A DNA stretch of 64,000 bases from Microbacterium sp. CGR2 (GTDB lineage: Bacteria > Actinomycetota > Actinomycetes > Actinomycetales > Microbacteriaceae), in assembly GCF_003626735.1 (NCBI RefSeq), contig NZ_RBHX01000001.1, positions 310,001-374,000 on the forward strand, in the 5' to 3' direction. The position numbers and the translations under genes were made by a program. Under the pieces are notes generated by a model. That model saw only the letters and a program-made list of their open reading frames with translations, was not told the DNA's origin and ran no database searches. Shown here piece after piece: positions 1 through 64,000 of this stretch (position 1 is the first letter of the stretch; each line of letters opens with the position of its first letter).

Positions 1-35
1 GCGGGCAGGATGACGGTGACCAGGGGTGTGCGCAC
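1..35 (-). CDS. Partial gene, probable family 2 glycosyltransferase N-terminus
   Basis: Only the first eleven codons are in the window. A GTG start at 35 reads VRTPLVTVILP, the usual opening of a GT2 (GT-A fold) glycosyltransferase, where this strand precedes the nucleotide-binding loop. A good Shine-Dalgarno (GGGAGA) lies 3 nt upstream of the GTG. The rest of the gene is off the left edge, so the assignment rests on a short motif and could be wrong. Confidence 0.4.
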   Translation of the reverse strand, partial: MRTPLVTVILP

Positions 36-176
36 GGATCTCCCGGGGGTGGACGGTGTGGGCATCGTGCCATTCGTTCGTTGCCGGACGGGGACGCGGA
101 GGTGAACGCAGGGTGTCGTGGGTCCACCCGTCCACCGGACGTCCTCGGTTCGCGTCGACGCGTCCGATCCGCGACC

Positions 177-1091
177 ATGGACACCATGCTGTGGCCCTTC
201 GGAACGACCTGGCGCCCGGTGCGGCAGAAGCGGCGCGACACCGTGGATCTGCGCTGGCTGAGCGCGCGCTCCTGGACTCAGCGGTGGTACCCGCAGGGCG
301 TCGACCTCGGCCTCTGGCACGGCCGGCGCACTCTCGCCGTGAGCTGGTTCCGACAGGACCGGTCGCGGAAGCACCTGGCCTCGAGGATCGCGTTCGTCGA
401 TCTGGAGCGCTCACGCCACCTGGACGTCTTCCTCGCGGTCGAGGATGGCGACGGCGAACTCCTGCCCGCGCCGATCCACGCCGGCGGCCTCGCCTGGTTC
501 GACGACCGATTGTTCGTCGCGGCGACCGGGCAGGGCATCTGGGAGTTCGACCTCTCCGACATCCGGCGTGTGCGCGGCCAGGTCGCCCGGCGTCTCGCTG
601 GTGCTCGCACCCGCGGCTGGCGCGCGACGGCGCTGGTCGTCGTGCGCACGCGCGTGCATCCGGTGGCTCTGCGCTGCTCGTACCTCGGGCGCGTCTTCGA
701 CGACCGCGGCGAACCACTGCGCCGGGTCCTCATCGGCGAGTACCGTACCGACGAGAAAGGCCGGATCGGCGAGTTCTCGATTCCGGACGGAGAGGACTCC
801 GGGTTCGTCGAACAGGACCGCTTCTCCCCCGGCATCCCCTCGATGCAGGGCGCCGTCCGCTCGGGTGACCGGTACTTCGTGTCGCAGTCGGATCGGATGC
901 AGCCGGGAATCCTGTGGAGCGGAAGCCGCGGGGCGCTCGAGCGCGATTCGTTCCGCCTCCCCGTCGGATGCGAGGACCTCGCGCTCGACATCGACGCAGG
1001 GCTGCTCTGGTCGCTCGGCGAGCATCCGTGGCGTCGCGTGGTGCGCGGCATCCCCCTCGCCCGCCTCGGTGTCGACGCGAACGTAGACTGA
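177..1091 (+). CDS. Hypothetical protein, 304 aa
   Basis: I do not recognise a family. The protein has no signal peptide or membrane segment. It is rich in short beta-type stretches with repeated Trp/Gly/Asp patterns (for example LAWFDDRLFVAATGQGIWEF and SGDRYFVSQSDRMQPGILW), which would fit a small beta-propeller-like fold. The ATG at 177 (MDTMLWPFG) is chosen because upstream codons from 81 are low-complexity and Arg-rich; the ATG at 186 is also possible. No Shine-Dalgarno is visible. The stop overlaps the -10 hexamer of the next gene. Confidence 0.65.
   Translation: MDTMLWPFGTTWRPVRQKRRDTVDLRWLSARSWTQRWYPQGVDLGLWHGRRTLAVSWFRQDRSRKHLASRIAFVDLERSRHLDVFLAVEDGDGELLPAPIHAGGLAWFDDRLFVAATGQGIWEFDLSDIRRVRGQVARRLAGARTRGWRATALVVVRTRVHPVALRCSYLGRVFDDRGEPLRRVLIGEYRTDEKGRIGEFSIPDGEDSGFVEQDRFSPGIPSMQGAVRSGDRYFVSQSDRMQPGILWSGSRGALERDSFRLPVGCEDLALDIDAGLLWSLGEHPWRRVVRGIPLARLGVDANVD
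1084..1089 (+). promoter_or_regulatory. -10 hexamer TAGACT, leaderless start
   Basis: TAGACT ends 6 nt before the GTG of the DUF4229 gene. This distance places the transcription start at the start codon. The hexamer lies inside the last codons of the preceding gene. Confidence 0.5.
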
Positions 1092-1095
1092 GGGA

Positions 1096-1395
1096 GTGAA
1101 GAAGCCCGCACCTCTCCTCGTCTACACCGTGCTGCGACTGCTGGCGTTCCTCGTCCCGCTCGCGATCCTGTGGTTCTTCTTCCCGATCTTCCGCGAGTTC
1201 TGGTGGTTGGCAGCGGTCTTCGCCGCGCTCATCGGCATGAGCATCTCGCTGCTCTTCCTGCGCACTCCGCTGTCTGACGCCTCGTCACGCCTGCACGAGC
1301 GGCGAGCGACGCGAACGTCGGGCCGCCAGGCAGATGCGGATGCCGAGGACGACGCGATCGACCGCGACGGCGACGAGCCTTCAGCGAAGGACTGA
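1096..1395 (+). CDS. DUF4229 small membrane protein
   Basis: A 99-residue protein with two hydrophobic segments (about residues 8-30 and 34-56) followed by a charged, acidic C-terminal tail. The pattern VYTVLRLLAFLVPLAILWF and the length match the actinobacterial DUF4229 family, whose function is unknown. It starts with GTG, has no useful Shine-Dalgarno, and sits 6 nt downstream of a TAGACT hexamer, so it is probably translated from a leaderless mRNA. It is convergent with menA. Confidence 0.8.
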   Translation: MKKPAPLLVYTVLRLLAFLVPLAILWFFFPIFREFWWLAAVFAALIGMSISLLFLRTPLSDASSRLHERRATRTSGRQADADAEDDAIDRDGDEPSAKD

Positions 1396-1415
1396 CGCGG
1401 ACTCGTGCACTGCGT

Positions 1416-2390
1416 TCAGGCGGCGAACGCCCAGAAGAGCGCGCCGGCGTAGAGAAGCGACGTCAGCGAGGTCAACGCCAGAGCGACGACGAGCTCGCGC
1501 GGCTGACGGTAGGTCCAGACGATCAGGATGGCGGGCAGTCCCGCGAGCAGCGCCAGGAGCGCGAGCCACGCGATCGGGAACAGCAGCGCGAGGAACGCGG
1601 CGATGCCGAAGGGCACCAGCACGAAGAGCGTGAACAGCACCTGGGTCGCGCGGCGACCGATCAGCACCGTCAGCGTGCGCTTGCCGACCTCGCGATCCTG
1701 GTCGATGTCGCGAAGGTTGTTGGCCAGCAGCACCGCACAGGCGAACAGTCCCGCCGCGATCGCTCCGAGCCACGCCTGCTGCGGCAGCTCGAAAACCTGC
1801 ACCCAGGTGGTGCCGAGCGTGGCCACGAGCCCGAAGAAGACGAAGACGAAGACCTCGCCGAGACCGTAATAGCCGTAGGGGCGCTTGCCACCGGTGTAGA
1901 ACCACGCGGCGACGAGACACGCGGCGCCGACACCCAGCATCCACCATTGCCCCGTGCGCACCACGATCGCGATGCCGACGGCCGCGGCGAGCGCGAAGAA
2001 GACCAGTCCGATGATCAGGACCGTCCTCGGGTTCACCCTGCCGGATGCCGTGAGACGCGCGGGTCCCACTCGATGGGCGTCCGTGCCCCGGATGCCGTCG
2101 CTGTAGTCGTTGGTGAAGTTGACGCCGATCTGGAGCAGGACGGCGACGGCGAGGCACGCGAGCGCGATCACCCAGTGGAACTCGGGCCCCGTGCTGCGCG
2201 CTGCGCCGGTGCCGATGACGACGGGTGCGACGGCGAGCGGCAGCGTGCGAAGTCGAGCGGCTCCGATCCAATCGGATGCCGTGACGGGCCCTGCTTCGAC
2301 GACCGGACGCTTCGCCGGGTTGCCGCTGGTGCGCGCGGGCGCACGCTTCACGGTCGTGCTCTTCTTCTTGCGCTGAGAGGATGCTGCCAC
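1416..2390 (-). CDS. menA: 1,4-dihydroxy-2-naphthoate polyprenyltransferase
   Basis: UbiA-family integral membrane prenyltransferase that attaches a polyprenyl chain to 1,4-dihydroxy-2-naphthoate to make demethylmenaquinone. Both Asp-rich Mg-diphosphate motifs are visible: NDYSD at residues 94-98 and DIDQD at 228-232 followed by REVGKRTL. About eight or nine transmembrane helices follow a Lys/Arg-rich N-terminal tail of some 35 residues. The GTG start at 2390 is supported by a TAGGAT hexamer 7 nt upstream. The length of 324 aa is usual once the tail is counted. Menaquinone is the expected quinone in this group. Confidence 0.93.
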   Translation of the reverse strand: MAASSQRKKKSTTVKRAPARTSGNPAKRPVVEAGPVTASDWIGAARLRTLPLAVAPVVIGTGAARSTGPEFHWVIALACLAVAVLLQIGVNFTNDYSDGIRGTDAHRVGPARLTASGRVNPRTVLIIGLVFFALAAAVGIAIVVRTGQWWMLGVGAACLVAAWFYTGGKRPYGYYGLGEVFVFVFFGLVATLGTTWVQVFELPQQAWLGAIAAGLFACAVLLANNLRDIDQDREVGKRTLTVLIGRRATQVLFTLFVLVPFGIAAFLALLFPIAWLALLALLAGLPAILIVWTYRQPRELVVALALTSLTSLLYAGALFWAFAA

Positions 2391-2397
2391 GCAGGGA

Positions 2398-2403
2398 ATC
2401 CTA
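2398..2403 (-). promoter_or_regulatory. -10 hexamer TAGGAT of menA
   Basis: Read on the minus strand, TAGGAT ends 7 nt before the GTG start of menA, which predicts a leaderless transcript. No Shine-Dalgarno is present. Confidence 0.5.
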
Positions 2404-2438
2404 CTGCGACGGGACCGCGCCCCCTGTCCGAGACCGGA

Positions 2439-2729
2439 TCAGGCGTTGGGGTTGCTGTCCTTCCCATCGAGCCAGAGCGTGTCGGAGGCATCTCCGTGCG
2501 TGCCGTCCTTCCCGACGTGCTTGCCGCTGATCTTCGGCCCCTTGAGGATCACGTGCACCATCGCCTGGGCGTGACCGTGCCCGAGGCCGTGGTCCTGCTT
2601 CAACCAGTTCAGCACCACCGTGGATTTGGTGCTCTCGTCGAACCCCTGTTCTTGCGCCAGCGCGATGAACTGGCGCGGTGTGAGGCCGGTCTGGGTCTCG
2701 ACCTTGTCGAGGTATGCCTGGAAGGACAT
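2439..2729 (-). CDS. DUF4287 domain protein
   Basis: A 96-residue soluble protein that begins MSFQAYLDKVETQTGLTPRQF and continues with a helical segment and GHGHAQAMVHVI, the pattern of the DUF4287 family, found alone or fused to DUF5655. Its biochemical role is unknown. It lies 15 nt after the cupin gene on the same strand, and its Shine-Dalgarno AGGAGA overlaps the end of that gene, so the two are likely co-transcribed. Confidence 0.8.
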   Translation of the reverse strand: MSFQAYLDKVETQTGLTPRQFIALAQEQGFDESTKSTVVLNWLKQDHGLGHGHAQAMVHVILKGPKISGKHVGKDGTHGDASDTLWLDGKDSNPNA

Positions 2730-2744
2730 GGTGTCTCCTGCTCT

Positions 2745-3107
2745 TCAGTCCTCGTCGAGGAATGTCTGGATGATCGTGGGTGAGGCGTGGATGCCGATGA
2801 TCTTCAGCACACCGTCGCCGATGTTGATGAATTTGTGCGGCGTGTAGGCCGGCCCCGTGGCGGTGTCTCCGGGGCCGGCGACGAAGTCCTCCTCGCCGAT
2901 CGTGATCCGAGCGGTGCCTTCGAGGACGACCCAGGTCTCGGAATAGGGGTGCCAGTGCAGTCCCGGCCCCTCGCCGGGCTGATTCTCGACGTAGAAGTAC
3001 GACAGATCCGCGCCGTGTTCGGCTCCGACGAACTTGCGGCTGCGGCCCGTGCCGATGCGGATGCCGGCAGCAGCGACGATTCCCGGGAGGGGTGATGTGC
3101 TGTTCAT
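2745..3107 (-). CDS. Cupin-domain protein
   Basis: A 120-residue single-domain cupin. The metal-binding pattern is visible as LHWHPYSETWVVLEG (HxH then E) followed by a His in YTPHKFI, giving the usual 3-His/1-Glu site on a double-stranded beta-helix. No catalytic role can be read from the sequence. The ATG at 3107 starts the conserved part; longer frames upstream run into the divergent promoter. It heads a two-gene unit with the DUF4287 gene and is divergent from an ArsR-type regulator, which may control it. Confidence 0.82.
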   Translation of the reverse strand: MNSTSPLPGIVAAAGIRIGTGRSRKFVGAEHGADLSYFYVENQPGEGPGLHWHPYSETWVVLEGTARITIGEEDFVAGPGDTATGPAYTPHKFINIGDGVLKIIGIHASPTIIQTFLDED

Positions 3108-3117
3108 GTCTTCAGTC

Positions 3118-3146
3118 TCGACAGCCACAGCACGTCCCTCTATAGT
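3118..3146 (+). promoter_or_regulatory. Promoter of ArsR-type regulator (TCGACA-17-TATAGT)
   Basis: A near-consensus -35 TCGACA (3118-3123) and -10 TATAGT (3141-3146) are separated by 17 nt. The -10 ends 6 nt before the GTG at 3153, so the transcript should be leaderless. This is the best sigma-70-type promoter I can read in the window. Confidence 0.65.
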
Positions 3147-3165
3147 TTCGCTGTGAGTCGAAACT
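3144..3165. promoter_or_regulatory. Palindromic operator over the start codon
   Basis: A perfect 7-bp inverted repeat, AGTTTCG (3144-3150) and CGAAACT (3159-3165), with an 8-bp spacer. It overlaps the -10 hexamer, the predicted transcription start and the GTG codon of the downstream ArsR-type gene. This position is typical of an autoregulatory repressor site. It may also affect the divergent cupin promoter. Confidence 0.6.
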
Positions 3166-4178
3166 CCGCTCCGATCGAGGGCCGGGAGCACCCTGATCAC
3201 CGCGTCGAGTTCCATCTCAGCCCCGGCGACATCCAGGCGGTGCGCTTCGGCATCTCACCCGGGCACGAGTTGGCGCACGCCGTGCGCGTGCTGCTGCGAC
3301 CCGAACAGCATCCGCTGCAGTGGGGGTGGCTCCGAGCCGTGCGCGACCGGCTGCCCGAGCGCAGCTTCGGCCTCCTCGCGGCAGTGATCGGCGACGACGG
3401 ATACATGCCCGATTTCCTCACCGCCGCGCCACGGTGGGACATGACTCCGGATGCCGAGCTCGACGCCCTCCGCGGCGCCCCGCTCCCCCCGATGCGCGTC
3501 GACTTCGGCAAGATGGTGCAGCGTTCGAGCGGGGCGAGACAGCAGGCGCTCGCGAGGATGCAGGACGACCCGGGTCGCGCGCGCACCCTCATCGCCGACG
3601 CCTGGTCGGAGGTGTGGGAGTCGACGCTCGCCCCGGTGTGGCCGCAGCTCGAACGGTTGCTGCGCGCCGACATCGCCGTGCGCGCCCGCACCATTGCGAC
3701 CGCCGGCATCGGGAGCATGGCCGGCGGCCTGCATCCGCAGGTGACCTGGGGTGAAGGAGCGGTGCGCGTCTCGCTGCGCCGTCACAGCGAGCAGGTCGAC
3801 TGCCGCGGCAGCGGACTCGTGCTGGTGCCCTCGGTGATGTCGTCCTGGGGATGCATGGTGCTGACGGAGCCTCCCGCGCAGCCGACGCTCTTCTATCCGG
3901 CGCGCGGCGTGACCGCAGGGTGGGCTCGGAACGCGACCGAGACCACCGCCGCCCTCGCCGCCCTGCTCGGACCGGCGCGCGCGGACATCCTTCTGCGCGC
4001 GGGGACGTCGCGGACGACGTCGCAGGTTGCCCGCGACACTTCGATCGCCCTGTCCACCGCGTCGCACCACCTCACGGTGCTCCGCGACGCCGGACTCATC
4101 CACAGCGAACGCGACGGCGCCAGAATGCTCCACCTGCGCACACCCCTCGGCGAGGCCATGGTGGGTGCTTCGCCCTGA
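3153..4178 (+). CDS. ArsR-family regulator with DUF5937-type N-terminal domain
   Basis: A 341-residue protein. The last 75 or so residues form a winged helix-turn-helix of the ArsR type (SQVARDTSIALSTASHHLTV), preceded by LLGPARADILLRAG. The large N-terminal region (FHLSPGDIQAVRFGISPGHE) matches the long ArsR proteins of actinomycetes that carry a DUF5937-like domain and do not show the classic Cys metal site. It probably binds the 22-bp palindrome overlapping its own start and may control the divergent cupin/DUF4287 genes. The start codon is GTG, with no Shine-Dalgarno. Confidence 0.85.
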   Translation: MSRNSAPIEGREHPDHRVEFHLSPGDIQAVRFGISPGHELAHAVRVLLRPEQHPLQWGWLRAVRDRLPERSFGLLAAVIGDDGYMPDFLTAAPRWDMTPDAELDALRGAPLPPMRVDFGKMVQRSSGARQQALARMQDDPGRARTLIADAWSEVWESTLAPVWPQLERLLRADIAVRARTIATAGIGSMAGGLHPQVTWGEGAVRVSLRRHSEQVDCRGSGLVLVPSVMSSWGCMVLTEPPAQPTLFYPARGVTAGWARNATETTAALAALLGPARADILLRAGTSRTTSQVARDTSIALSTASHHLTVLRDAGLIHSERDGARMLHLRTPLGEAMVGASP

Positions 4179-4189
4179 CGCGAGACCGA

Positions 4190-4648
4190 CTACTGATCCG
4201 CGGGCACGGGAATGATCGGTCGATGCTCGTAATAGGTCTGCAGCACGACAGTGGTGCGGGTGCTGACATTGGCTGCGGTGCGGATGTCGCGCACCAGCTC
4301 CTCGAGGGCACGCGGAGAAGCGACCCGCACGAACAGCATGTAACTGGCGTCTCCGGCGATCGAATGGCAGGCTTCGATCGCATCGAGGTGCTCGAGAAGC
4401 TCGGGCGCGTTGTCGGGCTGAGCAGGGTCGAGGGGGGTGATCTCGATGAAGGCCGACAACGGAGTCCCCACCTTCTCGGGGTCGAGGATCGCGCGGTAGC
4501 CGGAGATCACACCGCGCGTCTCGAGGCGCCGGAGGCGAGACTGCACGGCCGAGACCGAGAGGCCGACGGCGTCCGACAGGTGCGACAGGGTCGCCCTTCC
4601 GTCGCGAGAGATCTCCGCGATGATCGCGCGGTCGACGGAATCGTCCAT
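4190..4648 (-). CDS. Lrp/AsnC-family transcriptional regulator
   Basis: A 152-residue protein with an N-terminal helix-turn-helix (ATLSHLSDAVGLSVSAVQSR) and a C-terminal RAM (ACT-like) effector domain (PLSAFIEITPLD, YMLFVRVASPRALEELV). Such proteins form octamers and sense amino acids. It is divergent from the DUF6421/SDR genes with a 73-bp shared region that contains a perfect 15-bp palindrome, so it probably regulates that unit. A TAATCT hexamer 7 nt upstream of the ATG suggests a leaderless mRNA. Confidence 0.9.
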   Translation of the reverse strand: MDDSVDRAIIAEISRDGRATLSHLSDAVGLSVSAVQSRLRRLETRGVISGYRAILDPEKVGTPLSAFIEITPLDPAQPDNAPELLEHLDAIEACHSIAGDASYMLFVRVASPRALEELVRDIRTAANVSTRTTVVLQTYYEHRPIIPVPADQ

Positions 4649-4655
4649 GGATGTA

Positions 4656-4661
4656 AGATTA
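4656..4661 (-). promoter_or_regulatory. -10 hexamer TAATCT of the Lrp gene
   Basis: On the minus strand TAATCT ends 7 nt before the ATG at 4648. No Shine-Dalgarno is present, consistent with leaderless initiation. Confidence 0.5.
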
Positions 4662-4681
4662 TCGTCAGTATTCCGTTATCG

Positions 4682-4696
4682 CCGGAAAGTTTCCGG
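4682..4696. promoter_or_regulatory. Perfect palindrome CCGGAAA-G-TTTCCGG, probable Lrp operator
   Basis: Two 7-bp arms around a single G, in the region shared by the divergent Lrp gene and the DUF6421 gene, about 25 bp upstream of the latter start. Two copies of TTATCG lie just left of it. The position suits a site for the adjacent Lrp regulator. Confidence 0.5.
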
Positions 4697-4721
4697 TGTG
4701 CCTCGAGGATCGGAGGTCCCG

Positions 4722-6161
4722 ATGTCCATCTTCACCGCCAACAGCTCCGCTGCACAGGCCATCGTCGGCGAACCCGAGGTCGTCGAGGACGCGTCGATCG
4801 CCGCGGAAAGCGCCGCCTGGGCTCAGCTCAAGGACGCCGCAATCGCGATCCGCGAACTGCAGGTGAAAGACGGCTCGATCCCCGACGGTTCGCACCACGC
4901 GACGGCGCGCGAGCTGGTGGCCGCGATCACGGGTGGCATCCGTGCCCTCGCGCCCGCCTTCCCGCACGATGCCGAGTACCTCTCAGCTTCCGTCGTCGAC
5001 TTCGAGCGCTGGGCCCGCGAAGGGTTCGGCGTTCCCGACTTCCTCGATTCGCTCCTGGCCTTCCAGCCCCAGCAGCACCGTGTCGACGGCATTCGTCACC
5101 TCGTCGTGTTCCCGATGTACACGCAGAACGGATCCAGCGACCGCCTGGTCGAAGCGCTCATCGTCGAGACGATCTGGCCGGAGTTCATCTCCGCTCTCGA
5201 AGCAGGGGACTACGGCAACAAGCTCTTCGTCTCGCTGCGACTGATCGACTTCACGCCGGGCTACGACACGAACTCCGCGGTGCTCTTCCCCGAGACGGTC
5301 GCGATGCGTGAGATTCCGACGTTCACATGGGGTGCGATCTTCCAAGACCGTGAAGCGGCCCGCTACCGCCGTGTCACCCGCGCCGCCGCGGAGATCACCA
5401 AGCTCGATCTCCCGGAGCGTGCGGCCGAGATGCTCGACGACCAAGCCCTCACCGAGCGGGCGTTCGTGATGTGGGACATCATCCACGACCGCACGCACAT
5501 GCGCGGCGACCTCCCGTTCGACCCGTTCATGATCAAGCAGCGGATGCCGTTCTTCCTGTACTCGCTGGAGGAACTGCGCTGCGACCTCACCGCATTCCGC
5601 GAGTCGGTGAAGATCGAACGGTCGCTCTCGGCACGCGCCGAGGCCGACGATGACCTGACGCCGTCCGAGCGGGAGATGCTCGAGCACGCCGGCCTGGTGC
5701 AGTACGCCGTGATCTTCGACCGGATCTTCCGCTTCGCGATCACGGGTTCGCGTGTGCGCAACTACGACGGACTCGGCGGGCAGCTGCTGTTCGCGTGGCT
5801 GCACCAGCGCGGAGTGCTCCACTGGACCGACACTCAACTCGCGTTCGACTGGGACGGAGTACCGGACGCGGTCGTCGCCCTGGGCGATGCGATCGACGAG
5901 TTGTACTGGCGTTCGATCGACCGGCCCAAGACCGCGCACTGGCTCGCTGCCTACGACCTGGTCCGGAGCGTCCTCACCCCGCACCCCGCGTCGAACTGGG
6001 CTCGGGGCCTGTCGGATGACATTCTCTCCGGCGCACCGAAGGGCTTCACCGACGCCGTGCTGGACGACGAGTTCCCGCTGTCGATGTTCTTCGAAGCTCT
6101 CGACAAGAAGATGAAGCCCGTGATCGCGTCGACCGTCGGCATCCGCGGTACCGACGACTGA
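4722..6161 (+). CDS. DUF6421 family protein
   Basis: A 479-residue soluble protein without signal peptide or membrane helix. The opening MSIFTANSSAAQAIVG and conserved blocks such as HLVVFPMYTQNGSSDRLVE and WDIIHDRTHMRGDLPFDPF identify the actinobacterial DUF6421 family. The His and Asp residues in HDRTHMRGD look like possible metal ligands, but no activity is known to me. The ATG at 4722 has a strong Shine-Dalgarno (GGAGG), so the longer upstream frame is not used. It precedes an SDR gene and is divergent from an Lrp regulator. Confidence 0.82.
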   Translation: MSIFTANSSAAQAIVGEPEVVEDASIAAESAAWAQLKDAAIAIRELQVKDGSIPDGSHHATARELVAAITGGIRALAPAFPHDAEYLSASVVDFERWAREGFGVPDFLDSLLAFQPQQHRVDGIRHLVVFPMYTQNGSSDRLVEALIVETIWPEFISALEAGDYGNKLFVSLRLIDFTPGYDTNSAVLFPETVAMREIPTFTWGAIFQDREAARYRRVTRAAAEITKLDLPERAAEMLDDQALTERAFVMWDIIHDRTHMRGDLPFDPFMIKQRMPFFLYSLEELRCDLTAFRESVKIERSLSARAEADDDLTPSEREMLEHAGLVQYAVIFDRIFRFAITGSRVRNYDGLGGQLLFAWLHQRGVLHWTDTQLAFDWDGVPDAVVALGDAIDELYWRSIDRPKTAHWLAAYDLVRSVLTPHPASNWARGLSDDILSGAPKGFTDAVLDDEFPLSMFFEALDKKMKPVIASTVGIRGTDD

Positions 6162-6175
6162 GCCGATCTCGCCGC

Positions 6176-6235
6176 AACTTCTGCGGCCGATTCCACCTTT
6201 TGCGGCCACAGCCGACGGGATCGGCCGCAGAAGTT
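6176..6235. repeat. Intergenic inverted repeat, 15-bp arms
   Basis: AACTTCTGCGGCCGA (6176-6190) and its exact reverse complement (6221-6235) flank a 30-nt loop that contains a further TGCGGCC core. It lies between two same-strand genes. No U-tract follows, so it is not a classic terminator. It could be a REP-type element or an mRNA hairpin. Confidence 0.6.
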
Positions 6236-6260
6236 CGGACTATCCGCGAAAGTTGACCCT

Positions 6261-6902
6261 ATGAACTTCGCTGACCGCACCATCGTCCTCGCCGGGGCCA
6301 CCAGCGCATCCGGTCTCTCGGTCACCCGTGCCTTGGTCGGCGTCGGCGCGCGGGTCGTCGCCACGGGGCGCTCCGCTGAGCGTCTTGCCCCGCTGAAGGA
6401 CGCCGGCGCGGCCGTCGAGGTCGCCGATGCGACCTCGCTGTCGTCGATGACGGATCTCGCCCACCGCCTCGGCGCCGTGGATGCTGTCGTCCCGCTCGTG
6501 GGCGGGTGGCGCGGGGGCGGCGGTCTCACCGGACAGTCGGACGACGACTTCGCCGCCCTTCTCCCCGCGCTCGCTGCGGTGCGCGCGACCAGCCGCGCAT
6601 TCGACGACGCTCTGCGCGCGTCGGAGGCGGGGCGGTTCGCCATCGTGTCGTCGACGGCCGTAGGTCGCCCCCTCGCCGGCGGCGCGAACTACGCAGCGGT
6701 CAAAGCGGCCAGCGAAGCGTGGACGAGGGCCGTCGCGCAGGGGTATGCGAAGGCGGCGCGAGACGCGGAGGCACCGCTTCGCGCGGCATCCGTCGTCTTC
6801 CGCGTGAAGGCGCTCGACCCTGAGGTGCTCGCCCCCGCGATCATCTCCCTGTGGGACGAGGATGCCGCGCAACTCAACGACCGGATCATCGACCTCGGCT
6901 GA
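6261..6902 (+). CDS. SDR-family oxidoreductase
   Basis: A 213-residue short-chain dehydrogenase. The Rossmann start is VLAGATSASGLSVTRAL, a variant of TGxxxGxG. After the Ser in FAIVSSTAVGRP come Tyr and Lys in ANYAAVKAASEA, the YxxxK catalytic pair. The protein is shorter than the usual 250 residues, mainly at the C-terminus. It follows the DUF6421 gene by 99 bp and probably acts with it, but the substrate cannot be inferred. Confidence 0.85.
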   Translation: MNFADRTIVLAGATSASGLSVTRALVGVGARVVATGRSAERLAPLKDAGAAVEVADATSLSSMTDLAHRLGAVDAVVPLVGGWRGGGGLTGQSDDDFAALLPALAAVRATSRAFDDALRASEAGRFAIVSSTAVGRPLAGGANYAAVKAASEAWTRAVAQGYAKAARDAEAPLRAASVVFRVKALDPEVLAPAIISLWDEDAAQLNDRIIDLG

Positions 6903-6909
6903 CTCGCGG

Positions 6910-8430
6910 CTAGCCTCGACGGTCGGGGATCTCAGGCGGCTGCCCCCGCAACGGCGGAGGAGCGTCGAAGACCCGTTCGCCAGCCTTGATCTCTCTGGCT
7001 GTTGCGCTCCCCGACTCTGCGTCGACCGCTGCCCCCGCCGGAGCGTCGGCACCGGCGTCGTTCGCGGCGGAGTCCGGACCTCCCGTCGGCGTGGCGATCT
7101 CGTCCTGCGGGTTCTGCTCCGGCGCCGTCGCATACAGCTCGGTGAGCCGGCGGTACGAGCGGGTGAAGAAGGCCAGCGTCGCGGCCACCACCATGATGAG
7201 TCCGGCGAACAGGCAGATCAGCGCGATACCGCGTGCTTCCCCCTCACCGAGCAGCCACCCCCACTGCTGCTGCCCTTCGCGTGTGTTCATGTACGGGATG
7301 ATCAGGAACTCGGCGATGGGAGCGATGAGGAACGCGGTGATGGGAGCGGCGGCGGCCTCCATAGCCGCCGCGACGCCGAAGACGCGCCCCTGCCGCTCGT
7401 ACGGCACGACCTTCTGGATGACGGTCTGCTCCGCGGCTTCGACGGGCGGCACCAGTGCCATGTAGAGCCACATGCCGATCACGTACAACGGCCACCATTC
7501 GCGCAGCATGAAGACCGCGCCGAGCAGGCCCATCGCGATGACGACGAGCAACATCGTGCGCATCGGCTTGGGGCCGAGTCCGAACTTGGCGACCAGCCCG
7601 CCGCCGATGAGGAAACCCGTCGAAGCGAAGGCGAGCGCGAAGCCCCACGTCTGTGCGTCGAACAGCGTGAGCCCGTACGGGTCCATCAGCGCCATGTAGA
7701 CCCCGCCGATGAGGTTGTTGAACGTGGAGAAGACGATCAGCGCGAACAGGCCGGGCGCGAGCCGGATCGCCTGCACGCTGCCTCGGAAGTCGAGCGCACT
7801 CGCGCCGTTCGGATCGGGCTTGGGCGTTCCCTCGGGAATCCGGATGAACAGGAGGTGCGCGAAGGTGAGCGCCATGGCCGCGATGGCGATCGCCAGAGTC
7901 CATCCCATGCCGAGGAAACCGATCGAGAGCCCGGAGAACACGCTGGTCACCAGGAACGCGAGGCCCTGCACGGTGCCGACGAGCCCGTTCGCGTTCACGC
8001 GCTTCTCTTCGGGGATGAGCAGAGTCACCGTCGTGGACAGCGCGATGTTGCGCAGCTGCTCGATCACCCCGCCGAACAGGATGACGCCGGAGAACAGCCA
8101 GAACCACGGCCCGCCGAGGTCGAGCAGGGCCGATTCGGGCTGCCAGAGATAGAGGAGCCCCGCGATCAGGAACGCCACGGCCGAGATGACGCTCGACAGC
8201 AGCATGACCCGGTGCTTGCGGTGGCGGTCGACGATCGTGCCGAAGAACATCGCGAAGAACGCGACGAACAGCATGTACGCGCCGCCGATGATGCCGGTGG
8301 CGAGCACCGACTGGGTCTCGATGTAGACCCAGAAGGTGAGGGCGAACCAGAGAAAACTCGTCGTCACGTTGGCGATCAGCGTGTTGACGAGGACGTTCGC
8401 GAAAGCAGTGCTTGCTGCGGTGCGCTCCAT
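6910..8430 (-). CDS. MFS transporter
   Basis: A 506-residue major facilitator with about twelve transmembrane helices and the cytoplasmic loop RHRKHRVMLLSSVISAVAF after helix 2, which fits the MFS loop 2-3 motif. The charged C-terminal tail of about 90 residues is rich in Ala, Asp and Pro. It resembles MFS efflux carriers of the macrolide type; the substrate is unknown. Start: the ATG at 8430 (MERTAASTAF) is preferred over 8460 because a TACCCT hexamer ends 7 nt upstream. Confidence 0.88.
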   Translation of the reverse strand: MERTAASTAFANVLVNTLIANVTTSFLWFALTFWVYIETQSVLATGIIGGAYMLFVAFFAMFFGTIVDRHRKHRVMLLSSVISAVAFLIAGLLYLWQPESALLDLGGPWFWLFSGVILFGGVIEQLRNIALSTTVTLLIPEEKRVNANGLVGTVQGLAFLVTSVFSGLSIGFLGMGWTLAIAIAAMALTFAHLLFIRIPEGTPKPDPNGASALDFRGSVQAIRLAPGLFALIVFSTFNNLIGGVYMALMDPYGLTLFDAQTWGFALAFASTGFLIGGGLVAKFGLGPKPMRTMLLVVIAMGLLGAVFMLREWWPLYVIGMWLYMALVPPVEAAEQTVIQKVVPYERQGRVFGVAAAMEAAAAPITAFLIAPIAEFLIIPYMNTREGQQQWGWLLGEGEARGIALICLFAGLIMVVAATLAFFTRSYRRLTELYATAPEQNPQDEIATPTGGPDSAANDAGADAPAGAAVDAESGSATAREIKAGERVFDAPPPLRGQPPEIPDRRG

Positions 8431-8437
8431 GCCTAAG

Positions 8438-8443
8438 AGGGTA
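8438..8443 (-). promoter_or_regulatory. -10 hexamer TACCCT of the MFS gene
   Basis: TACCCT on the minus strand ends 7 nt before the ATG at 8430. This favours that start over the ATG at 8460. Confidence 0.45.
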
Positions 8444-8513
8444 GGGCGACCCTCCGACATCCGATAGACCTCGGCCTCGGTCCGCTCGAGCCGCCCGCGC
8501 TGCCCCGGGGCAA

Positions 8514-8519
8514 TAGGCT
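8514..8519 (+). promoter_or_regulatory. -10 hexamer TAGGCT of the threonine aldolase gene
   Basis: TAGGCT ends 6 nt before the GTG at 8526, and no Shine-Dalgarno is present. A leaderless transcript is expected. Confidence 0.5.
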
Positions 8520-8525
8520 TGTGCG

Positions 8526-9593
8526 GTGAGCCATACGCATGACCCCGCGATCCGGGGATTCGCCAGTGACAACTACTCCGGCATCCACCCCGAGGTCCTC
8601 GCCGCGATCAGCGCGGCGAACGGCGGTCACCAGGTCGCCTACGGCGAAGACGCCTACACGGCGCGGCTCCAGGAGGTCTTCCAGGCGCACTTCGGTGAGG
8701 GCGTGCAGGCCTTCCCCGTGTTCAACGGCACGGGCGCGAACGTCACCGGCCTGCAGTCGATGCTGCCGCGCTGGGGCGCCGTGATCGCCGCGTCCTCCGC
8801 ACACATCAACGTCGACGAGGGCGGTGCTCCCGAGAAGATCGGCGGATTCAAGCTGCTCACCGTCCCCACCGACGACGGCAAGCTCACCCCGGAGCTCATC
8901 GACCGCGAGGCCTGGGGGTGGGGCGACGAGCACCGTGCGCAGCCCTTGGTCGTCTCCATCACGCAGTCGACAGAACTCGGCACGCTCTACACGGCGGATG
9001 AGATCCGCATCATCGCCGACCACGTGCACGACCGCGGCATGAAGCTGCACCTCGACGGCGCCCGCCTCTCCAACGCCGCGGCCGCGCTCGATCTGCCCCT
9101 GCGTGCTTTCACGCGCGATGCCGGCGTCGACGTGCTCAGCTTCGGCGGCACCAAGAACGGCGCGATGCTGGGCGAGGCCGTGGTCGTCCTGAACCCGGCG
9201 GCATCCGACGGACTCGTCTACTCGCGCAAGTTCAACATGCAGCTCTCCTCGAAGATGCGCTTCGTGTCAGCGCAGCTGATCGCGTTGCTCGAAGGCGACC
9301 TGTGGCTGCGAAACGCCCGCCACGCCAACGCCATGGCCGCACGGCTGCGTTCCGCCGTCGAGGCCGGCATCGTCGAGGGCTCCATCCGCGGTGTCTCCTT
9401 CACGCAGACGACCCAGTCGAACGGTGTCTTCGCGACGTTGCCCGACGGCGTCGCCGACCGGTTGCGCGAGTCCTTCCGTTTCTACGACTGGGATGCCGCC
9501 CGCAACGAGGTGCGCTGGATGTGCAGTTTCGACACCGAGGAGTCGGACGTCGACGCGTTCGTCGCTGAGCTCTCGCGCCTGACCGGCGCCTGA
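8526..9593 (+). CDS. Low-specificity L-threonine aldolase
   Basis: A 355-residue PLP fold-type I enzyme of the beta-eliminating lyase family, predicted to cleave L-threonine or L-allo-threonine to glycine and acetaldehyde. Typical blocks are FASDNYSGIHPEV at the N-terminus, FNGTGANVTGLQ for phosphate binding, LHLDGARLSNAAAAL with the Asp that holds the pyridine nitrogen, and the PLP lysine in DVLSFGGTKNGAMLGE (about residue 208). The length is normal. It starts at GTG and is convergent with the NUDIX-like gene. Confidence 0.9.
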   Translation: MSHTHDPAIRGFASDNYSGIHPEVLAAISAANGGHQVAYGEDAYTARLQEVFQAHFGEGVQAFPVFNGTGANVTGLQSMLPRWGAVIAASSAHINVDEGGAPEKIGGFKLLTVPTDDGKLTPELIDREAWGWGDEHRAQPLVVSITQSTELGTLYTADEIRIIADHVHDRGMKLHLDGARLSNAAAALDLPLRAFTRDAGVDVLSFGGTKNGAMLGEAVVVLNPAASDGLVYSRKFNMQLSSKMRFVSAQLIALLEGDLWLRNARHANAMAARLRSAVEAGIVEGSIRGVSFTQTTQSNGVFATLPDGVADRLRESFRFYDWDAARNEVRWMCSFDTEESDVDAFVAELSRLTGA

Positions 9594-9628
9594 CCAGCAC
9601 CGGAGCGCGACGGCCAGCTCACCGGGGC

Positions 9629-10234
9629 TCAGCGCAGCAGTCCGAGGTTCGCGAGAGCCAGGCGGATGAGCGTGCCTCGTCCGCCCTCCATCTCCGCGGC
9701 GACGGCGTCGGATGCGGCGGCCTCCGGCGGGAACCAGGTGACTTCGAGCGCGTCCTGGCGAGGCTCGCACGTGCCGGTGACCGGCACGACGAACGCCAGG
9801 GACACCGCATGCTGCCGATCGTCGTGGTAGGCGCTCACGCCCGGGATCGGGAAGTACTCGGCCACCGTGAAGGGCAGCGGCTGCGGCGGGAGCAGGGGGA
9901 AGGCCATCGGCCCGAGGTCGTTCTCGACGTGACGGAAGAGAGCATCCCGGATGGTCTCGCCGAAGCGGACGCGCCCGGAGACGATCGTGCGGGTCATCTC
10001 CCCCATCGGCGTCGAGCGCAGCAGGATGCCGATCTCTGTCACCTGTCCGGAGCCGTCCGTGCGCACCGGGATCGCCTCGACGTACAGCATCGGGAGGTGT
10101 CGCCGCGCCTCCTCGAGCTCGACGTCGCTGAGCCAACCCGGGTTGGAACCGGGTTGCGGAGTGTTCGCCTCACGGAACGCGCCGAGACCTTGGTCTTCGG
10201 GTTCCGGCTCGGGATCAGGTGTGCGGACCGACAT
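9629..10234 (-). CDS. NUDIX-like protein (DUF4916)
   Basis: A 201-residue protein whose central part (MLYVEAIPVRTDGSGQVTEIG, then GRVRFGETIRDALFRHVENDLG) resembles a NUDIX fold with a degenerate box: the expected GX5EX7REUXEE is not fully present. This matches the actinobacterial DUF4916 family of NUDIX relatives, which may not hydrolyse nucleotides. A strong purine-rich AAAGGAGG lies immediately before the ATG. It is divergent from the esterase gene. Confidence 0.75.
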   Translation of the reverse strand: MSVRTPDPEPEPEDQGLGAFREANTPQPGSNPGWLSDVELEEARRHLPMLYVEAIPVRTDGSGQVTEIGILLRSTPMGEMTRTIVSGRVRFGETIRDALFRHVENDLGPMAFPLLPPQPLPFTVAEYFPIPGVSAYHDDRQHAVSLAFVVPVTGTCEPRQDALEVTWFPPEAAASDAVAAEMEGGRGTLIRLALANLGLLR

Positions 10235-10304
10235 GCCTCCTTTCTACCAGCCGCACCTCCGGTCCGACATGGGGCGTGTCGGACTCCGCTGGCAGGATGA
10301 GAGT

Positions 10305-10961
10305 GTGAGCGAGAACCTGATCATCGACGACGGTGCGACCAGATGGTCGTCGGACGAACGTGGGCGCATGCCGCTGCTGGTGCTGCTGCACGGCTACGGC
10401 GCGGACGAACATGACCTCTTCGGTCTGATCCCTCATCTTCCCGAGGGGATCGCGGTGGCCTCCGTCGCCGCCCCTCTCGCGCCGCCGTGGCCGATGCCGG
10501 GGCGCTCCTGGTATCCGATCGAAGGCCTGGAAGGGCGCAGCGCGCACGCGGTGACCGCCGCCGCCGAAGCGTTCCTCCGCTGGCTCGACGCCACAGCGGG
10601 CGACGCGCCTTCCGTGGCGCTGCTCGGGTTCTCACAGGGAGCGGCGGTCTCGCTGCAGGCACTTCGTCTGGCGCCGGAGCGCTTCGGCGCCGTGGTGGCC
10701 CTGAGCGGGTACGCGACACCCGGCGACCTTCCGCACGACGAGACCCTCGCCGAGCTGCGCCCGCCGGTCTTCTGGGGGCGCGGCACGAACGACGACGTCA
10801 TCCCCCCTGAGCTGATCGACCACACCGCGCAATGGCTGCCGGATCACTCCGAGCTGTCCGGTCGCGTCTACACCGGTCTGACCCACAGCATCTCCGAAGA
10901 CGAACTCGCCGACGTGCGACTGTTCCTCACGAAGTGGCTGGACGGCCTCGAAGCATCCTGA
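10305..10961 (+). CDS. Phospholipase/carboxylesterase-type alpha/beta hydrolase
   Basis: A 218-residue serine hydrolase of the small carboxylesterase (YpfH/EstB-like) family. The oxyanion-hole region is LLVLLHGYGADEHDLF, the nucleophile elbow GFSQGAAVS, the acidic residue is in GTNDDVIP and the catalytic His in GLTHSIS. No signal peptide is present, so it is cytoplasmic. The GTG at 10305 is chosen over longer frames because the conserved fold starts there and a CAGGAT hexamer ends 6 nt upstream. Confidence 0.88.
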   Translation: MSENLIIDDGATRWSSDERGRMPLLVLLHGYGADEHDLFGLIPHLPEGIAVASVAAPLAPPWPMPGRSWYPIEGLEGRSAHAVTAAAEAFLRWLDATAGDAPSVALLGFSQGAAVSLQALRLAPERFGAVVALSGYATPGDLPHDETLAELRPPVFWGRGTNDDVIPPELIDHTAQWLPDHSELSGRVYTGLTHSISEDELADVRLFLTKWLDGLEAS

Positions 10962-11237
10962 TCAGCGACCCGGATCGGGGTCGTCGGCGAGCGGTTCGTC
11001 GGTGGGCAGTTCGTCCGTCGACTGCTCCCCCGCTCCGGGCTCGCCACTCGGCGACTGAGCGAAGGCCCCGCTGAAAGCTGCACCGAAAGCCGTGCCGATC
11101 GCGACGCCGATCCCGAGGCCGAGCCCCCAGTTGTCCATGGCGAGGCCACAGCCCACGCCGATGCTCATCCCCAGAGCGAGACCGATCGCGAACCCTGACC
11201 GCGTGCGCATCTCATTCGGGCTCATGTCTTCTCCCAT
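10962..11237 (-). CDS. Small glycine-zipper membrane protein, hypothetical
   Basis: A 91-residue protein with two glycine-rich hydrophobic segments (GFAIGLALGMSIGVGCGLAM and GLGLGIGVAIGTAFGAAFSG) and an acidic, Pro-rich tail. The GxxxG spacing is that of glycine-zipper helix hairpins. Function is unknown. Two starts are possible: the ATG at 11237, where TAGCGT ends 6 nt upstream (leaderless), and the ATG at 11225, which has GGGAGAAG as a Shine-Dalgarno. Confidence 0.7.
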   Translation of the reverse strand: MGEDMSPNEMRTRSGFAIGLALGMSIGVGCGLAMDNWGLGLGIGVAIGTAFGAAFSGAFAQSPSGEPGAGEQSTDELPTDEPLADDPDPGR

Positions 11238-11567
11238 GTCTCCACGCTAGGAGCACCCGCGAGGCACGGCATCCCCCGCACGGCGGATCTCCGAGCGACA
11301 CCCCGGGGTTGCGAACTCTCGACACGCCCGGGTATCGTCATGGAGTCCTGTCCGCCGTGTCTGGAAGTCCTTTGATCTGATTCGTCGCCTCCGCGCCCTT
11401 CTTTCCGCGCGCTGACCCGACGAACCCTCGACACGCTCAGGGAACCACCCCGGCCAGGAATCGGCCCGCTTGGTGACCCGCTCCTCGAGGACCGCTCCGC
11501 CCGCTCCGGCCACCCGGCCGACCGAGGCTCCGGTGTCAGTGCGACCTCGCACTCGACAGGAGACACC
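11238..11567 (+). other. 330-bp gap: promoter and long leader of the ABC-F gene
   Basis: No convincing gene lies here. It holds the minus-strand promoter of the glycine-zipper gene at its left end, a plausible plus-strand promoter at 11309-11338, and then some 220 nt of leader up to the ABC-F start. A short GTGCG-acct-CGCAC hairpin (11539-11552) sits just before the Shine-Dalgarno. Around 11421-11446 the sequence contains CTCGACACGCTCAGGGAA, which resembles short dispersed repeats of actinomycetes but occurs once here. Confidence 0.5.
11309..11338 (+). promoter_or_regulatory. Promoter TTGCGA-18-TATCGT upstream of ABC-F gene
   Basis: A -35 TTGCGA (11309-11314) and a -10 TATCGT (11333-11338) are separated by 18 nt. 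Transcription would begin near 11345 and give a leader of about 220 nt, unusual in a window where many genes appear leaderless. Confidence 0.45.
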
Positions 11568-13184
11568 ATGTCACACCCCACCTTTCACCAATCGATCGTC
11601 CTCGATCGCGTCACATTCACCTGGCCCGACGGCACCACCGCCCTCGACGGCGTCTCCGGAGCGTTCGGCACGGGGCGCACCGGCCTCGTCGGCCGCAACG
11701 GCGCAGGCAAATCGACTCTTCTGAAGCTGATGGCCGGCGAACTCGACCCGACGTCGGGCGTCGTCGCGGCGTCCGGCGAGATGGCGTATCTCCCGCAGCG
11801 ATTGACGCTCGACGTCGACCGACGCGTCGCCGACCTCCTCGGCGTCTCGGACGCGCTCGATGCCGTGCGTGCCATCGCGGCCGGCGACGCCGACCCCGCG
11901 CACTTCGACGCCGTCGGCGACGACTGGGACATCGAGGCGCGCGCCGAGGCTTCGTTGGCGGAGGCGGGTCTGGCCCCGGAGTTCCTCGACCGGACCGTCG
12001 GCGAACTCTCGGGCGGGGAAGCGGTGCTCGTCGCCATCGCGGGAATCCGCCTCGGGGGCGCTCCGATCACGCTGCTCGACGAGCCGACCAACAACCTCGA
12101 CCGCCATGCCAGGGCGAAGCTCGCGACGATGGTGCGCGCCTGGAAGGGCACGCTCATCGTCGTCAGCCACGATCTGTCTCTGCTGGAGCTGATGGATGAC
12201 ACGGCCGAGTTGTACGCGCAGACCCTGAGCGTCTTCGGAGGTCCGTATTCGGAGTGGCGCGCCTGGCTCGACTCCGAGCAGGATGCGGCGAAGCAGGCGG
12301 AGGTCTCGGCCGCGCAGACGCTGCGCAAGGAGAAGCGGCAGAGAATCGAAGCGGAGGTGAAGCTCGCCCATCGCGCCCGCACGGCGAAGAAGGCGGAGAT
12401 CGAGAAGCGGGTTCCGAAGATCGTCGCCCACGGACGCAAGATGGCGGCCGAGGTGTCCGCCGGCAGGCTCCGCACCGAGGTCGGCGCCAAGGAGGATGCT
12501 GCGCGCACGGCGCTCGATGCGGCAGGGCGACGCGTGCGCTCGGATGACTCGATGAAGATCGAGCTCCCCGACCCGCAGGTCTCCCGCGCGCGGCGCATCG
12601 CGATGCTCGGGGGCGAGGAGCGGTCGTGGGTCATCCAGGGCCCGGAACGCACCGCCCTGATCGGACGCAACGGCGCCGGCAAGACGACGCTGCTCGAGAA
12701 GTTGGTGGCTGCGGACGTCACCCCGACCGTGGGCGGGCTGCGTGCGGAGCGATTCACCGATCGAGTGGGCTATCTGCCGCAGCGGATCGACGGACTGGAT
12801 GAGAGCCGTTCGGTGTTCGCCAACATCGCCGACGTGGCCCCGGAGGTGCCGGAGAAGGAGTTGCGCAACCGACTCGCGCGATTCCTCATCCGCGGCGCGA
12901 CGGCAGAGCGCCCGGTGTCGGCGCTCTCCGGCGGCGAGCGCTTCCGTGTCGCGCTGGCGAAGCTGCTGCTCGCCGACCCGGCTCCGCATCTGGTGGTGCT
13001 GGACGAGCCGACCAACAATCTCGACCTCGACACGGTTGATCAGCTGGTCGAGGCGCTTCGCGCTTACCGCGGTGCCGTGCTCGTGGTCAGCCACGACGAC
13101 GCGTTCCTCACCCGCCTCGACCTCGACCTGACGCTCGAGATCAGCGCGGACGGCTCACTCGAGGAGGGCATCGTCGTGGGGTGA
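11568..13184 (+). CDS. ABC-F family ATPase
   Basis: A 538-residue soluble protein with two tandem ATP-binding cassettes and no membrane domain, the ABC-F architecture of ribosome-associated factors (Uup, EttA, antibiotic-resistance ABC-Fs). Walker A motifs are GRNGAGKSTLL (about residue 46) and GRNGAGKTTLL; signature motifs are ELSGGEAVLVAIAG and LSGGERFRVALAKLL; both Walker B motifs end DEPTNNLD. The Lys/Arg-rich linker between the cassettes is the P-site tRNA interaction region in the family. AGGAGA lies 6 nt before the ATG. The long leader may hold translational control. Confidence 0.9.
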   Translation: MSHPTFHQSIVLDRVTFTWPDGTTALDGVSGAFGTGRTGLVGRNGAGKSTLLKLMAGELDPTSGVVAASGEMAYLPQRLTLDVDRRVADLLGVSDALDAVRAIAAGDADPAHFDAVGDDWDIEARAEASLAEAGLAPEFLDRTVGELSGGEAVLVAIAGIRLGGAPITLLDEPTNNLDRHARAKLATMVRAWKGTLIVVSHDLSLLELMDDTAELYAQTLSVFGGPYSEWRAWLDSEQDAAKQAEVSAAQTLRKEKRQRIEAEVKLAHRARTAKKAEIEKRVPKIVAHGRKMAAEVSAGRLRTEVGAKEDAARTALDAAGRRVRSDDSMKIELPDPQVSRARRIAMLGGEERSWVIQGPERTALIGRNGAGKTTLLEKLVAADVTPTVGGLRAERFTDRVGYLPQRIDGLDESRSVFANIADVAPEVPEKELRNRLARFLIRGATAERPVSALSGGERFRVALAKLLLADPAPHLVVLDEPTNNLDLDTVDQLVEALRAYRGAVLVVSHDDAFLTRLDLDLTLEISADGSLEEGIVVG

Positions 13185-13230
13185 GACGAATCCCGACCCC
13201 GATGTCGGCTGCCTCGACCAAGATGGAGGG

Positions 13231-16200
13231 ATGAGCGATGTGCTCGAACGCTTCACCCCCGCCACGCACGACTGGTTCCAGGGGGCGTTCCCCGCGCCCA
13301 CTCCTGCCCAGATCGGCGCGTGGGACGCGATCTCGGCGGGAAAGCACGCACTCGTCGTCGCGCCGACAGGGTCGGGAAAGACCCTGTCGGCGTTCCTCTG
13401 GGCGATCGACAGCGTCTTCCGGGAGCGCATCGAGCACGCGGACGCGGCGCCGCAGAAAGACCGCTCGCGCACACGCATCCTCTACATCTCGCCGCTGAAA
13501 GCACTCGGCGTCGACGTCGAACGCAACCTCCGTTCGCCGTTGATCGGCATCGGACAGTCCGCCAGAAGGCTCGGCTTGCCGGCACCGTCGGTCACCGTCG
13601 GTGTGCGATCCGGCGACACCACCTCGAGCGATCGGCGCAAGCTGGTCTCCGATCCTCCCGACATCCTCATCACGACGCCCGAGTCGCTGTATCTGATGCT
13701 CACGAGTCGCGCGGGCGAGACCCTGCGAGACGTGCACACGGTGATCATCGACGAGGTGCACGCCGTCGCGGCCACCAAACGCGGCGCGCACCTCGCGCTG
13801 AGCCTGGAGCGGCTCGACGCTCTGCGCCGGTCGCATGGCACAGAGGCGGCCGCGCAGCGCATCGGTCTGTCGGCGACCGTCCGGCCGATCGACGAGGTCG
13901 CCCGGTTCCTCGGCGGCTCGGCACCGGTCGAGATCGTCGCCCCACCGGCATCGAAGACCTTCGAACTCGGCGTCATCGTCCCGATGGACGACATGACCAA
14001 CCCTCCTCCCCCACCCGGCACCTCGTCCGACGCTTCCGGCGGCGACGCGGAGTACACCGAGGTCACCGGCTCCGTCTGGCCGCACGTCGAAGAGGCGATC
14101 GTCGATCGCATCCTCCAGAACAACTCCACGATCGTCTTCGCCAACAGCCGCCGCCTCGCCGAGCGGCTGACCGGACGCCTCAACGAGATCTACTCCGAGC
14201 GGATCGGCGTGCCCGTCCCCGAAGCATCCGTGCCCGCCCAGATGATGGCGCAGGCCGGTGCGACGGCGGGCGCCGACCCCGTGCTCGCGAAGGCGCATCA
14301 CGGTTCCGTCTCCAAAGAGCAGCGGGCGCAGGTCGAAGAAGAACTCAAGTCCGGGATCCTGCGCTGTGTCGTCGCGACCAGCAGCCTCGAACTCGGCATC
14401 GACATGGGTGCCGTCGACCTGGTGATCCAGGTGGAGGCACCGCCGTCGGCCGCGTCGGGTCTGCAGCGCGTCGGACGCGCCGGGCACCAGGTGGGCGAGA
14501 TCAGCCGAGCGGCGCTGTTCCCCAAGCATCGTGGTGACGTCCTGCACACCGCGATCGTCACCGAGCGGATGCTGCAGGGCAAGATCGAGGCGATCCAGGT
14601 GCCGCGGAATCCCCTCGACATCCTCGCCCAGCAGACAGTGGCGGCGAGCGCGCTCGGAGCCATCAGCGTCGAAGAGTGGTTCGAGACGGTTCGCCGGTCT
14701 GCACCCTTCCAGTCACTGCCGCGGTCTGCCTACGAGGCGACGCTCGACCTGTTGGCCGGACGTTTCCCCTCCGACGAGTTCGCCGAGTTGCGCCCGAGAC
14801 TCGTCTGGGATCGCGACGCGGGCACCCTCACCGGGCGGCCGGGGGCGCAGCGGATCGCGGTGACGAGCGGTGGCACCATTCCCGACCGCGGCCTGTTCGG
14901 GGTGTTCGTCGCCGGTGAGACGACCGGCGCCAGGGTCGGGGAGCTCGACGAGGAGATGGTCTACGAGTCCCGCGTCGGCGATGTGTTCACTCTCGGCACG
15001 ACCAGCTGGCGCATCGCCGAGATCACGCACGACCGTGTCAACGTCATCCCCGCCTACGGCCAGCCGGGCAAGGTGCCGTTCTGGCACGGCGACGGCATCG
15101 GCCGACCGTTCGAACTCGGCGAAGCGCTCGGCAGATTCTCCCGCGAGGTATCGGCCGCCACCCCTGAGAAGGCTGCGCAGCGCCTCATCGACGCCGGCCT
15201 CGACGAGCAGGCCAGAGCGAACCTGATGGCACATCTCACCGAGCAGCGGGAGGCCACCGGAACCCTCCCGACCGACCGCACCCTCACGGTCGAGCGCGGT
15301 CGCGACGAGGTGGGCGACTGGCGGGTCATCCTGCATTCCCCCTACGGGATGAAGGTGCACGCGCCGTGGGCTCTGGCGATCAACGCCCGCGTGCGTGAGC
15401 GACTGGGGGTCGAAGGGTCGGCCGTGGCGAGCGATGACGGCATCATCGTGCGTATCCCGGATGCCGAGGCGGAGCCTCCGGGGGCCGAACTGTTCGTGTT
15501 CGACCCGGAAGAGCTCGAACACCTCGTCACCCAGGAGGTCGGCGGCTCCGCGCTGTTCGCCTCCCGGTTCCGCGAATGTGCGGCGAGAGCTCTGCTCATG
15601 CCCCGCATGAACCCGAACAAGCGCACGCCGCTGTGGCAGCAGCGACAACGCTCCGCGCAACTGCTCGAGGTCGCCCGGCGGCATCCGACGTTCCCCGTGA
15701 TCCTCGAGACGCTGCGTGAGGTGCTGCAAGACGTCTACGACCTGCCGTCGCTGCGACGACTCGCGACGTCGATCGCCGATCGGCGCATCCGCCTCGTCGA
15801 GACGCAGCCGGGGCAGCCGTCGCCGTACGCACGGGATCTGCTGTTCGGGTACGTCGGAGCCTTCATGTACGAGGGCGACTCGCCACTCGCCGAGCGCAGG
15901 GCCGCCGCGCTGTCGGTCGACCCCGCTCTGCTCGGCGAACTCCTCGGCACGGTCGAGCTTCGAGAGCTGCTCGACCCGGAGGTGATCGCCCAGTTCGAAC
16001 GCGAGGCGCAACGCCTCGACCCTGAGCGCCGCGCCCGTGGGATCGAGGGCGTCGCCGATCTTCTTCGACTGCTCGGCCCGCTCGACGCCGACGAGGTCAC
16101 GGCACGCCTCGACCCCGACACCGTCGGCGAGAGCACGGCAGCCGATCTGCTCGATGACCTGATCACCGCTCGGAGGGCGATCCGGGTGACGATCTCCGGT

Positions 16201-17835
16201 GTGGGCCGCGTGGCGGCGATCGAAGACGCCGGACGCCTGCGCGATGCGCTCGGCGCGGCCCTCCCGACCGGCATCCCCGTGGCTTTCCTCGAACCTCTGG
16301 CCGACCCGCTCGGCGACATCGTGGCCCGCCACGCGCGCACCCACGGACCCTTCACGACGGATGCCGTCGCCACCCGCTTCGGCATCGGCGCGGCCGTCGC
16401 CCGACACACCCTGCAACGTCTCGAGAATGCCGGCCGCCTCACCAGCGGGTACTTCCTGCCGGAAGCGACCGGTCCTTCGACGGGCACCGGCGCGCACGAG
16501 AACATCGAGTGGTGCGACACCGAGGTCCTGCGGCGCCTCCGTATGCGCTCGCTCGCAGCGATCCGGGGCTCGGTCGAACCCGTTTCCCCCGAGGCGTACG
16601 CGCGGTTCGTGCCCGACTGGCAGCATCTGGGCAGGCCTCTGGAGGGCCTCGACGGTGTGATGACCGTGATCGAGCAGTTCGCGGGCGTGCCGATTCCCGC
16701 GAGTGCCTGGGAATCACTGGTCCTTCCCTCCCGAGTGCGCGACTACACCCCGGAGATGCTCGACGAACTGACGACCGCCGGCGAAGTGATCTGGTCGGGG
16801 CATGGCACCCTTCCCGGGCGCGACGGCTGGGTCTCGATGCACCCCGCCGACCTCGCCCCGTTTACCCTTCCGGAGCCCGACCCCGAGGTCGCGAGCGACT
16901 CCCTGGAGGCACGCCTGCGCAGTGCGCTCCAGGCCGGCGGCGCATACTTCGCCAGCCAGTTGAAGGAGATGGCCACGGCCGACAACGAGCAGTCCGTCCT
17001 GGAGGCCCTGTGGTCGCTGACGTGGTCGGGCCACGTCACCAATGACACGTTCGCACCCATCCGGTCTCTGCTCGCCGGCGGCTCCCAAGCCCACAAGGTC
17101 ACCCGGCGCGCTCCCCGTGCACGCACCTACCGGGGCATGTCACTCACGCGCACCGCACCACGGCCGACGTCGATCGGCGGGCGCTGGTCGCTCCTCCCGA
17201 CGGCTGAGAGCGATGCCGCCCGCCGCGCGACCGTCACCGCCGGGCTTCTCCTCGACCGCTACGGAGTCGTGACCCGTGGCGCCGTGCAGTCCGAAGGCAT
17301 CCCCGGCGGATTCGCGCAGGCGTACCGGGTGCTCGCGGGATTCGAGGAAGCGGGGCACTGCCGCCGTGGGTATGTGATCGAAAGGCTCGGAGCGGCGCAG
17401 TTCGCCGCATCGGCGACCGTGGATCGCCTGCGGACATACGCCGGGCTGGCCGACCCCCCGCCACGGAATGCCGTCACCCTGGCCGCCACAGACCCGGCCA
17501 ACCCCTACGGTGCCGCGCTCGGCTGGCCCAAACGCGACGACGTGTCGCATCGTCCCGGCCGTAAAGCCGGTGGCCTCGTGGTGCTGGTCGACGGCGCACT
17601 GGTGCTCTACCTCGAACGCGGCGGACGCACCGTGCTGTCGTTCAGCGACGACACCGATGTGCTGCGCGCCGCGGCATCCGATCTCGCGGGGACCGCCCGC
17701 GCCCGCCGGCTCGACACGCTCACGGTCGAGAAGATCAACGGCGAGGGTGTGTACGGGACCGAACTGGCGATCGCCTTGCAGGAGGCCGGCTTCGTCGTCA
17801 CCCCGCGCGGCTACACCCTGCGCAAGGCCGTGTGA
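13231..17835 (+). CDS. lhr: ATP-dependent helicase Lhr
   Basis: A 1534-residue superfamily 2 DNA helicase, the length of full Lhr proteins of actinobacteria and some gammaproteobacteria. Motif I is APTGSGKTLSAFLW (about residue 47), motif II is DEVH, motif III is LSATVRP, motif VI is QRVGRAGHQ. The Lhr core of RecA domains, winged helix and the Lhr-specific beta-barrel is followed by a C-terminal region of about 650 residues (Lhr-CTD) that has HTH-like repeats. It is thought to act in DNA repair. CAAGAT ends 6 nt before the ATG, and GGAGGG directly abuts the ATG, too close to serve as Shine-Dalgarno. Confidence 0.95.
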   Translation: MSDVLERFTPATHDWFQGAFPAPTPAQIGAWDAISAGKHALVVAPTGSGKTLSAFLWAIDSVFRERIEHADAAPQKDRSRTRILYISPLKALGVDVERNLRSPLIGIGQSARRLGLPAPSVTVGVRSGDTTSSDRRKLVSDPPDILITTPESLYLMLTSRAGETLRDVHTVIIDEVHAVAATKRGAHLALSLERLDALRRSHGTEAAAQRIGLSATVRPIDEVARFLGGSAPVEIVAPPASKTFELGVIVPMDDMTNPPPPPGTSSDASGGDAEYTEVTGSVWPHVEEAIVDRILQNNSTIVFANSRRLAERLTGRLNEIYSERIGVPVPEASVPAQMMAQAGATAGADPVLAKAHHGSVSKEQRAQVEEELKSGILRCVVATSSLELGIDMGAVDLVIQVEAPPSAASGLQRVGRAGHQVGEISRAALFPKHRGDVLHTAIVTERMLQGKIEAIQVPRNPLDILAQQTVAASALGAISVEEWFETVRRSAPFQSLPRSAYEATLDLLAGRFPSDEFAELRPRLVWDRDAGTLTGRPGAQRIAVTSGGTIPDRGLFGVFVAGETTGARVGELDEEMVYESRVGDVFTLGTTSWRIAEITHDRVNVIPAYGQPGKVPFWHGDGIGRPFELGEALGRFSREVSAATPEKAAQRLIDAGLDEQARANLMAHLTEQREATGTLPTDRTLTVERGRDEVGDWRVILHSPYGMKVHAPWALAINARVRERLGVEGSAVASDDGIIVRIPDAEAEPPGAELFVFDPEELEHLVTQEVGGSALFASRFRECAARALLMPRMNPNKRTPLWQQRQRSAQLLEVARRHPTFPVILETLREVLQDVYDLPSLRRLATSIADRRIRLVETQPGQPSPYARDLLFGYVGAFMYEGDSPLAERRAAALSVDPALLGELLGTVELRELLDPEVIAQFEREAQRLDPERRARGIEGVADLLRLLGPLDADEVTARLDPDTVGESTAADLLDDLITARRAIRVTISGVGRVAAIEDAGRLRDALGAALPTGIPVAFLEPLADPLGDIVARHARTHGPFTTDAVATRFGIGAAVARHTLQRLENAGRLTSGYFLPEATGPSTGTGAHENIEWCDTEVLRRLRMRSLAAIRGSVEPVSPEAYARFVPDWQHLGRPLEGLDGVMTVIEQFAGVPIPASAWESLVLPSRVRDYTPEMLDELTTAGEVIWSGHGTLPGRDGWVSMHPADLAPFTLPEPDPEVASDSLEARLRSALQAGGAYFASQLKEMATADNEQSVLEALWSLTWSGHVTNDTFAPIRSLLAGGSQAHKVTRRAPRARTYRGMSLTRTAPRPTSIGGRWSLLPTAESDAARRATVTAGLLLDRYGVVTRGAVQSEGIPGGFAQAYRVLAGFEEAGHCRRGYVIERLGAAQFAASATVDRLRTYAGLADPPPRNAVTLAATDPANPYGAALGWPKRDDVSHRPGRKAGGLVVLVDGALVLYLERGGRTVLSFSDDTDVLRAAASDLAGTARARRLDTLTVEKINGEGVYGTELAIALQEAGFVVTPRGYTLRKAV

Positions 17836-17858
17836 CGCGGGATACCACTGCTCACGCC

Positions 17859-17864
17859 TACGCT
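17859..17864 (+). promoter_or_regulatory. -10 hexamer TACGCT of the EI24 gene
   Basis: TACGCT ends 7 nt before the ATG at 17872, suggesting leaderless transcription only 37 nt after the lhr stop. Confidence 0.45.
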
Positions 17865-17871
17865 GGGAGCC

Positions 17872-18663
17872 ATGATCCGCGAGTTCAGCATCGGCGTCCG
17901 TACCCTGTTTCGCGGATTCGGGCTGTGGCGCACTCGCCCCGGGCTGATGAACCTCGGCCTGATCCCCGCCGTCATCACCGTCATCCTGCTCGCGGCCCTG
18001 CTGCTTCCGTTGATCCTCAACATGGGGTCGATCACGACCTGGGTGACACCCTTCGCCCAAGGATGGACCGAACCGTGGCGGGGTCTGGTGCGCGGAGCGA
18101 TCGGCTTCGTGATCATCGTCGCGGCGCTCGCGCTTTCCAGCGCGACATTCACCGCCCTGACCCTCACCATCGGCGACCCGTTCTACGAGCGCATCTGGCG
18201 TGCGGTCGAGGTCGACCTCGGTGAGGCCCCACCCGCCGAAGGCGGCAGCTTCTGGACGACTCTCGGCGAGGGACTGCGACTCATCCTGCTGGGTATCCTG
18301 ATCGCGATCACGGTGCTTCTCTGCGGCCTCATACCGGCGATCGGTGGCATCCTCGGGCCGGTCACCGGCGTGATCCTCACCGGCAGACTCCTCGCAAGGG
18401 AGCTCACCGGGAGGGCATTCGACGCACGTGACCTCTCGCCCGCCGCCCGGGCCTCGCTGTTCTCCGGCAGTCGGGCCCGAGTGCTCGGTTTCGGGGTCGC
18501 GACGCAGCTCTGCTTCCTCATCCCGGGCGGCGCTGTCCTGGTCATGCCGGCCGCCGTCGCGGGGAGCACCATGCTGGCCCGCGACATGCTCACGCGCCGC
18601 GCGCCGACACCGTCGACACCGCCACCTCCCTCGCCGCCTTCCCCCGGCACTGGAGGACACTGA
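17872..18663 (+). CDS. EI24/CysZ-like membrane protein
   Basis: A 263-residue integral membrane protein with about four to six hydrophobic segments. The N-terminal GVRTLFRGFGLWRTRPGLM and the following LIPAVITVILLAAL fit the EI24 domain family (PF07264), which includes the sulfate carrier CysZ. There are no sulfur-assimilation genes nearby, so the substrate is open. The Pro/Ser-rich tail ends in a TGATG junction with the glycosylase gene, which implies translational coupling. Confidence 0.8.
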   Translation: MIREFSIGVRTLFRGFGLWRTRPGLMNLGLIPAVITVILLAALLLPLILNMGSITTWVTPFAQGWTEPWRGLVRGAIGFVIIVAALALSSATFTALTLTIGDPFYERIWRAVEVDLGEAPPAEGGSFWTTLGEGLRLILLGILIAITVLLCGLIPAIGGILGPVTGVILTGRLLARELTGRAFDARDLSPAARASLFSGSRARVLGFGVATQLCFLIPGGAVLVMPAAVAGSTMLARDMLTRRAPTPSTPPPPSPPSPGTGGH

Positions 18664-19436
18664 TGCCCGAAGGCGATACCGTCTTCCGCACGGCGCAGCG
18701 CCTGAACGACGCACTTGCCGGCGGCGAGGTCACGCGTTTCGATCTGCGTGTCCCCCGGTTCGCGGCGCTCGATCTGACCGGCCAACCCGTCCACGGCGCC
18801 GCGTCGCGCGGAAAACACCTGCTGCTTCGCATAGGCGACAGCACGGTGCATTCGCATCTGCGCATGGACGGCGCATGGTTCCTCTACCGCCCTGGCGAGA
18901 AGTGGCGGCATCCGGCATTCAAGGTGCGCGCGATCGTCGGGACGGCCGAGCGTGAAGCCGTCGGCGTCGACATCGCCGAGGTCGAAGTGGTGCCGACCCG
19001 CGACGAAGACCAGCTCGTCGGATATCTCGGCCCCGACCCCCTCGCACCGGACTGGGACATGGCCGAAGCGATCCGTCGTCTCAGCGGCGATACGCGCAGC
19101 ATCCACGTCGCCCTCCTCGATCAGCGAAATGTCGCCGGCTTCGGCAACGAATACGCTGCTGAACTGCTGTTCCTGCGCGGGATCCTCCCGACCACACCGA
19201 CTCCTGAGGTCGACATCGCCGCCCTTCTCGAGCTCGGGGTACGAACCATCAGAGCCAATCGAGATCGCTCTCGGCGCACGTTCACCGGCATCAATCGTCC
19301 GGGTCACGCCGCGTGGGTATACGGTCGGGCCGGTCAACCCTGCCGACGCTGCGGAACAAGAGTCCTCCGGGGGGAACTCGGCGCCGATCCGACCCGTGAA
19401 CGCCTCACTTTCTGGTGCCCGTTCTGTCAGCGATGA
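18663..19436 (+). CDS. Fpg/Nei-family DNA glycosylase
   Basis: A 257-residue base-excision repair enzyme. After Met removal the N-terminus is PEGDTVFR, which gives the catalytic Pro1 and Glu2 of the family; the PEGDTV form is typical of Nei2-type endonuclease VIII of actinobacteria. The helix-two-turn-helix holds NVAGFGNEYAAELLF, and a C-terminal zinc finger has two Cys pairs, CRRC and CPFC. It removes oxidised pyrimidines and has AP-lyase activity in characterised relatives. It overlaps the EI24 gene stop (TGATG). Confidence 0.92.
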   Translation: MPEGDTVFRTAQRLNDALAGGEVTRFDLRVPRFAALDLTGQPVHGAASRGKHLLLRIGDSTVHSHLRMDGAWFLYRPGEKWRHPAFKVRAIVGTAEREAVGVDIAEVEVVPTRDEDQLVGYLGPDPLAPDWDMAEAIRRLSGDTRSIHVALLDQRNVAGFGNEYAAELLFLRGILPTTPTPEVDIAALLELGVRTIRANRDRSRRTFTGINRPGHAAWVYGRAGQPCRRCGTRVLRGELGADPTRERLTFWCPFCQR

Positions 19437-19488
19437 CGATCATCCATCCGCGGGAATGAATCCGCGGCAGGCGTGGTTGTTGATATAT

Positions 19489-19502
19489 CCGGAGAACTCC
19501 GG
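19489..19502. promoter_or_regulatory. Palindrome CCGGAGAACTCCGG before the hexapeptide gene
   Basis: A perfect 6-bp inverted repeat with a 2-nt centre, just after an AT-rich TATATC (19484-19489) that may be a -10. It lies over the likely transcription start, so it could be an operator. Confidence 0.35.
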
Positions 19503-19517
19503 AACACGGGAGGAAAC

Positions 19518-19925
19518 GTGGGCAAGAACTACGTCGACATCGAGAACGACCAGGGCGCGACGCTGCGGTATCGCAAGCACGCCAATGGCCGCGGTCTCGT
19601 CGCGCACGGCGCGAAGGTGCATCCGAAGGCACACATCGAAGCGGGCGCGTACATCGAACCAGGAGCACGCATCGGCGCCGGGGCGACGATCGCGCGTGGA
19701 GCATGGGTGGAACCGGATGCCGTGATCGGCGAAGGCGCGCACATCGACGCACACGCGCACATCGGCCAAGGTGCCGCAGTGGGCGACAACGCGCACGTCG
19801 GTGTCCGCACCGAGGTGGGAGCAGGCGCACGGATCGTACGCGGTGCACGAATCGGAGACGACGAGACCGTCGCCGCCGGGCTCACCGTCGCGACGAACCC
19901 GAAGGGTCTGTGGCTCGCGGCCTGA
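19518..19925 (+). CDS. Hexapeptide-repeat (left-handed beta-helix) protein
   Basis: A 135-residue protein made mostly of imperfect hexapeptide repeats ([AVI]-G-x4), such as AHIEAGAYIEPGARIGAGAT and IGEGAHIDAHAHIGQGAAVG. This is the left-handed parallel beta-helix of acyl- and carbonic-anhydrase-like transferases. No acceptor-binding or extra catalytic domain is attached, so it may be a small acyltransferase-like or structural protein. The GTG at 19518 is chosen for its strong Shine-Dalgarno (GGGAGGAAAC); the longer frame lacks one. Confidence 0.8.
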   Translation: MGKNYVDIENDQGATLRYRKHANGRGLVAHGAKVHPKAHIEAGAYIEPGARIGAGATIARGAWVEPDAVIGEGAHIDAHAHIGQGAAVGDNAHVGVRTEVGAGARIVRGARIGDDETVAAGLTVATNPKGLWLAA

Positions 19926-19947
19926 GCCGGCAGCTGCGGCTGGTCGC

Positions 19948-20607
19948 TTACAGGAGGCGGCGTTCCGACGCCCAGACGGTGAGTTCGTGCCGGGAAGACA
20001 GCTGAAGCTTGCGCAGCACGGATGACACGTGCGTCTCGACCGTCTTGATCGAGATGAACAGCTCGGACGCGACCTCTTTGTAGGCATACCCGCGAGCGAT
20101 GAGCCGCATGACCTCCTGCTCGCGCGCGGACAGACGGTCGAGTTCGTCGTTCGCCGTGGCGATCTCTCCTGCGACAGCGCCGAAGGCATCGAGCACGAAG
20201 CCGGCGAGACGCGGTGAGAACACCGCGTCTCCGCCGGTGACCGCGTGCACGGCGCGGCTCACTTCACCTCCGGACGACCCTTTCGTGATGTACCCGCGCG
20301 CGCCCGCCCGGATCACCCGGACGACATCGGCGGCTGCATCCGACACGCTCAACGCGAGAAAGCGGGATGCCGTCGGCGCCGAGCCGCGGATGACGGCTTC
20401 GCCGCCGGTGGAATCCTCTCCCGCCCCGCCCGGCAGGTGCACGTCGAGCAGGACGACGTCGGGATGCGCCTCGGCGATCACAGCGATCGCGGAGGGCACG
20501 TCGGCCGCCTCACCGACGACCTCGATGCTCGTCTCCAGGTCGGCACGGAGGCCTGCGCGGAAGATCGAATGGTCGTCGACGATCACGACGCGGATGCTGT
20601 CAGCCAC
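19948..20607 (-). CDS. LuxR/NarL-type response regulator
   Basis: A 219-residue regulator. The receiver domain has the acidic pair in VIVDDHS (residues 11-12), the phospho-acceptor Asp55 in VVLLDVHLPG, and a conserved Lys in YITKGSSG. The C-terminal LuxR helix-turn-helix is LSAREQEVMRLIARGYAYKE. The GTG start at 20607 overlaps the end of the histidine kinase gene by 8 nt, so the two are translationally coupled. Its targets are probably the divergent PspC gene and its own operon. Confidence 0.93.
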   Translation of the reverse strand: MADSIRVVIVDDHSIFRAGLRADLETSIEVVGEAADVPSAIAVIAEAHPDVVLLDVHLPGGAGEDSTGGEAVIRGSAPTASRFLALSVSDAAADVVRVIRAGARGYITKGSSGGEVSRAVHAVTGGDAVFSPRLAGFVLDAFGAVAGEIATANDELDRLSAREQEVMRLIARGYAYKEVASELFISIKTVETHVSSVLRKLQLSSRHELTVWASERRLL

Positions 20608-21817
20608 GGCTCTCCCGTTCCTGGAAGGTGCTCGTGGTGATGTGCAGATGCACCTCGGTGCCGTTCGCCTCACTGCGAACGGTCCCCGAGCCTCCGGCCC
20701 GTCGCATGCGCCCGACGATGGATTCCCGCACGCCGAGGCGGTCGCCCGGGACATCGTCGAGTCGGAACCCCGCGCCGCGGTCGCGGACGAAGACATCCAC
20801 ACCCGTGGCGCTCCCTTCGATGTACACCGAGATCTCGCCGCCGGCGTGACGTGCGGCGTTCAGCATCGCCTCTCTGGCTGCGGCGGCCAGCTCCCCGCTC
20901 GCCCGTTCGGCGGAGAGCCCGGCGGAGACCACGTCGATCCGCACCGGGTAGTCGAGTTCCAAGCCACCTGCGTAGTCGCGGAGATCCGTCGCGAGGTCGC
21001 TGTCTGCCGGAGCATCGCCGTCGTACAGCCACGCGCGGAGCTCCCGCTCCTGCGCTCGCGCCAGCCGCGCCGCCTCACTGGACGCCCCCGCTCTGTTCTG
21101 GATCAGCGCGAGGGTCTGCAGCACGGAGTCGTGCAGGTGCGCGGCCATCTCGCTGCGCTGCTCCTCGCGGATGCGACGCACGCGCTCACCCGCGAGGTCA
21201 CGCCACCGCGGGATCATCGTCGACAGGATGACGGCGAGGAGACCCGCGAGCGGAACCAGCACGAGGGCGACCCCGACGCTCGCGCCCGGGCGCGCCAGCA
21301 GGAGAGCGAACATCAGCCCCAGGAGCGCAGTCGCAAGGACCCGCACCGTCATGGTGTGCCGTGGCCCTCGAGCGGTGTCGGTGCTGTCGATGAGGGTGGC
21401 CCAGAGACCGGCACCGGTCGCGAACGCGACGGTGCCGCCCACGACCACGGCGGCGGCATCCGAGGGGATCGTCCCGCTCAGCCAGTCGGTGCCCCCGCGC
21501 CAGAACAGCACGAGGAGCGTGCCGACGACGGCCGGGACGAGCAGCAGCCAGGCCACCGGCATCCGTCTGGTCGGGCTGGCATCCCCGTCCTCCCATGAAG
21601 TGAACATCCAGCACCAGGTGTAGAGCAGGATGCCGGCTCCCCCGCACAGCGCGAGGCCGATGAAGAGCGCCCGCACCATCCACACCCGAGCGCCCAGATG
21701 ACGCGCGAGCCCGGCGCTCACACCCGACACCAGACATTCCCGGTCACGGGTCAGCGGCGGGCGCGGCGGGGCGGCCACACGAACAGGTCGCACCGAGACG
21801 CGGGCCGAAGAGGACAT
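20600..21817 (-). CDS. PspC-domain sensor histidine kinase
   Basis: A 405-residue membrane kinase. Residues 25-80 form a PspC domain (ECLVSGVSAGLARHLG), followed by about five further transmembrane segments, then a HisKA_3 dimerisation domain with the phospho-acceptor His229 in AAHLHDSVLQT. The ATPase domain has AAREAMLNAARHA (N box) and RDRGAGFRLDD with LGVRESIVGRM (G boxes). This is the NarL/LiaS-type kinase class used for envelope stress. The ATG at 21817 is preferred over a TTG 12 nt upstream. It is divergent from a second PspC gene. Confidence 0.92.
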   Translation of the reverse strand: MSSSARVSVRPVRVAAPPRPPLTRDRECLVSGVSAGLARHLGARVWMVRALFIGLALCGGAGILLYTWCWMFTSWEDGDASPTRRMPVAWLLLVPAVVGTLLVLFWRGGTDWLSGTIPSDAAAVVVGGTVAFATGAGLWATLIDSTDTARGPRHTMTVRVLATALLGLMFALLLARPGASVGVALVLVPLAGLLAVILSTMIPRWRDLAGERVRRIREEQRSEMAAHLHDSVLQTLALIQNRAGASSEAARLARAQERELRAWLYDGDAPADSDLATDLRDYAGGLELDYPVRIDVVSAGLSAERASGELAAAAREAMLNAARHAGGEISVYIEGSATGVDVFVRDRGAGFRLDDVPGDRLGVRESIVGRMRRAGGSGTVRSEANGTEVHLHITTSTFQERESRG

Positions 21818-21930
21818 GTCGCCATCCAACCATCCACTGCACGGGTTCGGGGTCCACCCCTGCGAGGATCAGGGGCCACTCAGGGGTTCACCCCATGGTC
21901 GCGCCCCGCGGATACCGTCAGGATCGAAGC

Positions 21931-23514
21931 ATGACGATCCCCACTGCGCCACCGCCTCCTGCCGACCGCGCCGACTCCGGCGTCGGCGCGCCGCCGACGC
22001 CCCCGTCGTCGGGTCGAGAGGTCCCGCAGGGCGCCGAGCGGTTCCTGCTGTGGGTGGCCGGCATCGGCGTGGCCCGCTCCGAAGGATGGCTGGGCGGCGT
22101 GGCGGCCGGTATCGCCGCGCGGCTGCGGATCGACCCGCTGATCGTCCGCGGGGTGCTCGTCGTCGCTGCTCTCTTCGGGCTGCCGGTGATCTTCCTCTAC
22201 GCACTGGCGTGGGCGCTGCTGCCCGACCTTGACGGGCGGGTGCACGCTCGCGACCTGCTGCAGCGGAACTACCAGCCGGTGCAACTCGGCATCCTTGGAA
22301 CGGCAGTCGTGGGACTCCTGCCGACCGCTCCCCTCACCGGCCGTCTCTTCGGCCTCGGCTACGACAGCTGGTCGGCGTTGTCGACGTTCGGCTGGATCGT
22401 CGGGCTCGTCATCGTCGGTGCCCTGCTCTTCCTGATCGTGCGTGCTGCGCGCCGCACCCCGGGTGCCTCTGCGCCTGATCTGCCGGTGGCTTCCGCAGAT
22501 CACGCGGCCCCGGGCGCGTCCGTCCCCCTCCGCGGTTCGGGTACCGCCGAGGGGGCGGACGCCACATTCGCGGCCGCGCCCGTCGCATCGGATGCCGCTT
22601 CCGACGCCGCTTCCGACGCCTCCGTGCCACCGTCTCCCCCTGCTCCGCTGCCGTCGGGAGTCCAGGACCCCGCCGACATCGCCGCATGGCGCGCGCAGCA
22701 CGCCGCCTGGAAGGAGCAGGATCAGGCCTGGCGGCGCGAACAGCAGGATGCCGAACGCGCCGTTCGCGACCGGTTGCGACAGGAACGCCATGCCGCCGCC
22801 GCCGTGTTCGCCGCAGAAGCCGCCGAGCGTCGGCGCATCCGCCGCGCATGCAACCCGCGCGCCGGCTTCGCCTTCGTCGCGGCAGTGATCGGACTGGCCA
22901 TCGTCGCGGGTGCCGGCATCGGGCTCTGGAGCGATGCGAGCACCGGCGTCGCCGCCGCCCTCGGTCTGCTCACTGCGGCCCTGGTGCTCTCGCTGGGGAT
23001 GATCGTCGCGGGCGCCTTCCGTCGGCGGAGCGGCTTCCTCGCCTTCGTGACGCTTCTCACGCTCGTGGGTGGGCTGGCAGCGGGAGCGGTCTCGTCGACT
23101 CAGGGCCTGACGCTCGGCTACGCCTCCGTCTCGAACAATGCCCCCGCGGACATCCGTCAGCCGTTCGGCGACCTGTACATCGCGCTGAATGCGCACGACG
23201 GAGCACCGAGACCGATCACCGTGGAGAAAGGCTCCGGCCCCACGCACATCTCGGTCGAATCCGGTGTGCAGCTCCAACTGCGGGCCACCTCGGCCACACC
23301 GACGACGGTCAGCTGGACTCGCATCGAGTGGCCGAGCCAGACCATCATCGACAGCGGTGTCTGGACACCAACCGAACGCCTCGGCGAATCGGTCGTCGTC
23401 GAGGCCGTCTCCTCGGAGCGCACGCCCACGACCACCGTGCAACCGGTGACCATCGAACAGAACAGCGGTGACATCTCCGTCATCATCATGGAACCAGCAG
23501 AGGACGAGCGATGA
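21931..23514 (+). CDS. PspC-domain membrane protein
   Basis: A 527-residue protein. A Pro-rich start is followed by a PspC domain at about residues 38-95 (SEGWLGGVAAGIAARLRIDP), membrane segments, an Ala/Pro-rich linker with a charged coiled-coil-like stretch, three more membrane segments, and a C-terminal extracellular domain of about 130 residues (SNNAPADIRQPFGDLYIAL onward) rich in beta strands, as in LiaF-like proteins. It likely belongs to the same envelope-stress module as the divergent kinase/regulator pair. CAGGAT ends 6 nt before the ATG. Confidence 0.85.
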   Translation: MTIPTAPPPPADRADSGVGAPPTPPSSGREVPQGAERFLLWVAGIGVARSEGWLGGVAAGIAARLRIDPLIVRGVLVVAALFGLPVIFLYALAWALLPDLDGRVHARDLLQRNYQPVQLGILGTAVVGLLPTAPLTGRLFGLGYDSWSALSTFGWIVGLVIVGALLFLIVRAARRTPGASAPDLPVASADHAAPGASVPLRGSGTAEGADATFAAAPVASDAASDAASDASVPPSPPAPLPSGVQDPADIAAWRAQHAAWKEQDQAWRREQQDAERAVRDRLRQERHAAAAVFAAEAAERRRIRRACNPRAGFAFVAAVIGLAIVAGAGIGLWSDASTGVAAALGLLTAALVLSLGMIVAGAFRRRSGFLAFVTLLTLVGGLAAGAVSSTQGLTLGYASVSNNAPADIRQPFGDLYIALNAHDGAPRPITVEKGSGPTHISVESGVQLQLRATSATPTTVSWTRIEWPSQTIIDSGVWTPTERLGESVVVEAVSSERTPTTTVQPVTIEQNSGDISVIIMEPAEDER

Positions 23515-23858
23515 GCACCCAGGAGACGACCACCGACACGATCACCGCGCCACGCACCCGGTGGGCCGCCATCATCTGGGGAGTCCTGTTCGCCGGCATC
23601 GCTGCGGGCTCCCTCTGGCTCATCGCCGACGACGACCGGCGCGCCGGGGTCACGGACTGGGTCACCACCCTCACGCCGGCGACCATCACCACGCTCGCGA
23701 TCCTGGGTGTCGGCGTGCTTCTGTTGGTGGCCGGAGCCGCCGGCCTCGTCCGTCGCGCTCAGCACCGCGCGCCCGCCGCCCCCGCGCCCGCCGTCCCCGC
23801 ACCCGCGCCCGCCCCCGGCGCCCCAGCGCCGACGCACAGCCCGTTCGCCGCGGAGTGA
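23511..23858 (+). CDS. Small two-helix membrane protein, hypothetical
   Basis: A 115-residue protein with two transmembrane segments (about 18-36 and 58-80) and an Ala/Pro tail rich in APAPAP repeats. The start overlaps the stop of the PspC gene by 4 nt (ATGA), so the two are co-translated and probably act together. No named family is recognised. Confidence 0.75.
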   Translation: MSTQETTTDTITAPRTRWAAIIWGVLFAGIAAGSLWLIADDDRRAGVTDWVTTLTPATITTLAILGVGVLLLVAGAAGLVRRAQHRAPAAPAPAVPAPAPAPGAPAPTHSPFAAE

Positions 23859-23893
23859 CCGCTCCCCCGAGGGCCGGCACCCGCCCGGCCGAG

Positions 23894-23899
23894 TAGCCT
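23894..23899 (+). promoter_or_regulatory. -10 hexamer TAGCCT
   Basis: TAGCCT ends 7 nt before the ATG at 23907, with no Shine-Dalgarno; a leaderless start is likely. Confidence 0.45.
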
Positions 23900-23906
23900 G
23901 GACCAC

Positions 23907-24653
23907 ATGGCGAACGGACGACGACCGGCGAAGCGGGCCGGCAAGGGCACACCGGTACGCCGGAACAAAGCCGCCCCCGCCGAGCGGTTCCCGCCCCGGA
24001 AGCCCGGGCAGAAGACGGCCAAGAAGAACGAACCGGTCGTCTTCGATGCCTCCCCCGAGTCCGAAGAACCCCGCACCTTCCGCCTCGGTGTCGTCCCCGG
24101 CGCCACCCCGGGGAAGTGGATCGGCGCCTGGAAGCAGCGGATGCCGCAGGTGCCGCTCGAACTCATCCCGGTGGACCCTGCCGAGCAGCGAACCGCCATC
24201 GACGCGGTCGACGCGGCCCTCGTGCGCCTGCCGCTCGACGATCCCTCGCTGCACATCATCTCGCTCTACGACGAGGTCTCCGTGGTGGTCGCCGCCGTCG
24301 ACTCTCACCTGATGGCGGCCGAAGAGCTCACCGCCGCGGATCTCGAGGGCGAAGTCGTGATCGCGCTCACCGACGATGTCCTCGGCCCCGTCGACCTCCC
24401 GGGGACCACGGCGGCCCGATTCGCCGCCCTTCCCACCGACGAGGCGATCGCCACCGCGGCGACCGGAGTCGGCATCGTGATCGTGCCGATGTCGCTGGCC
24501 CGCCTGCACCACCGCAAGGACGCCGATCAGCGGCGACTCGTCGACGGCCCGCTTTCGACCGTCGCCCTGGTCTGGCCGCGTGAGCGCACCACACCCGACG
24601 TGGAGACTTTCGTGGGCATCGTCCGCGGCCGCACCGCGAACTCGTCGCGGTGA
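23907..24653 (+). CDS. LysR-type substrate-binding domain protein without HTH
   Basis: A 248-residue protein. Residues 65-245 resemble the periplasmic-binding-like effector domain of LysR regulators (TFRLGVVPGATPGKWIGAW, IISLYDEVSVVVAAVDSHL, ATGVGIVIVPMSLARL). The winged helix-turn-helix is missing; in its place is a basic, disordered N-terminal tail of about 45 residues rich in Arg, Lys and Pro. It might bind nucleic acid through that tail or act as a ligand-binding partner. This arrangement recurs in Microbacteriaceae annotations as far as I recall. Confidence 0.75.
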   Translation: MANGRRPAKRAGKGTPVRRNKAAPAERFPPRKPGQKTAKKNEPVVFDASPESEEPRTFRLGVVPGATPGKWIGAWKQRMPQVPLELIPVDPAEQRTAIDAVDAALVRLPLDDPSLHIISLYDEVSVVVAAVDSHLMAAEELTAADLEGEVVIALTDDVLGPVDLPGTTAARFAALPTDEAIATAATGVGIVIVPMSLARLHHRKDADQRRLVDGPLSTVALVWPRERTTPDVETFVGIVRGRTANSSR

Positions 24654-24683
24654 CGCCGGCGCAGGAGCACCCTGCGCGATCGT

Positions 24684-24689
24684 TAGAAT
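24684..24689 (+). promoter_or_regulatory. -10 hexamer TAGAAT
   Basis: TAGAAT ends 6 nt before the ATG at 24696. It is close to the TANNAT consensus and predicts a leaderless mRNA. Confidence 0.55.
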
Positions 24690-24695
24690 CTCCTG

Positions 24696-25412
24696 ATGGC
24701 CTCGCTTCTCTACGTCTGCGTGCGACCCGAGACCGGGGCGGCGGATGCTGAGCACGCCTCCTTCCGGCGCGCACTCGGCGTCGACGTGGTCGATCGGCTC
24801 GATCTGCTGCAGACGTCACTCGATCCTGCCCATCTGCGGGGCTATCGCGGGATCGTCGTGGGAGGCTCGCCCTTCAATGTCACCGACGAGGAGAAGTCCC
24901 CGGTGCAGGCGCGCGTCGAAGCGAACCTGGAGGCGCTCGCCCGCGCCGCGATCGCCTCGGACATCGCCGCCTTCTTCACCTGCTTCAGCATCGGTGTCGT
25001 CACGCGGATGCTGGGCGGGACTGTCGTCACGGACATGCCCGAGTCCGCCAGCGCGACGGTGATCGACACCACTCCCGAGGGTTCCGCAGACCCGGTCTTC
25101 GGCCCGAGCGCACCGGCGCTGACCGTGTTCACCGCCCACAAGGAGAGCGCGATCGACACCCCGCCCGGCGCTGTGCTGCTCGCGACGAACGCCGCCTGCC
25201 CGGTGCAGGCCTACCGCGTGGGAACCCACCTCTACGCGGCGCAGTTCCACCCCGAGCCCACGCCGCGCGACTTCGCCGACCGCATGACGTTCTACCGCAC
25301 GACCGGCTACTTCGACCCGACGGAGTTCGATCGGGTGCAGGGGCAGGTGCTGGCGGCATCCGTCACCGAGGGTGCCGCACTCCTGCGTCGCTTCGCCGAG
25401 GCGTTCGGCTGA
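24696..25412 (+). CDS. Class I glutamine amidotransferase-like protein
   Basis: A 238-residue stand-alone GATase1 domain, similar to the glutaminase half of GMP synthase. The nucleophile Cys is in FFTCFSIGVV and the His/Glu pair in QFHPEPTPRDF. The oxyanion strand is IVVGGSPFNVTD. No synthetase domain is attached and no partner gene is adjacent, so the true acceptor is unknown; related proteins act on gamma-glutamyl compounds. Length fits the family. Confidence 0.85.
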   Translation: MASLLYVCVRPETGAADAEHASFRRALGVDVVDRLDLLQTSLDPAHLRGYRGIVVGGSPFNVTDEEKSPVQARVEANLEALARAAIASDIAAFFTCFSIGVVTRMLGGTVVTDMPESASATVIDTTPEGSADPVFGPSAPALTVFTAHKESAIDTPPGAVLLATNAACPVQAYRVGTHLYAAQFHPEPTPRDFADRMTFYRTTGYFDPTEFDRVQGQVLAASVTEGAALLRRFAEAFG

Positions 25413-25424
25413 TCCGGCCGCGAC

Positions 25425-25892
25425 TCAGGCGCCGGAGCCGAGCAGCAGCGGCACGCGCTCACGGAGGTAGTCCGCCAACGGCATGAACCCGCCCGCCGCG
25501 CTCCACCGCACCGACGGCACCCCGTCCATCATGGCGAGCGGACCGGACGAGCCCCCGGCATCCACCGCGGCGACGTCGATCACACTCCACCCCACGTGGA
25601 CGACGTCGCCCTCGCCGAATCCACCGCGAAGCGCCTCGGCCCGACGCTCAGCCCTGGCACGCGCCGACTCCGCCGTGTAGCCCCGGCGTCCGGGATCGGC
25701 GGCGCGGAGCACTTCCGCCGTCGACAGCACCTTCGTCTCGGTCAGCAGCAGTACGCCGAGGTGCCATGCCGATCCGACGGGTACGATGCGTCGGCCCCCC
25801 CAGCGCGATTCACGCTGCTCGCCGAGACCTTCGCGGGGTGCACCAGCCAGGTCGCGCGCAGCCTGCGCCAGGAGATCGGATGCGGTCGTCAC
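25425..25892 (-). CDS. Hypothetical protein, 155 aa
   Basis: No family is recognised. The sequence opens VTTASDLLAQAARDLAGAPR and has the conserved-looking blocks RIVPVGSAWHLGVLLLTETK and ARAERRAEALRGGFGEGDVVH. It lacks a signal peptide and membrane helices. Its GTG start overlaps the antiporter stop by 4 nt (GTGA), so it is translationally coupled to that transporter and could be an accessory cytoplasmic subunit. This is inference from position only. Confidence 0.7.
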   Translation of the reverse strand: MTTASDLLAQAARDLAGAPREGLGEQRESRWGGRRIVPVGSAWHLGVLLLTETKVLSTAEVLRAADPGRRGYTAESARARAERRAEALRGGFGEGDVVHVGWSVIDVAAVDAGGSSGPLAMMDGVPSVRWSAAGGFMPLADYLRERVPLLLGSGA

Positions 25893-27103
25893 AGTTCTCC
25901 CTGCGGCACCTCACGAGGCGGCGGTGGGCCGACGAACAGCTCCGGCTCGCCTCGCAGCGTCATGCCGATCAGCGGATACAGGAGGACCGACAGCATCCCG
26001 GCGCCGACGAGCGCGGCTGCGGTGCCCGTGTCGAGCATGTCCTGGTCGACACCGATCGCGGTGACGGCGACGATGATCGGCAGCCCGGTCGCGGCGAGCA
26101 GTCCTAGAGAGGCGCGATCGCGCACCGACGACCCCGCCGGCGCAGAGAGCTGGGCCGCCGACCCGCGGATGATCAGCAGCGCGATCAGGAAGACCGGCAC
26201 CAGGCCGAGCGCGGCGGGGGAGGTGACAAGCGCCTCGAGGTCGAAGGTGACTCCGGTGTAGAGGAAGAAGATCGGGACGAGGAAACCGAACGCGATCGCC
26301 TCGATCTTGCTCTCGATCTCCTCCGCATCCTTCTGGGGCGCTCGCGCCATGATGATCCGCCACACCGCCCCCGCCACGAACGCACCGAGCAGCATGTCGA
26401 GGTCGAGCATCACGCTGAGGCCCACCAGCGCGGCGATCAGCAGCACCACGAAACGCACACCGAACTGGTCGGATGTGTGCAGCGTCGCACGGACGAACCG
26501 GTGCAGTCGTCCGTGCGGCATCCGGTGGGCGACGAGCACGGTGAGCCCCGCCAGCACCACGAAGGCCAGCAGAACGGCGGTTGCGAGAGGTGTTGCGCGC
26601 GTGCTCAGGAAGATCGAGATCGCGATGAGGGGCAGGAATTCTCCCACGGCGCCCACGGCGCTGATGGCCTTTCCGAAAGGCGTCCCGAGCTCTCCGGCAT
26701 CGCGCAGGATCGGCATCAGCGTGCCGAGCGCCGTGGAACTCAGCGCGATGCCGATGACGACCATCCCCTCCCCGGGGGCGAAGAAGAAGCCGACCCCGAT
26801 GCCCAGGATCACGCTGAGGAGCCACCCGAGCGACGCGCGCGCCAGCGGTTTCCCGGACACGGCGCGGAAGTCGATCTCGGACCCGGCGACGAAGAACAGC
26901 ACCGCGAGTCCGAAGTCGCTGAGCTTCTCGAGAAGCTCGCCCGGCTCGACCCAGCCGAACACTGCAGGACCGACGAGGATGCCGAGCAGGAGCTCGAACA
27001 CGATGATCGGCACCCGTACGATCCGACGCATTCCTCGGGCGAGGAGCGGCGCAGCGACAGCCAGCAGGGGGATCAGCACCAGGGCCACGTCGCTCGCTTC
27101 CAC
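25889..27103 (-). CDS. Kef-type cation:proton antiporter (CPA2)
   Basis: A 404-residue membrane protein with about twelve helices, the CPA2 (Na/H exchanger) core without the C-terminal RCK/TrkA-N domain of full KefB/C. Family marks are VFELLLGILVGPAVFGW near helix 2-3 and FFVAGSEIDFRAV in helix 4. Ion-binding Asp residues are likely in LMLDLDMLLGAFVAGAVWR. The GTG at 27103 is selected because TACTCT ends 6 nt upstream and residues upstream look random. A coupled downstream gene may supply a soluble partner. Confidence 0.88.
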   Translation of the reverse strand: MEASDVALVLIPLLAVAAPLLARGMRRIVRVPIIVFELLLGILVGPAVFGWVEPGELLEKLSDFGLAVLFFVAGSEIDFRAVSGKPLARASLGWLLSVILGIGVGFFFAPGEGMVVIGIALSSTALGTLMPILRDAGELGTPFGKAISAVGAVGEFLPLIAISIFLSTRATPLATAVLLAFVVLAGLTVLVAHRMPHGRLHRFVRATLHTSDQFGVRFVVLLIAALVGLSVMLDLDMLLGAFVAGAVWRIIMARAPQKDAEEIESKIEAIAFGFLVPIFFLYTGVTFDLEALVTSPAALGLVPVFLIALLIIRGSAAQLSAPAGSSVRDRASLGLLAATGLPIIVAVTAIGVDQDMLDTGTAAALVGAGMLSVLLYPLIGMTLRGEPELFVGPPPPREVPQGEL

Positions 27104-27109
27104 GGTCTC

Positions 27110-27115
27110 AGAGTA
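27110..27115 (-). promoter_or_regulatory. -10 hexamer TACTCT of the antiporter gene
   Basis: On the minus strand TACTCT ends 6 nt before the GTG at 27103, which decides the start in favour of this GTG. Confidence 0.5.
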
Positions 27116-27187
27116 GCGAGTCGGTGGCGCGATTCGCCCGCCCGCCGCATCCACGGCAGAATCGATGCACACCCTCGAGGAGCCCCC

Positions 27188-28039
27188 ATGTCACAGCCCG
27201 ATACCGCCCGCCTCCTGATCGCCTGCGATGATCAGCCCGGCATCGTCGCGGCGGTCGCCGGAGTGCTCGCCCAGCACGGTGCCAACATCATCTCGCTCGA
27301 CCAGCATTCGACCGACTCCGAGGGTGGTCGCTTCTTCCAGCGCACGGTGATCCACCTGGATGGCCTCGCCGCCGCCCGGCCTGCGCTCGAGGCGGACCTC
27401 TCCGTCGTCGCCGAGCGTTTCGGCATGGAGTGGTCGCTGCACGACGTCGCCCGGCGCAAGCGGGTCGCGATCTTCGTCTCGAAGTACGACCACTGCCTGA
27501 TGGAGCTGCTGTGGCGCACGCAGCGCGGACAGCTCGACGTCGACATCACCATGGTCGTGTCCAACCACCCCGACCTCGCCGGCGCCGTGCGGTCGTTCGG
27601 CGTTCCCTTCGTGCACATCCCGTCCGGTGACAAGGCGGCCATGGAGCAGCGTCAGCTGGAACTGCTCCAGGGCAACGTCGACCTCGTCGTCCTGGCCCGC
27701 TACATGCAGATCCTCACCGACGACTTCATCGGGCGGCTCGGCGCCCCCGTGATCAACATCCATCACTCGTTCCTGCCCGCGTTCATCGGCGCGAACCCCT
27801 ATGCGCGCGCCAAGGAACGGGGCGTCAAGCTGATCGGCGCGACCGCCCACTATGCGACCGCCGACCTCGACGAAGGACCCATCATCGAGCAGGACGTCAC
27901 CCGCGTCACGCACTCCGAGTCGGCGGCCGAGCTGCAGAACCGCGGCGCCGATGTCGAGCGCCTCGTCCTGGCCCGTGCCGTGCAGTGGCACGCCGAGGAC
28001 CGCGTGATCGTCCACGGGAAGTCGACCGTCATCCTGTAG
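27188..28039 (+). CDS. purU: Formyltetrahydrofolate deformylase
   Basis: A 283-residue enzyme that hydrolyses 10-formyl-THF to formate and THF, balancing one-carbon pools and feeding formate to purine synthesis. An N-terminal ACT domain (ARLLIACDDQPGIVAAVAGV) is followed by the formyltransferase fold with the catalytic set Asn-His-Asp: VINIHHSFLPAF and TAHYATADLDEGPIIEQD. The ATG at 27188 has GAGGAG upstream; the longer reading frame is spurious. Length matches PurU. Confidence 0.95.
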   Translation: MSQPDTARLLIACDDQPGIVAAVAGVLAQHGANIISLDQHSTDSEGGRFFQRTVIHLDGLAAARPALEADLSVVAERFGMEWSLHDVARRKRVAIFVSKYDHCLMELLWRTQRGQLDVDITMVVSNHPDLAGAVRSFGVPFVHIPSGDKAAMEQRQLELLQGNVDLVVLARYMQILTDDFIGRLGAPVINIHHSFLPAFIGANPYARAKERGVKLIGATAHYATADLDEGPIIEQDVTRVTHSESAAELQNRGADVERLVLARAVQWHAEDRVIVHGKSTVIL

Positions 28040-28090
28040 AGACGTCGTTCCGGTCAGGCCCGGCGCTCTTCCAAGCCCGCTGGCCCCTTC

Positions 28091-28175
28091 GGGTCGCAGT
28101 TCTGGCCGTCTGACGAGCCTGGAAGCGGCGAAAACTGCGACCGGAACCAGCGGGTCGCGGCAGAAACTGCGACCC
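28091..28175. repeat. Cluster of three GGTCGCAGTT / AACTGCGACC repeats
   Basis: GGGTCGCAGTT at 28091-28101 and two inverted copies, AACTGCGACC at 28133-28142 and AACTGCGACCC at 28165-28175, lie in the 140-bp gap between the convergent purU and nitronate monooxygenase genes. They can form alternative hairpins and may be REP-type elements that also end transcription in both directions. No gene is present in the gap. Confidence 0.6.
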
Positions 28176-28181
28176 GAGCGA

Positions 28182-29228
28182 CTAACGACCGTCCGGCACC
28201 CCGGCGAGAAGCTCCGCGAACACGGCGGCGGCAGTCTCCGCTGTGGCGAGCGGAGCGGCCTGTCCCATCCACAACGACTGCATCTCGCTCAGCCCCTGCT
28301 CCCCCGCGGCGGCGCGGAAGCGGCCGGTCAGCCAGTTCTGCATCGGGAACGGAGCGATCGTGCCGCTCGCCTCGATCGCCCGCACCGTTCGGTTGCGGGC
28401 GCCTCGCGCGAGCCGGCCGCTCATCGCCCGAGTGAGCACCGTCTCATCGGCGGCTGTTGCGCGAATCGCCGCCCGGTGCGCGTCGGTGGCCGCTGATTCG
28501 ACGGTGGCGAGGAACGCGGTGCCGACCTGGACACCGGAGGCTCCGAGCGCCATGGCCGCAGCAACGCCCCGCCGATCGGCGATGCCGCCGGCGGCGATCA
28601 CGGGCACATCGACCGAATCGACCACCTGCGGCACGAGCGCGAAGGTGCCGACGAGGGAATCCTCGGCGGGGCGAAGGAAGGACACGCGATGCCCCGCCGC
28701 TTCCATGCCGGTCGCGACGATCGCATCGACGCCGCCCTCGGCGAGCGCGACCGCTTCAGCGACGGTGGTGGCCGTTCCGACCACGCGGATGCTGCGGCGT
28801 CGAGCCTCGTTGATGAGCTCGGCGGACGGGACCCCGAAGACGACGCTGAGCACCGCGGGAGCCACGTCCCAGATGGCCTCGAGCTGCTCGTCGAGAGGCG
28901 GCAGGTACCGTTCCGGCCGGGCAGGCACCTCGACGCCGACCGCTTGGAAGAAGGGCTCCAGCGCCTGAGCGAACATGGTGTGCTGCGGGTTCGGGACGAC
29001 CTCGTCGCCCCGGGGCAGCCAGATGTTCAGTCCGAAGGGCCGGTCGGTCGCGGCGCGCAGCGCGGCGCCGGTCGCGCGGATGCGGTCGGCGTCGTAGCCG
29101 TACAGCCCATAGGAGCCGAAGCCACCCGCGTCGCTCACGGCGGCGGTCAGTGCCACGGACGAGAGCCCGCCGTACGGGCCGAGGAGGATCGGATGCTCGA
29201 CGCCGAACAGGGCGCGCAGGTCACTCAT
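28182..29228 (-). CDS. Nitronate monooxygenase family flavoprotein
   Basis: A 348-residue FMN TIM-barrel enzyme of the 2-nitropropane dioxygenase/enoyl-ACP reductase II superfamily. Marks are HPILLGPYGGLSSVALTAAV at the N-terminus, VATGMEAAGHR holding the catalytic His, IAAGGIADRRGVAAAMALGA for FMN phosphate and GVQVGTAFLAT. It is predicted to oxidise alkyl nitronates, although substrates in the family vary. TAGCCT lies 6 nt before the ATG. It is convergent with purU. Confidence 0.88.
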   Translation of the reverse strand: MSDLRALFGVEHPILLGPYGGLSSVALTAAVSDAGGFGSYGLYGYDADRIRATGAALRAATDRPFGLNIWLPRGDEVVPNPQHTMFAQALEPFFQAVGVEVPARPERYLPPLDEQLEAIWDVAPAVLSVVFGVPSAELINEARRRSIRVVGTATTVAEAVALAEGGVDAIVATGMEAAGHRVSFLRPAEDSLVGTFALVPQVVDSVDVPVIAAGGIADRRGVAAAMALGASGVQVGTAFLATVESAATDAHRAAIRATAADETVLTRAMSGRLARGARNRTVRAIEASGTIAPFPMQNWLTGRFRAAAGEQGLSEMQSLWMGQAAPLATAETAAAVFAELLAGVPDGR

Positions 29229-29234
29229 GCTTCG

Positions 29235-29240
29235 AGGCTA
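29235..29240 (-). promoter_or_regulatory. -10 hexamer TAGCCT of the nitronate monooxygenase gene
   Basis: On the minus strand TAGCCT ends 6 nt before the ATG at 29228. No Shine-Dalgarno is visible. Confidence 0.5.
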
Positions 29241-29339
29241 ACCGGGACCGGGCGCCCGGGCGCCGTTTCGAACCGCGCGCCCGGGCCCGCCCTGGCGTCG
29301 AACGCGACCGTTCGCACGATTCGGAACAGCGGGAACTGT

Positions 29340-29345
29340 TACCCT
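29340..29345 (+). promoter_or_regulatory. -10 hexamer TACCCT
   Basis: TACCCT ends 6 nt before the ATG of the small DUF6412-like gene at 29352. Confidence 0.45.
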
Positions 29346-29351
29346 CGCTGC

Positions 29352-29624
29352 ATGAGCGAGTGGTTCGGGCAGGTGATGAGTTTCGTCGCGACCGCGCTCG
29401 GGCTCGTCGCGATGCCCGATGCCGCGGCCCTGGGTGTCGCGATCGCGCTCCTCGCCGTGACCGCTCTCACGCTCGCCGTCGTGCTGAGCGTGCGCCAGGT
29501 CCCCCGCGCCGATGAGCCACATCCGTTGCGCGCCATCGACGTCGGGGCGCTTCTCACTCAGAGCGATCCGGATGCCGCCGGGCATCCGCGTCCGCGGGCG
29601 CCGGGAGTCGCGGCCGCCGCGTAG
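29352..29624 (+). CDS. Small membrane protein (DUF6412-like) upstream of YidC
   Basis: A 90-residue protein with one or two hydrophobic segments (about residues 7-20 and 23-46) and a Pro/Ala-rich C-terminal tail. Position directly before a short YidC gene, and the general pattern, suit the DUF6412 family, but the name is from memory. The frame is open much further upstream, but the ATG at 29352 fits the TACCCT hexamer 6 nt before it. It probably forms an operon with yidC. Confidence 0.65.
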   Translation: MSEWFGQVMSFVATALGLVAMPDAAALGVAIALLAVTALTLAVVLSVRQVPRADEPHPLRAIDVGALLTQSDPDAAGHPRPRAPGVAAAA

Positions 29625-29687
29625 TCCGTTCGTACGGGATTGCGCGGCCTTCGCCGACCCTTCCCCTTTCGTCTCGAACGGACACTC

Positions 29688-30446
29688 ATGGACCCCTTTG
29701 CCTTTCCCCCTTTCGCCGCGCTCCTCGATGCCGCCTACGGTGCGCTGCTCGGCCTCTCCGACCTTCTCGAACCTCTCGCCGAAGCATCCGCTGCCGCCCT
29801 CGCCGTGGTGCTGGTGACGCTGCTGGTGCGGGCTCTCCTCATCCCCGTCGGCATCTCGCAGGCCAGGGCGGAGCAGACCAGAGCGCGCCTCGCGCCGCGG
29901 CTGCGCGAACTTCAACGCCGCTACAAGAAGAACCCGGAGCGCCTGCAGAAGGAGACTCTCGCGCTGTACCGCGACGAGAACACGTCGCCGTTCGCCGGGA
30001 TGCTGCCGGTGCTGGCGCAGGCCCCGGTGCTGGGCATCCTCTACACGCTGTTCATCCGGCCCGACATCGCCGGTCACGCGAACGAGCTGCTGACGCAGGA
30101 GCTGTTCGGCGCACCTCTGGGAACGAGCCTGGTCTCGGCGGTGTTCGGCGGAACGGCCGATCTCGCCACCCTCGCCGTCTTCGGCGCGCTCCTCGCCGTG
30201 ATCATCGCCGTCGCCGAGGTGACGCGCCGGGTGTTCCGCCCTGCGCCGGTCGAGGGTGACGATTCGCCGCTGAGCTCTCCCGCGATGCTGCGAGCCATGT
30301 CGGCCCTGCACTACCTGACCGCGGTGTTCGCGGTGTTCGTTCCGCTCGCCGCCGCGCTGTACCTCACCGTGACGGTCATCTGGACGCTGGTGCAGCGGGT
30401 CATCCTGCGGCGACGGTTCCCGCTTCCCACGCCCGTCCGGGCGTGA
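29688..30446 (+). CDS. Membrane protein insertase YidC/Oxa1 family, short form
   Basis: A 252-residue membrane protein with five hydrophobic segments. It has the 60KD_IMP core: TLLVRALLIPVGISQARAEQ with the conserved Arg of the hydrophilic groove, LRELQRRYKKNPERLQKET in the cytoplasmic hairpin, and AQAPVLGILYTLFI. It lacks the large periplasmic P1 domain of gammaproteobacterial YidC, as expected in Gram-positives. It is not next to rpmH/rnpA/jag, so it is a second, non-canonical insertase. ATG at 29688. Confidence 0.87.
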   Translation: MDPFAFPPFAALLDAAYGALLGLSDLLEPLAEASAAALAVVLVTLLVRALLIPVGISQARAEQTRARLAPRLRELQRRYKKNPERLQKETLALYRDENTSPFAGMLPVLAQAPVLGILYTLFIRPDIAGHANELLTQELFGAPLGTSLVSAVFGGTADLATLAVFGALLAVIIAVAEVTRRVFRPAPVEGDDSPLSSPAMLRAMSALHYLTAVFAVFVPLAAALYLTVTVIWTLVQRVILRRRFPLPTPVRA

Positions 30447-30475
30447 ACACCATCGCGCTTCCGGGATGAGTGCGG

Positions 30476-30481
30476 CAGGAT
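30476..30481 (+). promoter_or_regulatory. -10-like hexamer CAGGAT before a 29-codon ORF
   Basis: CAGGAT ends 6 nt before the ATG at 30488. The same hexamer and spacing occur before the starts at 10305 and 21931. Confidence 0.35.
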
Positions 30482-30487
30482 GGGCTG

Positions 30488-30577
30488 ATGTCGCAGCGTG
30501 GGGGCGGCATCGGGATGAGCGGAGGCAGCGGCACCTTCGAAGTCGTCCCCGACGGGCTGACCCCACCCGGGGAATGA
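30488..30577 (+). CDS. Candidate small protein, 29 aa
   Basis: The ATG at 30488 opens a 29-codon frame that begins MSQRGGGIGMSGGSGTFEVV and ends PDGLTPPGE. The -10-like CAGGAT stands 6 nt upstream, the spacing seen at many leaderless starts here. A second frame of 11 codons (MTRISENVYAE, 30574-30609) overlaps its stop by ATGA. The Gly-rich start and FEVVPDGL could be the remnant of an EspC-type secreted protein, but this is a guess. Coding status is unproven. Confidence 0.35.
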   Translation: MSQRGGGIGMSGGSGTFEVVPDGLTPPGE

Positions 30578-30634
30578 CCCGCATCTCGGAGAACGTGTAC
30601 GCCGAGTAGACGCGACCGGCGACCGAGCGCGCTT

Positions 30635-31552
30635 TCAGTCGGGCAGTGGGATGGGGGCGGTGAACGGCCCGGCCTCGTCGTCGCGTCGACGCTCACGCCG
30701 GACGCCGAGGGTGGTCCCGACGCTGGCGGCGATCACGAGCGCCACGGCCAGCATCCGCAGCACCGTCGCATCCTGCCCGAGGATGAGCCAGCCGGCGAGG
30801 GTCGCGAAGGCCGGCTCGAGACTGAGCAGCACACCGAACACCCGCTGGGGCAGGCGTCGCAGCGCCGCGAGCTCGAAGCTGTACGGAATGACGGATGAGA
30901 GCACCGCTGTGACGGCGGCGAGCAGAAGCAGCTGCATGTCGCCCGCGACGACGGACACCGTCGGGACGCCGACCGGCAGCAGGAGCACAGCCGCGACCAC
31001 CAGGCCCATCGCCAGCCCGCTGTTGCCCGGGATGAGGGCGCCGACCCGCGCGCTCATCCGGATGTACATCACCCAGAACCCGGCCGCCACCAGCGCGAAG
31101 GCCACGCCGAGCGGGTCCAGCGGATCCGAGCCGATCACGCCGTCGACGCCGAGCAGCGCCATCCCCAGGAGAGCGACACCCACCCAGACGGCGTCGCGGA
31201 GGCGGCGGGTGAGGACCGCGGCGAGCACGAGCGGTCCGAGGAACTCGATGGCGACGGCGGGTCCCAGCGGGATGCGATCGATCGCCGCATAGAAGAACCC
31301 GTTCATCGCGGCCAGCGAGACGCCGAAGAGCGTCGCTGCCAGCCACTGCGAGCGGGACCAGCGCCCGGGACGCGGGCGCACGATGACCACGAGCAGCAGT
31401 GCCGCGATCGCGACTCGCAGAGACGTGACGCCCCACGGGCCGAGCACCGGGAACAACTGCGCCGCGACGGCGGCTCCGAACGGAAGGGAGAGGCAGGAGG
31501 CGACGACGAGTGCGACTCCGACGAGGGAACCGGATGCCGCGGGCTTCTGCAC
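30635..31552 (-). CDS. EamA/RhtA-type transporter
   Basis: A 305-residue membrane protein with ten helices arranged as two EamA repeats (ATLFGVSLAAMNGFFYAAID in the first, ALRRLPQRVFGVLLSLEPAF in the second). The second repeat matches RhtA, the threonine/homoserine exporter, so amino-acid export is plausible. The GTG at 31552 follows a TAGGCT hexamer by 6 nt. A Pro/Asp tail ends the protein. Confidence 0.87.
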   Translation of the reverse strand: MQKPAASGSLVGVALVVASCLSLPFGAAVAAQLFPVLGPWGVTSLRVAIAALLLVVIVRPRPGRWSRSQWLAATLFGVSLAAMNGFFYAAIDRIPLGPAVAIEFLGPLVLAAVLTRRLRDAVWVGVALLGMALLGVDGVIGSDPLDPLGVAFALVAAGFWVMYIRMSARVGALIPGNSGLAMGLVVAAVLLLPVGVPTVSVVAGDMQLLLLAAVTAVLSSVIPYSFELAALRRLPQRVFGVLLSLEPAFATLAGWLILGQDATVLRMLAVALVIAASVGTTLGVRRERRRDDEAGPFTAPIPLPD

Positions 31553-31558
31553 CCGCCC

Positions 31559-31564
31559 AGCCTA
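31559..31564 (-). promoter_or_regulatory. -10 hexamer TAGGCT of the EamA gene
   Basis: On the minus strand TAGGCT ends 6 nt before the GTG at 31552; leaderless start likely. Confidence 0.5.
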
Positions 31565-31639
31565 TGCGGCGACGACGGGCTGTGCGGAACGGGGAGCGCC
31601 GCCGACCGGCGAGCGCTCCCCGTCAGAGACGTCTGGGCG

Positions 31640-32351
31640 TCAGAGCGGCTTGCCGCCGGTGACCGCGACCACCGTGCCGGAGACGTACGACGACTCCGCC
31701 GAGGCCAGGTACACGTACGCACCGGCGAGTTCCGCCGGCTGTCCCGCGCGCCCCAGGGGTGTGTCCTCGCCGAAGGTCGCCAGCCGTTCGGCATCCCAAC
31801 CGGTCGCGGGGATCAGCGGCGTCCAGATCGGGGAAAGCCGCGCGTGCCGTGAACAGCAGCCCGACGAGGTTGGTGTCGAAGACCCGGCGCATCCGCTCGG
31901 TGGAGAGCTTGTCGAAGCTCTCGATGTCGTGCTGATAGCCGGCGTTGAGCACGAGGATGTCGAGACCTCCGAACTCGCGGCGGGTCTCGGCCACGATGTC
32001 CGTCGCGAACGACTCGTCGCGCACGTCGCCTGCCAGGCTGAGGCCTTTGCGCCCCGCTTCGCGGACCAGGGCGAGGGTGTCGTCGGCGTCCTTCTGCTCT
32101 TCCGGCATGTGGGCGATCGCGACGTCGGCACCCTCACGGGCGAAGGCGATCGCGACGGCCCGGCCGATGCCGGAGTCGCCGCCGGTGATGAGTGCGCGGC
32201 GACCTTCGAGGCGTCCGTGCCCCACGTAGGACTCTTCGCCGTGGTCGGGCCCCGGTCGGGTCTCGTCGGTCAAGCCGGGCTGATCCTGCTGCTGGGCAGG
32301 GAAACCCTCTTCGCGGTGCGCGGTCCGGGGGTCGGGGGTGCTGTCGGTCAT
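31640..32351 (-). pseudogene. SDR oxidoreductase (YghA/YhdF-like), internal deletion with frameshift
   Basis: The N-terminal half is normal for the long (about 290 aa) SDRs: an acidic lead (MTDSTPDPRT), then GRRALITGGDSGIGRAVAIA and DILVLNAGYQ. After LLFTARAAFP, near 31829-31833, the frame jumps to IWTPLIPATGW and continues to a normal C-terminus (VYLASAESSYVSGTVVAVTG). Some 55-60 codons that should carry the catalytic Ser and YxxxK are absent, and the two parts are in different frames. The gene is therefore inactive. A good Shine-Dalgarno (GAGGAG) precedes the ATG at 32351. Confidence 0.85.
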
Positions 32352-32454
32352 GCTCGCTCCTCGTCTTCTCGATGCGTCACGCATCTCGATGTCGTGGTCG
32401 GAGCCTTCCCGACCGCTCTGATCGACGGCAGGGGGTTGACAGCAACGCGGGAGG

Positions 32455-32802
32455 TCAGCCCTGGGGTGCGCCCGCCGACTCGGTTGCGCCGGGGTCTTCG
32501 GCGACCTCGGAGGGCTCCGGAACCACGTACAGACCGCTGGGCGCGTTCGCCGTGAATGCCAGCGCTTCGATCCATGCACGGTTGATCGACGGCTGTCGGC
32601 TGCCGAAGTACTTGAAGACCAGCGAGCTGCCCGGCTGAATCCAGACGGTGGTGCGCCCGCCGCCGACACTCGCGTCTTCGCGCCAGCTGAACGGGAAGGG
32701 CTCACCACGACGCAGCTTGGCCGTGATGACGAGCTGAAGGTGCGTGAGAGCGCGATCCTCGATCTCGGTCTTCACTCCACCTTCGTAGATGAACTTTCCC
32801 AT
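32455..32802 (-). CDS. Small DUF7882-type protein, paralogue 1
   Basis: A 115-residue protein of a family common in Microbacteriaceae, often carrying the misleading label ATP-dependent DNA ligase. Core: ALTHLQLVITAKLRRGEPFP then TTVWIQPGSSLVFKYFG and INRAWIEAL. The Lys/Arg-rich helix followed by beta strands has no ligase motif. ATG at 32802 has AGGAG upstream. It is divergent from a paralogue 73 bp away. Function unknown. Confidence 0.78.
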   Translation of the reverse strand: MGKFIYEGGVKTEIEDRALTHLQLVITAKLRRGEPFPFSWREDASVGGGRTTVWIQPGSSLVFKYFGSRQPSINRAWIEALAFTANAPSGLYVVPEPSEVAEDPGATESAGAPQG

Positions 32803-32862
32803 GTGCTCCTCATTCGGCTCTACGGGCGTCCCGGGCAACTTGTCCGAATCGTTCCCTGTAAG

Positions 32863-32868
32863 TAGCGT
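32863..32868 (+). promoter_or_regulatory. -10 hexamer TAGCGT of paralogue 2
   Basis: TAGCGT ends 7 nt before the ATG at 32876, in contrast to paralogue 1, which has a Shine-Dalgarno. Confidence 0.4.
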
Positions 32869-32875
32869 ATGGCCT

Positions 32876-33244
32876 ATGGGCATGCTGTACTACGGCGACG
32901 CGAAGAATCCGATCCAGATCGATGATCTGGCGTTGGCTCACCTCAAGGTGGTCATCGCGACCAAGCTTCGGCGGAACGAGAGTTTCACCCTGTCGTGGCG
33001 GCATCCGGAGGGAACGCCCGTCGGAAGATCCACGATCTGGTTGCATCCGTCGATCCCGCTGCGCTTCGTGTTCGACGAGCCGGTCGCGCCGGAGCTGCGC
33101 CCCGAATGGATCACCACCATGGCTCAGTCGGCGAACTCCAGCGGCGGCATCAACCTGGTGACGGTCGATCCGACATTGAGCGCCACACCGGCGGCCCCGA
33201 TCGACGAAGTCAACCCCTTCAGCGCATCAGCCGCAGCCCTCTAG
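32876..33244 (+). CDS. Small DUF7882-type protein, paralogue 2
   Basis: A 122-residue paralogue of the divergent gene. Shared core: LALAHLKVVIATKLRRNESF, GRSTIWLHPSIPLRFVF, and a final helix with WITTMAQSAN. The start MGMLYYGDAKNP matches MGKFIYEGGVK of the partner. The ATG at 32882 is an alternative. A C-terminal tail of some 20 residues is Pro/Ala/Ser-rich. The divergent arrangement suggests an old inverted duplication; function unknown. Confidence 0.78.
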   Translation: MGMLYYGDAKNPIQIDDLALAHLKVVIATKLRRNESFTLSWRHPEGTPVGRSTIWLHPSIPLRFVFDEPVAPELRPEWITTMAQSANSSGGINLVTVDPTLSATPAAPIDEVNPFSASAAAL

Positions 33245-33277
33245 GCTGGTGATCCCGACTCCGAGGAGGGCCTTGCC

Positions 33278-33781
33278 ATGAACGCACGACACATCGACGA
33301 TCGCCCCGATGAGGGCAACACCCCGACCACCACCCACGCGGAGTGGGGCGCCGGCAATCCGCTGCTGCGCATCACGCGCGACGGTGAGCGCATGGAGTTC
33401 CCCCTGGATGCCGAAGTCGTCCACATCGGCTCCGCCGCAGGCAATGAGCTCCGACTCGCCGAGACCGACCCGGTGCACGCCACGGTCACCCACGACGACC
33501 GCGACGAGTACGTGCTGACGCTGCACGGCGCGGGCGAGATGAACGCGAACCCCGGTGCGGATGCCACCCACCCCGGCGACGCGACCCAGACTCTCCGCAC
33601 GGGCGCCCGGTTCACCGCGGGTCCGTGGACTCTCGTGTTCAACCGCGAGGAGTTCGCCGATCACGGCCGTCCGTTCGGCGGACGCAAGGGCGGGGAGTAC
33701 TCCGACCAGCCACTGCAGAACCCGCGCCCGGATTACGACCAGGGCTCCCCCGCTCCGGCCGAAGACTCCCGCGACTCGTGA
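33278..33781 (+). CDS. FHA-domain protein
   Basis: A 167-residue protein with a forkhead-associated fold at about residues 25-125 (GNPLLRITRDGERMEFPLDA, HIGSAAGNELRLAETDPVHA, THDDRDEYVLTLHG). The family's Ser/Arg phosphothreonine contacts are only partly present (no clear GR-x(n)-S-x2-H), so peptide binding may be altered. The C-terminal tail is acidic and Pro-rich. A strong GAGGAGGG Shine-Dalgarno and a TAGGCT (33242-33247) upstream indicate a normal leader of some 25 nt. Its stop overlaps the CinA start. Confidence 0.75.
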   Translation: MNARHIDDRPDEGNTPTTTHAEWGAGNPLLRITRDGERMEFPLDAEVVHIGSAAGNELRLAETDPVHATVTHDDRDEYVLTLHGAGEMNANPGADATHPGDATQTLRTGARFTAGPWTLVFNREEFADHGRPFGGRKGGEYSDQPLQNPRPDYDQGSPAPAEDSRDS

Positions 33782-34284
33782 CAGCGGATGTCGCCCGCCT
33801 CAGCGAGCTCGCGCAGTCGCGCGGACTGCGCGTCGCCGTCGCGGAATCGCTGACGTCGGGACGGCTCGCCAACGCCGTCGGCGCCGGGGAATCCGCCTCG
33901 GAGTGGTTCGCCGGGGGTGTCGTCGCATATTTCACCGATGTGAAGGAGCGCGTGCTCGGCCTGACGCCGGGCACCGATCCGTGCTCGGCGGAATGCGCCC
34001 AGCAGCTCGCCACCGGTGCCCGCAAGCTCCTCGACGCCGACATCGCCGTGTCGACGACGGGTGTCGGCGGCCCGGGGCCGGAGGGCGGACACCCGCCGGG
34101 CACTGTCTACCTCGGCTGGGCGACCGCCGACGGCGCGGGCCACCGCCGCCTCTCTCTCACCGGCGAGCCGGATGAGGTCATGGATGCCAGCGTCGAAGCG
34201 GCACTGCGCCTGCTCGCCTTCCATGCCGAAGGCCTTCGTCCCGCGGGCCCGCGCCGCGGTGAAAGCAGCAGCCCCGCCTCCTGA
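33778..34284 (+). CDS. CinA C-terminal-type nicotinamide-nucleotide amidase
   Basis: A 168-residue single-domain PncC/CinA-C protein that deamidates NMN to nicotinate mononucleotide in the pyridine nucleotide salvage cycle. Typical blocks are LRVAVAESLTSGRLANAVG with the catalytic Ser/Thr region, WFAGGVVAYFTDVKERVLG, and STTGVGGPGPEGGHPPGTVY. The N-terminal MoCF-like domain of long CinA is absent. The GTG start overlaps the FHA stop by 4 nt, so both are co-translated. Confidence 0.88.
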   Translation: MTADVARLSELAQSRGLRVAVAESLTSGRLANAVGAGESASEWFAGGVVAYFTDVKERVLGLTPGTDPCSAECAQQLATGARKLLDADIAVSTTGVGGPGPEGGHPPGTVYLGWATADGAGHRRLSLTGEPDEVMDASVEAALRLLAFHAEGLRPAGPRRGESSSPAS

Positions 34285-34333
34285 GCTCCGCCCTGCACCG
34301 TGGCCGTGACCGGCTGCACGCGGGAGCGTGGCG

Positions 34334-35422
34334 TCAGCGCCCGGGGACCAGTCCGATCCGGGGCGGTGCTCCGGGCGCTGCGGCCTCGACGAGCGCGGCA
34401 TCGATGTCGAGGAGCGGGCGGACCGCACCGACGGCATCGGCGAACGGATACGCACGGCCCCGCCCGGCGAGGAAGGCCACGGCCTCGGCGAGTTCCGCTC
34501 CGGTGTAGTTGTGGATGCCGGCGACCGTGACCAGTCGGCGCACGATGCTCTCGGCGTTGAAGGGCACCGGGTCACTCGGGAACACACTGCCGACGAGCAC
34601 GACCGTTCCGCCCACTGCGACTCCTTCGAGCGCCTCGGCGACGGCGTGGCCCGACGCCTCGATGACCACGTCCGGCTCTCGATCGATCTCACCGGCTCCG
34701 AACCGCGCGGACAGTGCCCGCCGGTCGGGGTTCGGGTCGAGGACTTCAACTGCGGCGCCGTGTTCCGCGGCGATCGCGGCCGCCGACAGTCCGACCAGCC
34801 CTGCGCCGTGGATGCGCACCGCGGCACCCTCGAGATCGCGATCCCGCCCCGCGCGGGCCACTGCCGCCCACGCGGTCGCCGTGGCACATGATGCCGGCGC
34901 CAGCACGGATGCCGGCAGAGCTTCCGGAACCCGAACGATGGCGGTGCCGTCCCGCAACTGCACGTGCGTGGCGAAGGCTCCGGTGAGATCGCCGTGGGTG
35001 CCCACGCGGTCATGCCCGTATTTGCCGAGCTTCCGACACTTCTGCGGCATCCCCTGCAGGCAGCGGTCACAGTTCGCGCAGGAGATCGTCACCGACCACA
35101 CCACGCGATCGCCGATGCGCAGCGGGGTCCCGTCGACGGCGAGTGCGCCGGCATCCCCCGTCGCGATCACCCGCCCGACGCTTTCATGTCCGAGCACCAG
35201 CGGAGCCGGAGCCGCACGGCGGCCCTGCACGGTGTGCACGTCCGAGCCGCAGATCGTCGACATCTCCACCGCGACAAGCACGTCACCGTCTGCGAGCGCG
35301 ACGCCGGGCACCGCGATCGTCTCATGCGGGTGCCCCTCGCCCACCCACACCATGGCCGTCGCCGCAGGACGCAGAGTGACATCTCTGCGGTGGCCGGGGG
35401 GACGGATCAGCAGCGTGCCCAT
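34334..35422 (-). CDS. Phosphonate-associated zinc alcohol dehydrogenase (HpnZ-like)
   Basis: A 362-residue medium-chain dehydrogenase. Catalytic zinc region: CGSDVHTV and GHESVGRV; structural zinc Cys set in CANCDRCLQGMPQKC; NAD-binding RIHGAGLVGLSAAAIAAEHG. It matches the TIGR03366-type enzymes found with phosphonate genes. It would act on the aldehyde released by the upstream hydrolase, but this is inferred from context. It is last in the phn operon, 11 nt after the hydrolase gene. Convergent with CinA. Confidence 0.85.
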   Translation of the reverse strand: MGTLLIRPPGHRRDVTLRPAATAMVWVGEGHPHETIAVPGVALADGDVLVAVEMSTICGSDVHTVQGRRAAPAPLVLGHESVGRVIATGDAGALAVDGTPLRIGDRVVWSVTISCANCDRCLQGMPQKCRKLGKYGHDRVGTHGDLTGAFATHVQLRDGTAIVRVPEALPASVLAPASCATATAWAAVARAGRDRDLEGAAVRIHGAGLVGLSAAAIAAEHGAAVEVLDPNPDRRALSARFGAGEIDREPDVVIEASGHAVAEALEGVAVGGTVVLVGSVFPSDPVPFNAESIVRRLVTVAGIHNYTGAELAEAVAFLAGRGRAYPFADAVGAVRPLLDIDAALVEAAAPGAPPRIGLVPGR

Positions 35423-35433
35423 CTCGCGCCGCC

Positions 35434-36144
35434 TCAGGAAGACGCGACGAGTCGGAGCAGGCCGCGCTCGGCGAGCACAGCGCGAAGCGCGGTCACGTCG
35501 TCCAGCACGGCATCCGCACCGGCCGCACTGAGTGACGGCCGGTCGTGGGCTCCGCTCAGGACACCGGCGACGAAGCCGGCGCCGGCCCGACGACCGGACT
35601 CGACATCGCTGACGGTGTCGCCGACGACGGCCACTGCGGCGACGGCAGAGGCCCCCGTGCGAAGGAGCGCCGTGAGCACCAGATCCGGCGCGGGACGCCC
35701 TCGACCGGCATCCACCGGCGACAGCACGAGATCGACCAGACCGTGCCAGCCGAGGCCGTCGATCAGAGCGTTCCTGGTCACGGGGGCGAATCCGGTCGTG
35801 AGCACGACGGTGAGGCCGGCATCCTTCAGCCCTTGGATGGCGTCGGCCGCACCGGGGATCTCGGCGACACCCTGCTCCGCGACGATCTCCGCGTAGGCGC
35901 CCTCGAACGCGGCCGTGGCGCGCTCCGCAGCGGCGACATCGCCGCCGGCGAGATGCGTGAACACATCGATCTTGGACTGTCCCATGGTCACGCGCACGTG
36001 GTCGAGGGCTTCCTCCCACGGCATCCGATCGGCGACACCGGTGCGCTCCGCAGCGCGCTGGAACGCCTGCTCCACGACGCCGTCGTCGAGCACCGTGGTG
36101 CCGGCCATGTCGAGGACGACGAGTTCGAGCGGAATGGTGGTCAT
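35434..36144 (-). CDS. Phosphonatase-like HAD hydrolase
   Basis: A 236-residue HAD enzyme of the TIGR03351 type, related to phosphonoacetaldehyde hydrolase PhnX. The nucleophile Asp12 is in LDMAGTTV; Lys58 in VTMGQSKIDVF sits where PhnX has its Schiff-base lysine (MGxxK); motif II is VVLTTGF; motif III GRGRPAPDL; motif IV GDTVSDVESG. It probably cleaves a C-P bond in an aldehyde phosphonate, giving phosphate. The start overlaps the end of the FAD oxidoreductase gene by 4 nt. RBS is GAAGGAA. Confidence 0.87.
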   Translation of the reverse strand: MTTIPLELVVLDMAGTTVLDDGVVEQAFQRAAERTGVADRMPWEEALDHVRVTMGQSKIDVFTHLAGGDVAAAERATAAFEGAYAEIVAEQGVAEIPGAADAIQGLKDAGLTVVLTTGFAPVTRNALIDGLGWHGLVDLVLSPVDAGRGRPAPDLVLTALLRTGASAVAAVAVVGDTVSDVESGRRAGAGFVAGVLSGAHDRPSLSAAGADAVLDDVTALRAVLAERGLLRLVASS

Positions 36145-37280
36145 GATGTTCCTTCCATAGCGGGTGCCCACCCGAAGGCGGCGGTGAGATTCTCTTCGGC
36201 GAGCCCCAGACCCGTTGTCATTCCGATACCTGTCGTCGCTGCCAGGACCAGCGCGCCCTCATCTCCCCGGTCGATGAGGAACTCCTGCGGGCCCTTGGCG
36301 TAGACGCCCTGCCACCGCTCGAGCACGCGCGGCGTCGGCATGTCGAACAGCGCCTCCGCCTCGGCGAGGAAGGCGGAGAACGCCGCCTCCGGCTGAAACG
36401 GCGGTGGCGTCACGGCGGTCGCGTGCGAGTCGCCGATGATGAGAGTCCCGTCCGGCAGCTGCGTGTACATCTGATTGAGGTCGAGCGCGGCCAGATCCGG
36501 GCGCTCGACGTGCAGGCGCTCACGCAGGACTGCGCCTTCGGGGGTGCCCGCGAAGCGTCCGTATCGCACCAGAGACCAACCGGTGAGGAGCGGAGCCATG
36601 AGCGGATGCGGCACCGTCACGGCCGCGCGCATCATGTCCAGTGCACAGCGGACGATGCCGTGCCGTTCGGCGACCTCGGGCAGCAGCTGGTCGAGGTCGT
36701 GGCCTGCCGCGACGACGATGTTCTCGCTGCGGATGATGCCGCGCGTGGTGTGCACGGCTTCGGTCGACAGCGACGAGACGGCGGTGCGGAATCGGAAGTC
36801 CACGCCGAGAACTGCGAGATGACGCACGATGGCGGATGCCGCGGAACGCGGATCCGTCTGCAGGTCGGTCTCGATGTGCGCGCCGCCGCGGAGCCCTTCG
36901 CGGCGGAGCGGGGCCGCGCGCAGAAGCTCGTCGACGTCCAGCATGCGGATGCCGCCGTCGCGCGAAGCCGCTTCGAGCACGGCGATCTCGTCGTCGTGGC
37001 GCGCCGCGACCAGGGTGCCCGATTCACGCAGCCAGAAGCCGGCGTCGACGGAGAGCCGCAGCCACAGGTGCCGCGAGGTGTCGGCATAGCGCCGCGCCTC
37101 GCCGCTCTGCGCGCCGATGCAGAGGTGACCGAAGTTGCGGATCGTGGCGCCGACCGGGGCATCGGCCCGATCCACGACGATCACCCTCAGCCCACGGCGG
37201 ACCGCCGCGTAGGCGGCGCCGAGCCCCACGATCCCCGACCCGACCACGACCAGGTCCGCCGTGTCCTGCGCGCCGCTCAC
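36141..37280 (-). CDS. FAD-dependent oxidoreductase of phosphonate clusters (TIGR03364-like)
   Basis: A 379-residue DAO-fold flavoprotein. The dinucleotide-binding motif is VVVGSGIVGLGAAYAA with VIVVDRAD, then GATIRNFGHLCIGAQSG, a block typical of the phosphonate-linked TIGR03364 family. It likely oxidises the amine of an aminophosphonate or N-alkyl derivative to the aldehyde for the HAD hydrolase. The GTG at 37280 overlaps the phnE stop by 4 nt. The reading frame extends upstream, but this GTG gives a tight coupled junction. Confidence 0.85.
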   Translation of the reverse strand: MSGAQDTADLVVVGSGIVGLGAAYAAVRRGLRVIVVDRADAPVGATIRNFGHLCIGAQSGEARRYADTSRHLWLRLSVDAGFWLRESGTLVAARHDDEIAVLEAASRDGGIRMLDVDELLRAAPLRREGLRGGAHIETDLQTDPRSAASAIVRHLAVLGVDFRFRTAVSSLSTEAVHTTRGIIRSENIVVAAGHDLDQLLPEVAERHGIVRCALDMMRAAVTVPHPLMAPLLTGWSLVRYGRFAGTPEGAVLRERLHVERPDLAALDLNQMYTQLPDGTLIIGDSHATAVTPPPFQPEAAFSAFLAEAEALFDMPTPRVLERWQGVYAKGPQEFLIDRGDEGALVLAATTGIGMTTGLGLAEENLTAAFGWAPAMEGTS

Positions 37281-39049
37281 CGGAACACCTTCCTCATCCA
37301 CATCGCCAGCCCTTCGACGACGAGCACGGTGACGAGGATCATCAGCACGATCGCCGTCACGGTCTCGTATCGTGAGCCCTGGCTGGCATTGAGCAGGTAG
37401 TAGCCGACCCCGCCGCCACCGACGATGCCGAGGATCGTGGCGGCACGGATGTTCGTGTCGAGCATGTAGAAGCTGTGCCCGATCAGCGCCTGCATCCCCT
37501 GCGGGACGGTGGCCGAGGCATAGGTCTGGAGACGTGTGGCGCCCACGGCGCGCAGGGCGCGTTCCGGTCCGCCGGCGACCTCTTCGAACGAGTCGGCGAT
37601 GAGTTTGCCGAGCAGTCCGATGCCACCGAAGGCCAGCGCGATCACGCCCGCTTGCGGACCGAGTCCGGTGATCACCACGAGGACGATCGCGAGGATGAGT
37701 TCGGGAACACCGCGGATGCCGACCAGCAGGAACCGGGCCGCTCCGCGCGCGCCCGAGCTGGGCGCGACGTTGCGGGCCGCGAGCGAGCCGAGCACGATCG
37801 ACGGCAGGAGCGTGAGCACCGTCGCGGCGAGGGCGATCGCGACCGTGTCGCGCATGGCCTCCAGCATGGCGGTGGCGTCATAGCTGCCGAAGGACGGGGG
37901 CCAGAACTTGGACGCCACCTCGGGGAGCTTGCCCCAGAACGTGAAGAAGTCGAGCCAGTTGATCTGGCTCACGACGATGCTTCCCACCACGATCGACACG
38001 GCCAGGATGCCGGCGATCGTGTGACGCACACGTTGCACGGTCCACGGGCGGCGCACTGCCGTCTCCGGGTTGGCCGCCCATGCCGGGCGCGTGGCGGCGG
38101 ATGCCGTCGCGGCGGTCTTCAGCCGGGGGTGCAGCAGGCGGTCGATCCAGGAGCGGGTCTGCTTCTGCCGGCCCAGCATCGCTCCTCGCACCATGCTGGA
38201 GACGATCTCCATCACGATGCAGAGGATGAAGATGACCACGGCGATCCCGAGACCTTTGCCGTAGTTGAGCGCCTTGAACGCGTACGACATCTCCAGGCCC
38301 AGCCCCGCGACGCCCACGTAGCCGAGCACGACGCTGCCGCGCAGATTGATGTCGTTGCGGTGGAGCACGGTGGCGACCCAACTGGGCAGCACCTGCGGAA
38401 GGATGCCCGCCGAGAACTCCTGCATCTTCGACCCGCCCGCGGCGCGGATCGCGAGCCGCGGGCCCTCATCGATCTGTTCGATGGCATCGGCGAACATCTT
38501 CGAGATCATGCCGATCGAGTGGATGCCGATAGCAAGGATGCCCGGGAGCGTGCCGAGCGAGAACATCAGCACGAACGCCATGGCGAGGACCACATCCGGA
38601 AGGGAACGGGTGAGCACGCCGATGAACCGCGCGGCGGCACGCCAGCCGTTGCCGGGCGTCGTGTTCGACGCGGCGAGGTAGGCGATCGGTACCGACAGCA
38701 CCGCGGCGAGGAGGGTCCCTACGAGCACGAGCCCGACGGTCAGCGCGATCAGCCAGGCGAGATCGGCGGGTTCCGGGAAGGACAGTCCGCCGACGCGGGC
38801 CATGAAGTTCTCGGCATTGCCCCAGCTCTGCGCCATCGCGGGGAGCGAGATTCCGACCTCGTTGACCGCGAAGACGCCGACCACGACCAGCGCGACCAGG
38901 GTGAGCGATGCGGCGATCCGCTCGGGCGAGACGGGCCGCTTCGGCGCACGGTCGGCGACGCCGCCACGGCCGTGCATGCCGGTCCCGTGGCTGCCAGATC
39001 CTGTCGACGGACCGCGGGTCCCCGACCTCGCATCGCGCACGACGGTCAT
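37277..39049 (-). CDS. phnE: Phosphonate ABC transporter permease, tandem fusion
   Basis: A 590-residue membrane protein, twice the usual PhnE length. The N-terminal half (TVGLVLVGTLLAAVLSVPIA, then IEQIDEGPRLAIRAAGGSKM) and C-terminal half (MRDTVAIALAATVLTLLPSI, then FEEVAGGPERALRAVGATRL) each carry a binding-protein-dependent permease domain with an EAA-type loop. It therefore forms both subunits of the usual dimer in one chain. It overlaps phnC and the FAD gene by 4 nt on each side. Fused PhnE occurs in other actinobacteria. Confidence 0.9.
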   Translation of the reverse strand: MTVVRDARSGTRGPSTGSGSHGTGMHGRGGVADRAPKRPVSPERIAASLTLVALVVVGVFAVNEVGISLPAMAQSWGNAENFMARVGGLSFPEPADLAWLIALTVGLVLVGTLLAAVLSVPIAYLAASNTTPGNGWRAAARFIGVLTRSLPDVVLAMAFVLMFSLGTLPGILAIGIHSIGMISKMFADAIEQIDEGPRLAIRAAGGSKMQEFSAGILPQVLPSWVATVLHRNDINLRGSVVLGYVGVAGLGLEMSYAFKALNYGKGLGIAVVIFILCIVMEIVSSMVRGAMLGRQKQTRSWIDRLLHPRLKTAATASAATRPAWAANPETAVRRPWTVQRVRHTIAGILAVSIVVGSIVVSQINWLDFFTFWGKLPEVASKFWPPSFGSYDATAMLEAMRDTVAIALAATVLTLLPSIVLGSLAARNVAPSSGARGAARFLLVGIRGVPELILAIVLVVITGLGPQAGVIALAFGGIGLLGKLIADSFEEVAGGPERALRAVGATRLQTYASATVPQGMQALIGHSFYMLDTNIRAATILGIVGGGGVGYYLLNASQGSRYETVTAIVLMILVTVLVVEGLAMWMRKVFR

Positions 39050-39873
39050 GGCGTCGCCATCTCAGCCGCGGCATCCGCCAACTCGAGCGTCAACGCGGCC
39101 ATCTCGGCGGTCGTCGTGGCGACCCGCCCGTAGATCTCCATGACCTCGGCCTTCGTCAGGTCCGTGGTCGGGGTGTTCAGCACCACTTCGCCGTGCCGGA
39201 GGCCGACGATCCGGTCAGCCCAGCTGATGGCCAGGTCGACCTGGTGAAGACTGCAGACCACGGTCAGGCCCTCGTCTGCGGCGATCTCGCGGATGAGAGC
39301 CATGACCTGGTCGCTCGACTCCGGGTCGAGGGAGGCGACGGGCTCGTCGGCGAGCAGGATGTCGGGCTTCTGCATGAGCGCGCGGGCGATGGCCACACGC
39401 TGCTGCTGTCCGCCGGACAGAGTGTCGCTGCGCTGGTAGGCGCGGTCGAGCAGGCCCACTCGGTCGAGATGTGCAAGGGCCGTGAGCTTCGACGCCTTGG
39501 AGTAGCCCCAGAGCCCGAGCCGCGGTCCGCGGACGCCCGAGAGCGAACCGGTGAGCACGTTCTCCAGCACGGTGAGCGAGGGGACGAGCTCGAACTGCTG
39601 GAAGATGAAGCCGACGCGACTGCGCAGACGGCGCAGCGCCTTGCCCTTCAGTGAAGGGACCGAGGAGCCCAGGACCTCGACCGTTCCCGCCGTCGGGATC
39701 TCCAGTCCGTCGATGTGGCGGAGCAGGGTCGACTTGCCGGAGCCGCTCAGGCCCAGCAGCACGACGATCTCGCCCTGCGAGACCTGCAGCGATGCGTTGT
39801 GCAGCGCAGTGGTCGAACCGAACGTCTTCGTCACGCCCTCGAGGCGGATGAGGGGATCGGATGCCGCGTTCAT
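39046..39873 (-). CDS. phnC: Phosphonate ABC transporter ATP-binding protein
   Basis: A 275-residue ATPase. Walker A is GLSGSGKSTLL (about residue 41), the signature LSGGQQQRVAIARAL, Walker B ILLADEPVASLDP, and the switch His is in CSLHQVDLAI. The family is PhnC (TIGR02315). The final 30 residues form an Ala-rich helix. An AGGAGA Shine-Dalgarno stands before the ATG. It is separated from phnD by 111 bp that contain a large hairpin. Confidence 0.92.
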   Translation of the reverse strand: MNAASDPLIRLEGVTKTFGSTTALHNASLQVSQGEIVVLLGLSGSGKSTLLRHIDGLEIPTAGTVEVLGSSVPSLKGKALRRLRSRVGFIFQQFELVPSLTVLENVLTGSLSGVRGPRLGLWGYSKASKLTALAHLDRVGLLDRAYQRSDTLSGGQQQRVAIARALMQKPDILLADEPVASLDPESSDQVMALIREIAADEGLTVVCSLHQVDLAISWADRIVGLRHGEVVLNTPTTDLTKAEVMEIYGRVATTTAEMAALTLELADAAAEMATP

Positions 39874-39907
39874 GGTTTCTCCTAGGACTCGTGGGGAAGC
39901 GGTTCCC

Positions 39908-39974
39908 CGGTCGTTGAGCGAGCGAAGCGAGACGAAACGCTTCCGGTCGTTTCGTCTCGCTCGCTCAACGACCG
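39908..39974. repeat. Palindromic repeat element between phnC and phnD
   Basis: The left arm at 39908-39938 and the right arm at 39949-39974 (starting GTTTCGTCTCGC and ending CAACGACCG) are inverted copies, with a 5-nt GCGAA bulge in the left arm. They would fold into a stem of about 26 bp in the phnD-phnC mRNA. The same element recurs at 54178 and, inside a gene, at 57128. It may protect the phnD mRNA 3' end or lower downstream expression. Confidence 0.8.
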
Positions 39975-39984
39975 AGGAGACGGA

Positions 39985-40914
39985 TCAGCCCTGGCACTGC
40001 TCGGCTTCGGTTTCCTTGCAGATGTCGCGGATCAGGTCGTAGTAAGCGTCGTCGACCGGCTTCGTCTCGTAGAAGACGCTGCGGAAGCCTTCGGAATCGG
40101 CGCTGTCGATGCCGGCGGCGATGATGTCGTCGATCGTGACCTCGGCGAGACCGTCGATCAGCATCTGGGACACCTCGTCAGGAAGAGCCGAGGAGTACAC
40201 CAGAGGTGCGCCGGGCACCATCGTCTCGTCGATGACCTTCACGGCGTCCGACTTCTCGACCTCGGAGTCCTCGGCGAAGCCCGCCTCGCACTCGACACCT
40301 TCGCCGGTCTTCTGGACGCTGACGTCGTGCTTGCCGGCGAACACCGGGGTGATGTCGGCCTTCGGGTCGATGTCGGCCTCGAGCAGGTTGAACGACGGGA
40401 AGAGATAGCCGGAGGTCGACGACGGATCGACGAAGCAGACCTTCTTACCCTTGAAGTCGGCGATGCTCGAGATGTCGCTGTCCTTGGGGACGATCGCCTG
40501 CGAGTAGTACCCGGGCTCCTGACCCTCTTCGGTGACGATCGAGGAGATCGGCGTCAGTTCCGCGCCGTTGTTGGTGGCGGTGACGTACGTGAAGCCGGAG
40601 AAGGATGCGACATCGACCTTGCCGGCAACCGCAGCCTCGATGAGCGCGGCGTAGTCGGTCGACTCGTGGTACTCGACCGTCTTGCCGCTGATCTCGGCGA
40701 TGTAGTCCATCAGGGGCTGGTAGTTCGTCTCGGTGTCGACCGAGTCGGGGACGACGCCGAAGACGAGGGTGCTCTCGTCGACCGCGAAGCCGCTGCCGGA
40801 GGAGGAGTTTTCCGACCCGGCGGTGTTGGTGGCCTCGGCCGTGCCGGAACAAGCAGCCAGGCCGAGTGCGAGGAGCGCGACGCCGGCGAGGGCGGGAAGA
40901 GCGCGAAGCTTCAT
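39985..40914 (-). CDS. phnD: Phosphonate ABC transporter substrate-binding lipoprotein
   Basis: A 309-residue PhnD/SsuA-like binding protein. Signal peptide with lipobox LAAC, Cys22, then a Ser/Gly-rich linker. The core begins LVFGVVPDSVDTETNYQPLM, with VEYHESTDYAALIEAAVAGK and SGFTYVTATNNGAEL typical of phosphite/phosphonate receptors. It captures the substrate for PhnCE. GAAAGG precedes the ATG. Transcription probably starts near 40967 from a TATATT -10. It is divergent from the gntR gene. Confidence 0.92.
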   Translation of the reverse strand: MKLRALPALAGVALLALGLAACSGTAEATNTAGSENSSSGSGFAVDESTLVFGVVPDSVDTETNYQPLMDYIAEISGKTVEYHESTDYAALIEAAVAGKVDVASFSGFTYVTATNNGAELTPISSIVTEEGQEPGYYSQAIVPKDSDISSIADFKGKKVCFVDPSSTSGYLFPSFNLLEADIDPKADITPVFAGKHDVSVQKTGEGVECEAGFAEDSEVEKSDAVKVIDETMVPGAPLVYSSALPDEVSQMLIDGLAEVTIDDIIAAGIDSADSEGFRSVFYETKPVDDAYYDLIRDICKETEAEQCQG

Positions 40915-40951
40915 GAGGACCTTTCAGGGGTGAGGGGTGATCCAGAGAAAC

Positions 40952-40967
40952 TCTCGCAGAGGCGAGA
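40952..40967. promoter_or_regulatory. Short inverted repeat TCTCGC/GCGAGA in the phnD leader
   Basis: Arms 40952-40957 and 40962-40967 surround AGAG. It lies close to the predicted phnD transcription start and may be an operator or a leader hairpin. Confidence 0.35.
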
Positions 40968-40973
40968 TCGAGA

Positions 40974-40979
40974 AATATA
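40974..40979 (-). promoter_or_regulatory. Candidate -10 TATATT of phnD
   Basis: TATATT on the minus strand lies 60 nt upstream of the phnD ATG. The sequence TACCTA occurs on the plus strand here (40977-40982) and again at 41074-41079 before gntR; this shared motif could be the GntR recognition half-site. Confidence 0.4.
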
Positions 40980-41069
40980 CCTAACTTGGAAGTGTTCAAC
41001 GGTCGTTTACCCAGGATTCGCCTGAGTGAACACGGGCGGAACGGGCGAGCAGACAAACGAATGGTCAAG

Positions 41070-41075
41070 TAATCT
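41070..41075 (+). promoter_or_regulatory. -10 hexamer TAATCT of the gntR gene
   Basis: TAATCT ends 6 nt before the GTG at 41082. Leaderless transcription is likely. Confidence 0.5.
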
Positions 41076-41081
41076 ACCTAT

Positions 41082-41825
41082 GTGGCCGAAGCTGTGTACA
41101 CCCAGATTGCCGATGACCTTCGCGCACAGATCACCGCAGGCGCACTCCGCCCCGGCGACGACGTGCCGACCGAGGCGGAACTCGCCGAGCGATGGCACAC
41201 GTCGCGCGGCCCGATTCGCAACGCTTTGGCAGCACTGCGCGGCGAGGGGCTCATCGAGACCAGCCGCGGTCGCCCCGCGCGCGTGGTCGCGCGGAAGGCG
41301 AATCAGGCTGTGGACGTGTCCGTACCGTTCACGGCCTGGGCGAGGGAGCTCGGCGTCACCCCCGGGGCGCAGACGCAGGAGCTGAGCCTGCGTCGCGCGG
41401 GCAGCATGGCAGCTGCGCTCGGCGTGGCGCCCGAGGACACCATCGTCAGCGTCGTGCGACTGCGACTGCTCGAAGGACGCCCGACGATGCTCGAACGCCT
41501 CAATTACACCGAGGTCGTGGGAAGGCAGCTGTTCGACGTGAACCTCGACGACGTCTCGATCACGCAGTACCTGTCATCCGTCGGTCACCCGATCGTCAGC
41601 CTGCAACACGTCATCGACGCCGTTGCGGCGGACGAACAGGATGCCGCACTGCTGCGCGTCCCTCGGGGCACCCCCATCCTGCGGCTGAGTCGCACCTCTC
41701 GCGACGCGGAGGGACGCATCTTCGAGGCGTCCGAGGATCGGTACCTCAGCGAGGTCGTACGCTTCACCGTGGCGGCATCCGGGATCTCGAACGATGGCCA
41801 CTACATGCGGGCGGTGGGCGGCTGA
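41082..41825 (+). CDS. GntR-family regulator (HutC/UTRA type) of the phosphonate genes
   Basis: A 247-residue regulator with an N-terminal winged helix (VYTQIADDLRAQITAGALRP, then LAERWHTSRGPIRNALAALR) and a C-terminal UTRA ligand-binding domain (MLERLNYTEVVGRQLFDVNL). It is a PhnF-like candidate repressor for the divergent phn operon. The start is GTG without Shine-Dalgarno. The ligand could be the transported phosphonate or a product; this is inference from divergent position. Confidence 0.88.
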   Translation: MAEAVYTQIADDLRAQITAGALRPGDDVPTEAELAERWHTSRGPIRNALAALRGEGLIETSRGRPARVVARKANQAVDVSVPFTAWARELGVTPGAQTQELSLRRAGSMAAALGVAPEDTIVSVVRLRLLEGRPTMLERLNYTEVVGRQLFDVNLDDVSITQYLSSVGHPIVSLQHVIDAVAADEQDAALLRVPRGTPILRLSRTSRDAEGRIFEASEDRYLSEVVRFTVAASGISNDGHYMRAVGG

Positions 41826-41918
41826 CCCGGCGACCGGCTCGTACTCCGGACTGTCCTGAGGGACGTCCTCCCCCGGGCAGCGGAGAGCTGCGGTGCCGAC
41901 ATACGGCGGAAAGAAAAG

Positions 41919-41973
41919 GCGATCGCGAGCGCGCAAGTGTTTCAGAAGCCAGAAAGACCGCGCTCGCGATCGC
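41919..41973 (-). terminator. Intrinsic terminator downstream of the peptide/kinase operon
   Basis: A perfect 15-bp stem, GCGATCGCGAGCGCG at 41919-41933 and its complement at 41959-41973, with a 25-nt loop. Read on the minus strand, the stem is followed by CTTTTCTTT, as in a rho-independent terminator. On the plus strand no U-tract follows directly, so it mainly serves minus-strand transcription. Confidence 0.75.
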
Positions 41974-42130
41974 AGCGCTGGGGACGCTTTATTCTGGGGA
42001 GCCTTCAGGATATTTCCGCCGAGGGCTCTCTTTACAGAGACGAACGTCGAGACTCAAGTGGACTTTCGTCCAGTGTTTGACGGCGGCGGGGCCGGAGTCT
42101 CGCGGTATTCCCTCAGTTTAGCCGTCGTCG
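41974..42130 (-). ncRNA. Predicted structured RNA / 3' region after the kinase gene
   Basis: On the minus strand an 8-bp stem, CGAGACTC with GAGTCTCG (plus positions 42095-42102 and 42048-42055), encloses a hairpin TGGAC-GAAA-GTCCA (42059-42072) capped by a GNRA tetraloop. A further GACGGC/GCCGTC pairing is possible upstream. This 157-nt stretch sits between the kinase stop and the terminator. It could be a 3' UTR or a processed small RNA. No family is recognised. Confidence 0.35.
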
Positions 42131-43273
42131 TCACGCGATCGGCAGACGCGCCGACACTTCCCAGTGCTCGTCGACTTCGCCGGCGCTGAATTCTCCGCGC
42201 GCGCCGAGCACGCGCTCGGCCATTCGCCCGAGACCCGTACTGCTCGACGAAAGTTGACGCCGCGGCGTGGTCGGAAGCGGACTCCGCAGCGTGAGGGCCG
42301 CCGTGTCATCGTCGAGGTCGAGTCGGATGAGGACTTCACCGGGTCCGGCGTACTTCAAGATGTTCGTCGCCGACTCACGGACGATGCGCGCCAACACGAT
42401 CTCCGCGGCGCGCGGTATGCGCTCATCGCGGGCGTCTCCGACGATGCGCACGGAATGTCCGGCCGATTCGAACTCCTGGCGCGCCTCATCGATCGCGTCG
42501 GCGAGGTCGCCGGTCTGCATTCCGGCCGAACGGGGTCCGTCGTCGGCGATGTCGATGACGAACCGGAGGTCGGCCATCGCCTTGCGCGCTGCCACGCGGA
42601 TCGCTTCCCGCGAGCCGAGGCTCGTCTCCGGGTCTTCGAGCATCTGCACGTGCAGAGCCACCACAGTGAGGTGGTGGGCGATACTGTCGTGCAACTCGCC
42701 GGCGATCCATCGTCGCTCGGCGAGAACTGCCTGTCGTTCCTGTTCCGTACGTTCCGCGAGCTCGAGCTCCAGGCGCCGCCCGCGAGCGGAGGCGATTCGA
42801 AGCGCGAAGCCGACGGCACCGGCAACTGCGGCGAAGATGAGGAAGAGGCCGACGTTCACATCGACATCGGCGTCGCCGTTGGCGACAACCGCCGCTGCGA
42901 CCAGAAAAGCGCCGGTGTACGACAGGATCAACGAGGTCCACCCCAGCCTCATGACCAGACCGGCCGCCACAGCGGCGGCGGTCAGAACCTGAGACTCGGA
43001 ACCTACGAGAAAAGACAACGCGAACACGACGCCGAGGGCGCCTGTCGCGATGAGGGGATTCCAGATATAGAGAGCGAAAACGGCTGTGGAGGAAATGCTC
43101 ACCAGTACGGCGAGCGGACTCACACCCGGAGTCGCAAAGAAGGAGATGAGGTCGAGGACGATGGTGATGGAGATGATCGCCAGGATGACGATGCGCTCTA
43201 CAGCGCTGAGCCTTTCGCCTCGGCCTAACCGGAGTGCATCTGCAGAATCCCCGGTCGTGTGGTCGAAGGCCAT
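42131..43273 (-). CDS. Membrane sensor histidine kinase (HisKA_3 type)
   Basis: A 380-residue kinase. Residues 27-160 hold about five or six transmembrane helices with only short loops and no large extracellular domain, a layout that suits sensing inside or at the membrane. A coiled segment leads to the HisKA_3 domain with His195 in ELHDSIAHHLTVV. The ATPase domain has RESATNILKYAGPG and TGLGRMAERVLGARG. AGGAGA precedes the ATG. A 15-codon peptide ORF ends 29 nt upstream on the same strand. The likely partner regulator is divergent at 43501. Confidence 0.9.
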   Translation of the reverse strand: MAFDHTTGDSADALRLGRGERLSAVERIVILAIISITIVLDLISFFATPGVSPLAVLVSISSTAVFALYIWNPLIATGALGVVFALSFLVGSESQVLTAAAVAAGLVMRLGWTSLILSYTGAFLVAAAVVANGDADVDVNVGLFLIFAAVAGAVGFALRIASARGRRLELELAERTEQERQAVLAERRWIAGELHDSIAHHLTVVALHVQMLEDPETSLGSREAIRVAARKAMADLRFVIDIADDGPRSAGMQTGDLADAIDEARQEFESAGHSVRIVGDARDERIPRAAEIVLARIVRESATNILKYAGPGEVLIRLDLDDDTAALTLRSPLPTTPRRQLSSSSTGLGRMAERVLGARGEFSAGEVDEHWEVSARLPIA

Positions 43274-43302
43274 GGTTCACTATCTCCTATTCGCCAGGTA
43301 CT

Positions 43303-43350
43303 CTAGCGGACGAGACCAAAAAACTTGCCAACCTGCTGCCAGAAAGTCAT
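43303..43350 (-). CDS. Candidate 15-aa amphipathic peptide upstream of the kinase gene
   Basis: ATG at 43350 encodes MTFWQQVGKFFGLVR and a TAG stop. The Shine-Dalgarno GAGAGG is 8 nt upstream. As a helix, Phe3, Trp4, Val7, Phe10, Phe11 and Val14 fall on one face and Gln5, Gln6, Lys9, Gly12 and Arg15 on the other, with net charge about +2. This resembles membrane-active or signalling peptides such as phenol-soluble modulins. It lies 29 nt before the kinase start, so it is probably co-transcribed. A GTG three codons upstream is an alternative start. Too short for similarity-based proof. Confidence 0.5.
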   Translation of the reverse strand: MTFWQQVGKFFGLVR

Positions 43351-43500
43351 AGCGTTCACCTCTCTTTGCTAGTCGAACGTCGAATGCGATACCCCATCTT
43401 CTCGGCGATCAAAACTGAGCACATCTGTCTCAAGTTCAGACCTCGCTAGCCAAAGGTCTACGTCTCCGCGATCGAAAGCCACCGCCGTTAGGCTTCCTCC
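43351..43500. promoter_or_regulatory. AT-rich divergent control region of the peptide/kinase and regulator genes
   Basis: 150 bp of lower GC than the surroundings lie between the peptide ORF and the regulator gene. On the plus strand GTCGAACGTCGAA (43373-43385) contains two copies of GTCGAA, 7 bp apart, close to the peptide start, and may be a regulator site. The right end holds the TAGGCT -10 of the regulator gene. No further ORF is supported. Confidence 0.4.
43489..43494 (+). promoter_or_regulatory. -10 hexamer TAGGCT of the response regulator gene
   Basis: TAGGCT ends 6 nt before the ATG at 43501, so the regulator mRNA is probably leaderless while the divergent peptide and kinase have Shine-Dalgarno sites. 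Confidence 0.5.
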
Positions 43501-44157
43501 ATGCCTGATATCCGTGTCGTGATCGTCGACGACGACCCCTTGGTCCGATCTGCGCTGTCGCACTTCGTCTCCCGCGACCCGGAGATCACCGTCGTGGCGC
43601 AGGCGGAAGACGGTCTCGAGGCGATCGAGACGGTGGAGCGCGAACAGCCCGACATCGTCATGATGGACGTGCAGATGCCGGAGATGGACGGCATCACCGC
43701 AACGCGGGCGATCGTCGATCGGTGGCCCGACGTGCGCGTGCTCGCCGTCACGACCCTTGACGGCCGTGACACCGTGCTCCCCATGCTGAGCGCCGGCGCA
43801 TCCGGCTACCTGCTGAAGGATTCCACCGCGGAGGAGATTCTCGCGGGGGTGCGCGAGGTACACAGCGGAGCGAGTTCCCTGTCGCCGCGGATCGCGTCCA
43901 TGCTGATCCGGCACGTGCGCGACACCGAACCGGCCGCCGTGGACACCGCGGCGCTGGAGCCGCTGACGGAGCGCGAAGCAGAAGTGCTCCAGTGCCTCGC
44001 GAAGGGCATGTCGAACGCGGAGATCGCGCGCACGCTCATCGTGTCCGAGGGGACGGTGAAGGCGCACCTCGGCCGGATGATGTCGAAGTGGCACCTGCGC
44101 GATCGCGTGCAGATCCTCGTCACGGCTGCGCATGCCGGGCTCGTGAGTTTCCGCTGA
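43501..44157 (+). CDS. LuxR/NarL-type response regulator
   Basis: A 218-residue regulator: receiver with acidic VIVDDDPLV, phospho-acceptor Asp56 in IVMMDVQMPEMDG, Lys in YLLKDSTAEE; LuxR helix-turn-helix LTEREAEVLQCLAKGMSNAE near residues 155-200. It matches the HisKA_3 kinase class encoded divergently 227 bp away, so the two probably form a pair. Control of the peptide/kinase promoter is likely but not shown. Confidence 0.93.
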   Translation: MPDIRVVIVDDDPLVRSALSHFVSRDPEITVVAQAEDGLEAIETVEREQPDIVMMDVQMPEMDGITATRAIVDRWPDVRVLAVTTLDGRDTVLPMLSAGASGYLLKDSTAEEILAGVREVHSGASSLSPRIASMLIRHVRDTEPAAVDTAALEPLTEREAEVLQCLAKGMSNAEIARTLIVSEGTVKAHLGRMMSKWHLRDRVQILVTAAHAGLVSFR

Positions 44158-44199
44158 CCGGATACCGGCTCCTCGACCCGTCTCCGGCGCCACGCCTCG

Positions 44200-45063
44200 T
44201 CAGACGGCCAGCAGAACGATCCCGAGCACCACGACCAGCGATGCACCGATCCGCCAGCCGGGTCGCGATTCACGCAGCGCGAACACGCCGAACAGGCTCA
44301 CCAGCACCACGCTGACCTCGCGCAGCGGCGCCACCAGCGCGACGGGCGCGATCTGAATGGCGTTCAGCACGAGGATGTACGACAGCGGCGAGAGGATGCC
44401 GAAGGCGAGGATCCGACGCCACTGCGTGCGGCCGAGCGCCCACACGGCGCTCCAGCGCCGACCCACCGCCAGAGAGTAGAACGGCACCTGCAGCAGTGTC
44501 GTCCCCACCATGAACGCGACCGGTGAGACGTCCCAGGTGCGCACGACGTGCGCGTCCCAGATCGTGTAGACCGCGATGGCCACCCCGGTGAGCAGCCCGA
44601 ACAGCAGCCCTGGGTCGATGCGACGCGTGGCTTCGCCGCGTCCGCGATCGACCAGGCCGATGGCCACGACACCGACGATGATGGCGGCGACTCCGACGAG
44701 AGCGACCGGGGAGGGCCTCTCCCCGAGCAGCAGCACGGCCACGATCACCGACAGGAACGGTCCGGTGCCGCGAGCGGTGGCGTAGACGGTCGACAGGTTG
44801 CCCTCACGGTAGCCGCGTTGCAGCACGGCCATGTACAGGACGTGCAGCACGGCCGATACACCCACCCCGAGCGCGAACGAGCCGAGGTCGTCGGTGCCGA
44901 GACCGCCGGTGAACGGCACGACCCCGATCCAGACGATGACGCTGCTGACCGCGCCCCACCACAGGAACGGCGATCCCGCGCGACTGACACCGTGGGCGAT
45001 GATGTTCCAGGCGGCGTGCGCGACGGCGGCCCCGAAAACCAGGGCAAACGCGAGAGCAGACAC
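44200..45063 (-). CDS. EamA/DMT-family transporter
   Basis: A 287-residue membrane protein with ten predicted helices in two EamA repeats (AAVAHAAWNIIAHGVSRAGS at the N-terminus; APLREVSVVLVSLFGVFALR near the C-terminus). Substrate unknown; many relatives export amino acids or metabolites. Start codon GTG at 45063; TAAGGT ends 8 nt upstream, and AGGAG is next to the GTG, so the initiation mode is unclear. Confidence 0.85.
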   Translation of the reverse strand: MSALAFALVFGAAVAHAAWNIIAHGVSRAGSPFLWWGAVSSVIVWIGVVPFTGGLGTDDLGSFALGVGVSAVLHVLYMAVLQRGYREGNLSTVYATARGTGPFLSVIVAVLLLGERPSPVALVGVAAIIVGVVAIGLVDRGRGEATRRIDPGLLFGLLTGVAIAVYTIWDAHVVRTWDVSPVAFMVGTTLLQVPFYSLAVGRRWSAVWALGRTQWRRILAFGILSPLSYILVLNAIQIAPVALVAPLREVSVVLVSLFGVFALRESRPGWRIGASLVVVLGIVLLAV

Positions 45064-45172
45064 GAGGAGACACCTTAGTCGAGGCGAGCGAACGCCCCGC
45101 AGACCGCAGGGCAGGATCGTCCCGATACCGCGACTACGCTCGAATCACGCCCCGTCTTCAGGAAGGCCCCGC

Positions 45173-46474
45173 ATGCCCGTCACCCCGGTCGCACTCGCCC
45201 ATGCCGACGATCTCGCCGATTTCGTAGCCGCCTCCCCGTCGAGCTATCACGCCGCCGCCGAGGTCGCCCGCCGATTGGAGGCGGTCGGCTTCACGCGGCT
45301 GCGCGAGGAGGAGGCCTGGCCGACGCAGGCCGGAGGCCGCTTCGTCGTGGTCCGCGATGGTGCGGCGATCGCCTGGGTGGTGCCGACGGATGCTGCGCCG
45401 ACGACACCCGCCCACATCTTCGGCGCACACACCGACTCCCCCGGCTTCAAGCTCAAGCCGCAGCCGACGACCGGATCCCGCGGCTGGCTCCAGGCCGCGG
45501 TCGAGGTGTACGGCGGACCACTGCTGAATTCCTGGCTCGACCGGGAACTGCGCCTCGCGGGTCGCCTCGCGCTCGCCGACGGCCGTGTCGTGCTCGCCGA
45601 CACCGGCCCACTGCTGCGCCTTCCGCAGCTCGCCATCCATCTCGATCGCACCGCCAACAGCAGCCTGGCCCTCGACAAGCAGACCGAGACGCAGCCGGTG
45701 TGGGGCCTGGGCGAGGCAGCCCAGGCCGACATCCTCGCCGAGCTCGCGGCATCCGCGGGCATCGGTGCATCCGACATCCGGGGGTACGACGTGGTGCTCG
45801 CGGACTCCGCCCGCGGCGCCGTCTTCGGCAAGGACGATGCGTTCTTCGCCGCCGGCCGACTCGACGATCTCGCCTCCGTGCACGCGGGCCTCGTCGCCCT
45901 CGAGGCTCTCGTCGACGCCGGTACCTCCGACGGTGCGAAGGGAGCCCCGATCGCCGTGCTGGCCGCTTTCGATCATGAGGAGCTCGGCTCAGCCTCCCGC
46001 TCCGGTGCCGCCGGCCCGTTCCTGGAGGACGTGCTGGAGCGGGTCTACGCGAATCTCGGAGCTGATGGATCCGCGCGCCGCCAGGCCTACGCCTCGTCGT
46101 GGTGCCTCTCGAGCGACGTGGGCCACTCGGTGCACCCGAACTACGTCGCCAAGCACGACCCCGTGGTGCAGCCCGTGCTCGGTTCCGGCCCGATCCTCAA
46201 GCTCAACGCCAACCAGCGTTACGCGACAGATGCCGTGGGCACGGCGTCCTGGCGAACCTGGTGCGAGCGTTCCGGCGTGCAGCCGCAGGAGTTCGTCTCG
46301 AACAACGCCGTGCCGTGCGGTTCGACGATCGGTCCGATCACGGCCACCCGTCTCGGCATCCGCACGGTCGACGTCGGCATCCCGATCCTGTCGATGCACT
46401 CCGCCCGCGAGCTCGCCGGGGTCTCCGACCTGCACGATCTGACTCGCGTGACCGGGGCGTTCTTCGTCGGCTGA
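45173..46474 (+). CDS. M18-family aminopeptidase
   Basis: A 433-residue dinuclear zinc aminopeptidase of the aspartyl aminopeptidase (M18) family. Metal and active-site blocks: FGAHTDSPGFKLKPQP (His, Asp), AAFDHEELGSASRSGA (Glu pair, general base and ligand), VGHSVHPNY (His). LHLDRTANSSLA-type text appears as IHLDRTANSSLALDKQ. It frees acidic N-terminal residues from peptides and is cytosolic. The ATG at 45173 begins the conserved part; the longer frame is random in composition. Confidence 0.92.
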   Translation: MPVTPVALAHADDLADFVAASPSSYHAAAEVARRLEAVGFTRLREEEAWPTQAGGRFVVVRDGAAIAWVVPTDAAPTTPAHIFGAHTDSPGFKLKPQPTTGSRGWLQAAVEVYGGPLLNSWLDRELRLAGRLALADGRVVLADTGPLLRLPQLAIHLDRTANSSLALDKQTETQPVWGLGEAAQADILAELAASAGIGASDIRGYDVVLADSARGAVFGKDDAFFAAGRLDDLASVHAGLVALEALVDAGTSDGAKGAPIAVLAAFDHEELGSASRSGAAGPFLEDVLERVYANLGADGSARRQAYASSWCLSSDVGHSVHPNYVAKHDPVVQPVLGSGPILKLNANQRYATDAVGTASWRTWCERSGVQPQEFVSNNAVPCGSTIGPITATRLGIRTVDVGIPILSMHSARELAGVSDLHDLTRVTGAFFVG

Positions 46475-46509
46475 GCCCGACGCCGCCCAGGCGGTGCCAA
46501 GATGTGCTC

Positions 46510-47952
46510 ATGACGGACATCAAGCCGGCTCTCATCGAGCGTGCGGGCATCGAGATCATCCCCGAATCCGAACGGACGGCCCGACCGCGCGATCTCTTCT
46601 GGCCGTGGTTCGCGGCGAACGTGTCGGTGTTCGGCATGTCGTACGGGTCGTTCGTGCTCGGTTTCGGCATCTCCTTCTGGCAGGCGACCCTGGTTTCGGT
46701 CATCGGCATCGTGGTGTCGTTCCTGCTGTGCGGGCTCATCGCGATCGCGGGCAAGCGCGGCTCCGCGCCGACCATGGTGCTCTCCCGCGCGGCCTTCGGC
46801 GTGCAGGGGCAGAAGGTCCCCGGAGTCGTCTCGTGGCTGACCTCGATCGGGTGGGAGACCTTCCTCGCGATCATGGCCGTGCTCGCCACCGCCACCGTGA
46901 TCACACAGCTCGGCGGTGACGGCGACAGCATCGCGCTGAAGATCATCGCGACGGCGATCGTCGCGGCGCTCATCGTCGCGGCGTCCGTTCTCGGCTACCA
47001 CACCATCATGCGGATGCAGTCGGTGCTCACCTGGATCACCGGAGTGGTGACCATCCTGTACGTCGTGCTCGCGGCTCCCCGCATCGACCTCGCAACCGTC
47101 ATGGCCCTTCCGGCCGGTGGACCCGGCCCGGTGATCGGCGCTCTCGTGATGGTGATGACCGGATTCGGGCTGGGGTGGATCAACATCGCCGCCGACTGGT
47201 CCCGGTATCAGAAGCGCACGGCATCCGACGGAGCGATCGTCGCGTGGAACACGATCGGCGGCTCCCTCGCCCCGGTCGTCCTCGTCGTGTTCGGACTGCT
47301 GCTCGCGGGATCGGACCCCCAGCTGATGGAGGCCATCGCCGGTGACCCGGTGGGCGCTCTGGCGACGATCCTGCCGGTCTGGGTGCTCGTGCCGTTCCTC
47401 CTCACCGCCGTGCTGGCGCTGGTCTCGGGCGCCGTGCTCGGAATCTACTCGTCGGGGCTGACGCTGTTGAGCCTCGGCATCCGCATCCCCCGCCCGACCG
47501 CTGCCGCGATCGACGGCGTGATCCTCACGATCGGAACAGTGTTCGTCGTCTTCTTCGCGACCGACTTCCTCGGACCGTTCCAGAGTTTCCTGATCACCCT
47601 GGGCGTGCCGCTGGCCTCGTGGGCCGGGATCCTCATCGCCGACATCCTCCGCCGCCGGAAGGACTACGACGAGGACGCCCTGTTCGACAGTCGCGGACGT
47701 TACGGCGCCTGGGACTGGACCTCGATCGTCACGATGGTCGTGTCCAGCGTCATCGGGTGGGGTCTGGTGGTGAACAACTTCGCCGATGCCGCCCCCTGGA
47801 ACAACTGGCAGGGCTACCTGCTGTTCCTGATCGGCGGGCGGGACGGCGAATGGGCGTACGCGAACCTCGGAGTCTTCGTCGCTCTCGTGCTGTCGTTCCT
47901 CGTGACCTACTTCGCCCGGGCGGCGAAGATCCGCCGCCAGGAGAACGCGTGA
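46510..47952 (+). CDS. NCS1-type purine/cytosine permease
   Basis: A 480-residue transporter with about twelve helices. It matches the purine-cytosine permease family: PRDLFWPWFAANVSVFGMSY, GKRGSAPTMVLSRAAFGVQG and FGLGWINIAADWSRYQKR. CAAGAT ends 6 nt before the ATG at 46510. The next gene, an isochorismatase-like hydrolase, overlaps by 4 nt and suggests uptake followed by amide hydrolysis of a base or ring-opened product. Confidence 0.9.
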   Translation: MTDIKPALIERAGIEIIPESERTARPRDLFWPWFAANVSVFGMSYGSFVLGFGISFWQATLVSVIGIVVSFLLCGLIAIAGKRGSAPTMVLSRAAFGVQGQKVPGVVSWLTSIGWETFLAIMAVLATATVITQLGGDGDSIALKIIATAIVAALIVAASVLGYHTIMRMQSVLTWITGVVTILYVVLAAPRIDLATVMALPAGGPGPVIGALVMVMTGFGLGWINIAADWSRYQKRTASDGAIVAWNTIGGSLAPVVLVVFGLLLAGSDPQLMEAIAGDPVGALATILPVWVLVPFLLTAVLALVSGAVLGIYSSGLTLLSLGIRIPRPTAAAIDGVILTIGTVFVVFFATDFLGPFQSFLITLGVPLASWAGILIADILRRRKDYDEDALFDSRGRYGAWDWTSIVTMVVSSVIGWGLVVNNFADAAPWNNWQGYLLFLIGGRDGEWAYANLGVFVALVLSFLVTYFARAAKIRRQENA

Positions 47953-48503
47953 GCCCTTCGGCGAGCTGGTTGGTCGTCATCGATCCGCAGACCATCTTCG
48001 CCGCGCCGAACTCCGCCTGGGGGTCGCCGTTCTTCGCCGAAGCGATGCCCCGCATCCGGGCGCTCGCCGCGGCGTTCGGCGAGCGCGTCGTGGTCACGCG
48101 GTGGATGCCCACAGCCGACCGATCGACGTCGTGGGGTGAGTACTTCGCTGCGTGGCCGTTCGCCGATCGTCCCGCCGACGATCCTTTGTTCGACCTCGTA
48201 CCGGATGCGGCGGACCTCTCGCCGCATCCGACCCTCGACCGGCCGACGTTCGGCAAGTGGGGGCCGGAGCTGGAGGCGATCGTCGGCCGTGGCGGTCACA
48301 TCGTGGTGGCCGGCGTCGCGACCGACTGCTGTGTTCTCTCGACGGCTCTGGCGGCAGCCGACGCCGGTGCGCACGTCACCGTGGTCGCCGACGCGTGCGC
48401 CGGGTCGACGCCCGAGAATCATGCCGCCGCGGTGCACGTGATGGGCCTGTACCCGCCGCAGATCACGATCAGCGATACAGCAGCGGTGCTCGCGGACCGC
48501 TGA
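47949..48503 (+). CDS. Isochorismatase-like cysteine hydrolase
   Basis: A 184-residue alpha/beta enzyme with the Asp-Lys-Cys triad of the family: SWLVVIDPQTIFA (Asp), RPTFGKWGPEL (Lys), VAGVATDCCVLSTALAAADA (Cys). GTG start overlaps the permease stop (GTGA). Family members are nicotinamidases, ureidoacrylate or N-carbamoylsarcosine amidohydrolases. Coupling to an NCS1 permease supports a nitrogen-scavenging amide hydrolase; the exact substrate is open. Confidence 0.88.
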   Translation: MSPSASWLVVIDPQTIFAAPNSAWGSPFFAEAMPRIRALAAAFGERVVVTRWMPTADRSTSWGEYFAAWPFADRPADDPLFDLVPDAADLSPHPTLDRPTFGKWGPELEAIVGRGGHIVVAGVATDCCVLSTALAAADAGAHVTVVADACAGSTPENHAAAVHVMGLYPPQITISDTAAVLADR

Positions 48504-48547
48504 GGTCGCGCGCTCCTCAGCCGACGCTCCGCAAGGGGCCGGGACGG

Positions 48548-49257
48548 TCAGCCCGACTCGCGCACGGCCGCGGCGATGTCGGCGGGCGAGCCGTGCCAGG
48601 GGGCGCCGTGCCCCGGCAGCACCCACGACGCCGGCACCTGGGCGAGTCGATCGAGCGACGCGCGCGCTGTCTCCGGCTCATCCGTGAAGGGTGCGGGCTG
48701 GGCGCCGACGCGTCCGGTCAGCACATGGCGGGTGGTGAGCGCGTCGCCCACGAAGACCACGTCGGCGGCGGGGACGTGGATGGCGATGCTTCCCGGCGAG
48801 TGTCCCGGCATCCCGATGACCACAGGCGCTCCGGGGAGGTCGAGCACGTCTCCATCGGCGACTTCGACGACCGTGCCGACCTGGCGCGTTCGCAGCGCAT
48901 TCTTGCGGATGCTGTAGGCGAAGAACCCGAGGGTCGCTCCGAGTCTCGCAGGACCCATCGCGGTCTTCGGCTTCTCCCGGTGCGGACGCGATGGGCGTCG
49001 TCCGCGTGGATGAAGACCGGCACCCCGGCCTCGCGGCGCAGACGCTCGGCGAAGCCGATGTGGTCGCTGTCACCGTGAGTCAGCACGACACCGCGGATGT
49101 CGGCCATCGGTCGCCCGATCTCGGCGAGCGTGCGCTGCAGGTCGTTCCAGTGTCCGGGAAGACCCGCATCGATGAGGGTGATCCCCTCCGGCAGGTCGAC
49201 CAGGTAGGAAGCGACGATGTCGTTGCCGAGGCGGTGGATGTGCGGGGCGAGCTTCAT
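48548..49257 (-). pseudogene. MBL-fold metallo-hydrolase with a frameshift
   Basis: The N-terminal part (MKLAPHIHRLGNDIVASYLV, VVLTHGDSDHIGF with the HxxxDH motif as THGDSDH) is in one frame up to HRVRTG. The C-terminal part (REKPKTAMGPARLG through GMPGHSPGSIAI, FVGDALTT and VLPGHGAPWHGS) is in another. One base seems to be missing near 48978-48984, at ACCGGGAGAAG. All metal ligands are otherwise intact, so this is a very recent mutation or a sequencing error. It is divergent from a TetR gene with two operators between them. Confidence 0.8.
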
Positions 49258-49277
49258 GGTTCCTCCAGATGTTTGCA

Positions 49278-49320
49278 ATGGCTACGTTACGTAGCTATCA
49301 TGGCTAATGTCAATAGCCAT
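49278..49320. promoter_or_regulatory. Two tandem palindromic operators, TetR type
   Basis: Site 1: ATGGCTA (49278-49284) and TAGCTAT (49292-49298), with the core CTACGTTACGTAG fully palindromic. Site 2: ATGGCTA (49300-49306) and TAGCCAT (49314-49320), perfect. The spacers are 7 nt and the sites start 22 bp apart. They fill the region between the MBL gene and the tetR gene and probably control both. Confidence 0.7.
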
Positions 49321-49332
49321 GAAGGAGTTGCC

Positions 49333-49857
49333 ATGCCGACACCCGATCGCACGTCGCTCGCACAGATCGTCACCGCCGGGCGGCAGATTCTCGATGCCAC
49401 CGGGCCGGCCTCCGTCACGATGCAGGCGGTCGCGACGCGCGTGGGAGTGCGTGCACCCTCGCTCTACAAGCGCGTCCGTGACCGGGATGCCCTCCTCGCG
49501 GCCGTCGCGGAAGCCGTGATCGACGACCTCACCGCGCACCTCGACGAGGCCGGCGAAGGCCTCGCCGACCTCGCTCGGGAGTATCGCGCGTTCGCGCACC
49601 GGCATCCCGAATCGTTCCGGCTCATGTTCACCGACGCCGCGCCCTATGCGGCACTGCAGCGGTCGGCGACACCGATACTCCGTGCCGCCTCCGCCCTGGT
49701 CGGAGACGACGAGGCCCTCGACGCCGCCCGGCTCTTCACAGCCTGGTCGACGGGCTTCCTGCAGATGGAACTCGCCGGTGCCTTCCGGCTCGGCGGCGAC
49801 GTCGACCAGGCGTTCGACTACGGGCTGCAGCGACTCATCGCCGGACTGACCGCCTGA
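49333..49857 (+). CDS. TetR/AcrR-family regulator
   Basis: A 174-residue repressor. N-terminal helix-turn-helix: VTMQAVATRVGVRAPSLYKR; C-terminal ligand domain of the TetR_C_33 (WHG-like) type: YRAFAHRHPESFRLMFTDAA. The ATG at 49333 has AAGGAG 5 nt upstream; an in-frame ATG at 49300 lies inside the operator and is not favoured. It presumably represses itself and the divergent MBL hydrolase gene through the two palindromes. Confidence 0.88.
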   Translation: MPTPDRTSLAQIVTAGRQILDATGPASVTMQAVATRVGVRAPSLYKRVRDRDALLAAVAEAVIDDLTAHLDEAGEGLADLAREYRAFAHRHPESFRLMFTDAAPYAALQRSATPILRAASALVGDDEALDAARLFTAWSTGFLQMELAGAFRLGGDVDQAFDYGLQRLIAGLTA

Positions 49858-49919
49858 CACGCAGCATCGACGAGCCGCGGACGCCGCGGTTGCTGGCACA
49901 CTGATCGGTGGGAGGGTCC

Positions 49920-50975
49920 ATGAGCACTGCGCCGCGCGCCGAAGAATCCGATCGACCGAAGAAAGCCCGCCGACCCTGGCACCGCACGAAGATCGCCATC
50001 GCCGCCGTCGCCGCCGTCGCGGCCCTGGTCGCGATCATCGGCTCCCTCACTCCCTGGCCCTCGGCGATGGTGATCCGCGCCGTCTTCACCAAGGGCGGCG
50101 ACGAGACCGCGGCCGAGATGGACAAACACGTCCCGGAGACGAAGCTCACCGAGCGCCTCGACGTGGGGTACGGCGACGCGGGCGCGGACACCACGATGGA
50201 CGTGTTCCGTCCGGCAACCGCCAGCGAGCCCCTGCCCACCGTCGTCTGGATCCACGGCGGCGCGTGGATCTCAGGGGCGAAGGAGAACGTCGACCCCTAC
50301 CTCCGGATCCTCGCCGCCGAGGGCTACACCACCATCGGCGTCAATTACACGATCGGCCCGGAAGGCGTGTATCCCCTCGCCGTGCACCAGCTCGACGATG
50401 CCCTCGCCTACATCGACGAGCACGCCGACGAGCTCGGCGTCGACCCGGACCGCATCGTGCTGGCCGGCGATTCCGCGGGAGCACAACTCGCCAGTCAGAT
50501 GGCCACGCTCATCACCAACCCGGACTACGCCGACATCATGGGAATCAGTCCCTCGCTCGCTGCCGACCAGGTCGTCGCGACCGTGCTGAACTGCGGCGTG
50601 TACGACCTCGCCCGGCTCGCCCAGCTCGACGGCATCGCCGGCTGGGGATTCAAGTCGGCGATGTGGGCGTACTCCGGGACGCGCACCTGGGCCGAGGATT
50701 CCACCGGAGCCACGATGTCGACCGTCGACTGGGTCACCGCCGATTTCCCGACCACGTACATCTCGGGCGGCAATGGAGACGACCTCACCTGGCTGCAGTC
50801 GATCCCGATGGCGCAGCGGCTGGAAGACCTCGGCGTCGACACCACGACGCTGTTCTGGCCCGCACACCACGAGCCTGAGCTTCCCCACGAGTACCAGTTC
50901 CACCTGGACATGCCGGACGCACGGACGGCACTCGAGAAGACAGTCGAGTTCCTCAACGCGCACACCGGCCGCTGA
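49920..50975 (+). CDS. Membrane-anchored alpha/beta hydrolase
   Basis: A 351-residue hydrolase of the hormone-sensitive-lipase-like class. One N-terminal transmembrane segment (about 25-50, IAIAAVAAVAALVAIIGSL) follows a basic stretch, so the enzyme is anchored, probably with its active site outside. Oxyanion motif VWIHGGAWISG, nucleophile GDSAGAQLA, and His near the C-terminus in WPAHHEPELPHEYQFH. GGAGGG precedes the ATG at 49920. Substrate unknown. Confidence 0.85.
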   Translation: MSTAPRAEESDRPKKARRPWHRTKIAIAAVAAVAALVAIIGSLTPWPSAMVIRAVFTKGGDETAAEMDKHVPETKLTERLDVGYGDAGADTTMDVFRPATASEPLPTVVWIHGGAWISGAKENVDPYLRILAAEGYTTIGVNYTIGPEGVYPLAVHQLDDALAYIDEHADELGVDPDRIVLAGDSAGAQLASQMATLITNPDYADIMGISPSLAADQVVATVLNCGVYDLARLAQLDGIAGWGFKSAMWAYSGTRTWAEDSTGATMSTVDWVTADFPTTYISGGNGDDLTWLQSIPMAQRLEDLGVDTTTLFWPAHHEPELPHEYQFHLDMPDARTALEKTVEFLNAHTGR

Positions 50976-51000
50976 CGGCATCCGACGGGGGCCCGGCGCG

Positions 51001-52374
51001 CTACTTCATGGTGTCGAGGATGCCCACCAGGTCGTCGAAGGTCGTCAGCGGATTGAGGATGGCGAAGCGGGTGTTCGGACACCCGCGGTGCGAGCTCGGC
51101 ACCACGAAGGCACGTTGGGAGTCGAGCAGCGCCGCGGACCAGCGGTCGTAGTCGACGCGCTCCCAGCCGTCTCGCTCGAACACGACCACGGACAGTTGCG
51201 GGTCGCGAACGAGCCGCAGCTCGGGCCGGCGTGCGATCTCCTCGGCGATCTGCTTCGTCAGCGCTATGGTGCCGCCCACGGCTTCGCGATAGGCGTCCAC
51301 CCCGTAGGTCGCCAACGAGAACCACATCGGCAGGCCGCGGGGGCGACGGGTGAGCTGGATCGAGTAGTCCGAGGGGCTGAACTCGTCGGCCTCGGTGAGA
51401 GTGTCGAGGTATTCGGCATGCTGGGTGTGGGCCCGGCGTCCGTCGGCGGGGTCGCGGTAGATGAGCGCACAGCAGTCGAACGGGGCGAACAGCCACTTGT
51501 GCGGGTCGACGATCACCGAGTCGGCGCGCTCGACACCCGCGAAGATCGGTCGCGCCTCCGGCGAGAGCATCGCCGTGAGGCCGTAGGCGCCGTCGATGTG
51601 CAGCCAGAAGGCGAACTCGTCCTTGAGCGCGGCGATACCGGCGATGTCGTCGACGATGCCGAAGTTCGTCGAGCCTGCGGTGACGACCACCGCGCAGACC
51701 TCGTCGCCGTGCTCGGCGAGCGCCTCCCGGACGGCATCCGCTCGCAGCACTCCGTCCTCTCCGGCCTGCACCAGCACCACGTCGGCATCCATCACCTTCG
51801 CGGCGGACTTGTTCGACGAATGCGCTTCGACGCTGCAGACGATCTTCCAGCGCGGAGGGAGCTCCTTGCCTGAGCCGACCAGCCGGGCCTTCGCCGCCTC
51901 GCGCGCCGCGACGAGCGCGGACAGATTGCCGATCGTGCCGCCCTGCACGAACACGCCCCCGGCCGTGTCGGGGAGCCCGAACTCCCGTGCGAGGAACGAG
52001 AGCACCTCGTTCTCGGCGTGCACCGCGCCCGCGCCTTCCAGCCAACTGCCGCCGTACAGTCCGGATGCCGACACGACGAGGTCGAAAGCGATGGCCGCCA
52101 TGGTCGGCGCCGTCGGGATGAACGACAGATACAGCGGATGACTCGTGGTCAGGCACGCCGGCGCGAGGATGTGCTCGAACACGCTCAGCGCGCGGTGCGC
52201 CCCCAACCCGCTGTTCGTGATCGTGGCGCCGACCAGCCGATGGAGCTCGGCTTCGGTCTGCGGTTTGTCCAGCGGGACGTCGGTCGCCAGCATCCGCCGA
52301 CGCGAATAGTCGAGCACGGCGTCGACGATCGCGGTCGATTCGGGCGAAGCGGCGTGCATGCGGTCGGCGCTCAT
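51001..52374 (-). CDS. PLP-dependent group II decarboxylase (aromatic amino acid / glutamate type)
   Basis: A 457-residue decarboxylase. GG-type phosphate region VFVQGGTIGNLSALVAAREA, the histidine that stacks on PLP in CSVEAHSSNKSAAKV, Asp in LHIDGAYG, and PLP Lys in DSVIVDPHKWLFAPFDCC. This is the DPHKW block of aromatic-L-amino-acid, glutamate and related decarboxylases; substrate is not certain from sequence. Its ATG overlaps the TetR stop by 4 nt, so the two form an operon, divergent from the agmatine deiminase gene. Confidence 0.88.
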   Translation of the reverse strand: MSADRMHAASPESTAIVDAVLDYSRRRMLATDVPLDKPQTEAELHRLVGATITNSGLGAHRALSVFEHILAPACLTTSHPLYLSFIPTAPTMAAIAFDLVVSASGLYGGSWLEGAGAVHAENEVLSFLAREFGLPDTAGGVFVQGGTIGNLSALVAAREAAKARLVGSGKELPPRWKIVCSVEAHSSNKSAAKVMDADVVLVQAGEDGVLRADAVREALAEHGDEVCAVVVTAGSTNFGIVDDIAGIAALKDEFAFWLHIDGAYGLTAMLSPEARPIFAGVERADSVIVDPHKWLFAPFDCCALIYRDPADGRRAHTQHAEYLDTLTEADEFSPSDYSIQLTRRPRGLPMWFSLATYGVDAYREAVGGTIALTKQIAEEIARRPELRLVRDPQLSVVVFERDGWERVDYDRWSAALLDSQRAFVVPSSHRGCPNTRFAILNPLTTFDDLVGILDTMK

Positions 52375-53039
52375 GGTCGGTCCTCACTTTTCGAGATGGC
52401 AGGTGCCCCGAGGGGACGCGTGGAGGCGGCGGGGAGTTCTGGTCGGTCGAGCGCGGCCGAGACGGTTCGTCTGGCGAGATCCGCGCGGTCCTGTGGTGCC
52501 CATTTCACGAGTGCGTGGGCGCTCATCCCGTCGACCATGGCGAGCAGCATCCAGGCTGCCGAGGAGGGATCGACGAGCGCATCGTCGGCGGATGCGGCAC
52601 CGGCGATCACCTCGTGCAGGCCGCTCTGCCACCGGTCCATCTCGGCGCGGACCCGTGCTCCGAGAGGCTCGTTGCGCACACCCAGCGCCCAGGCCTGCAC
52701 CCAGATCAGGGCGACGTCGTCGCGCGCGTCATCGAGCAGGGTCTCCACGAGCCGCTGCAGTCCGGACCGCAGGCCCTCTGCAGGCGAGAACGCGGCGAGG
52801 ACCTCGTCGCGTTCGGCGGCGACGATGGCGCCGAACACCTCGGCGACGAACGCGTCCATGACCGGTCGGTAGTGGGCGACGAGGGCGGGGGTCACACCGA
52901 CACGGGCGGCGACCGCGCGCACCGTGAGGCTCTCTATCCCGCTCTCCTGCGCCAGGGCGACGGCGCCCTCGACGATCGAACGCTCGCGCTCTTCGGGTGG
53001 CATCCGCCGCGGAGCGGGTGCTCTTGACGTGGTGTTCAT
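52371..53039 (-). CDS. TetR-family regulator (BetI-like)
   Basis: A 222-residue regulator. HTH block TVRAVAARVGVTPALVAHYR; C-terminal BetI-type region with LLDDARDDVALIWVQAW. Upstream of the decarboxylase in one operon and divergent from an agmatine deiminase gene, it is likely to respond to an amine or amino acid. The ATG at 53039 is preceded by TACGGT ending 8 nt upstream, which leaves almost no leader. Confidence 0.87.
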   Translation of the reverse strand: MNTTSRAPAPRRMPPEERERSIVEGAVALAQESGIESLTVRAVAARVGVTPALVAHYRPVMDAFVAEVFGAIVAAERDEVLAAFSPAEGLRSGLQRLVETLLDDARDDVALIWVQAWALGVRNEPLGARVRAEMDRWQSGLHEVIAGAASADDALVDPSSAAWMLLAMVDGMSAHALVKWAPQDRADLARRTVSAALDRPELPAASTRPLGAPAISKSEDRP

Positions 53040-53060
53040 CGAGGGATACCGTAGCACTCG

Positions 53061-53076
53061 TTGATCACCTGTTCAA
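53061..53076. promoter_or_regulatory. Imperfect palindrome TTGATCACCTGTTCAA, candidate TetR site
   Basis: A 16-bp near-palindrome (TTGA...TCAA ends, C and G paired inside) in the 78-bp divergent region between the tetR gene and the agmatine deiminase gene. Its position suits control of both. Confidence 0.45.
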
Positions 53077-53117
53077 TAGCTCGAGGCTCAGCGGGGATCA
53101 GCAGCGAGGAGATCACG

Positions 53118-54161
53118 ATGAGTTGGCGCATGCCTGCGGAGACCGCACGCCACGACCGCACCTGGATGGCGTTCCCCGCCGAGGGTCAGACGCTGGGCGA
53201 GACCGCCGCCGAACGCGAAGAGGGCTACGCGACCTGGACGGCCGTCGCTCATGCCGTCGCCGAGTTCGAGCCGGTGTCGATGCTCGTCGACCCGGCAGAG
53301 GTCCCCCGCGCACGGCGGATGCTCAGTGGCAGCATCGACCTGATCGAGGCGCCCGTGGACGAGTTCTGGATGCGCGACTCCGGACCGACCTTCGTCGTGG
53401 ACGACGCGCGCCCCGACGTGTTGGGCGCCGTCGACTGGATCTTCAACGGCTGGGGCGCACCCGACTGGGCCGAATGGCACAAGGCCGCCGAGCACGCACG
53501 CATCGTCACAGGCGCTGTGGGAGCAGAACTCGTCAGCTCGACGCTCGTGAACGAAGGCGGCGGCATCCACGTCGACGGGGAAGGAACCGTGCTCCTCACC
53601 GACACGGTCCAGCTCGACCCCCGCCGCAACCCGTTCGCCGATCGGTCGCGCGTCGAAGCCGAGATGGCACGGACCCTCGGAGCGACGAAGGCCATCTGGC
53701 TGCCGCGAGGACTCACCCGCGACTACGACGACTTCGGAACCAACGGCCACGTCGACATCGTCGCAACCCTGGCTGCCCCCGGACGCCTGCTGCTTCACGA
53801 TCAGCGGAATCCTGAGCACCCGGACCACGCCGTTTCCCGCGAACTGCGCGCCCACCTCGAGCAGCAGACGGATGCCGCGGGGCGACGCCTCGACGTCGTG
53901 AGCCTGCCCGCACCCACGATGCTGCGCGACAACGAAGGTTTCGTCGACTGGAGCTACGTCAACCATCTGGTCACCAACGACGGCGTCATCGCCTGCGGCT
54001 TCGGCGATGAGAGGGCGGATGCCGAGGCGCGCGACCTGCTCGCCGGCGCGTACCCCGGACGCCGCGTCGTCAGCGTCGACGCACGACCGCTGTTCGACCG
54101 CGGCGGCGGCATCCACTGCATCACCCAGCAGCAGCCCGCCCTCCCCAGCCCCGGTCGCTGA
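53118..54161 (+). CDS. Agmatine deiminase family protein
   Basis: A 347-residue guanidine-modifying enzyme (PAD_porph fold) that converts agmatine to N-carbamoylputrescine and ammonia in known members. Blocks: RTWMAFPAEGQTLGE, EFWMRDSGPTFVV, NEGGGIHVDGEGTVLLTD, NGHVDIV with His/Asp, and the catalytic Cys in GGGIHCITQQQP. GAGGAG precedes the ATG at 53118. Neighbouring decarboxylase and amidase genes fit an amine-nitrogen scavenging unit. Confidence 0.9.
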   Translation: MSWRMPAETARHDRTWMAFPAEGQTLGETAAEREEGYATWTAVAHAVAEFEPVSMLVDPAEVPRARRMLSGSIDLIEAPVDEFWMRDSGPTFVVDDARPDVLGAVDWIFNGWGAPDWAEWHKAAEHARIVTGAVGAELVSSTLVNEGGGIHVDGEGTVLLTDTVQLDPRRNPFADRSRVEAEMARTLGATKAIWLPRGLTRDYDDFGTNGHVDIVATLAAPGRLLLHDQRNPEHPDHAVSRELRAHLEQQTDAAGRRLDVVSLPAPTMLRDNEGFVDWSYVNHLVTNDGVIACGFGDERADAEARDLLAGAYPGRRVVSVDARPLFDRGGGIHCITQQQPALPSPGR

Positions 54162-54177
54162 GGGCTCCTGGCCGCGA

Positions 54178-54209
54178 CGTTTCGTCTCGCTCCGCTCGCT
54201 CAACGACCG
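54178..54209. repeat. Palindromic-element arm between deiminase and amidase genes
   Basis: CGTTTCGTCTCGCTCCGCTC continues to CAACGACCG. It is the same sequence as the right arm at 39949 (with one extra CCG) and the arm at 57128. The inverted partner is missing here, so it is a solo arm in the 86-bp intergenic region. Confidence 0.75.
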
Positions 54210-54247
54210 ACACGCCCCACGGCTCGCCCTCTCCGGAAGGACCTCCC

Positions 54248-55957
54248 ATGTTCGACGTCGTCGAAGCCACCATCGCCGAGCTCCGGCACGCTCTGAAGAC
54301 GGGCGCGACCTCCGCGGTCGAACTCGTGGATGCGTATCTCGAGCGCATCGAGGCCTACGACGGCGCCGATACTGCCACGGCGTTGAACGCGGTCGTCCTG
54401 CGGAACCCGGCCGCACGTGACGAGGCCGCCGCCTCCGACACTCGCCGGGCGCAGGGTGAGACTCGTGGCCCACTCGACGGCATCCCGTACACCGCGAAGG
54501 ACAGCTATCTCGTGGCGGGCCTCACGGCGGCTGCGGGCAGCCCGGCGTTCGACGACCTCATCGCCCAGCGCGACGCCTTCACGATCGAGCGTCTGCGCGC
54601 GGGCGGTGCGATCTGCCTCGGATTGACGAACATGCCGCCCATGGCCAACGGCGGCATGCAGCGCGGCGTCTACGGCCGGGCAGAGAGTCCGTACAACGCC
54701 GACTTCCTCACCGCGCCGTTCGCCTCGGGTTCGTCCAACGGCTCCGGCACCGCCACGGCCGCGAGTTTCGCCGCCTTCGGTCTCGGCGAAGAGACCTGGT
54801 CCAGCGGCCGCGGTCCGGCGACCAACAACGCCCTGTGCGCGTACACACCGTCCCGTGGGATCATCTCGACCCGCGGCAACTGGCCGCTCGTACCGACGAT
54901 GGATGTGGTCGTGCCGCACACGCGGACCATGGCCGATCTGCTCGAAGTACTCGACGTCATCGTCGCCGACGACGCCGATACGCGCGGAGACTTCTGGCGG
55001 GTCCAGCCGTGGGTGCCCATCCCCGCCGCATCCTCGATCCGGCCCCGGTCCTACCCGGCACTGGGTCGCGACGCCTCTCTCGTCGGGGCTCGGATCGGCA
55101 TCCCCCGGATGTACATCAACGCCGATCCGGATGCCGGCACCGCCGCGTCGGGCGGAATCGGCGGGCCGACCGGCCGCCGGATCGAGACGCGCGCGTCGGT
55201 GGTCGAGCGCTGGGAAGCAGCCCGCCGCGACCTCGAGGCAGCCGGTGCGACCGTGGTCGAGGTCGATTTCCCCGTCGTGTCGAACTACGAGGGCGACCGC
55301 CCCGGAGCTCCGACCATCGCCACCCGCGGGCTGGTCGCTCCCGAGTATCTGCACCGGGAGATCATCGACCTGTCGGCCTGGAGCTGGGAGGACTTCCTGC
55401 AGGCCAACGGCGATCCGGCGCTCGACACTCTCGCGAAGGTCGACGGGTCGACGATCTTCCCGCACCCCGACGGCGCCCTCCCCGACCGCTACACCGGGTT
55501 CGACGACGACATCGCCGAGTATCCGGAGTGGGTTCGTGCGAACCCGGGAGCGGGCCTCTCCGACATGCCCGAGCTCGAAGCAGGGCTACGAGGCCTCGAA
55601 GAGACGCGACGCCTCGACCTCGAGGCCTGGATGGACGACCTCGGTCTCCACGCGGTGGTGTTCCCTGCGGTCGCCGATGTGGGACCGGCCGACATGGACA
55701 CGAACCCCGCATCGGCCGACCTCGGCTGGCGCAACGGCACGTGGATCGCCAACGGCAACCTGGCTGTCCGCCACCTCGGCATCCCGACGGTCACCGTCCC
55801 GATGGGCCTGATGAGTGACATCGGCATGCCGATCGGCCTGACCTTCGCCGGCCGGGCGTACGACGACGAAGCCCTCCTGCGGCTGGCCGTCGCCTTCGAG
55901 GCGAGCGGGGCACCGGGGATGCGCCGCACATCGCCGCCCAGGACTCCTGCGCTCTGA
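54248..55957 (+). CDS. Amidase signature family enzyme
   Basis: A 569-residue amidase. The Ser-cisSer-Lys set is recognisable: Lys in YTAKDSYLV, the Gly/Ser-rich segment ASGSSNGSGTATAASFAAFG and the nucleophile region GEETWSSGRGPATNN, where the usual GSxGGSxR is changed to SGRGP. HTRTMADLLEVLDVIV is typical. It hydrolyses amides, but the altered Ser motif makes the substrate uncertain. AGGACC is a weak Shine-Dalgarno. It lies between the deiminase and the kynurenine genes. Confidence 0.87.
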   Translation: MFDVVEATIAELRHALKTGATSAVELVDAYLERIEAYDGADTATALNAVVLRNPAARDEAAASDTRRAQGETRGPLDGIPYTAKDSYLVAGLTAAAGSPAFDDLIAQRDAFTIERLRAGGAICLGLTNMPPMANGGMQRGVYGRAESPYNADFLTAPFASGSSNGSGTATAASFAAFGLGEETWSSGRGPATNNALCAYTPSRGIISTRGNWPLVPTMDVVVPHTRTMADLLEVLDVIVADDADTRGDFWRVQPWVPIPAASSIRPRSYPALGRDASLVGARIGIPRMYINADPDAGTAASGGIGGPTGRRIETRASVVERWEAARRDLEAAGATVVEVDFPVVSNYEGDRPGAPTIATRGLVAPEYLHREIIDLSAWSWEDFLQANGDPALDTLAKVDGSTIFPHPDGALPDRYTGFDDDIAEYPEWVRANPGAGLSDMPELEAGLRGLEETRRLDLEAWMDDLGLHAVVFPAVADVGPADMDTNPASADLGWRNGTWIANGNLAVRHLGIPTVTVPMGLMSDIGMPIGLTFAGRAYDDEALLRLAVAFEASGAPGMRRTSPPRTPAL

Positions 55958-55962
55958 CATTT

Positions 55963-55995
55963 CATATCTATGACGCTCGCCACCGAAGTGATATG
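55963..55995. promoter_or_regulatory. Inverted repeat CATATC / GATATG before kynA
   Basis: CATATC (55963-55968) and GATATG (55990-55995) are inverted 6-bp copies 21 bp apart. The second overlaps the TATGTT -10 of kynA. They may be an operator for the PaaX-type regulator at the end of the cluster. Confidence 0.4.
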
Positions 55996-55997
55996 TT
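55992..55997 (+). promoter_or_regulatory. -10 hexamer TATGTT of kynA
   Basis: TATGTT ends 6 nt before the ATG at 56004. Leaderless initiation of the kynurenine operon is expected. Confidence 0.5.
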
Positions 55998-56003
55998 CGG
56001 CGG

Positions 56004-56855
56004 ATGAGCGAAGAGAACGAGCGCGCCCTCGAGTCCGGCATCGTCACGGATCTGTCGGGGAAGATGACCTACGGCTCGTATCTGGCCCTCGACCAGCTGC
56101 TCACCGCGCAGCATCCGGTCAGCGACCCCGAGCATCACGACGAGATGCTGTTCATCATCCAGCATCAGACCACCGAGCTCTGGCTCAAACAGCTCCTGCA
56201 CGAGCTGTCGTCCGCCCGCCGGCTGCTCGCCAGTGACGACCTCCGCGAAGCACTGAAGCGCGTCGCGCGCGTCAAGCGCATCCAGGACGTGATGACGCAG
56301 CAATGGGCGATCCTGGCCACTCTCACTCCGACCGAGTATGCGCAGTTCCGCGGATCCCTCGGCAACTCGTCCGGATTCCAGTCCGTCCAGTACCGCGCGG
56401 TGGAATTCGCGCTCGGCAACAAGAACGAACGGATGCTGCAGGTCTTCCGCGACCACCCCGCGAACCTCGCACTCCTGACCGCGGAGTGGGAGAAGCCCAC
56501 CCTCTACGACGAGTTCCTGCGCTTCGCCGCCCGCCGCGGGCTGCCCGTCCCGGCGGAGATCCTCGAGCGGGATGTGCGCGAACCGTACCGCGAGACGCCC
56601 GCGCTGGTGCCGGCCATCCGCGAGATCTACCAGAACCATCAGGAACACTGGGACCTCTACGAAGCCTGCGAGGACCTCGTCGACCTCGAGGACAACTTCC
56701 AGTTCTGGCGCTTCCGCCACCTCAAGACCGTCGCCCGCACGATCGGCATGAAGGTCGGCACCGGCGGATCGAGCGGCGTCGGCTTCCTGCAGCGGGCACT
56801 CGATCTGACCTTCTTCCCCGAGCTGTACACCGTCCGCACCGAGATCGGCCGCTGA
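56004..56855 (+). CDS. kynA: Tryptophan 2,3-dioxygenase
   Basis: A 283-residue heme dioxygenase that opens the indole ring of L-tryptophan to N-formylkynurenine, the first step of the kynurenine pathway. Family blocks: LSGKMTYGSYLALDQLL, MLFIIQHQTTELWLKQLLHE with the distal His, QFRGSLGNSSGFQSVQYR with the substrate-binding Arg, and the proximal heme His in FRHLKTVARTIG. Length matches bacterial TDO. Its stop overlaps the amidohydrolase start (TGATG). A TATGTT lies 6 nt before the ATG. Confidence 0.95.
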   Translation: MSEENERALESGIVTDLSGKMTYGSYLALDQLLTAQHPVSDPEHHDEMLFIIQHQTTELWLKQLLHELSSARRLLASDDLREALKRVARVKRIQDVMTQQWAILATLTPTEYAQFRGSLGNSSGFQSVQYRAVEFALGNKNERMLQVFRDHPANLALLTAEWEKPTLYDEFLRFAARRGLPVPAEILERDVREPYRETPALVPAIREIYQNHQEHWDLYEACEDLVDLEDNFQFWRFRHLKTVARTIGMKVGTGGSSGVGFLQRALDLTFFPELYTVRTEIGR

Positions 56856-57904
56856 TGCACGCGGCGACCTACTTCGACGGCGAGGGATGGCGCGACGGGG
56901 TCCTCACCGTCGACGACGAGGGGCGGATGCTGCTGCGCGCGGAGAATCCGTCGGCGGAACTCCCTCGGCTCGACGGGGTCGTCGTCGGCGGGTTCACCGA
57001 CCATCACGTACACCTGCAGCTCGTGGATGCGACAGCACTGGCGGACTCCGGGCTCGGGCGCGTGGTCGACCTCGGCGGGGACCCGGGTGTGCTCCGTGAG
57101 CTGCGGTCGAAGGCCCGAAGGGCGGAGCGTTTCGTCTCGCTCCGCTCGCTCAACGACCAGGAGGCCGAGCAGCGATCGTTGCGCGAGGAGCCACGCGACG
57201 AGACGCAAGACAGGAGACCCACGATCGAGTTCGCCGGCGCGTTCCTCACGCCGCCCGGCGGCTACCCGTCCGACCGCGCCTGGGCTCCGGCCGGCTCGTT
57301 CCGGGAGATCGCCGACGAGGCAGCAGCCGTGGCGGCGGTCACCGAAATGGCGGATGCCGGAGCATCCTGCATCAAGGTCGCCAGCAATCGTGCGGCCGGC
57401 CCGGTGTTCGGCGACGCGCTGATCCGCGCCATCGTCGCCGCTGCGGGCGCACGTGCACTCGGGGTCGTCATGCATGCCGAAGGTGCCGGCGAGGCAGAGC
57501 GTGCAGCGCGTCTCGGCGCGACGACACTCGCCCACGCTCCCTTCACCGAGCGCCTCGACGATGACGAGATCGCGGAGCAGGCGGCCTCCGTCTCCTGGAT
57601 CTCGACCCTCGCCATCCACGACGGCACCGACCGCGCGACGGCTGTCGACAACGTCGGTCGTTTCCACGCTGCCGGCGGCACGGTCCGGTACGGCACCGAC
57701 ATGGGCAACGGCCCGACACCGGTGGACCTGCATCCGGGTGAGATCGCCGCGCTGCACGAAGCGGGCATCGCCGGTCCCGCCCTTCTCCGCGTCCTCGCTC
57801 CCTGCGACGCGCTCGACCCGGCTTCCGTCCTGCTGCTTCTCCCCCACGCGGATGCTGACCCGCTCTCCGCCCGCCGCCTCGCCCCCTCCGATCTGAAGGT
57901 GTGA
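56855..57904 (+). CDS. Metal-dependent amidohydrolase, probable N-formylkynurenine formamidase
   Basis: A 349-residue amidohydrolase (TIM barrel). Ligands are in place: His51 and His53 (DHHVHL), Lys174 (SCIKVASN), His207 (VMHAEG), His227 (LAHAPF) and Asp282 (YGTDMG). It lies between kynA and kynU, where a formamidase is needed, and no kynB-type cyclase gene is seen, so I infer that step. Residues 86-120 (ARRAERFVSLRSLNDQEAEQ region) are encoded by an inserted palindromic repeat and look foreign. Starts at the TGATG junction with kynA. Confidence 0.82.
   Translation: MHAATYFDGEGWRDGVLTVDDEGRMLLRAENPSAELPRLDGVVVGGFTDHHVHLQLVDATALADSGLGRVVDLGGDPGVLRELRSKARRAERFVSLRSLNDQEAEQRSLREEPRDETQDRRPTIEFAGAFLTPPGGYPSDRAWAPAGSFREIADEAAAVAAVTEMADAGASCIKVASNRAAGPVFGDALIRAIVAAAGARALGVVMHAEGAGEAERAARLGATTLAHAPFTERLDDDEIAEQAASVSWISTLAIHDGTDRATAVDNVGRFHAAGGTVRYGTDMGNGPTPVDLHPGEIAALHEAGIAGPALLRVLAPCDALDPASVLLLLPHADADPLSARRLAPSDLKV
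57128..57205. repeat. Palindromic element inside the amidohydrolase gene
   Basis: An arm beginning CGTTTCGTCTCGCTCCGCTC (57128-57158) and a degenerate inverted partner, CGATCGTTGCGCGAGGAGCC onward (57173-57205), form a hairpin. They encode residues 92-102 and 107-117. The frame stays open across it. The same element occurs between genes at 39908 and 54178. Confidence 0.8.
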
Positions 57905-57905
57905 C

Positions 57906-59159
57906 ATGACCGACCTCCGCGACACCGCCCTCCTCGCGACCGCACGCTCGCTCGATGCCTCCGATCCGCTGGGCGAGTACCTCGGCGCGTTTCTCGACGC
58001 TCCGGGTGTGACCGCGTATCTCGACGGCAACTCACTCGGTCGACCCCTGCGTGACACCCCCGACAGGCTCGCCGCCTTCGTGCGCGAAGACTGGGGCACG
58101 CGGCTCATCCGCTCGTGGGACGAACAGTGGATGATGCTGCCGATGGAGCTGGGTGACCGCATCGCCGACGTCGCGCTCGGCGCTGCGGCGGGGCAGACGG
58201 TCGTCGCCGACTCGACGAGCGTGCTCATCTACAAGCTGATGCGCGCCGCGCTCGACGGATCCCGACGCCCCGGCTCCGTGGACCGCACCGAGATCGTGAT
58301 GGAGCGGGGCAACTTCCCCACGGACCGGTTCCTGGCCGAAGGCGTCGCCGCGGAGACCGGCATGACGCTGCGCTGGCTCGACCCTGACCCCGTCCACGGC
58401 GTGACCGTCGCCGACGTCGAGGCCGTGCTGTCGGAGCGCACCGCCCTCGTGTCCCTCAGCCACGTCGACTATCGCTCCGGAGCACTGGCCGACATGCGCG
58501 CGATCACGGCGACCGTGCACGACGCCGGCGCCCTGATGATGTGGGACCTCTGCCACTCTGCGGGACTCATCCCGATGCACCTCGATGACTGGGGTGTCGA
58601 CATCGCCGTCGGCTGCACGTACAAGTACCTCAACGGCGGACCCGGTTCACCGGCGTTCGCGTACCTCCGCCACGACCTGCACGGTCTGCTGCGCCAGCCG
58701 ATCCAGGGCTGGTGGAGTGCCGCGGACATCTTCGCGATGGGCCCGGAGTACGCGCCGGCGGGCGATATTCGGCAGTTGCTGAGCGGCACACCGCCGGTGA
58801 CGTCGATGCTGGCGATGCAGGGGATGCTGGACCTCATCCAACAGGCGGGCATCGACGCGGTGCGGGCGAAGTCGACGTCGCTGACGGAGTTCGCGATCCG
58901 CGCTTTCGACGACGTGCTCGCCCCGCTCGGAGTGCGGCTGCTCAGCCCCCGCGACGCGGCTCTGCGCGGGGGGCACGTGACGATCGGCCACCCCGACTTC
59001 CGAGACGTCACCCGACGGCTCTGGGCGGACGGCGTCATTCCCGATTTCCGCTTTCCCGACGGCATCCGCCTCGGGCTGTCCCCACTCAGCACCTCGCACG
59101 TCGAGACCGTCACCGGGATCCTCGCCGTGCGCGATGCCCTGGAGTCCGATGATCGCTGA
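57906..59159 (+). CDS. kynU: Kynureninase
   Basis: A 417-residue PLP enzyme that splits kynurenine to anthranilate and alanine. Blocks: YLDGNSLGRPLRDTP at the start, VADSTSVLIYKLMRAAL for phosphate, HVDYRSGALADM, WDLCHSAGLIPM with the PLP Asp, the Schiff-base Lys in GCTYKYLNGGPGSPAF, and QGWWSAADIFAM. It begins 1 nt after the amidohydrolase stop. No anthranilate-degrading genes follow in the window. Confidence 0.95.
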   Translation: MTDLRDTALLATARSLDASDPLGEYLGAFLDAPGVTAYLDGNSLGRPLRDTPDRLAAFVREDWGTRLIRSWDEQWMMLPMELGDRIADVALGAAAGQTVVADSTSVLIYKLMRAALDGSRRPGSVDRTEIVMERGNFPTDRFLAEGVAAETGMTLRWLDPDPVHGVTVADVEAVLSERTALVSLSHVDYRSGALADMRAITATVHDAGALMMWDLCHSAGLIPMHLDDWGVDIAVGCTYKYLNGGPGSPAFAYLRHDLHGLLRQPIQGWWSAADIFAMGPEYAPAGDIRQLLSGTPPVTSMLAMQGMLDLIQQAGIDAVRAKSTSLTEFAIRAFDDVLAPLGVRLLSPRDAALRGGHVTIGHPDFRDVTRRLWADGVIPDFRFPDGIRLGLSPLSTSHVETVTGILAVRDALESDDR

Positions 59160-59991
59160 CCCCGTCCCCGGCGCCGTGCTGGATGACATCGACGCCCGTC
59201 CTGGCAGCACGTCCTCCCTGCTGCGGACGGTCATCGGGCTGTTCCTCCGCCCGCTCGGCGGATGGATCTCGGCGGCCGACCTGGTCGCCCTCGCCGGCGA
59301 TCTCGGCATCTCCGCGGCTCGGGCACGCACGGGGATCACGCGACTGAAGCAGAAAGGGCTCCTCCTCCCGGAGCGCGACGAGACCATCGGCTACCGCCTC
59401 GATCCGGCGGCGCTGCTGATGCTGGAGCGGGGAGACCGGCGCATCTTCGAGATGCGCGAGATGACGGATGCCGACACCTGGTGCCTCGTGTCGTTCTCGA
59501 TACCGGAGAGTGCGCGCAGCATCCGTCACCAGCTGCGGCGTCGTCTGCAGTGGATCGGCGCGGGCATCGTCTCACCGGCGCTGTGGATCTGCCCGGGGCA
59601 TCTCCAGGACGAGGCTCTCGAGATCATCGACGACCTCGGTGCACGCGACTGGGTGACGCTGTTCGAGGCCTTCGCTCCCCTGCCGTCCGGCTCGCTGGTG
59701 GACGCGGCTGCACAGTGGTGGGATCTGACGGCGCTGCGTGCCGAGCATCTCGCGTTCCAGGATTCCCTGAACGATCTCCCCACTGAGCCCTTCGCCGCGT
59801 ACGTGCACCTCATCGACCGCTGGCGGGTGCTCCCCTACACCGATCCTGGCCTGCCACCGTCGATGCTGCCTGCGGACTGGCCAGGCCGCCGCAGCTTCGA
59901 CGAGTTCGCGCGGCGATCGGCCGCACTGCAGGGCCCTGCCTGGGAGCACGTGCGGGCCCTCACCTTCCCGGCGGCGCCGTCGTCGCCCTGA
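59149..59991 (+). CDS. PaaX-family transcriptional regulator
   Basis: A 280-residue regulator related to PaaX, the phenylacetyl-CoA-responsive repressor. N-terminal winged helix (SAARARTGITRLKQKGLLLP), central region SFSIPESARSIRHQLRRRLQ and C-terminal domain with WDLTALRAEHLAFQDSL. It overlaps kynU by 11 nt, so it belongs to the kynurenine operon and probably controls it with a pathway intermediate as ligand. ATG at 59149 with GGAG upstream. Its end overlaps the convergent lacI-type gene by 32 nt. Confidence 0.87.
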   Translation: MIADPVPGAVLDDIDARPGSTSSLLRTVIGLFLRPLGGWISAADLVALAGDLGISAARARTGITRLKQKGLLLPERDETIGYRLDPAALLMLERGDRRIFEMREMTDADTWCLVSFSIPESARSIRHQLRRRLQWIGAGIVSPALWICPGHLQDEALEIIDDLGARDWVTLFEAFAPLPSGSLVDAAAQWWDLTALRAEHLAFQDSLNDLPTEPFAAYVHLIDRWRVLPYTDPGLPPSMLPADWPGRRSFDEFARRSAALQGPAWEHVRALTFPAAPSSP

Positions 59992-60961
59992 CCACCAACC
60001 GCGTCGGCAGGATGACGTGCGTCTGCTCGATCTCCTGACCCGCGAGCAACGTGAAGACCATGTCGGCGGCGACGGCCCCGAGCTTGCGCATCGGCTGCTG
60101 GATGGTCGTCAGCGGCAGTGCGCGTCGCGAGGCCTCCGGCACGTCGTCGAAGCCGATGACCGAGAGATCCTGCGGCACGCGCAGCCCCAGCTCCTGGGCG
60201 ACCTCGACGACCGCGATCGCGGAGAGGTCATTCGCGGCGAAGACCGCCGTGGGTCGCGCTTCGGTGGCGAGCATCCGCCGAGCCGACTCCCGTGTCGCGG
60301 CGAGTTCGTAACGCCCCGCCCCCACCAGCGCCGGATCGACGGGGATCCCGGCATCGGACAGCGCCCGACGATACCCGGCATCGCGGAGCCCGGCCGAACG
60401 CAGATCGGGGCGACCGGCGAGGAACCCGATCCGGCGATGACCGAGCTCGATGAGGTGCCGGGTGGCCGCGAGCGCGCCGCCGAAGCTGTCGGATTCGACC
60501 GTCGGCAGATCTGCGCGCCCGGTGTGCGGATCGATCGCCACGACGGGGATCTCGGTCGCGGCGCTGACCACCGTCGGGGTGACCATGATCGCGGCATCGA
60601 TCAGCGTGCCGGACAGCCGACTGAGGGACCGCCGTTCCCACCCGTCGCCCGCTCCATGGTGTGAACCGCTGTAGGCCAGCAGATCGAACGCGGTGTCGTG
60701 CACCGCGGACCCGACCCCTTTCAGGATCTCGGCACTGAACGGCTCGAAGTCCGCCAGCAGCACCCCGATCACGCCGGTCCTGCGCGCCCGCATGCTGCTG
60801 GCCACGAGGCTCGATTCGTAGCCGAGCTCGCGCACGGTCTCGAGGACCCGCCGAACCGTGGAGTCGGCGATTCCGTATCGACCGTTCACGGCCTTCGACA
60901 CGGTCGACACCGACACCCCCGCCGCCTTGGCGACATCGTGGATCGTCGTTCGTCCGCTCAT
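59960..60961 (-). CDS. LacI-family transcriptional regulator
   Basis: A 333-residue repressor with a canonical LacI HTH (IHDVAKAAGVSVSTVSK) and hinge helix, then a periplasmic-binding-protein-like sensor domain (GVIGVLLADFEPFSAEILKG, RRIGFLAGRPDLRSAGLRDA). It is divergent from a sugar ABC transporter operon, with a perfect 12-bp LacI-type operator between. The ligand is likely the transported sugar. TACGCT ends 8 nt before the ATG. Confidence 0.92.
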   Translation of the reverse strand: MSGRTTIHDVAKAAGVSVSTVSKAVNGRYGIADSTVRRVLETVRELGYESSLVASSMRARRTGVIGVLLADFEPFSAEILKGVGSAVHDTAFDLLAYSGSHHGAGDGWERRSLSRLSGTLIDAAIMVTPTVVSAATEIPVVAIDPHTGRADLPTVESDSFGGALAATRHLIELGHRRIGFLAGRPDLRSAGLRDAGYRRALSDAGIPVDPALVGAGRYELAATRESARRMLATEARPTAVFAANDLSAIAVVEVAQELGLRVPQDLSVIGFDDVPEASRRALPLTTIQQPMRKLGAVAADMVFTLLAGQEIEQTHVILPTRLVVRATTAPPGR

Positions 60962-61002
60962 GTCTGGTCAGCGTAGACCCCTGAGGTCCTCATCTGGAAA
61001 CT

Positions 61003-61014
61003 GTTTTCGAAAAC
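61003..61014. promoter_or_regulatory. LacI-type operator GTTTTCGAAAAC
   Basis: A perfect 12-bp palindrome with the central CG of LacI/PurR sites, in the 163-bp region between the lacI-type gene and the transporter operon. Confidence 0.75.
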
Positions 61015-61124
61015 GTTTGACGACTCCGACGGACCGCAGAAGACTGCTCCCACCGCGGTCTCACCTGAGCCGCCGCGGGCGCCCGCATCGTCGCGGCGCG
61101 CAACTCGATGAGGAGAACAATCAC

Positions 61125-62417
61125 ATGAACAGCAGAAGGCTCCCCCTCGCCTCCGCCGCGGCTCTCGCGGTCGGGGCGCTCGCACTCTCCGGCTGTACGG
61201 CCTCCGACTCCGGTTCCGGAGAGGACGGATCGGCCAGCATGACCCTCTGGCACAACTCGACCACCGGACCAGGCGTCGAGTTCTGGGAGGCGACCGTCGC
61301 GGACTTCGAAGAGGAGAACCCCGGCGTCAGCATCGAGATCCAGTCGATCCAGAACGAAGACCTCGACGGCAAGCTGCAGACCGCGCTCAACTCCGGCGAC
61401 GCTCCCGACATCTTCCTGCAGCGCGGCGGCGGCAAGATGGCGGCCATGGTGAAGGCCGGCCAGCTCAAGGATCTGACGGACGCGATCGAAGGACCGGCCG
61501 CGGAAGAGATCCCGGATGCCGCGTACTCCGCGAACAGCCTCGACGACAAGATCTACGCGATGCCGGTCGCCGTGCTTCCCGGTGGACTCTTCTACAGCCA
61601 GGATCTCTTCGACGAGGCGGGCATCACCGAGACGCCGACCACTGTCGACGAGCTCACGGAGGCGACCGAGGCCCTCCGCAGCGCCGGCGTCGAGCCCGTC
61701 GCCCTCGGTGCGAAGGACGCCTGGCCGGCAGCCCACTGGTACTACTGGTTCGCGCTCCGCGAATGCAGCCCCGAGACTCTGGCGAAGGCCGCCGACGAGA
61801 TGAGCTTCGACGACGAGTGCTGGGTTCGTGCCGGCGAAGATCTGGAGGAGTTCGCCTCGACCGAGCCGTTCAACGCGGGGTTCCTCACCACCCCGGCGCA
61901 GCAGGGCGCCGGCAGCTCCGCAGGACTCATCGCCAACCACCAGGCGGGTATGGAACTCATGGGCGCGTGGAACCCGGGCGTGATCGCCGGGCTGACGCCG
62001 GACGAGAAGCCGCTCCCCGACCTGGCGTGGTTCCCGTTCCCCGAGGTCGAGGGCGGCGACGGCCTCCCCGGTTCGATGATGGGCGGGGTCGACGGGTACT
62101 CCTGCTCGGTCGACGCGCCTGACGCCTGCGTCGATTTCCTGAACTACATCGGCACGTCGGACGTGCAGACGGCGTACTACAAGGCTTTCAACGCTCCTCC
62201 GGTGAACACCGTCGCCCAGGAAGCGGTCACGGAGCCGTACCTGCAGACGATCCTGGAGGCATACAACGCGGCCCCGTACGCGTCGCAGTGGCTCGACACG
62301 GTCTACGGACAGAACGTCGGCAATGCGCTGAACGTCGCCGTCGTGAACATGCTGGCGGGGAAGGGCACTCCGGAGGACATCGTCAAGGCTGTCAAGGATG
62401 CTGCCGCGAAGGCGTGA
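61125..62417 (+). CDS. Sugar ABC transporter substrate-binding lipoprotein
   Basis: A 430-residue extracellular binding protein of family 1. Lipoprotein signal with lipobox LSGC (Cys24). Core: MTLWHNSTTGPGVEFWEATV, ALNSGDAPDIFLQRGGGKMA, and WYYWFALRECSPETL. GAGGAG precedes the ATG at 61125. First gene of the operon regulated by the adjacent LacI protein. Sugar type is not certain; the CUT1 family carries oligosaccharides and polyols. Confidence 0.92.
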   Translation: MNSRRLPLASAAALAVGALALSGCTASDSGSGEDGSASMTLWHNSTTGPGVEFWEATVADFEEENPGVSIEIQSIQNEDLDGKLQTALNSGDAPDIFLQRGGGKMAAMVKAGQLKDLTDAIEGPAAEEIPDAAYSANSLDDKIYAMPVAVLPGGLFYSQDLFDEAGITETPTTVDELTEATEALRSAGVEPVALGAKDAWPAAHWYYWFALRECSPETLAKAADEMSFDDECWVRAGEDLEEFASTEPFNAGFLTTPAQQGAGSSAGLIANHQAGMELMGAWNPGVIAGLTPDEKPLPDLAWFPFPEVEGGDGLPGSMMGGVDGYSCSVDAPDACVDFLNYIGTSDVQTAYYKAFNAPPVNTVAQEAVTEPYLQTILEAYNAAPYASQWLDTVYGQNVGNALNVAVVNMLAGKGTPEDIVKAVKDAAAKA

Positions 62418-63342
62418 GGTAGGGGCCCGGCTGGAGGTCATCCTTCTGGTCGGGCCCGCCCTCCTCGTCTTCCTCGCCTTCGTGATCTTCCCCGTGCTGA
62501 TGGCCGCGTACTACGGCTTCTTCAGCTGGCAGGGATACGGCCCCGCGACGGACTTCATCGGCCTGAAGAACTATCTGACGATCCTGCAGGATCCGCTGTT
62601 CCACGACGCTCTGGCCCACAACGGCATCATCCTCGTGATGTCGCTGGTCCTGCAGGGCCCGGCCGCGATCCTGCTCGCGCTGCTGCTGAACCGGCGCATG
62701 CGCGGTCAATCGCTCATCCGCGTCCTGATCTTCGTGCCGTACGTGATCTCGGAGGTGGTCGTCGGAACGGGTTGGAGTCTGATGCTCCAGACCAGCGGTG
62801 CCCTCAACGCGCTGCTGACGAACATGGGATTGGGCTTCCTGGCGAACGACTGGCTCTCGGACCCCGACATCGCCATCTGGACCCTGATGGCGATCATCAC
62901 CTGGAAGTACGTCGGCTTCGCCGTCATCCTCTTCCTCGCAGGGCTCCAGGGCATCCCGGAGGAGCTCCATGAGGCCGCGGCCATCGACGGCGCGTCCTAC
63001 TGGCAGATCCAGCGCCGGATCACCCTCCCCCTGCTCGCACCGACCCTGCGGATCTGGGCGTTCCTGTCGATCATCGGCTCACTGCAGCTGTTCGACCTCG
63101 TCTACATCATCTGGGGGCAGTACATCGCCTCCACCGCCGGCACCTCCACGATGGCGACCTACATGGTGTCCGAGGGGCGCAATGCCGGGAACTTCGGCTT
63201 CGGAAACGCCGTCGCCGTCGTGCTGTTCCTGATCTCGCTCGTGGTGGCGCTGATCTACCAGCAGGCCGTGCTCCGACGCGACACCGACGGAGCGCTCACC
63301 GGAGCCGGCGCGGGCACCGCCAAGAAGAGGAAGAACCGATGA
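62398..63342 (+). CDS. Sugar ABC transporter permease, MalF type
   Basis: A 314-residue CUT1 permease with six transmembrane helices. The EAA loop is EELHEAAAIDGASYWQIQRR followed by ITLPLLAPTL. ATG at 62398 overlaps the binding-protein gene by 20 nt, in another frame; the leading basic MLPRRREVGARLE suits a cytoplasmic N-terminus. The C-terminal tail is Gly/Lys-rich. The next permease overlaps by 4 nt. Confidence 0.92.
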   Translation: MLPRRREVGARLEVILLVGPALLVFLAFVIFPVLMAAYYGFFSWQGYGPATDFIGLKNYLTILQDPLFHDALAHNGIILVMSLVLQGPAAILLALLLNRRMRGQSLIRVLIFVPYVISEVVVGTGWSLMLQTSGALNALLTNMGLGFLANDWLSDPDIAIWTLMAIITWKYVGFAVILFLAGLQGIPEELHEAAAIDGASYWQIQRRITLPLLAPTLRIWAFLSIIGSLQLFDLVYIIWGQYIASTAGTSTMATYMVSEGRNAGNFGFGNAVAVVLFLISLVVALIYQQAVLRRDTDGALTGAGAGTAKKRKNR

Positions 63343-64000
63343 CCGCCACATCCGTACTCGTCACCCAGCGGCTCGACGGCCGCCGTCGCGCACGGCCACG
63401 ACTGCCGTGGGCCAACCCCGCGGTCTATGTCGTCGCGGCGGTCGTCGTGGGTCTGATGCTGGCCCCCATCGCCTACATCATCATCGGCGGATTCCGCACG
63501 AACGCCCAGATCACGACCGATCCAGCCGGACTCCCCCAGCCGTGGGTGCTCTCGAACTACGTCGACGTGCTCACGGGCGGCATCTTCTGGCGGCAGGTGC
63601 TCAACTCGCTCATCGTCGCCCTCGCGACGACCATCGGCGTCGTCGTGCTCGGGTTGATGGCGGCCTACGTCCTGGCCCGCTACCGATTCGTCGGACGAGG
63701 CGTCCTCTACGCGTTCTTCGCCGCGGGACTCATGTTCCCGCTGACGGTGGCGATCACCCCGCTGTACATCGTGGTGCGCAACCTGGGCTTGATGAACTCG
63801 CTGGGCGGAGTGATCCTGCCCCAGATCGCGTTCGCCCTGCCGACTACGATCATCATCCTCGTGCCGTTCCTCCGCGCGATACCGGATGAGATCCAGGAGG
63901 CGGCCTTCATCGACGGATGCAGCCGACTCGGATTCTTCTGGCGGATGGTGCTGCCGCTGTCGCTGCCGGGCGTCATCACCACCGGCATCCTGGCCTTCAT
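63339..64000 (+). CDS. Sugar ABC transporter permease, MalG type (cut by window end)
   Basis: The first 220 residues of a second CUT1 permease. Visible: basic N-terminus, first helix (NPAVYVVAAVVVGLMLAPIA), IGGFRTNAQITTDPAGLPQP, and the EAA loop DEIQEAAFIDGCSRLGFFWR then MVLPLSLPGVIT. ATG overlaps the first permease by 4 nt (ATGA). About 60-70 residues are missing at the right edge. Confidence 0.92.
   Translation, partial: MTATSVLVTQRLDGRRRARPRLPWANPAVYVVAAVVVGLMLAPIAYIIIGGFRTNAQITTDPAGLPQPWVLSNYVDVLTGGIFWRQVLNSLIVALATTIGVVVLGLMAAYVLARYRFVGRGVLYAFFAAGLMFPLTVAITPLYIVVRNLGLMNSLGGVILPQIAFALPTTIIILVPFLRAIPDEIQEAAFIDGCSRLGFFWRMVLPLSLPGVITTGILAF

Follow-up and report, generated by a model that had tools for sequence, protein, structure and literature searches.

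A conserved mini-peptide gene directly upstream of HisKA_3 sensor kinases in Microbacterium encodes a candidate kinase ligand or cofactor

Introduction

The agr system (AgrBDCA) mediates peptide quorum sensing in Firmicutes and combines a short peptide gene with a polytopic sensor kinase and a regulator. ORFs as small as those encoding mini-peptides are commonly skipped by gene callers. Small proteins can also modulate kinases, as is described for MgrB and its effect on PhoQ (PMC8404706). For Actinobacteria, a 2016 review of quorum sensing states, where it deals with Microbacterium, that none is evidenced in this genus, not even by bioinformatics (PMC4748050).

Here, we analyzed a 64,000-nucleotide stretch of the genome of Microbacterium sp. 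CGR2 (the window), in which a 15-codon ORF directly precedes a sensor kinase gene, with a regulator gene diverging from both. Like agr, this module contains a short peptide gene, a polytopic sensor kinase, and a regulator; as with MgrB, a very small protein would serve a single sensor kinase. Our search of the open-access literature, with subscription papers and preprints outside its scope, returned no description of the peptide family.

Results

Layout of the module and its surroundings

A sequence-only reading of the window had described a 15-codon ORF with a Shine-Dalgarno-like site that ends 29 nt before a kinase gene on the same strand, and we found this layout in the sequence (Table 1). 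Read on the minus strand, the ORF starts with an ATG at 43350, encodes MTFWQQVGKFFGLVR in 15 codons, and stops at 43305-43303, leaving 29 nt before the kinase ATG (43273), and the kinase ribosome-binding site, AGGAGAT at 43288-43282, lies inside this spacer on the same strand. The Shine-Dalgarno-like site of the peptide gene reads GGAGGTGAA in many orthologues. The range given in the sequence-only reading, 43273-44157, covers the peptide and the regulator, with the kinase itself at 42131-43273.

Table 1. Coordinates of the features of the peptide-kinase-regulator module in the window.
Feature	Position	Strand	Basis or remark
15-aa peptide gene, MTFWQQVGKFFGLVR	43303..43350, including stop	minus	belongs to the peptide family with a 12-residue core; lacks Cys
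Shine-Dalgarno-like sequence of the peptide gene, AGAGAGGTG	43357..43365	minus	sequence and orthologues
29-nt spacer, peptide stop to kinase start	43274..43302	minus	largely conserved, ACCTGGCGAATAGGAGATA
Sensor histidine kinase, 380 aa, HisKA_3 type	42131..43273	minus	domain match; a low-confidence model predicts six helices at the N-terminus
NarL/LuxR-type response regulator, 218 aa	43501..44157	plus, divergent	Response_reg and GerE matches
Inverted repeat AGACCT...AGGTCT in the regulator-peptide spacer	43438..43460	no strand	candidate regulator-binding site

The matching divergent NarL-type regulator proposed earlier was confirmed by Response_reg and GerE matches on the plus strand, and a HisKA_3 kinase adjoining a Response_reg-GerE regulator constitutes a two-component system. 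The regulator is 74-89% identical across the 45 other intact orthologous loci; its second-best NCBIfam model is MadR, with a score far below the cut-off. For the kinase, matches to DesK-, MadS-, NarX-, and UhpB-type HisKA_3 proteins cover mainly the catalytic half, with NCBIfam scores that are likewise far below their cut-offs. The kinase had also been credited with a compact membrane sensor lacking an extracellular domain. An AlphaFold model of the sensor does contain six N-terminal helices, but at a pLDDT of about 40-60, such that the description holds in a weaker form than was stated.

The module is flanked by GntR-UTRA and EamA genes, and the same flanks are present in 20/20 close relatives. 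EamA is a transporter family, and the EamA-family gene, which adjoins the regulator and is kept in all 20 relatives, is the only transporter gene beside the window module; it may or may not take part in peptide handling. Beyond it lies an ORF that we take to be aminopeptidase-like. Three other modules had unrelated neighbours among those scanned, with no conserved partner gene, and the single neighbouring protein sampled at each of L171 and L174 gave no match. We also considered spread by plasmids and rejected it, as the kinase of a second module had no plasmid match at E 1e-30 and the window module lies between gntR and eamA in 20/20 close relatives compared.

The inverted repeat between regulator and peptide has the consensus-like form TAGACCTTTGGCTAAAAAGGTCTA. 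Searching 15 genomes with up to three mismatches, we found this consensus in nine, each time at a single site, that of the module; it was not found at this setting in the other six, the window's own genome among them. A reversed-sequence control gave no matches, and no second target site was detected in the 15 genomes. Because only the module's own site was found, we set aside the idea of a regulon marked by this repeat, which may instead be an autoregulatory site.

The 15-codon ORF is conserved in the manner of a gene

In 198 Microbacterium genomes, the kinase has 46 close orthologues that are intact (63-100% identity, the window's own included) and one that is broken. The short ORF is present at about the same position in 46/46 intact orthologues, again counting the window's own, and also at 19/19 named Microbacterium loci, which come partly from the same genomes. 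Within the close clade it has 15 codons at 44 loci and 13 codons at two, with the ATG kept in all 46. The 15-codon form occurs in 40 distinct nucleotide versions; all of them keep W4 and G12, 36 keep R15, and the stop codon drifts among the 46 loci (TAG 23, TAA 19, TGA 4). The ratio of non-synonymous to synonymous substitutions relative to expectation, an omega-like measure based on single-base codon differences counted in pairs that are not independent events, was 0.38 in the frame of the ORF, compared with 0.96 and 3.1 when the two alternative frames were read. The refutation named in advance, absence of the ORF from orthologous loci, was thus not borne out at either set of loci, and the codon-biased substitution expected of a real ORF was seen in its frame only.

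At the broken locus, L048, the kinase match is split into fragments lying in different frames, only part of the regulator is matched, and no intact peptide was found; either decay or sequencing error could have caused this damage. We conclude from the pattern of conservation that the 15-codon ORF is a real, conserved gene and that its product, more than the mere act of translation, seems to matter.

Related peptides are encoded beside paralogous kinases

We then examined 40 more distant Microbacterium kinases, 27-42% identical where aligned, 34 of which have a regulator match beside them. Under motif rules drawn up after a first inspection of these paralogue loci, short C-x5-C ORFs were found at 21/34 regulator-linked loci on the kinase strand and at 0/34 on the opposite strand, and ORFs with either the C-x5-C or the W-core motif at 29/34 and 0/34, respectively. 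Neither type occurred at any of the six loci without a regulator match, and 60 rounds of shuffling of all 40 regions yielded a mean of 0.45 matches (maximum 2). A stricter rule that considers only the longest ORF gave 14/40 forward matches and no reverse matches, with 0.4 from shuffles; a recount without the ribosome-site filter gave 21/34 forward and 1/34 reverse. L075 and L077 have clear peptide relatives, as judged by eye, and L094 is the same locus as L086. The kinase starts at the paralogue loci are computed guesses.

The family peptides are about 12-35 residues long and have in common a gap-free C-terminal core of 12 residues. In 65 unique cores, position 1 is W in 51 and position 9 is G in 55, or R; position 4 is L/V/I, position 5 C/G/A, position 6 K/R/Q, position 8 L/F, position 10 I/L/F, and position 11 is C or another, often bulky, residue. 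Cysteines at positions 5 and 11 are both present in 25 cores and both missing from 36, with the first alone in four and the second alone in none. The core of the window peptide, WQQVGKFFGLVR, is Cys-less, and Cys 5 is kept in some of its orthologues (WQQLCWILGITR). Extensions ahead of the core range from one residue to more than 20, and several members have hydrophobic N-termini. The window's own genome contains a second module (G000:C1:3431286-3432437), with the peptide MGLNLYDIGTLALFTIADNADLGDWMCKVLGICA. NCBIfam had no match for three longer family peptides at E 1, and Pfam had none for two at E 0.01. With a C-terminal 12-residue core, conserved spacing, and a position upstream of a clade kinase, the window peptide looks like one member of a larger family of kinase-paired mini-peptides.

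The peptide is linked to one clade of kinases

The kinase clade was defined with a profile (A2), with which we searched 199 genomes from the family and 296 from the class; because all 18 kinases used to build it are peptide-bearing, the edge of the clade may lean towards such kinases. Four genera of Microbacteriaceae other than Microbacterium also encode clade kinases (E < 1e-75), and 6/6 of these loci have a C-x5-C ORF, two being found only without the ribosome-site filter. Among 45 other HisKA_3 kinases (E about 1e-53 to 8e-44), which are not matched controls because their starts were extrapolated from the profile and the divergent regulator was unchecked, there was one match, to a poly-Cys ORF, which looks like chance. 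Scored with the ribosome-site filter, 5/7 clade loci and 0/45 others were positive, with one reverse match; without it, the counts were 7/7 and 1/45.

Within the genus, 81/198 genomes carry 95 clade kinases (E <= 1e-65), with two in each of twelve genomes and three in one fragmented genome. A manual join of the clade-kinase list with the peptide results assigns an intact peptide to 89 of the 95, a broken one to L048, and none found to five (L057, L059, L061, L065, and L084, where no peptide was recognisable and two of which also lack a regulator match). A later set of nine clade kinases, some of them orthologues of earlier loci, was searched with the same motifs after the start rule had been relaxed and the search region moved; a peptide was found in 9/9, and an opposite-strand match also in 1/9.

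Peptide divergence follows that of the sensor region

We compared peptide-core distance with distance in the sensor (kinase residues 20-160) while holding catalytic distance (residues 180-375) constant. The partial correlation of peptide and sensor was 0.48 in the close clade (46 loci) and 0.38 in the paralogues (26 loci), values from which shared ancestry is not fully removed, and 0/2000 label permutations reached the peptide-sensor correlation in either set. These sets omit L060, L062, L073, L082, and L085, which have uncertain starts or cores; L056, L069, L083, and other genera lie outside them, and two 13-aa peptides were gap-padded. For 12-residue segments of the regulator, the maximum was 0.24 in the close clade (45 segments) and 0.36 in the paralogues (70 segments), and for those of the catalytic domain it was 0.25 (24 segments) and 0.44 (31 segments, of which one exceeded the peptide). 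The sensor's own 12-residue segments averaged 0.30 in both sets. The correlation profile is sensor-like, and the peptide therefore appears to evolve like a piece of the sensor, its divergence probably following the membrane sensor rather than the catalytic domain or the regulator. The median divergence was 0.44 for the peptide and 0.43 for the sensor, measured on different scales.

A per-column version of the analysis was tried as a way to locate a docking site and rejected, its outcome being mixed: the sensor contributed 19 of the top 25 columns in the close clade, where about 13 were expected, but 10 of the top 25 across all loci, where about 11 were expected.

Discussion

We favor, with somewhat more confidence than doubt, the reading that the peptide is the sensor kinase's own ligand or cofactor. 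The sequence-only reading had offered a signal, an effector, or a leader peptide; the signal, now widened to include a sensor cofactor, is favored because peptide and sensor diverge together and because divergent paralogues of the kinase also have this core encoded next to them, and the leader is disfavored. Under the model that we propose, translation of the short gene would yield the dedicated partner of the adjoining kinase, with the C-terminal core of about 12 residues engaging the membrane-embedded sensor of the HisKA_3 kinase and setting kinase activity. A peptide of 12-15 residues is too short to cross the membrane and should therefore sit at or in the membrane face of the sensor. The kinase would phosphorylate the NarL-type regulator encoded divergently from it. 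The probable target of this regulator is the inverted repeat between the genes, from which it would adjust expression of both the peptide-kinase operon and itself, forming a feedback loop. Peptide, kinase, and regulator would thus make up one module that has been duplicated and has diverged, with its own peptide for each copy.

Computed support for the ligand or cofactor reading comes from translation-type selection, very frequent linkage, recurrence near paralogues, and co-divergence with the sensor. Co-transcription, physical binding, a membrane location, and feedback are inferred, as is the choice between action after export, as a pheromone, and action inside the peptide's own cell, as a cofactor. 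The clade kinases without a peptide, the lean of the A2 profile, and the residual shared ancestry count against this reading, as do the absence of a recognised export or processing gene from the scans described below, the per-column analysis, which did not favor the sensor across all loci, and the lack of a second site for the inverted repeat in the genomes searched.

A narrower and bolder form of this reading, which we regard as possible but doubtful, is that the peptide is exported and serves as an agr- or Com-like pheromone, intercellular or autocrine; a disulfide formed extracellularly would then close the C-x5-C members. The co-occurrence of Cys 5 and Cys 11 fits this idea, as do the hydrophobic N-termini ahead of the core in several members, the polytopic sensor without a predicted ectodomain (in a low-confidence model), the genomes with two or three clade kinases, and the upstream inverted repeat, possibly for feedback. 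Cysteines six residues apart do not face each other in a helix, and a closed loop is therefore likelier for C-x5-C members; such a loop argues mildly for an oxidising, external location. However, no known peptide exporter or processing protease was identified. The window's own genome gave 0 matches to AgrB, for which the control was weak (1/14 genomes matched, below the cut-off), and 0 matches to a C39 peptidase transporter, the mark of double-glycine/C39-exported pheromones, for which the control matched in 8/14 genomes, and no recognised peptide-export or processing gene recurs among the module neighbours scanned. Moreover, the window peptide has only three residues before its core and hence no leader, and the peptides, diverging about as much as the sensor, are not hypervariable. 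If exported, they might tentatively be placed in a new Actinobacteria pheromone family, ribosomally made, with a 12-residue core that a C-x5-C disulfide probably closes into a seven-residue ring in many members, a polytopic HisKA_3 kinase for each member, parallel channels arising by duplication within one genome, and no recognised exporter, protease, or modifier gene beside them.

We consider it unlikely that the ORF is a leader peptide whose translation or stalling controls transcription or translation of the kinase, its product having no role. Such control would suit a short ORF lying just upstream, at a spacing of mostly 28-32 nt in the close clade, and one paralogue clade, L049-L051, has a long GC-rich hairpin between peptide and kinase (z -3.2, -2.7, -1.6). 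Nevertheless, the 46-member clade has no conserved RNA structure: from the peptide ribosome site to just inside the kinase, the mean z against shuffles was 0.31, with 0/46 below -2. A scan of the window region revealed no terminator-like or sigma-70-like site, and an Rfam scan of it returned one match, inside the regulator, with an E of 0.85, far below the gathering score and at chance level. Given the lack of a conserved fold in the window clade and of a terminator-like site, we rejected a leader peptide with an RNA switch. At L086-L089, the peptide stop and the computed start of the kinase overlap, which could couple translation but, if this guessed start is right, leaves no spacer for an RNA structure. 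A leader also fits poorly with the conservation of amino acids, not codons, across kinases only about 30% identical, with a peptide distance that follows the sensor beyond all regulator segments and nearly all catalytic ones, and with a spacing that varies among paralogues, on computed kinase starts, while the core is kept.

It is improbable, to our judgment, that the peptide is a membrane-active effector, similar to phenol-soluble modulins or bacteriocins, carried as cargo by a two-component system that senses damage or gives immunity. The C-terminus of the window clade is hydrophobic, tryptophan-bearing, and mostly basic, and the second-best regulator model, MadR, despite its low score, points the same way. 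Yet no immunity gene was recognised among the neighbours scanned, and co-divergence with the sensor region is not required of an effector. Amphipathicity, which the sequence-only reading had taken as the mark of a membrane-active helix, does not stand out as the key property: the helical hydrophobic moment of the window peptide is 0.39, a value that 18% of same-residue shuffles equal or exceed, and a looped form is what the C-x5-C relatives point to. Finally, that the ORF is a chance reading frame inside a conserved promoter or 5' region, as partial conservation of the intergenic DNA might suggest, is scarcely credible and was rejected because of the frame-specific codon bias, the stop-codon drift, the strand specificity, and the recurrence of the amino-acid core beside divergent paralogous kinases.

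If the peptide is a ligand, then the input of a whole kinase clade is written directly before each kinase gene. Even as an intracellular cofactor, it would, to our knowledge, rank among the shortest kinase partners known.

Set against described systems, the module differs from agr in having no AgrB match, a regulator that is NarL/GerE rather than LytTR and is divergent, a HisKA_3-type kinase, and no thiolactone precursor layout. ComQXPA of Bacillus likewise has a peptide gene immediately before a polytopic kinase gene, a NarL-type regulator, and a conserved Trp in the peptide, whereas here the regulator is divergent and the peptide is about 12-35 aa with a 12-residue core; no ComQ-like gene lies beside the module, where the adjoining genes, in the window and in 20/20 close relatives, are GntR-UTRA and EamA. 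MgrB is a membrane protein of 47 aa, whereas the window peptide lacks the length to span a membrane, and its gene lies directly before that of its kinase. Phenol-soluble modulins resemble the window-clade peptides in being short, hydrophobic, and leaderless, but the latter are encoded with a kinase, belong to a family with a C-x5-C pair in many members, have a helix moment not above shuffles, and have no recognised exporter of the modulin kind beside the module. The likeness to DesK-, MadS-, NarX-, and UhpB-type kinases resides in the catalytic half. Peptide-linked two-component signaling is a known kind of system; the peptide family and the anatomy of the module described here are unfamiliar.

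Search for the peptide motif beside other HisKA_3 kinases

Besides the clade kinases (close orthologues and paralogues of the window kinase), 45 other HisKA_3 kinases from the family and class (loci L102-L122 and L125-L148) score about 1e-53 to 8e-44 against the clade profile. A match to the peptide motif was found upstream of only one of the 45, and that match is a poly-Cys ORF.

Variation among module loci

The window's own genome carries a second peptide-kinase module outside the window. Its peptide, MGLNLYDIGTLALFTIADNADLGDWMCKVLGICA, is of the C-x5-C type, and the computed GTG start of its kinase overlaps the peptide's stop codon. In one paralogue clade (L049-L051), a long GC-rich hairpin separates the peptide stop from the kinase, and could provide an extra control step specific to that clade.

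Two loci in other genomes of the genus have kinase sequences that do not read as one intact frame. At L048 the kinase match is fragmented and the regulator match partial, and no intact peptide was found at the same place as the broken kinase; this state reflects either joint decay or sequencing errors. At L203 the peptide ORF is intact despite a single in-frame TGA in its clade kinase.

Features of the module loci and their coordinates
Feature	Location	Remark
Second peptide-kinase module (L088/L168)	G000:C1:3431286-3432437	outside window
L048	G033:C1:594500-598000	fragmented kinase match, partial regulator match
L203 clade kinase	G123:C33:1926-3059	one in-frame TGA
Long GC-rich hairpin	L049 about 1800-1857	peptide stop to kinase interval; matching places in L050, L051
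EamA-family transporter gene	window 44203-45063	adjoins regulator

Flanks of the window module

The interval separating the inverted repeat from the peptide ORF contains two more conserved blocks (window 43370-43440, minus strand), around CAGATGTGC and CCGAGAAGAT; no sigma-70-like promoter was found there. Beyond the regulator, the EamA-family gene keeps its position in 20 of 20 close relatives. At L150, L152, L164, L167 and L173, an additional long ORF (about 480-590 aa) lies between regulator and eamA; we take it to resemble an HNH/DUF222-type protein.
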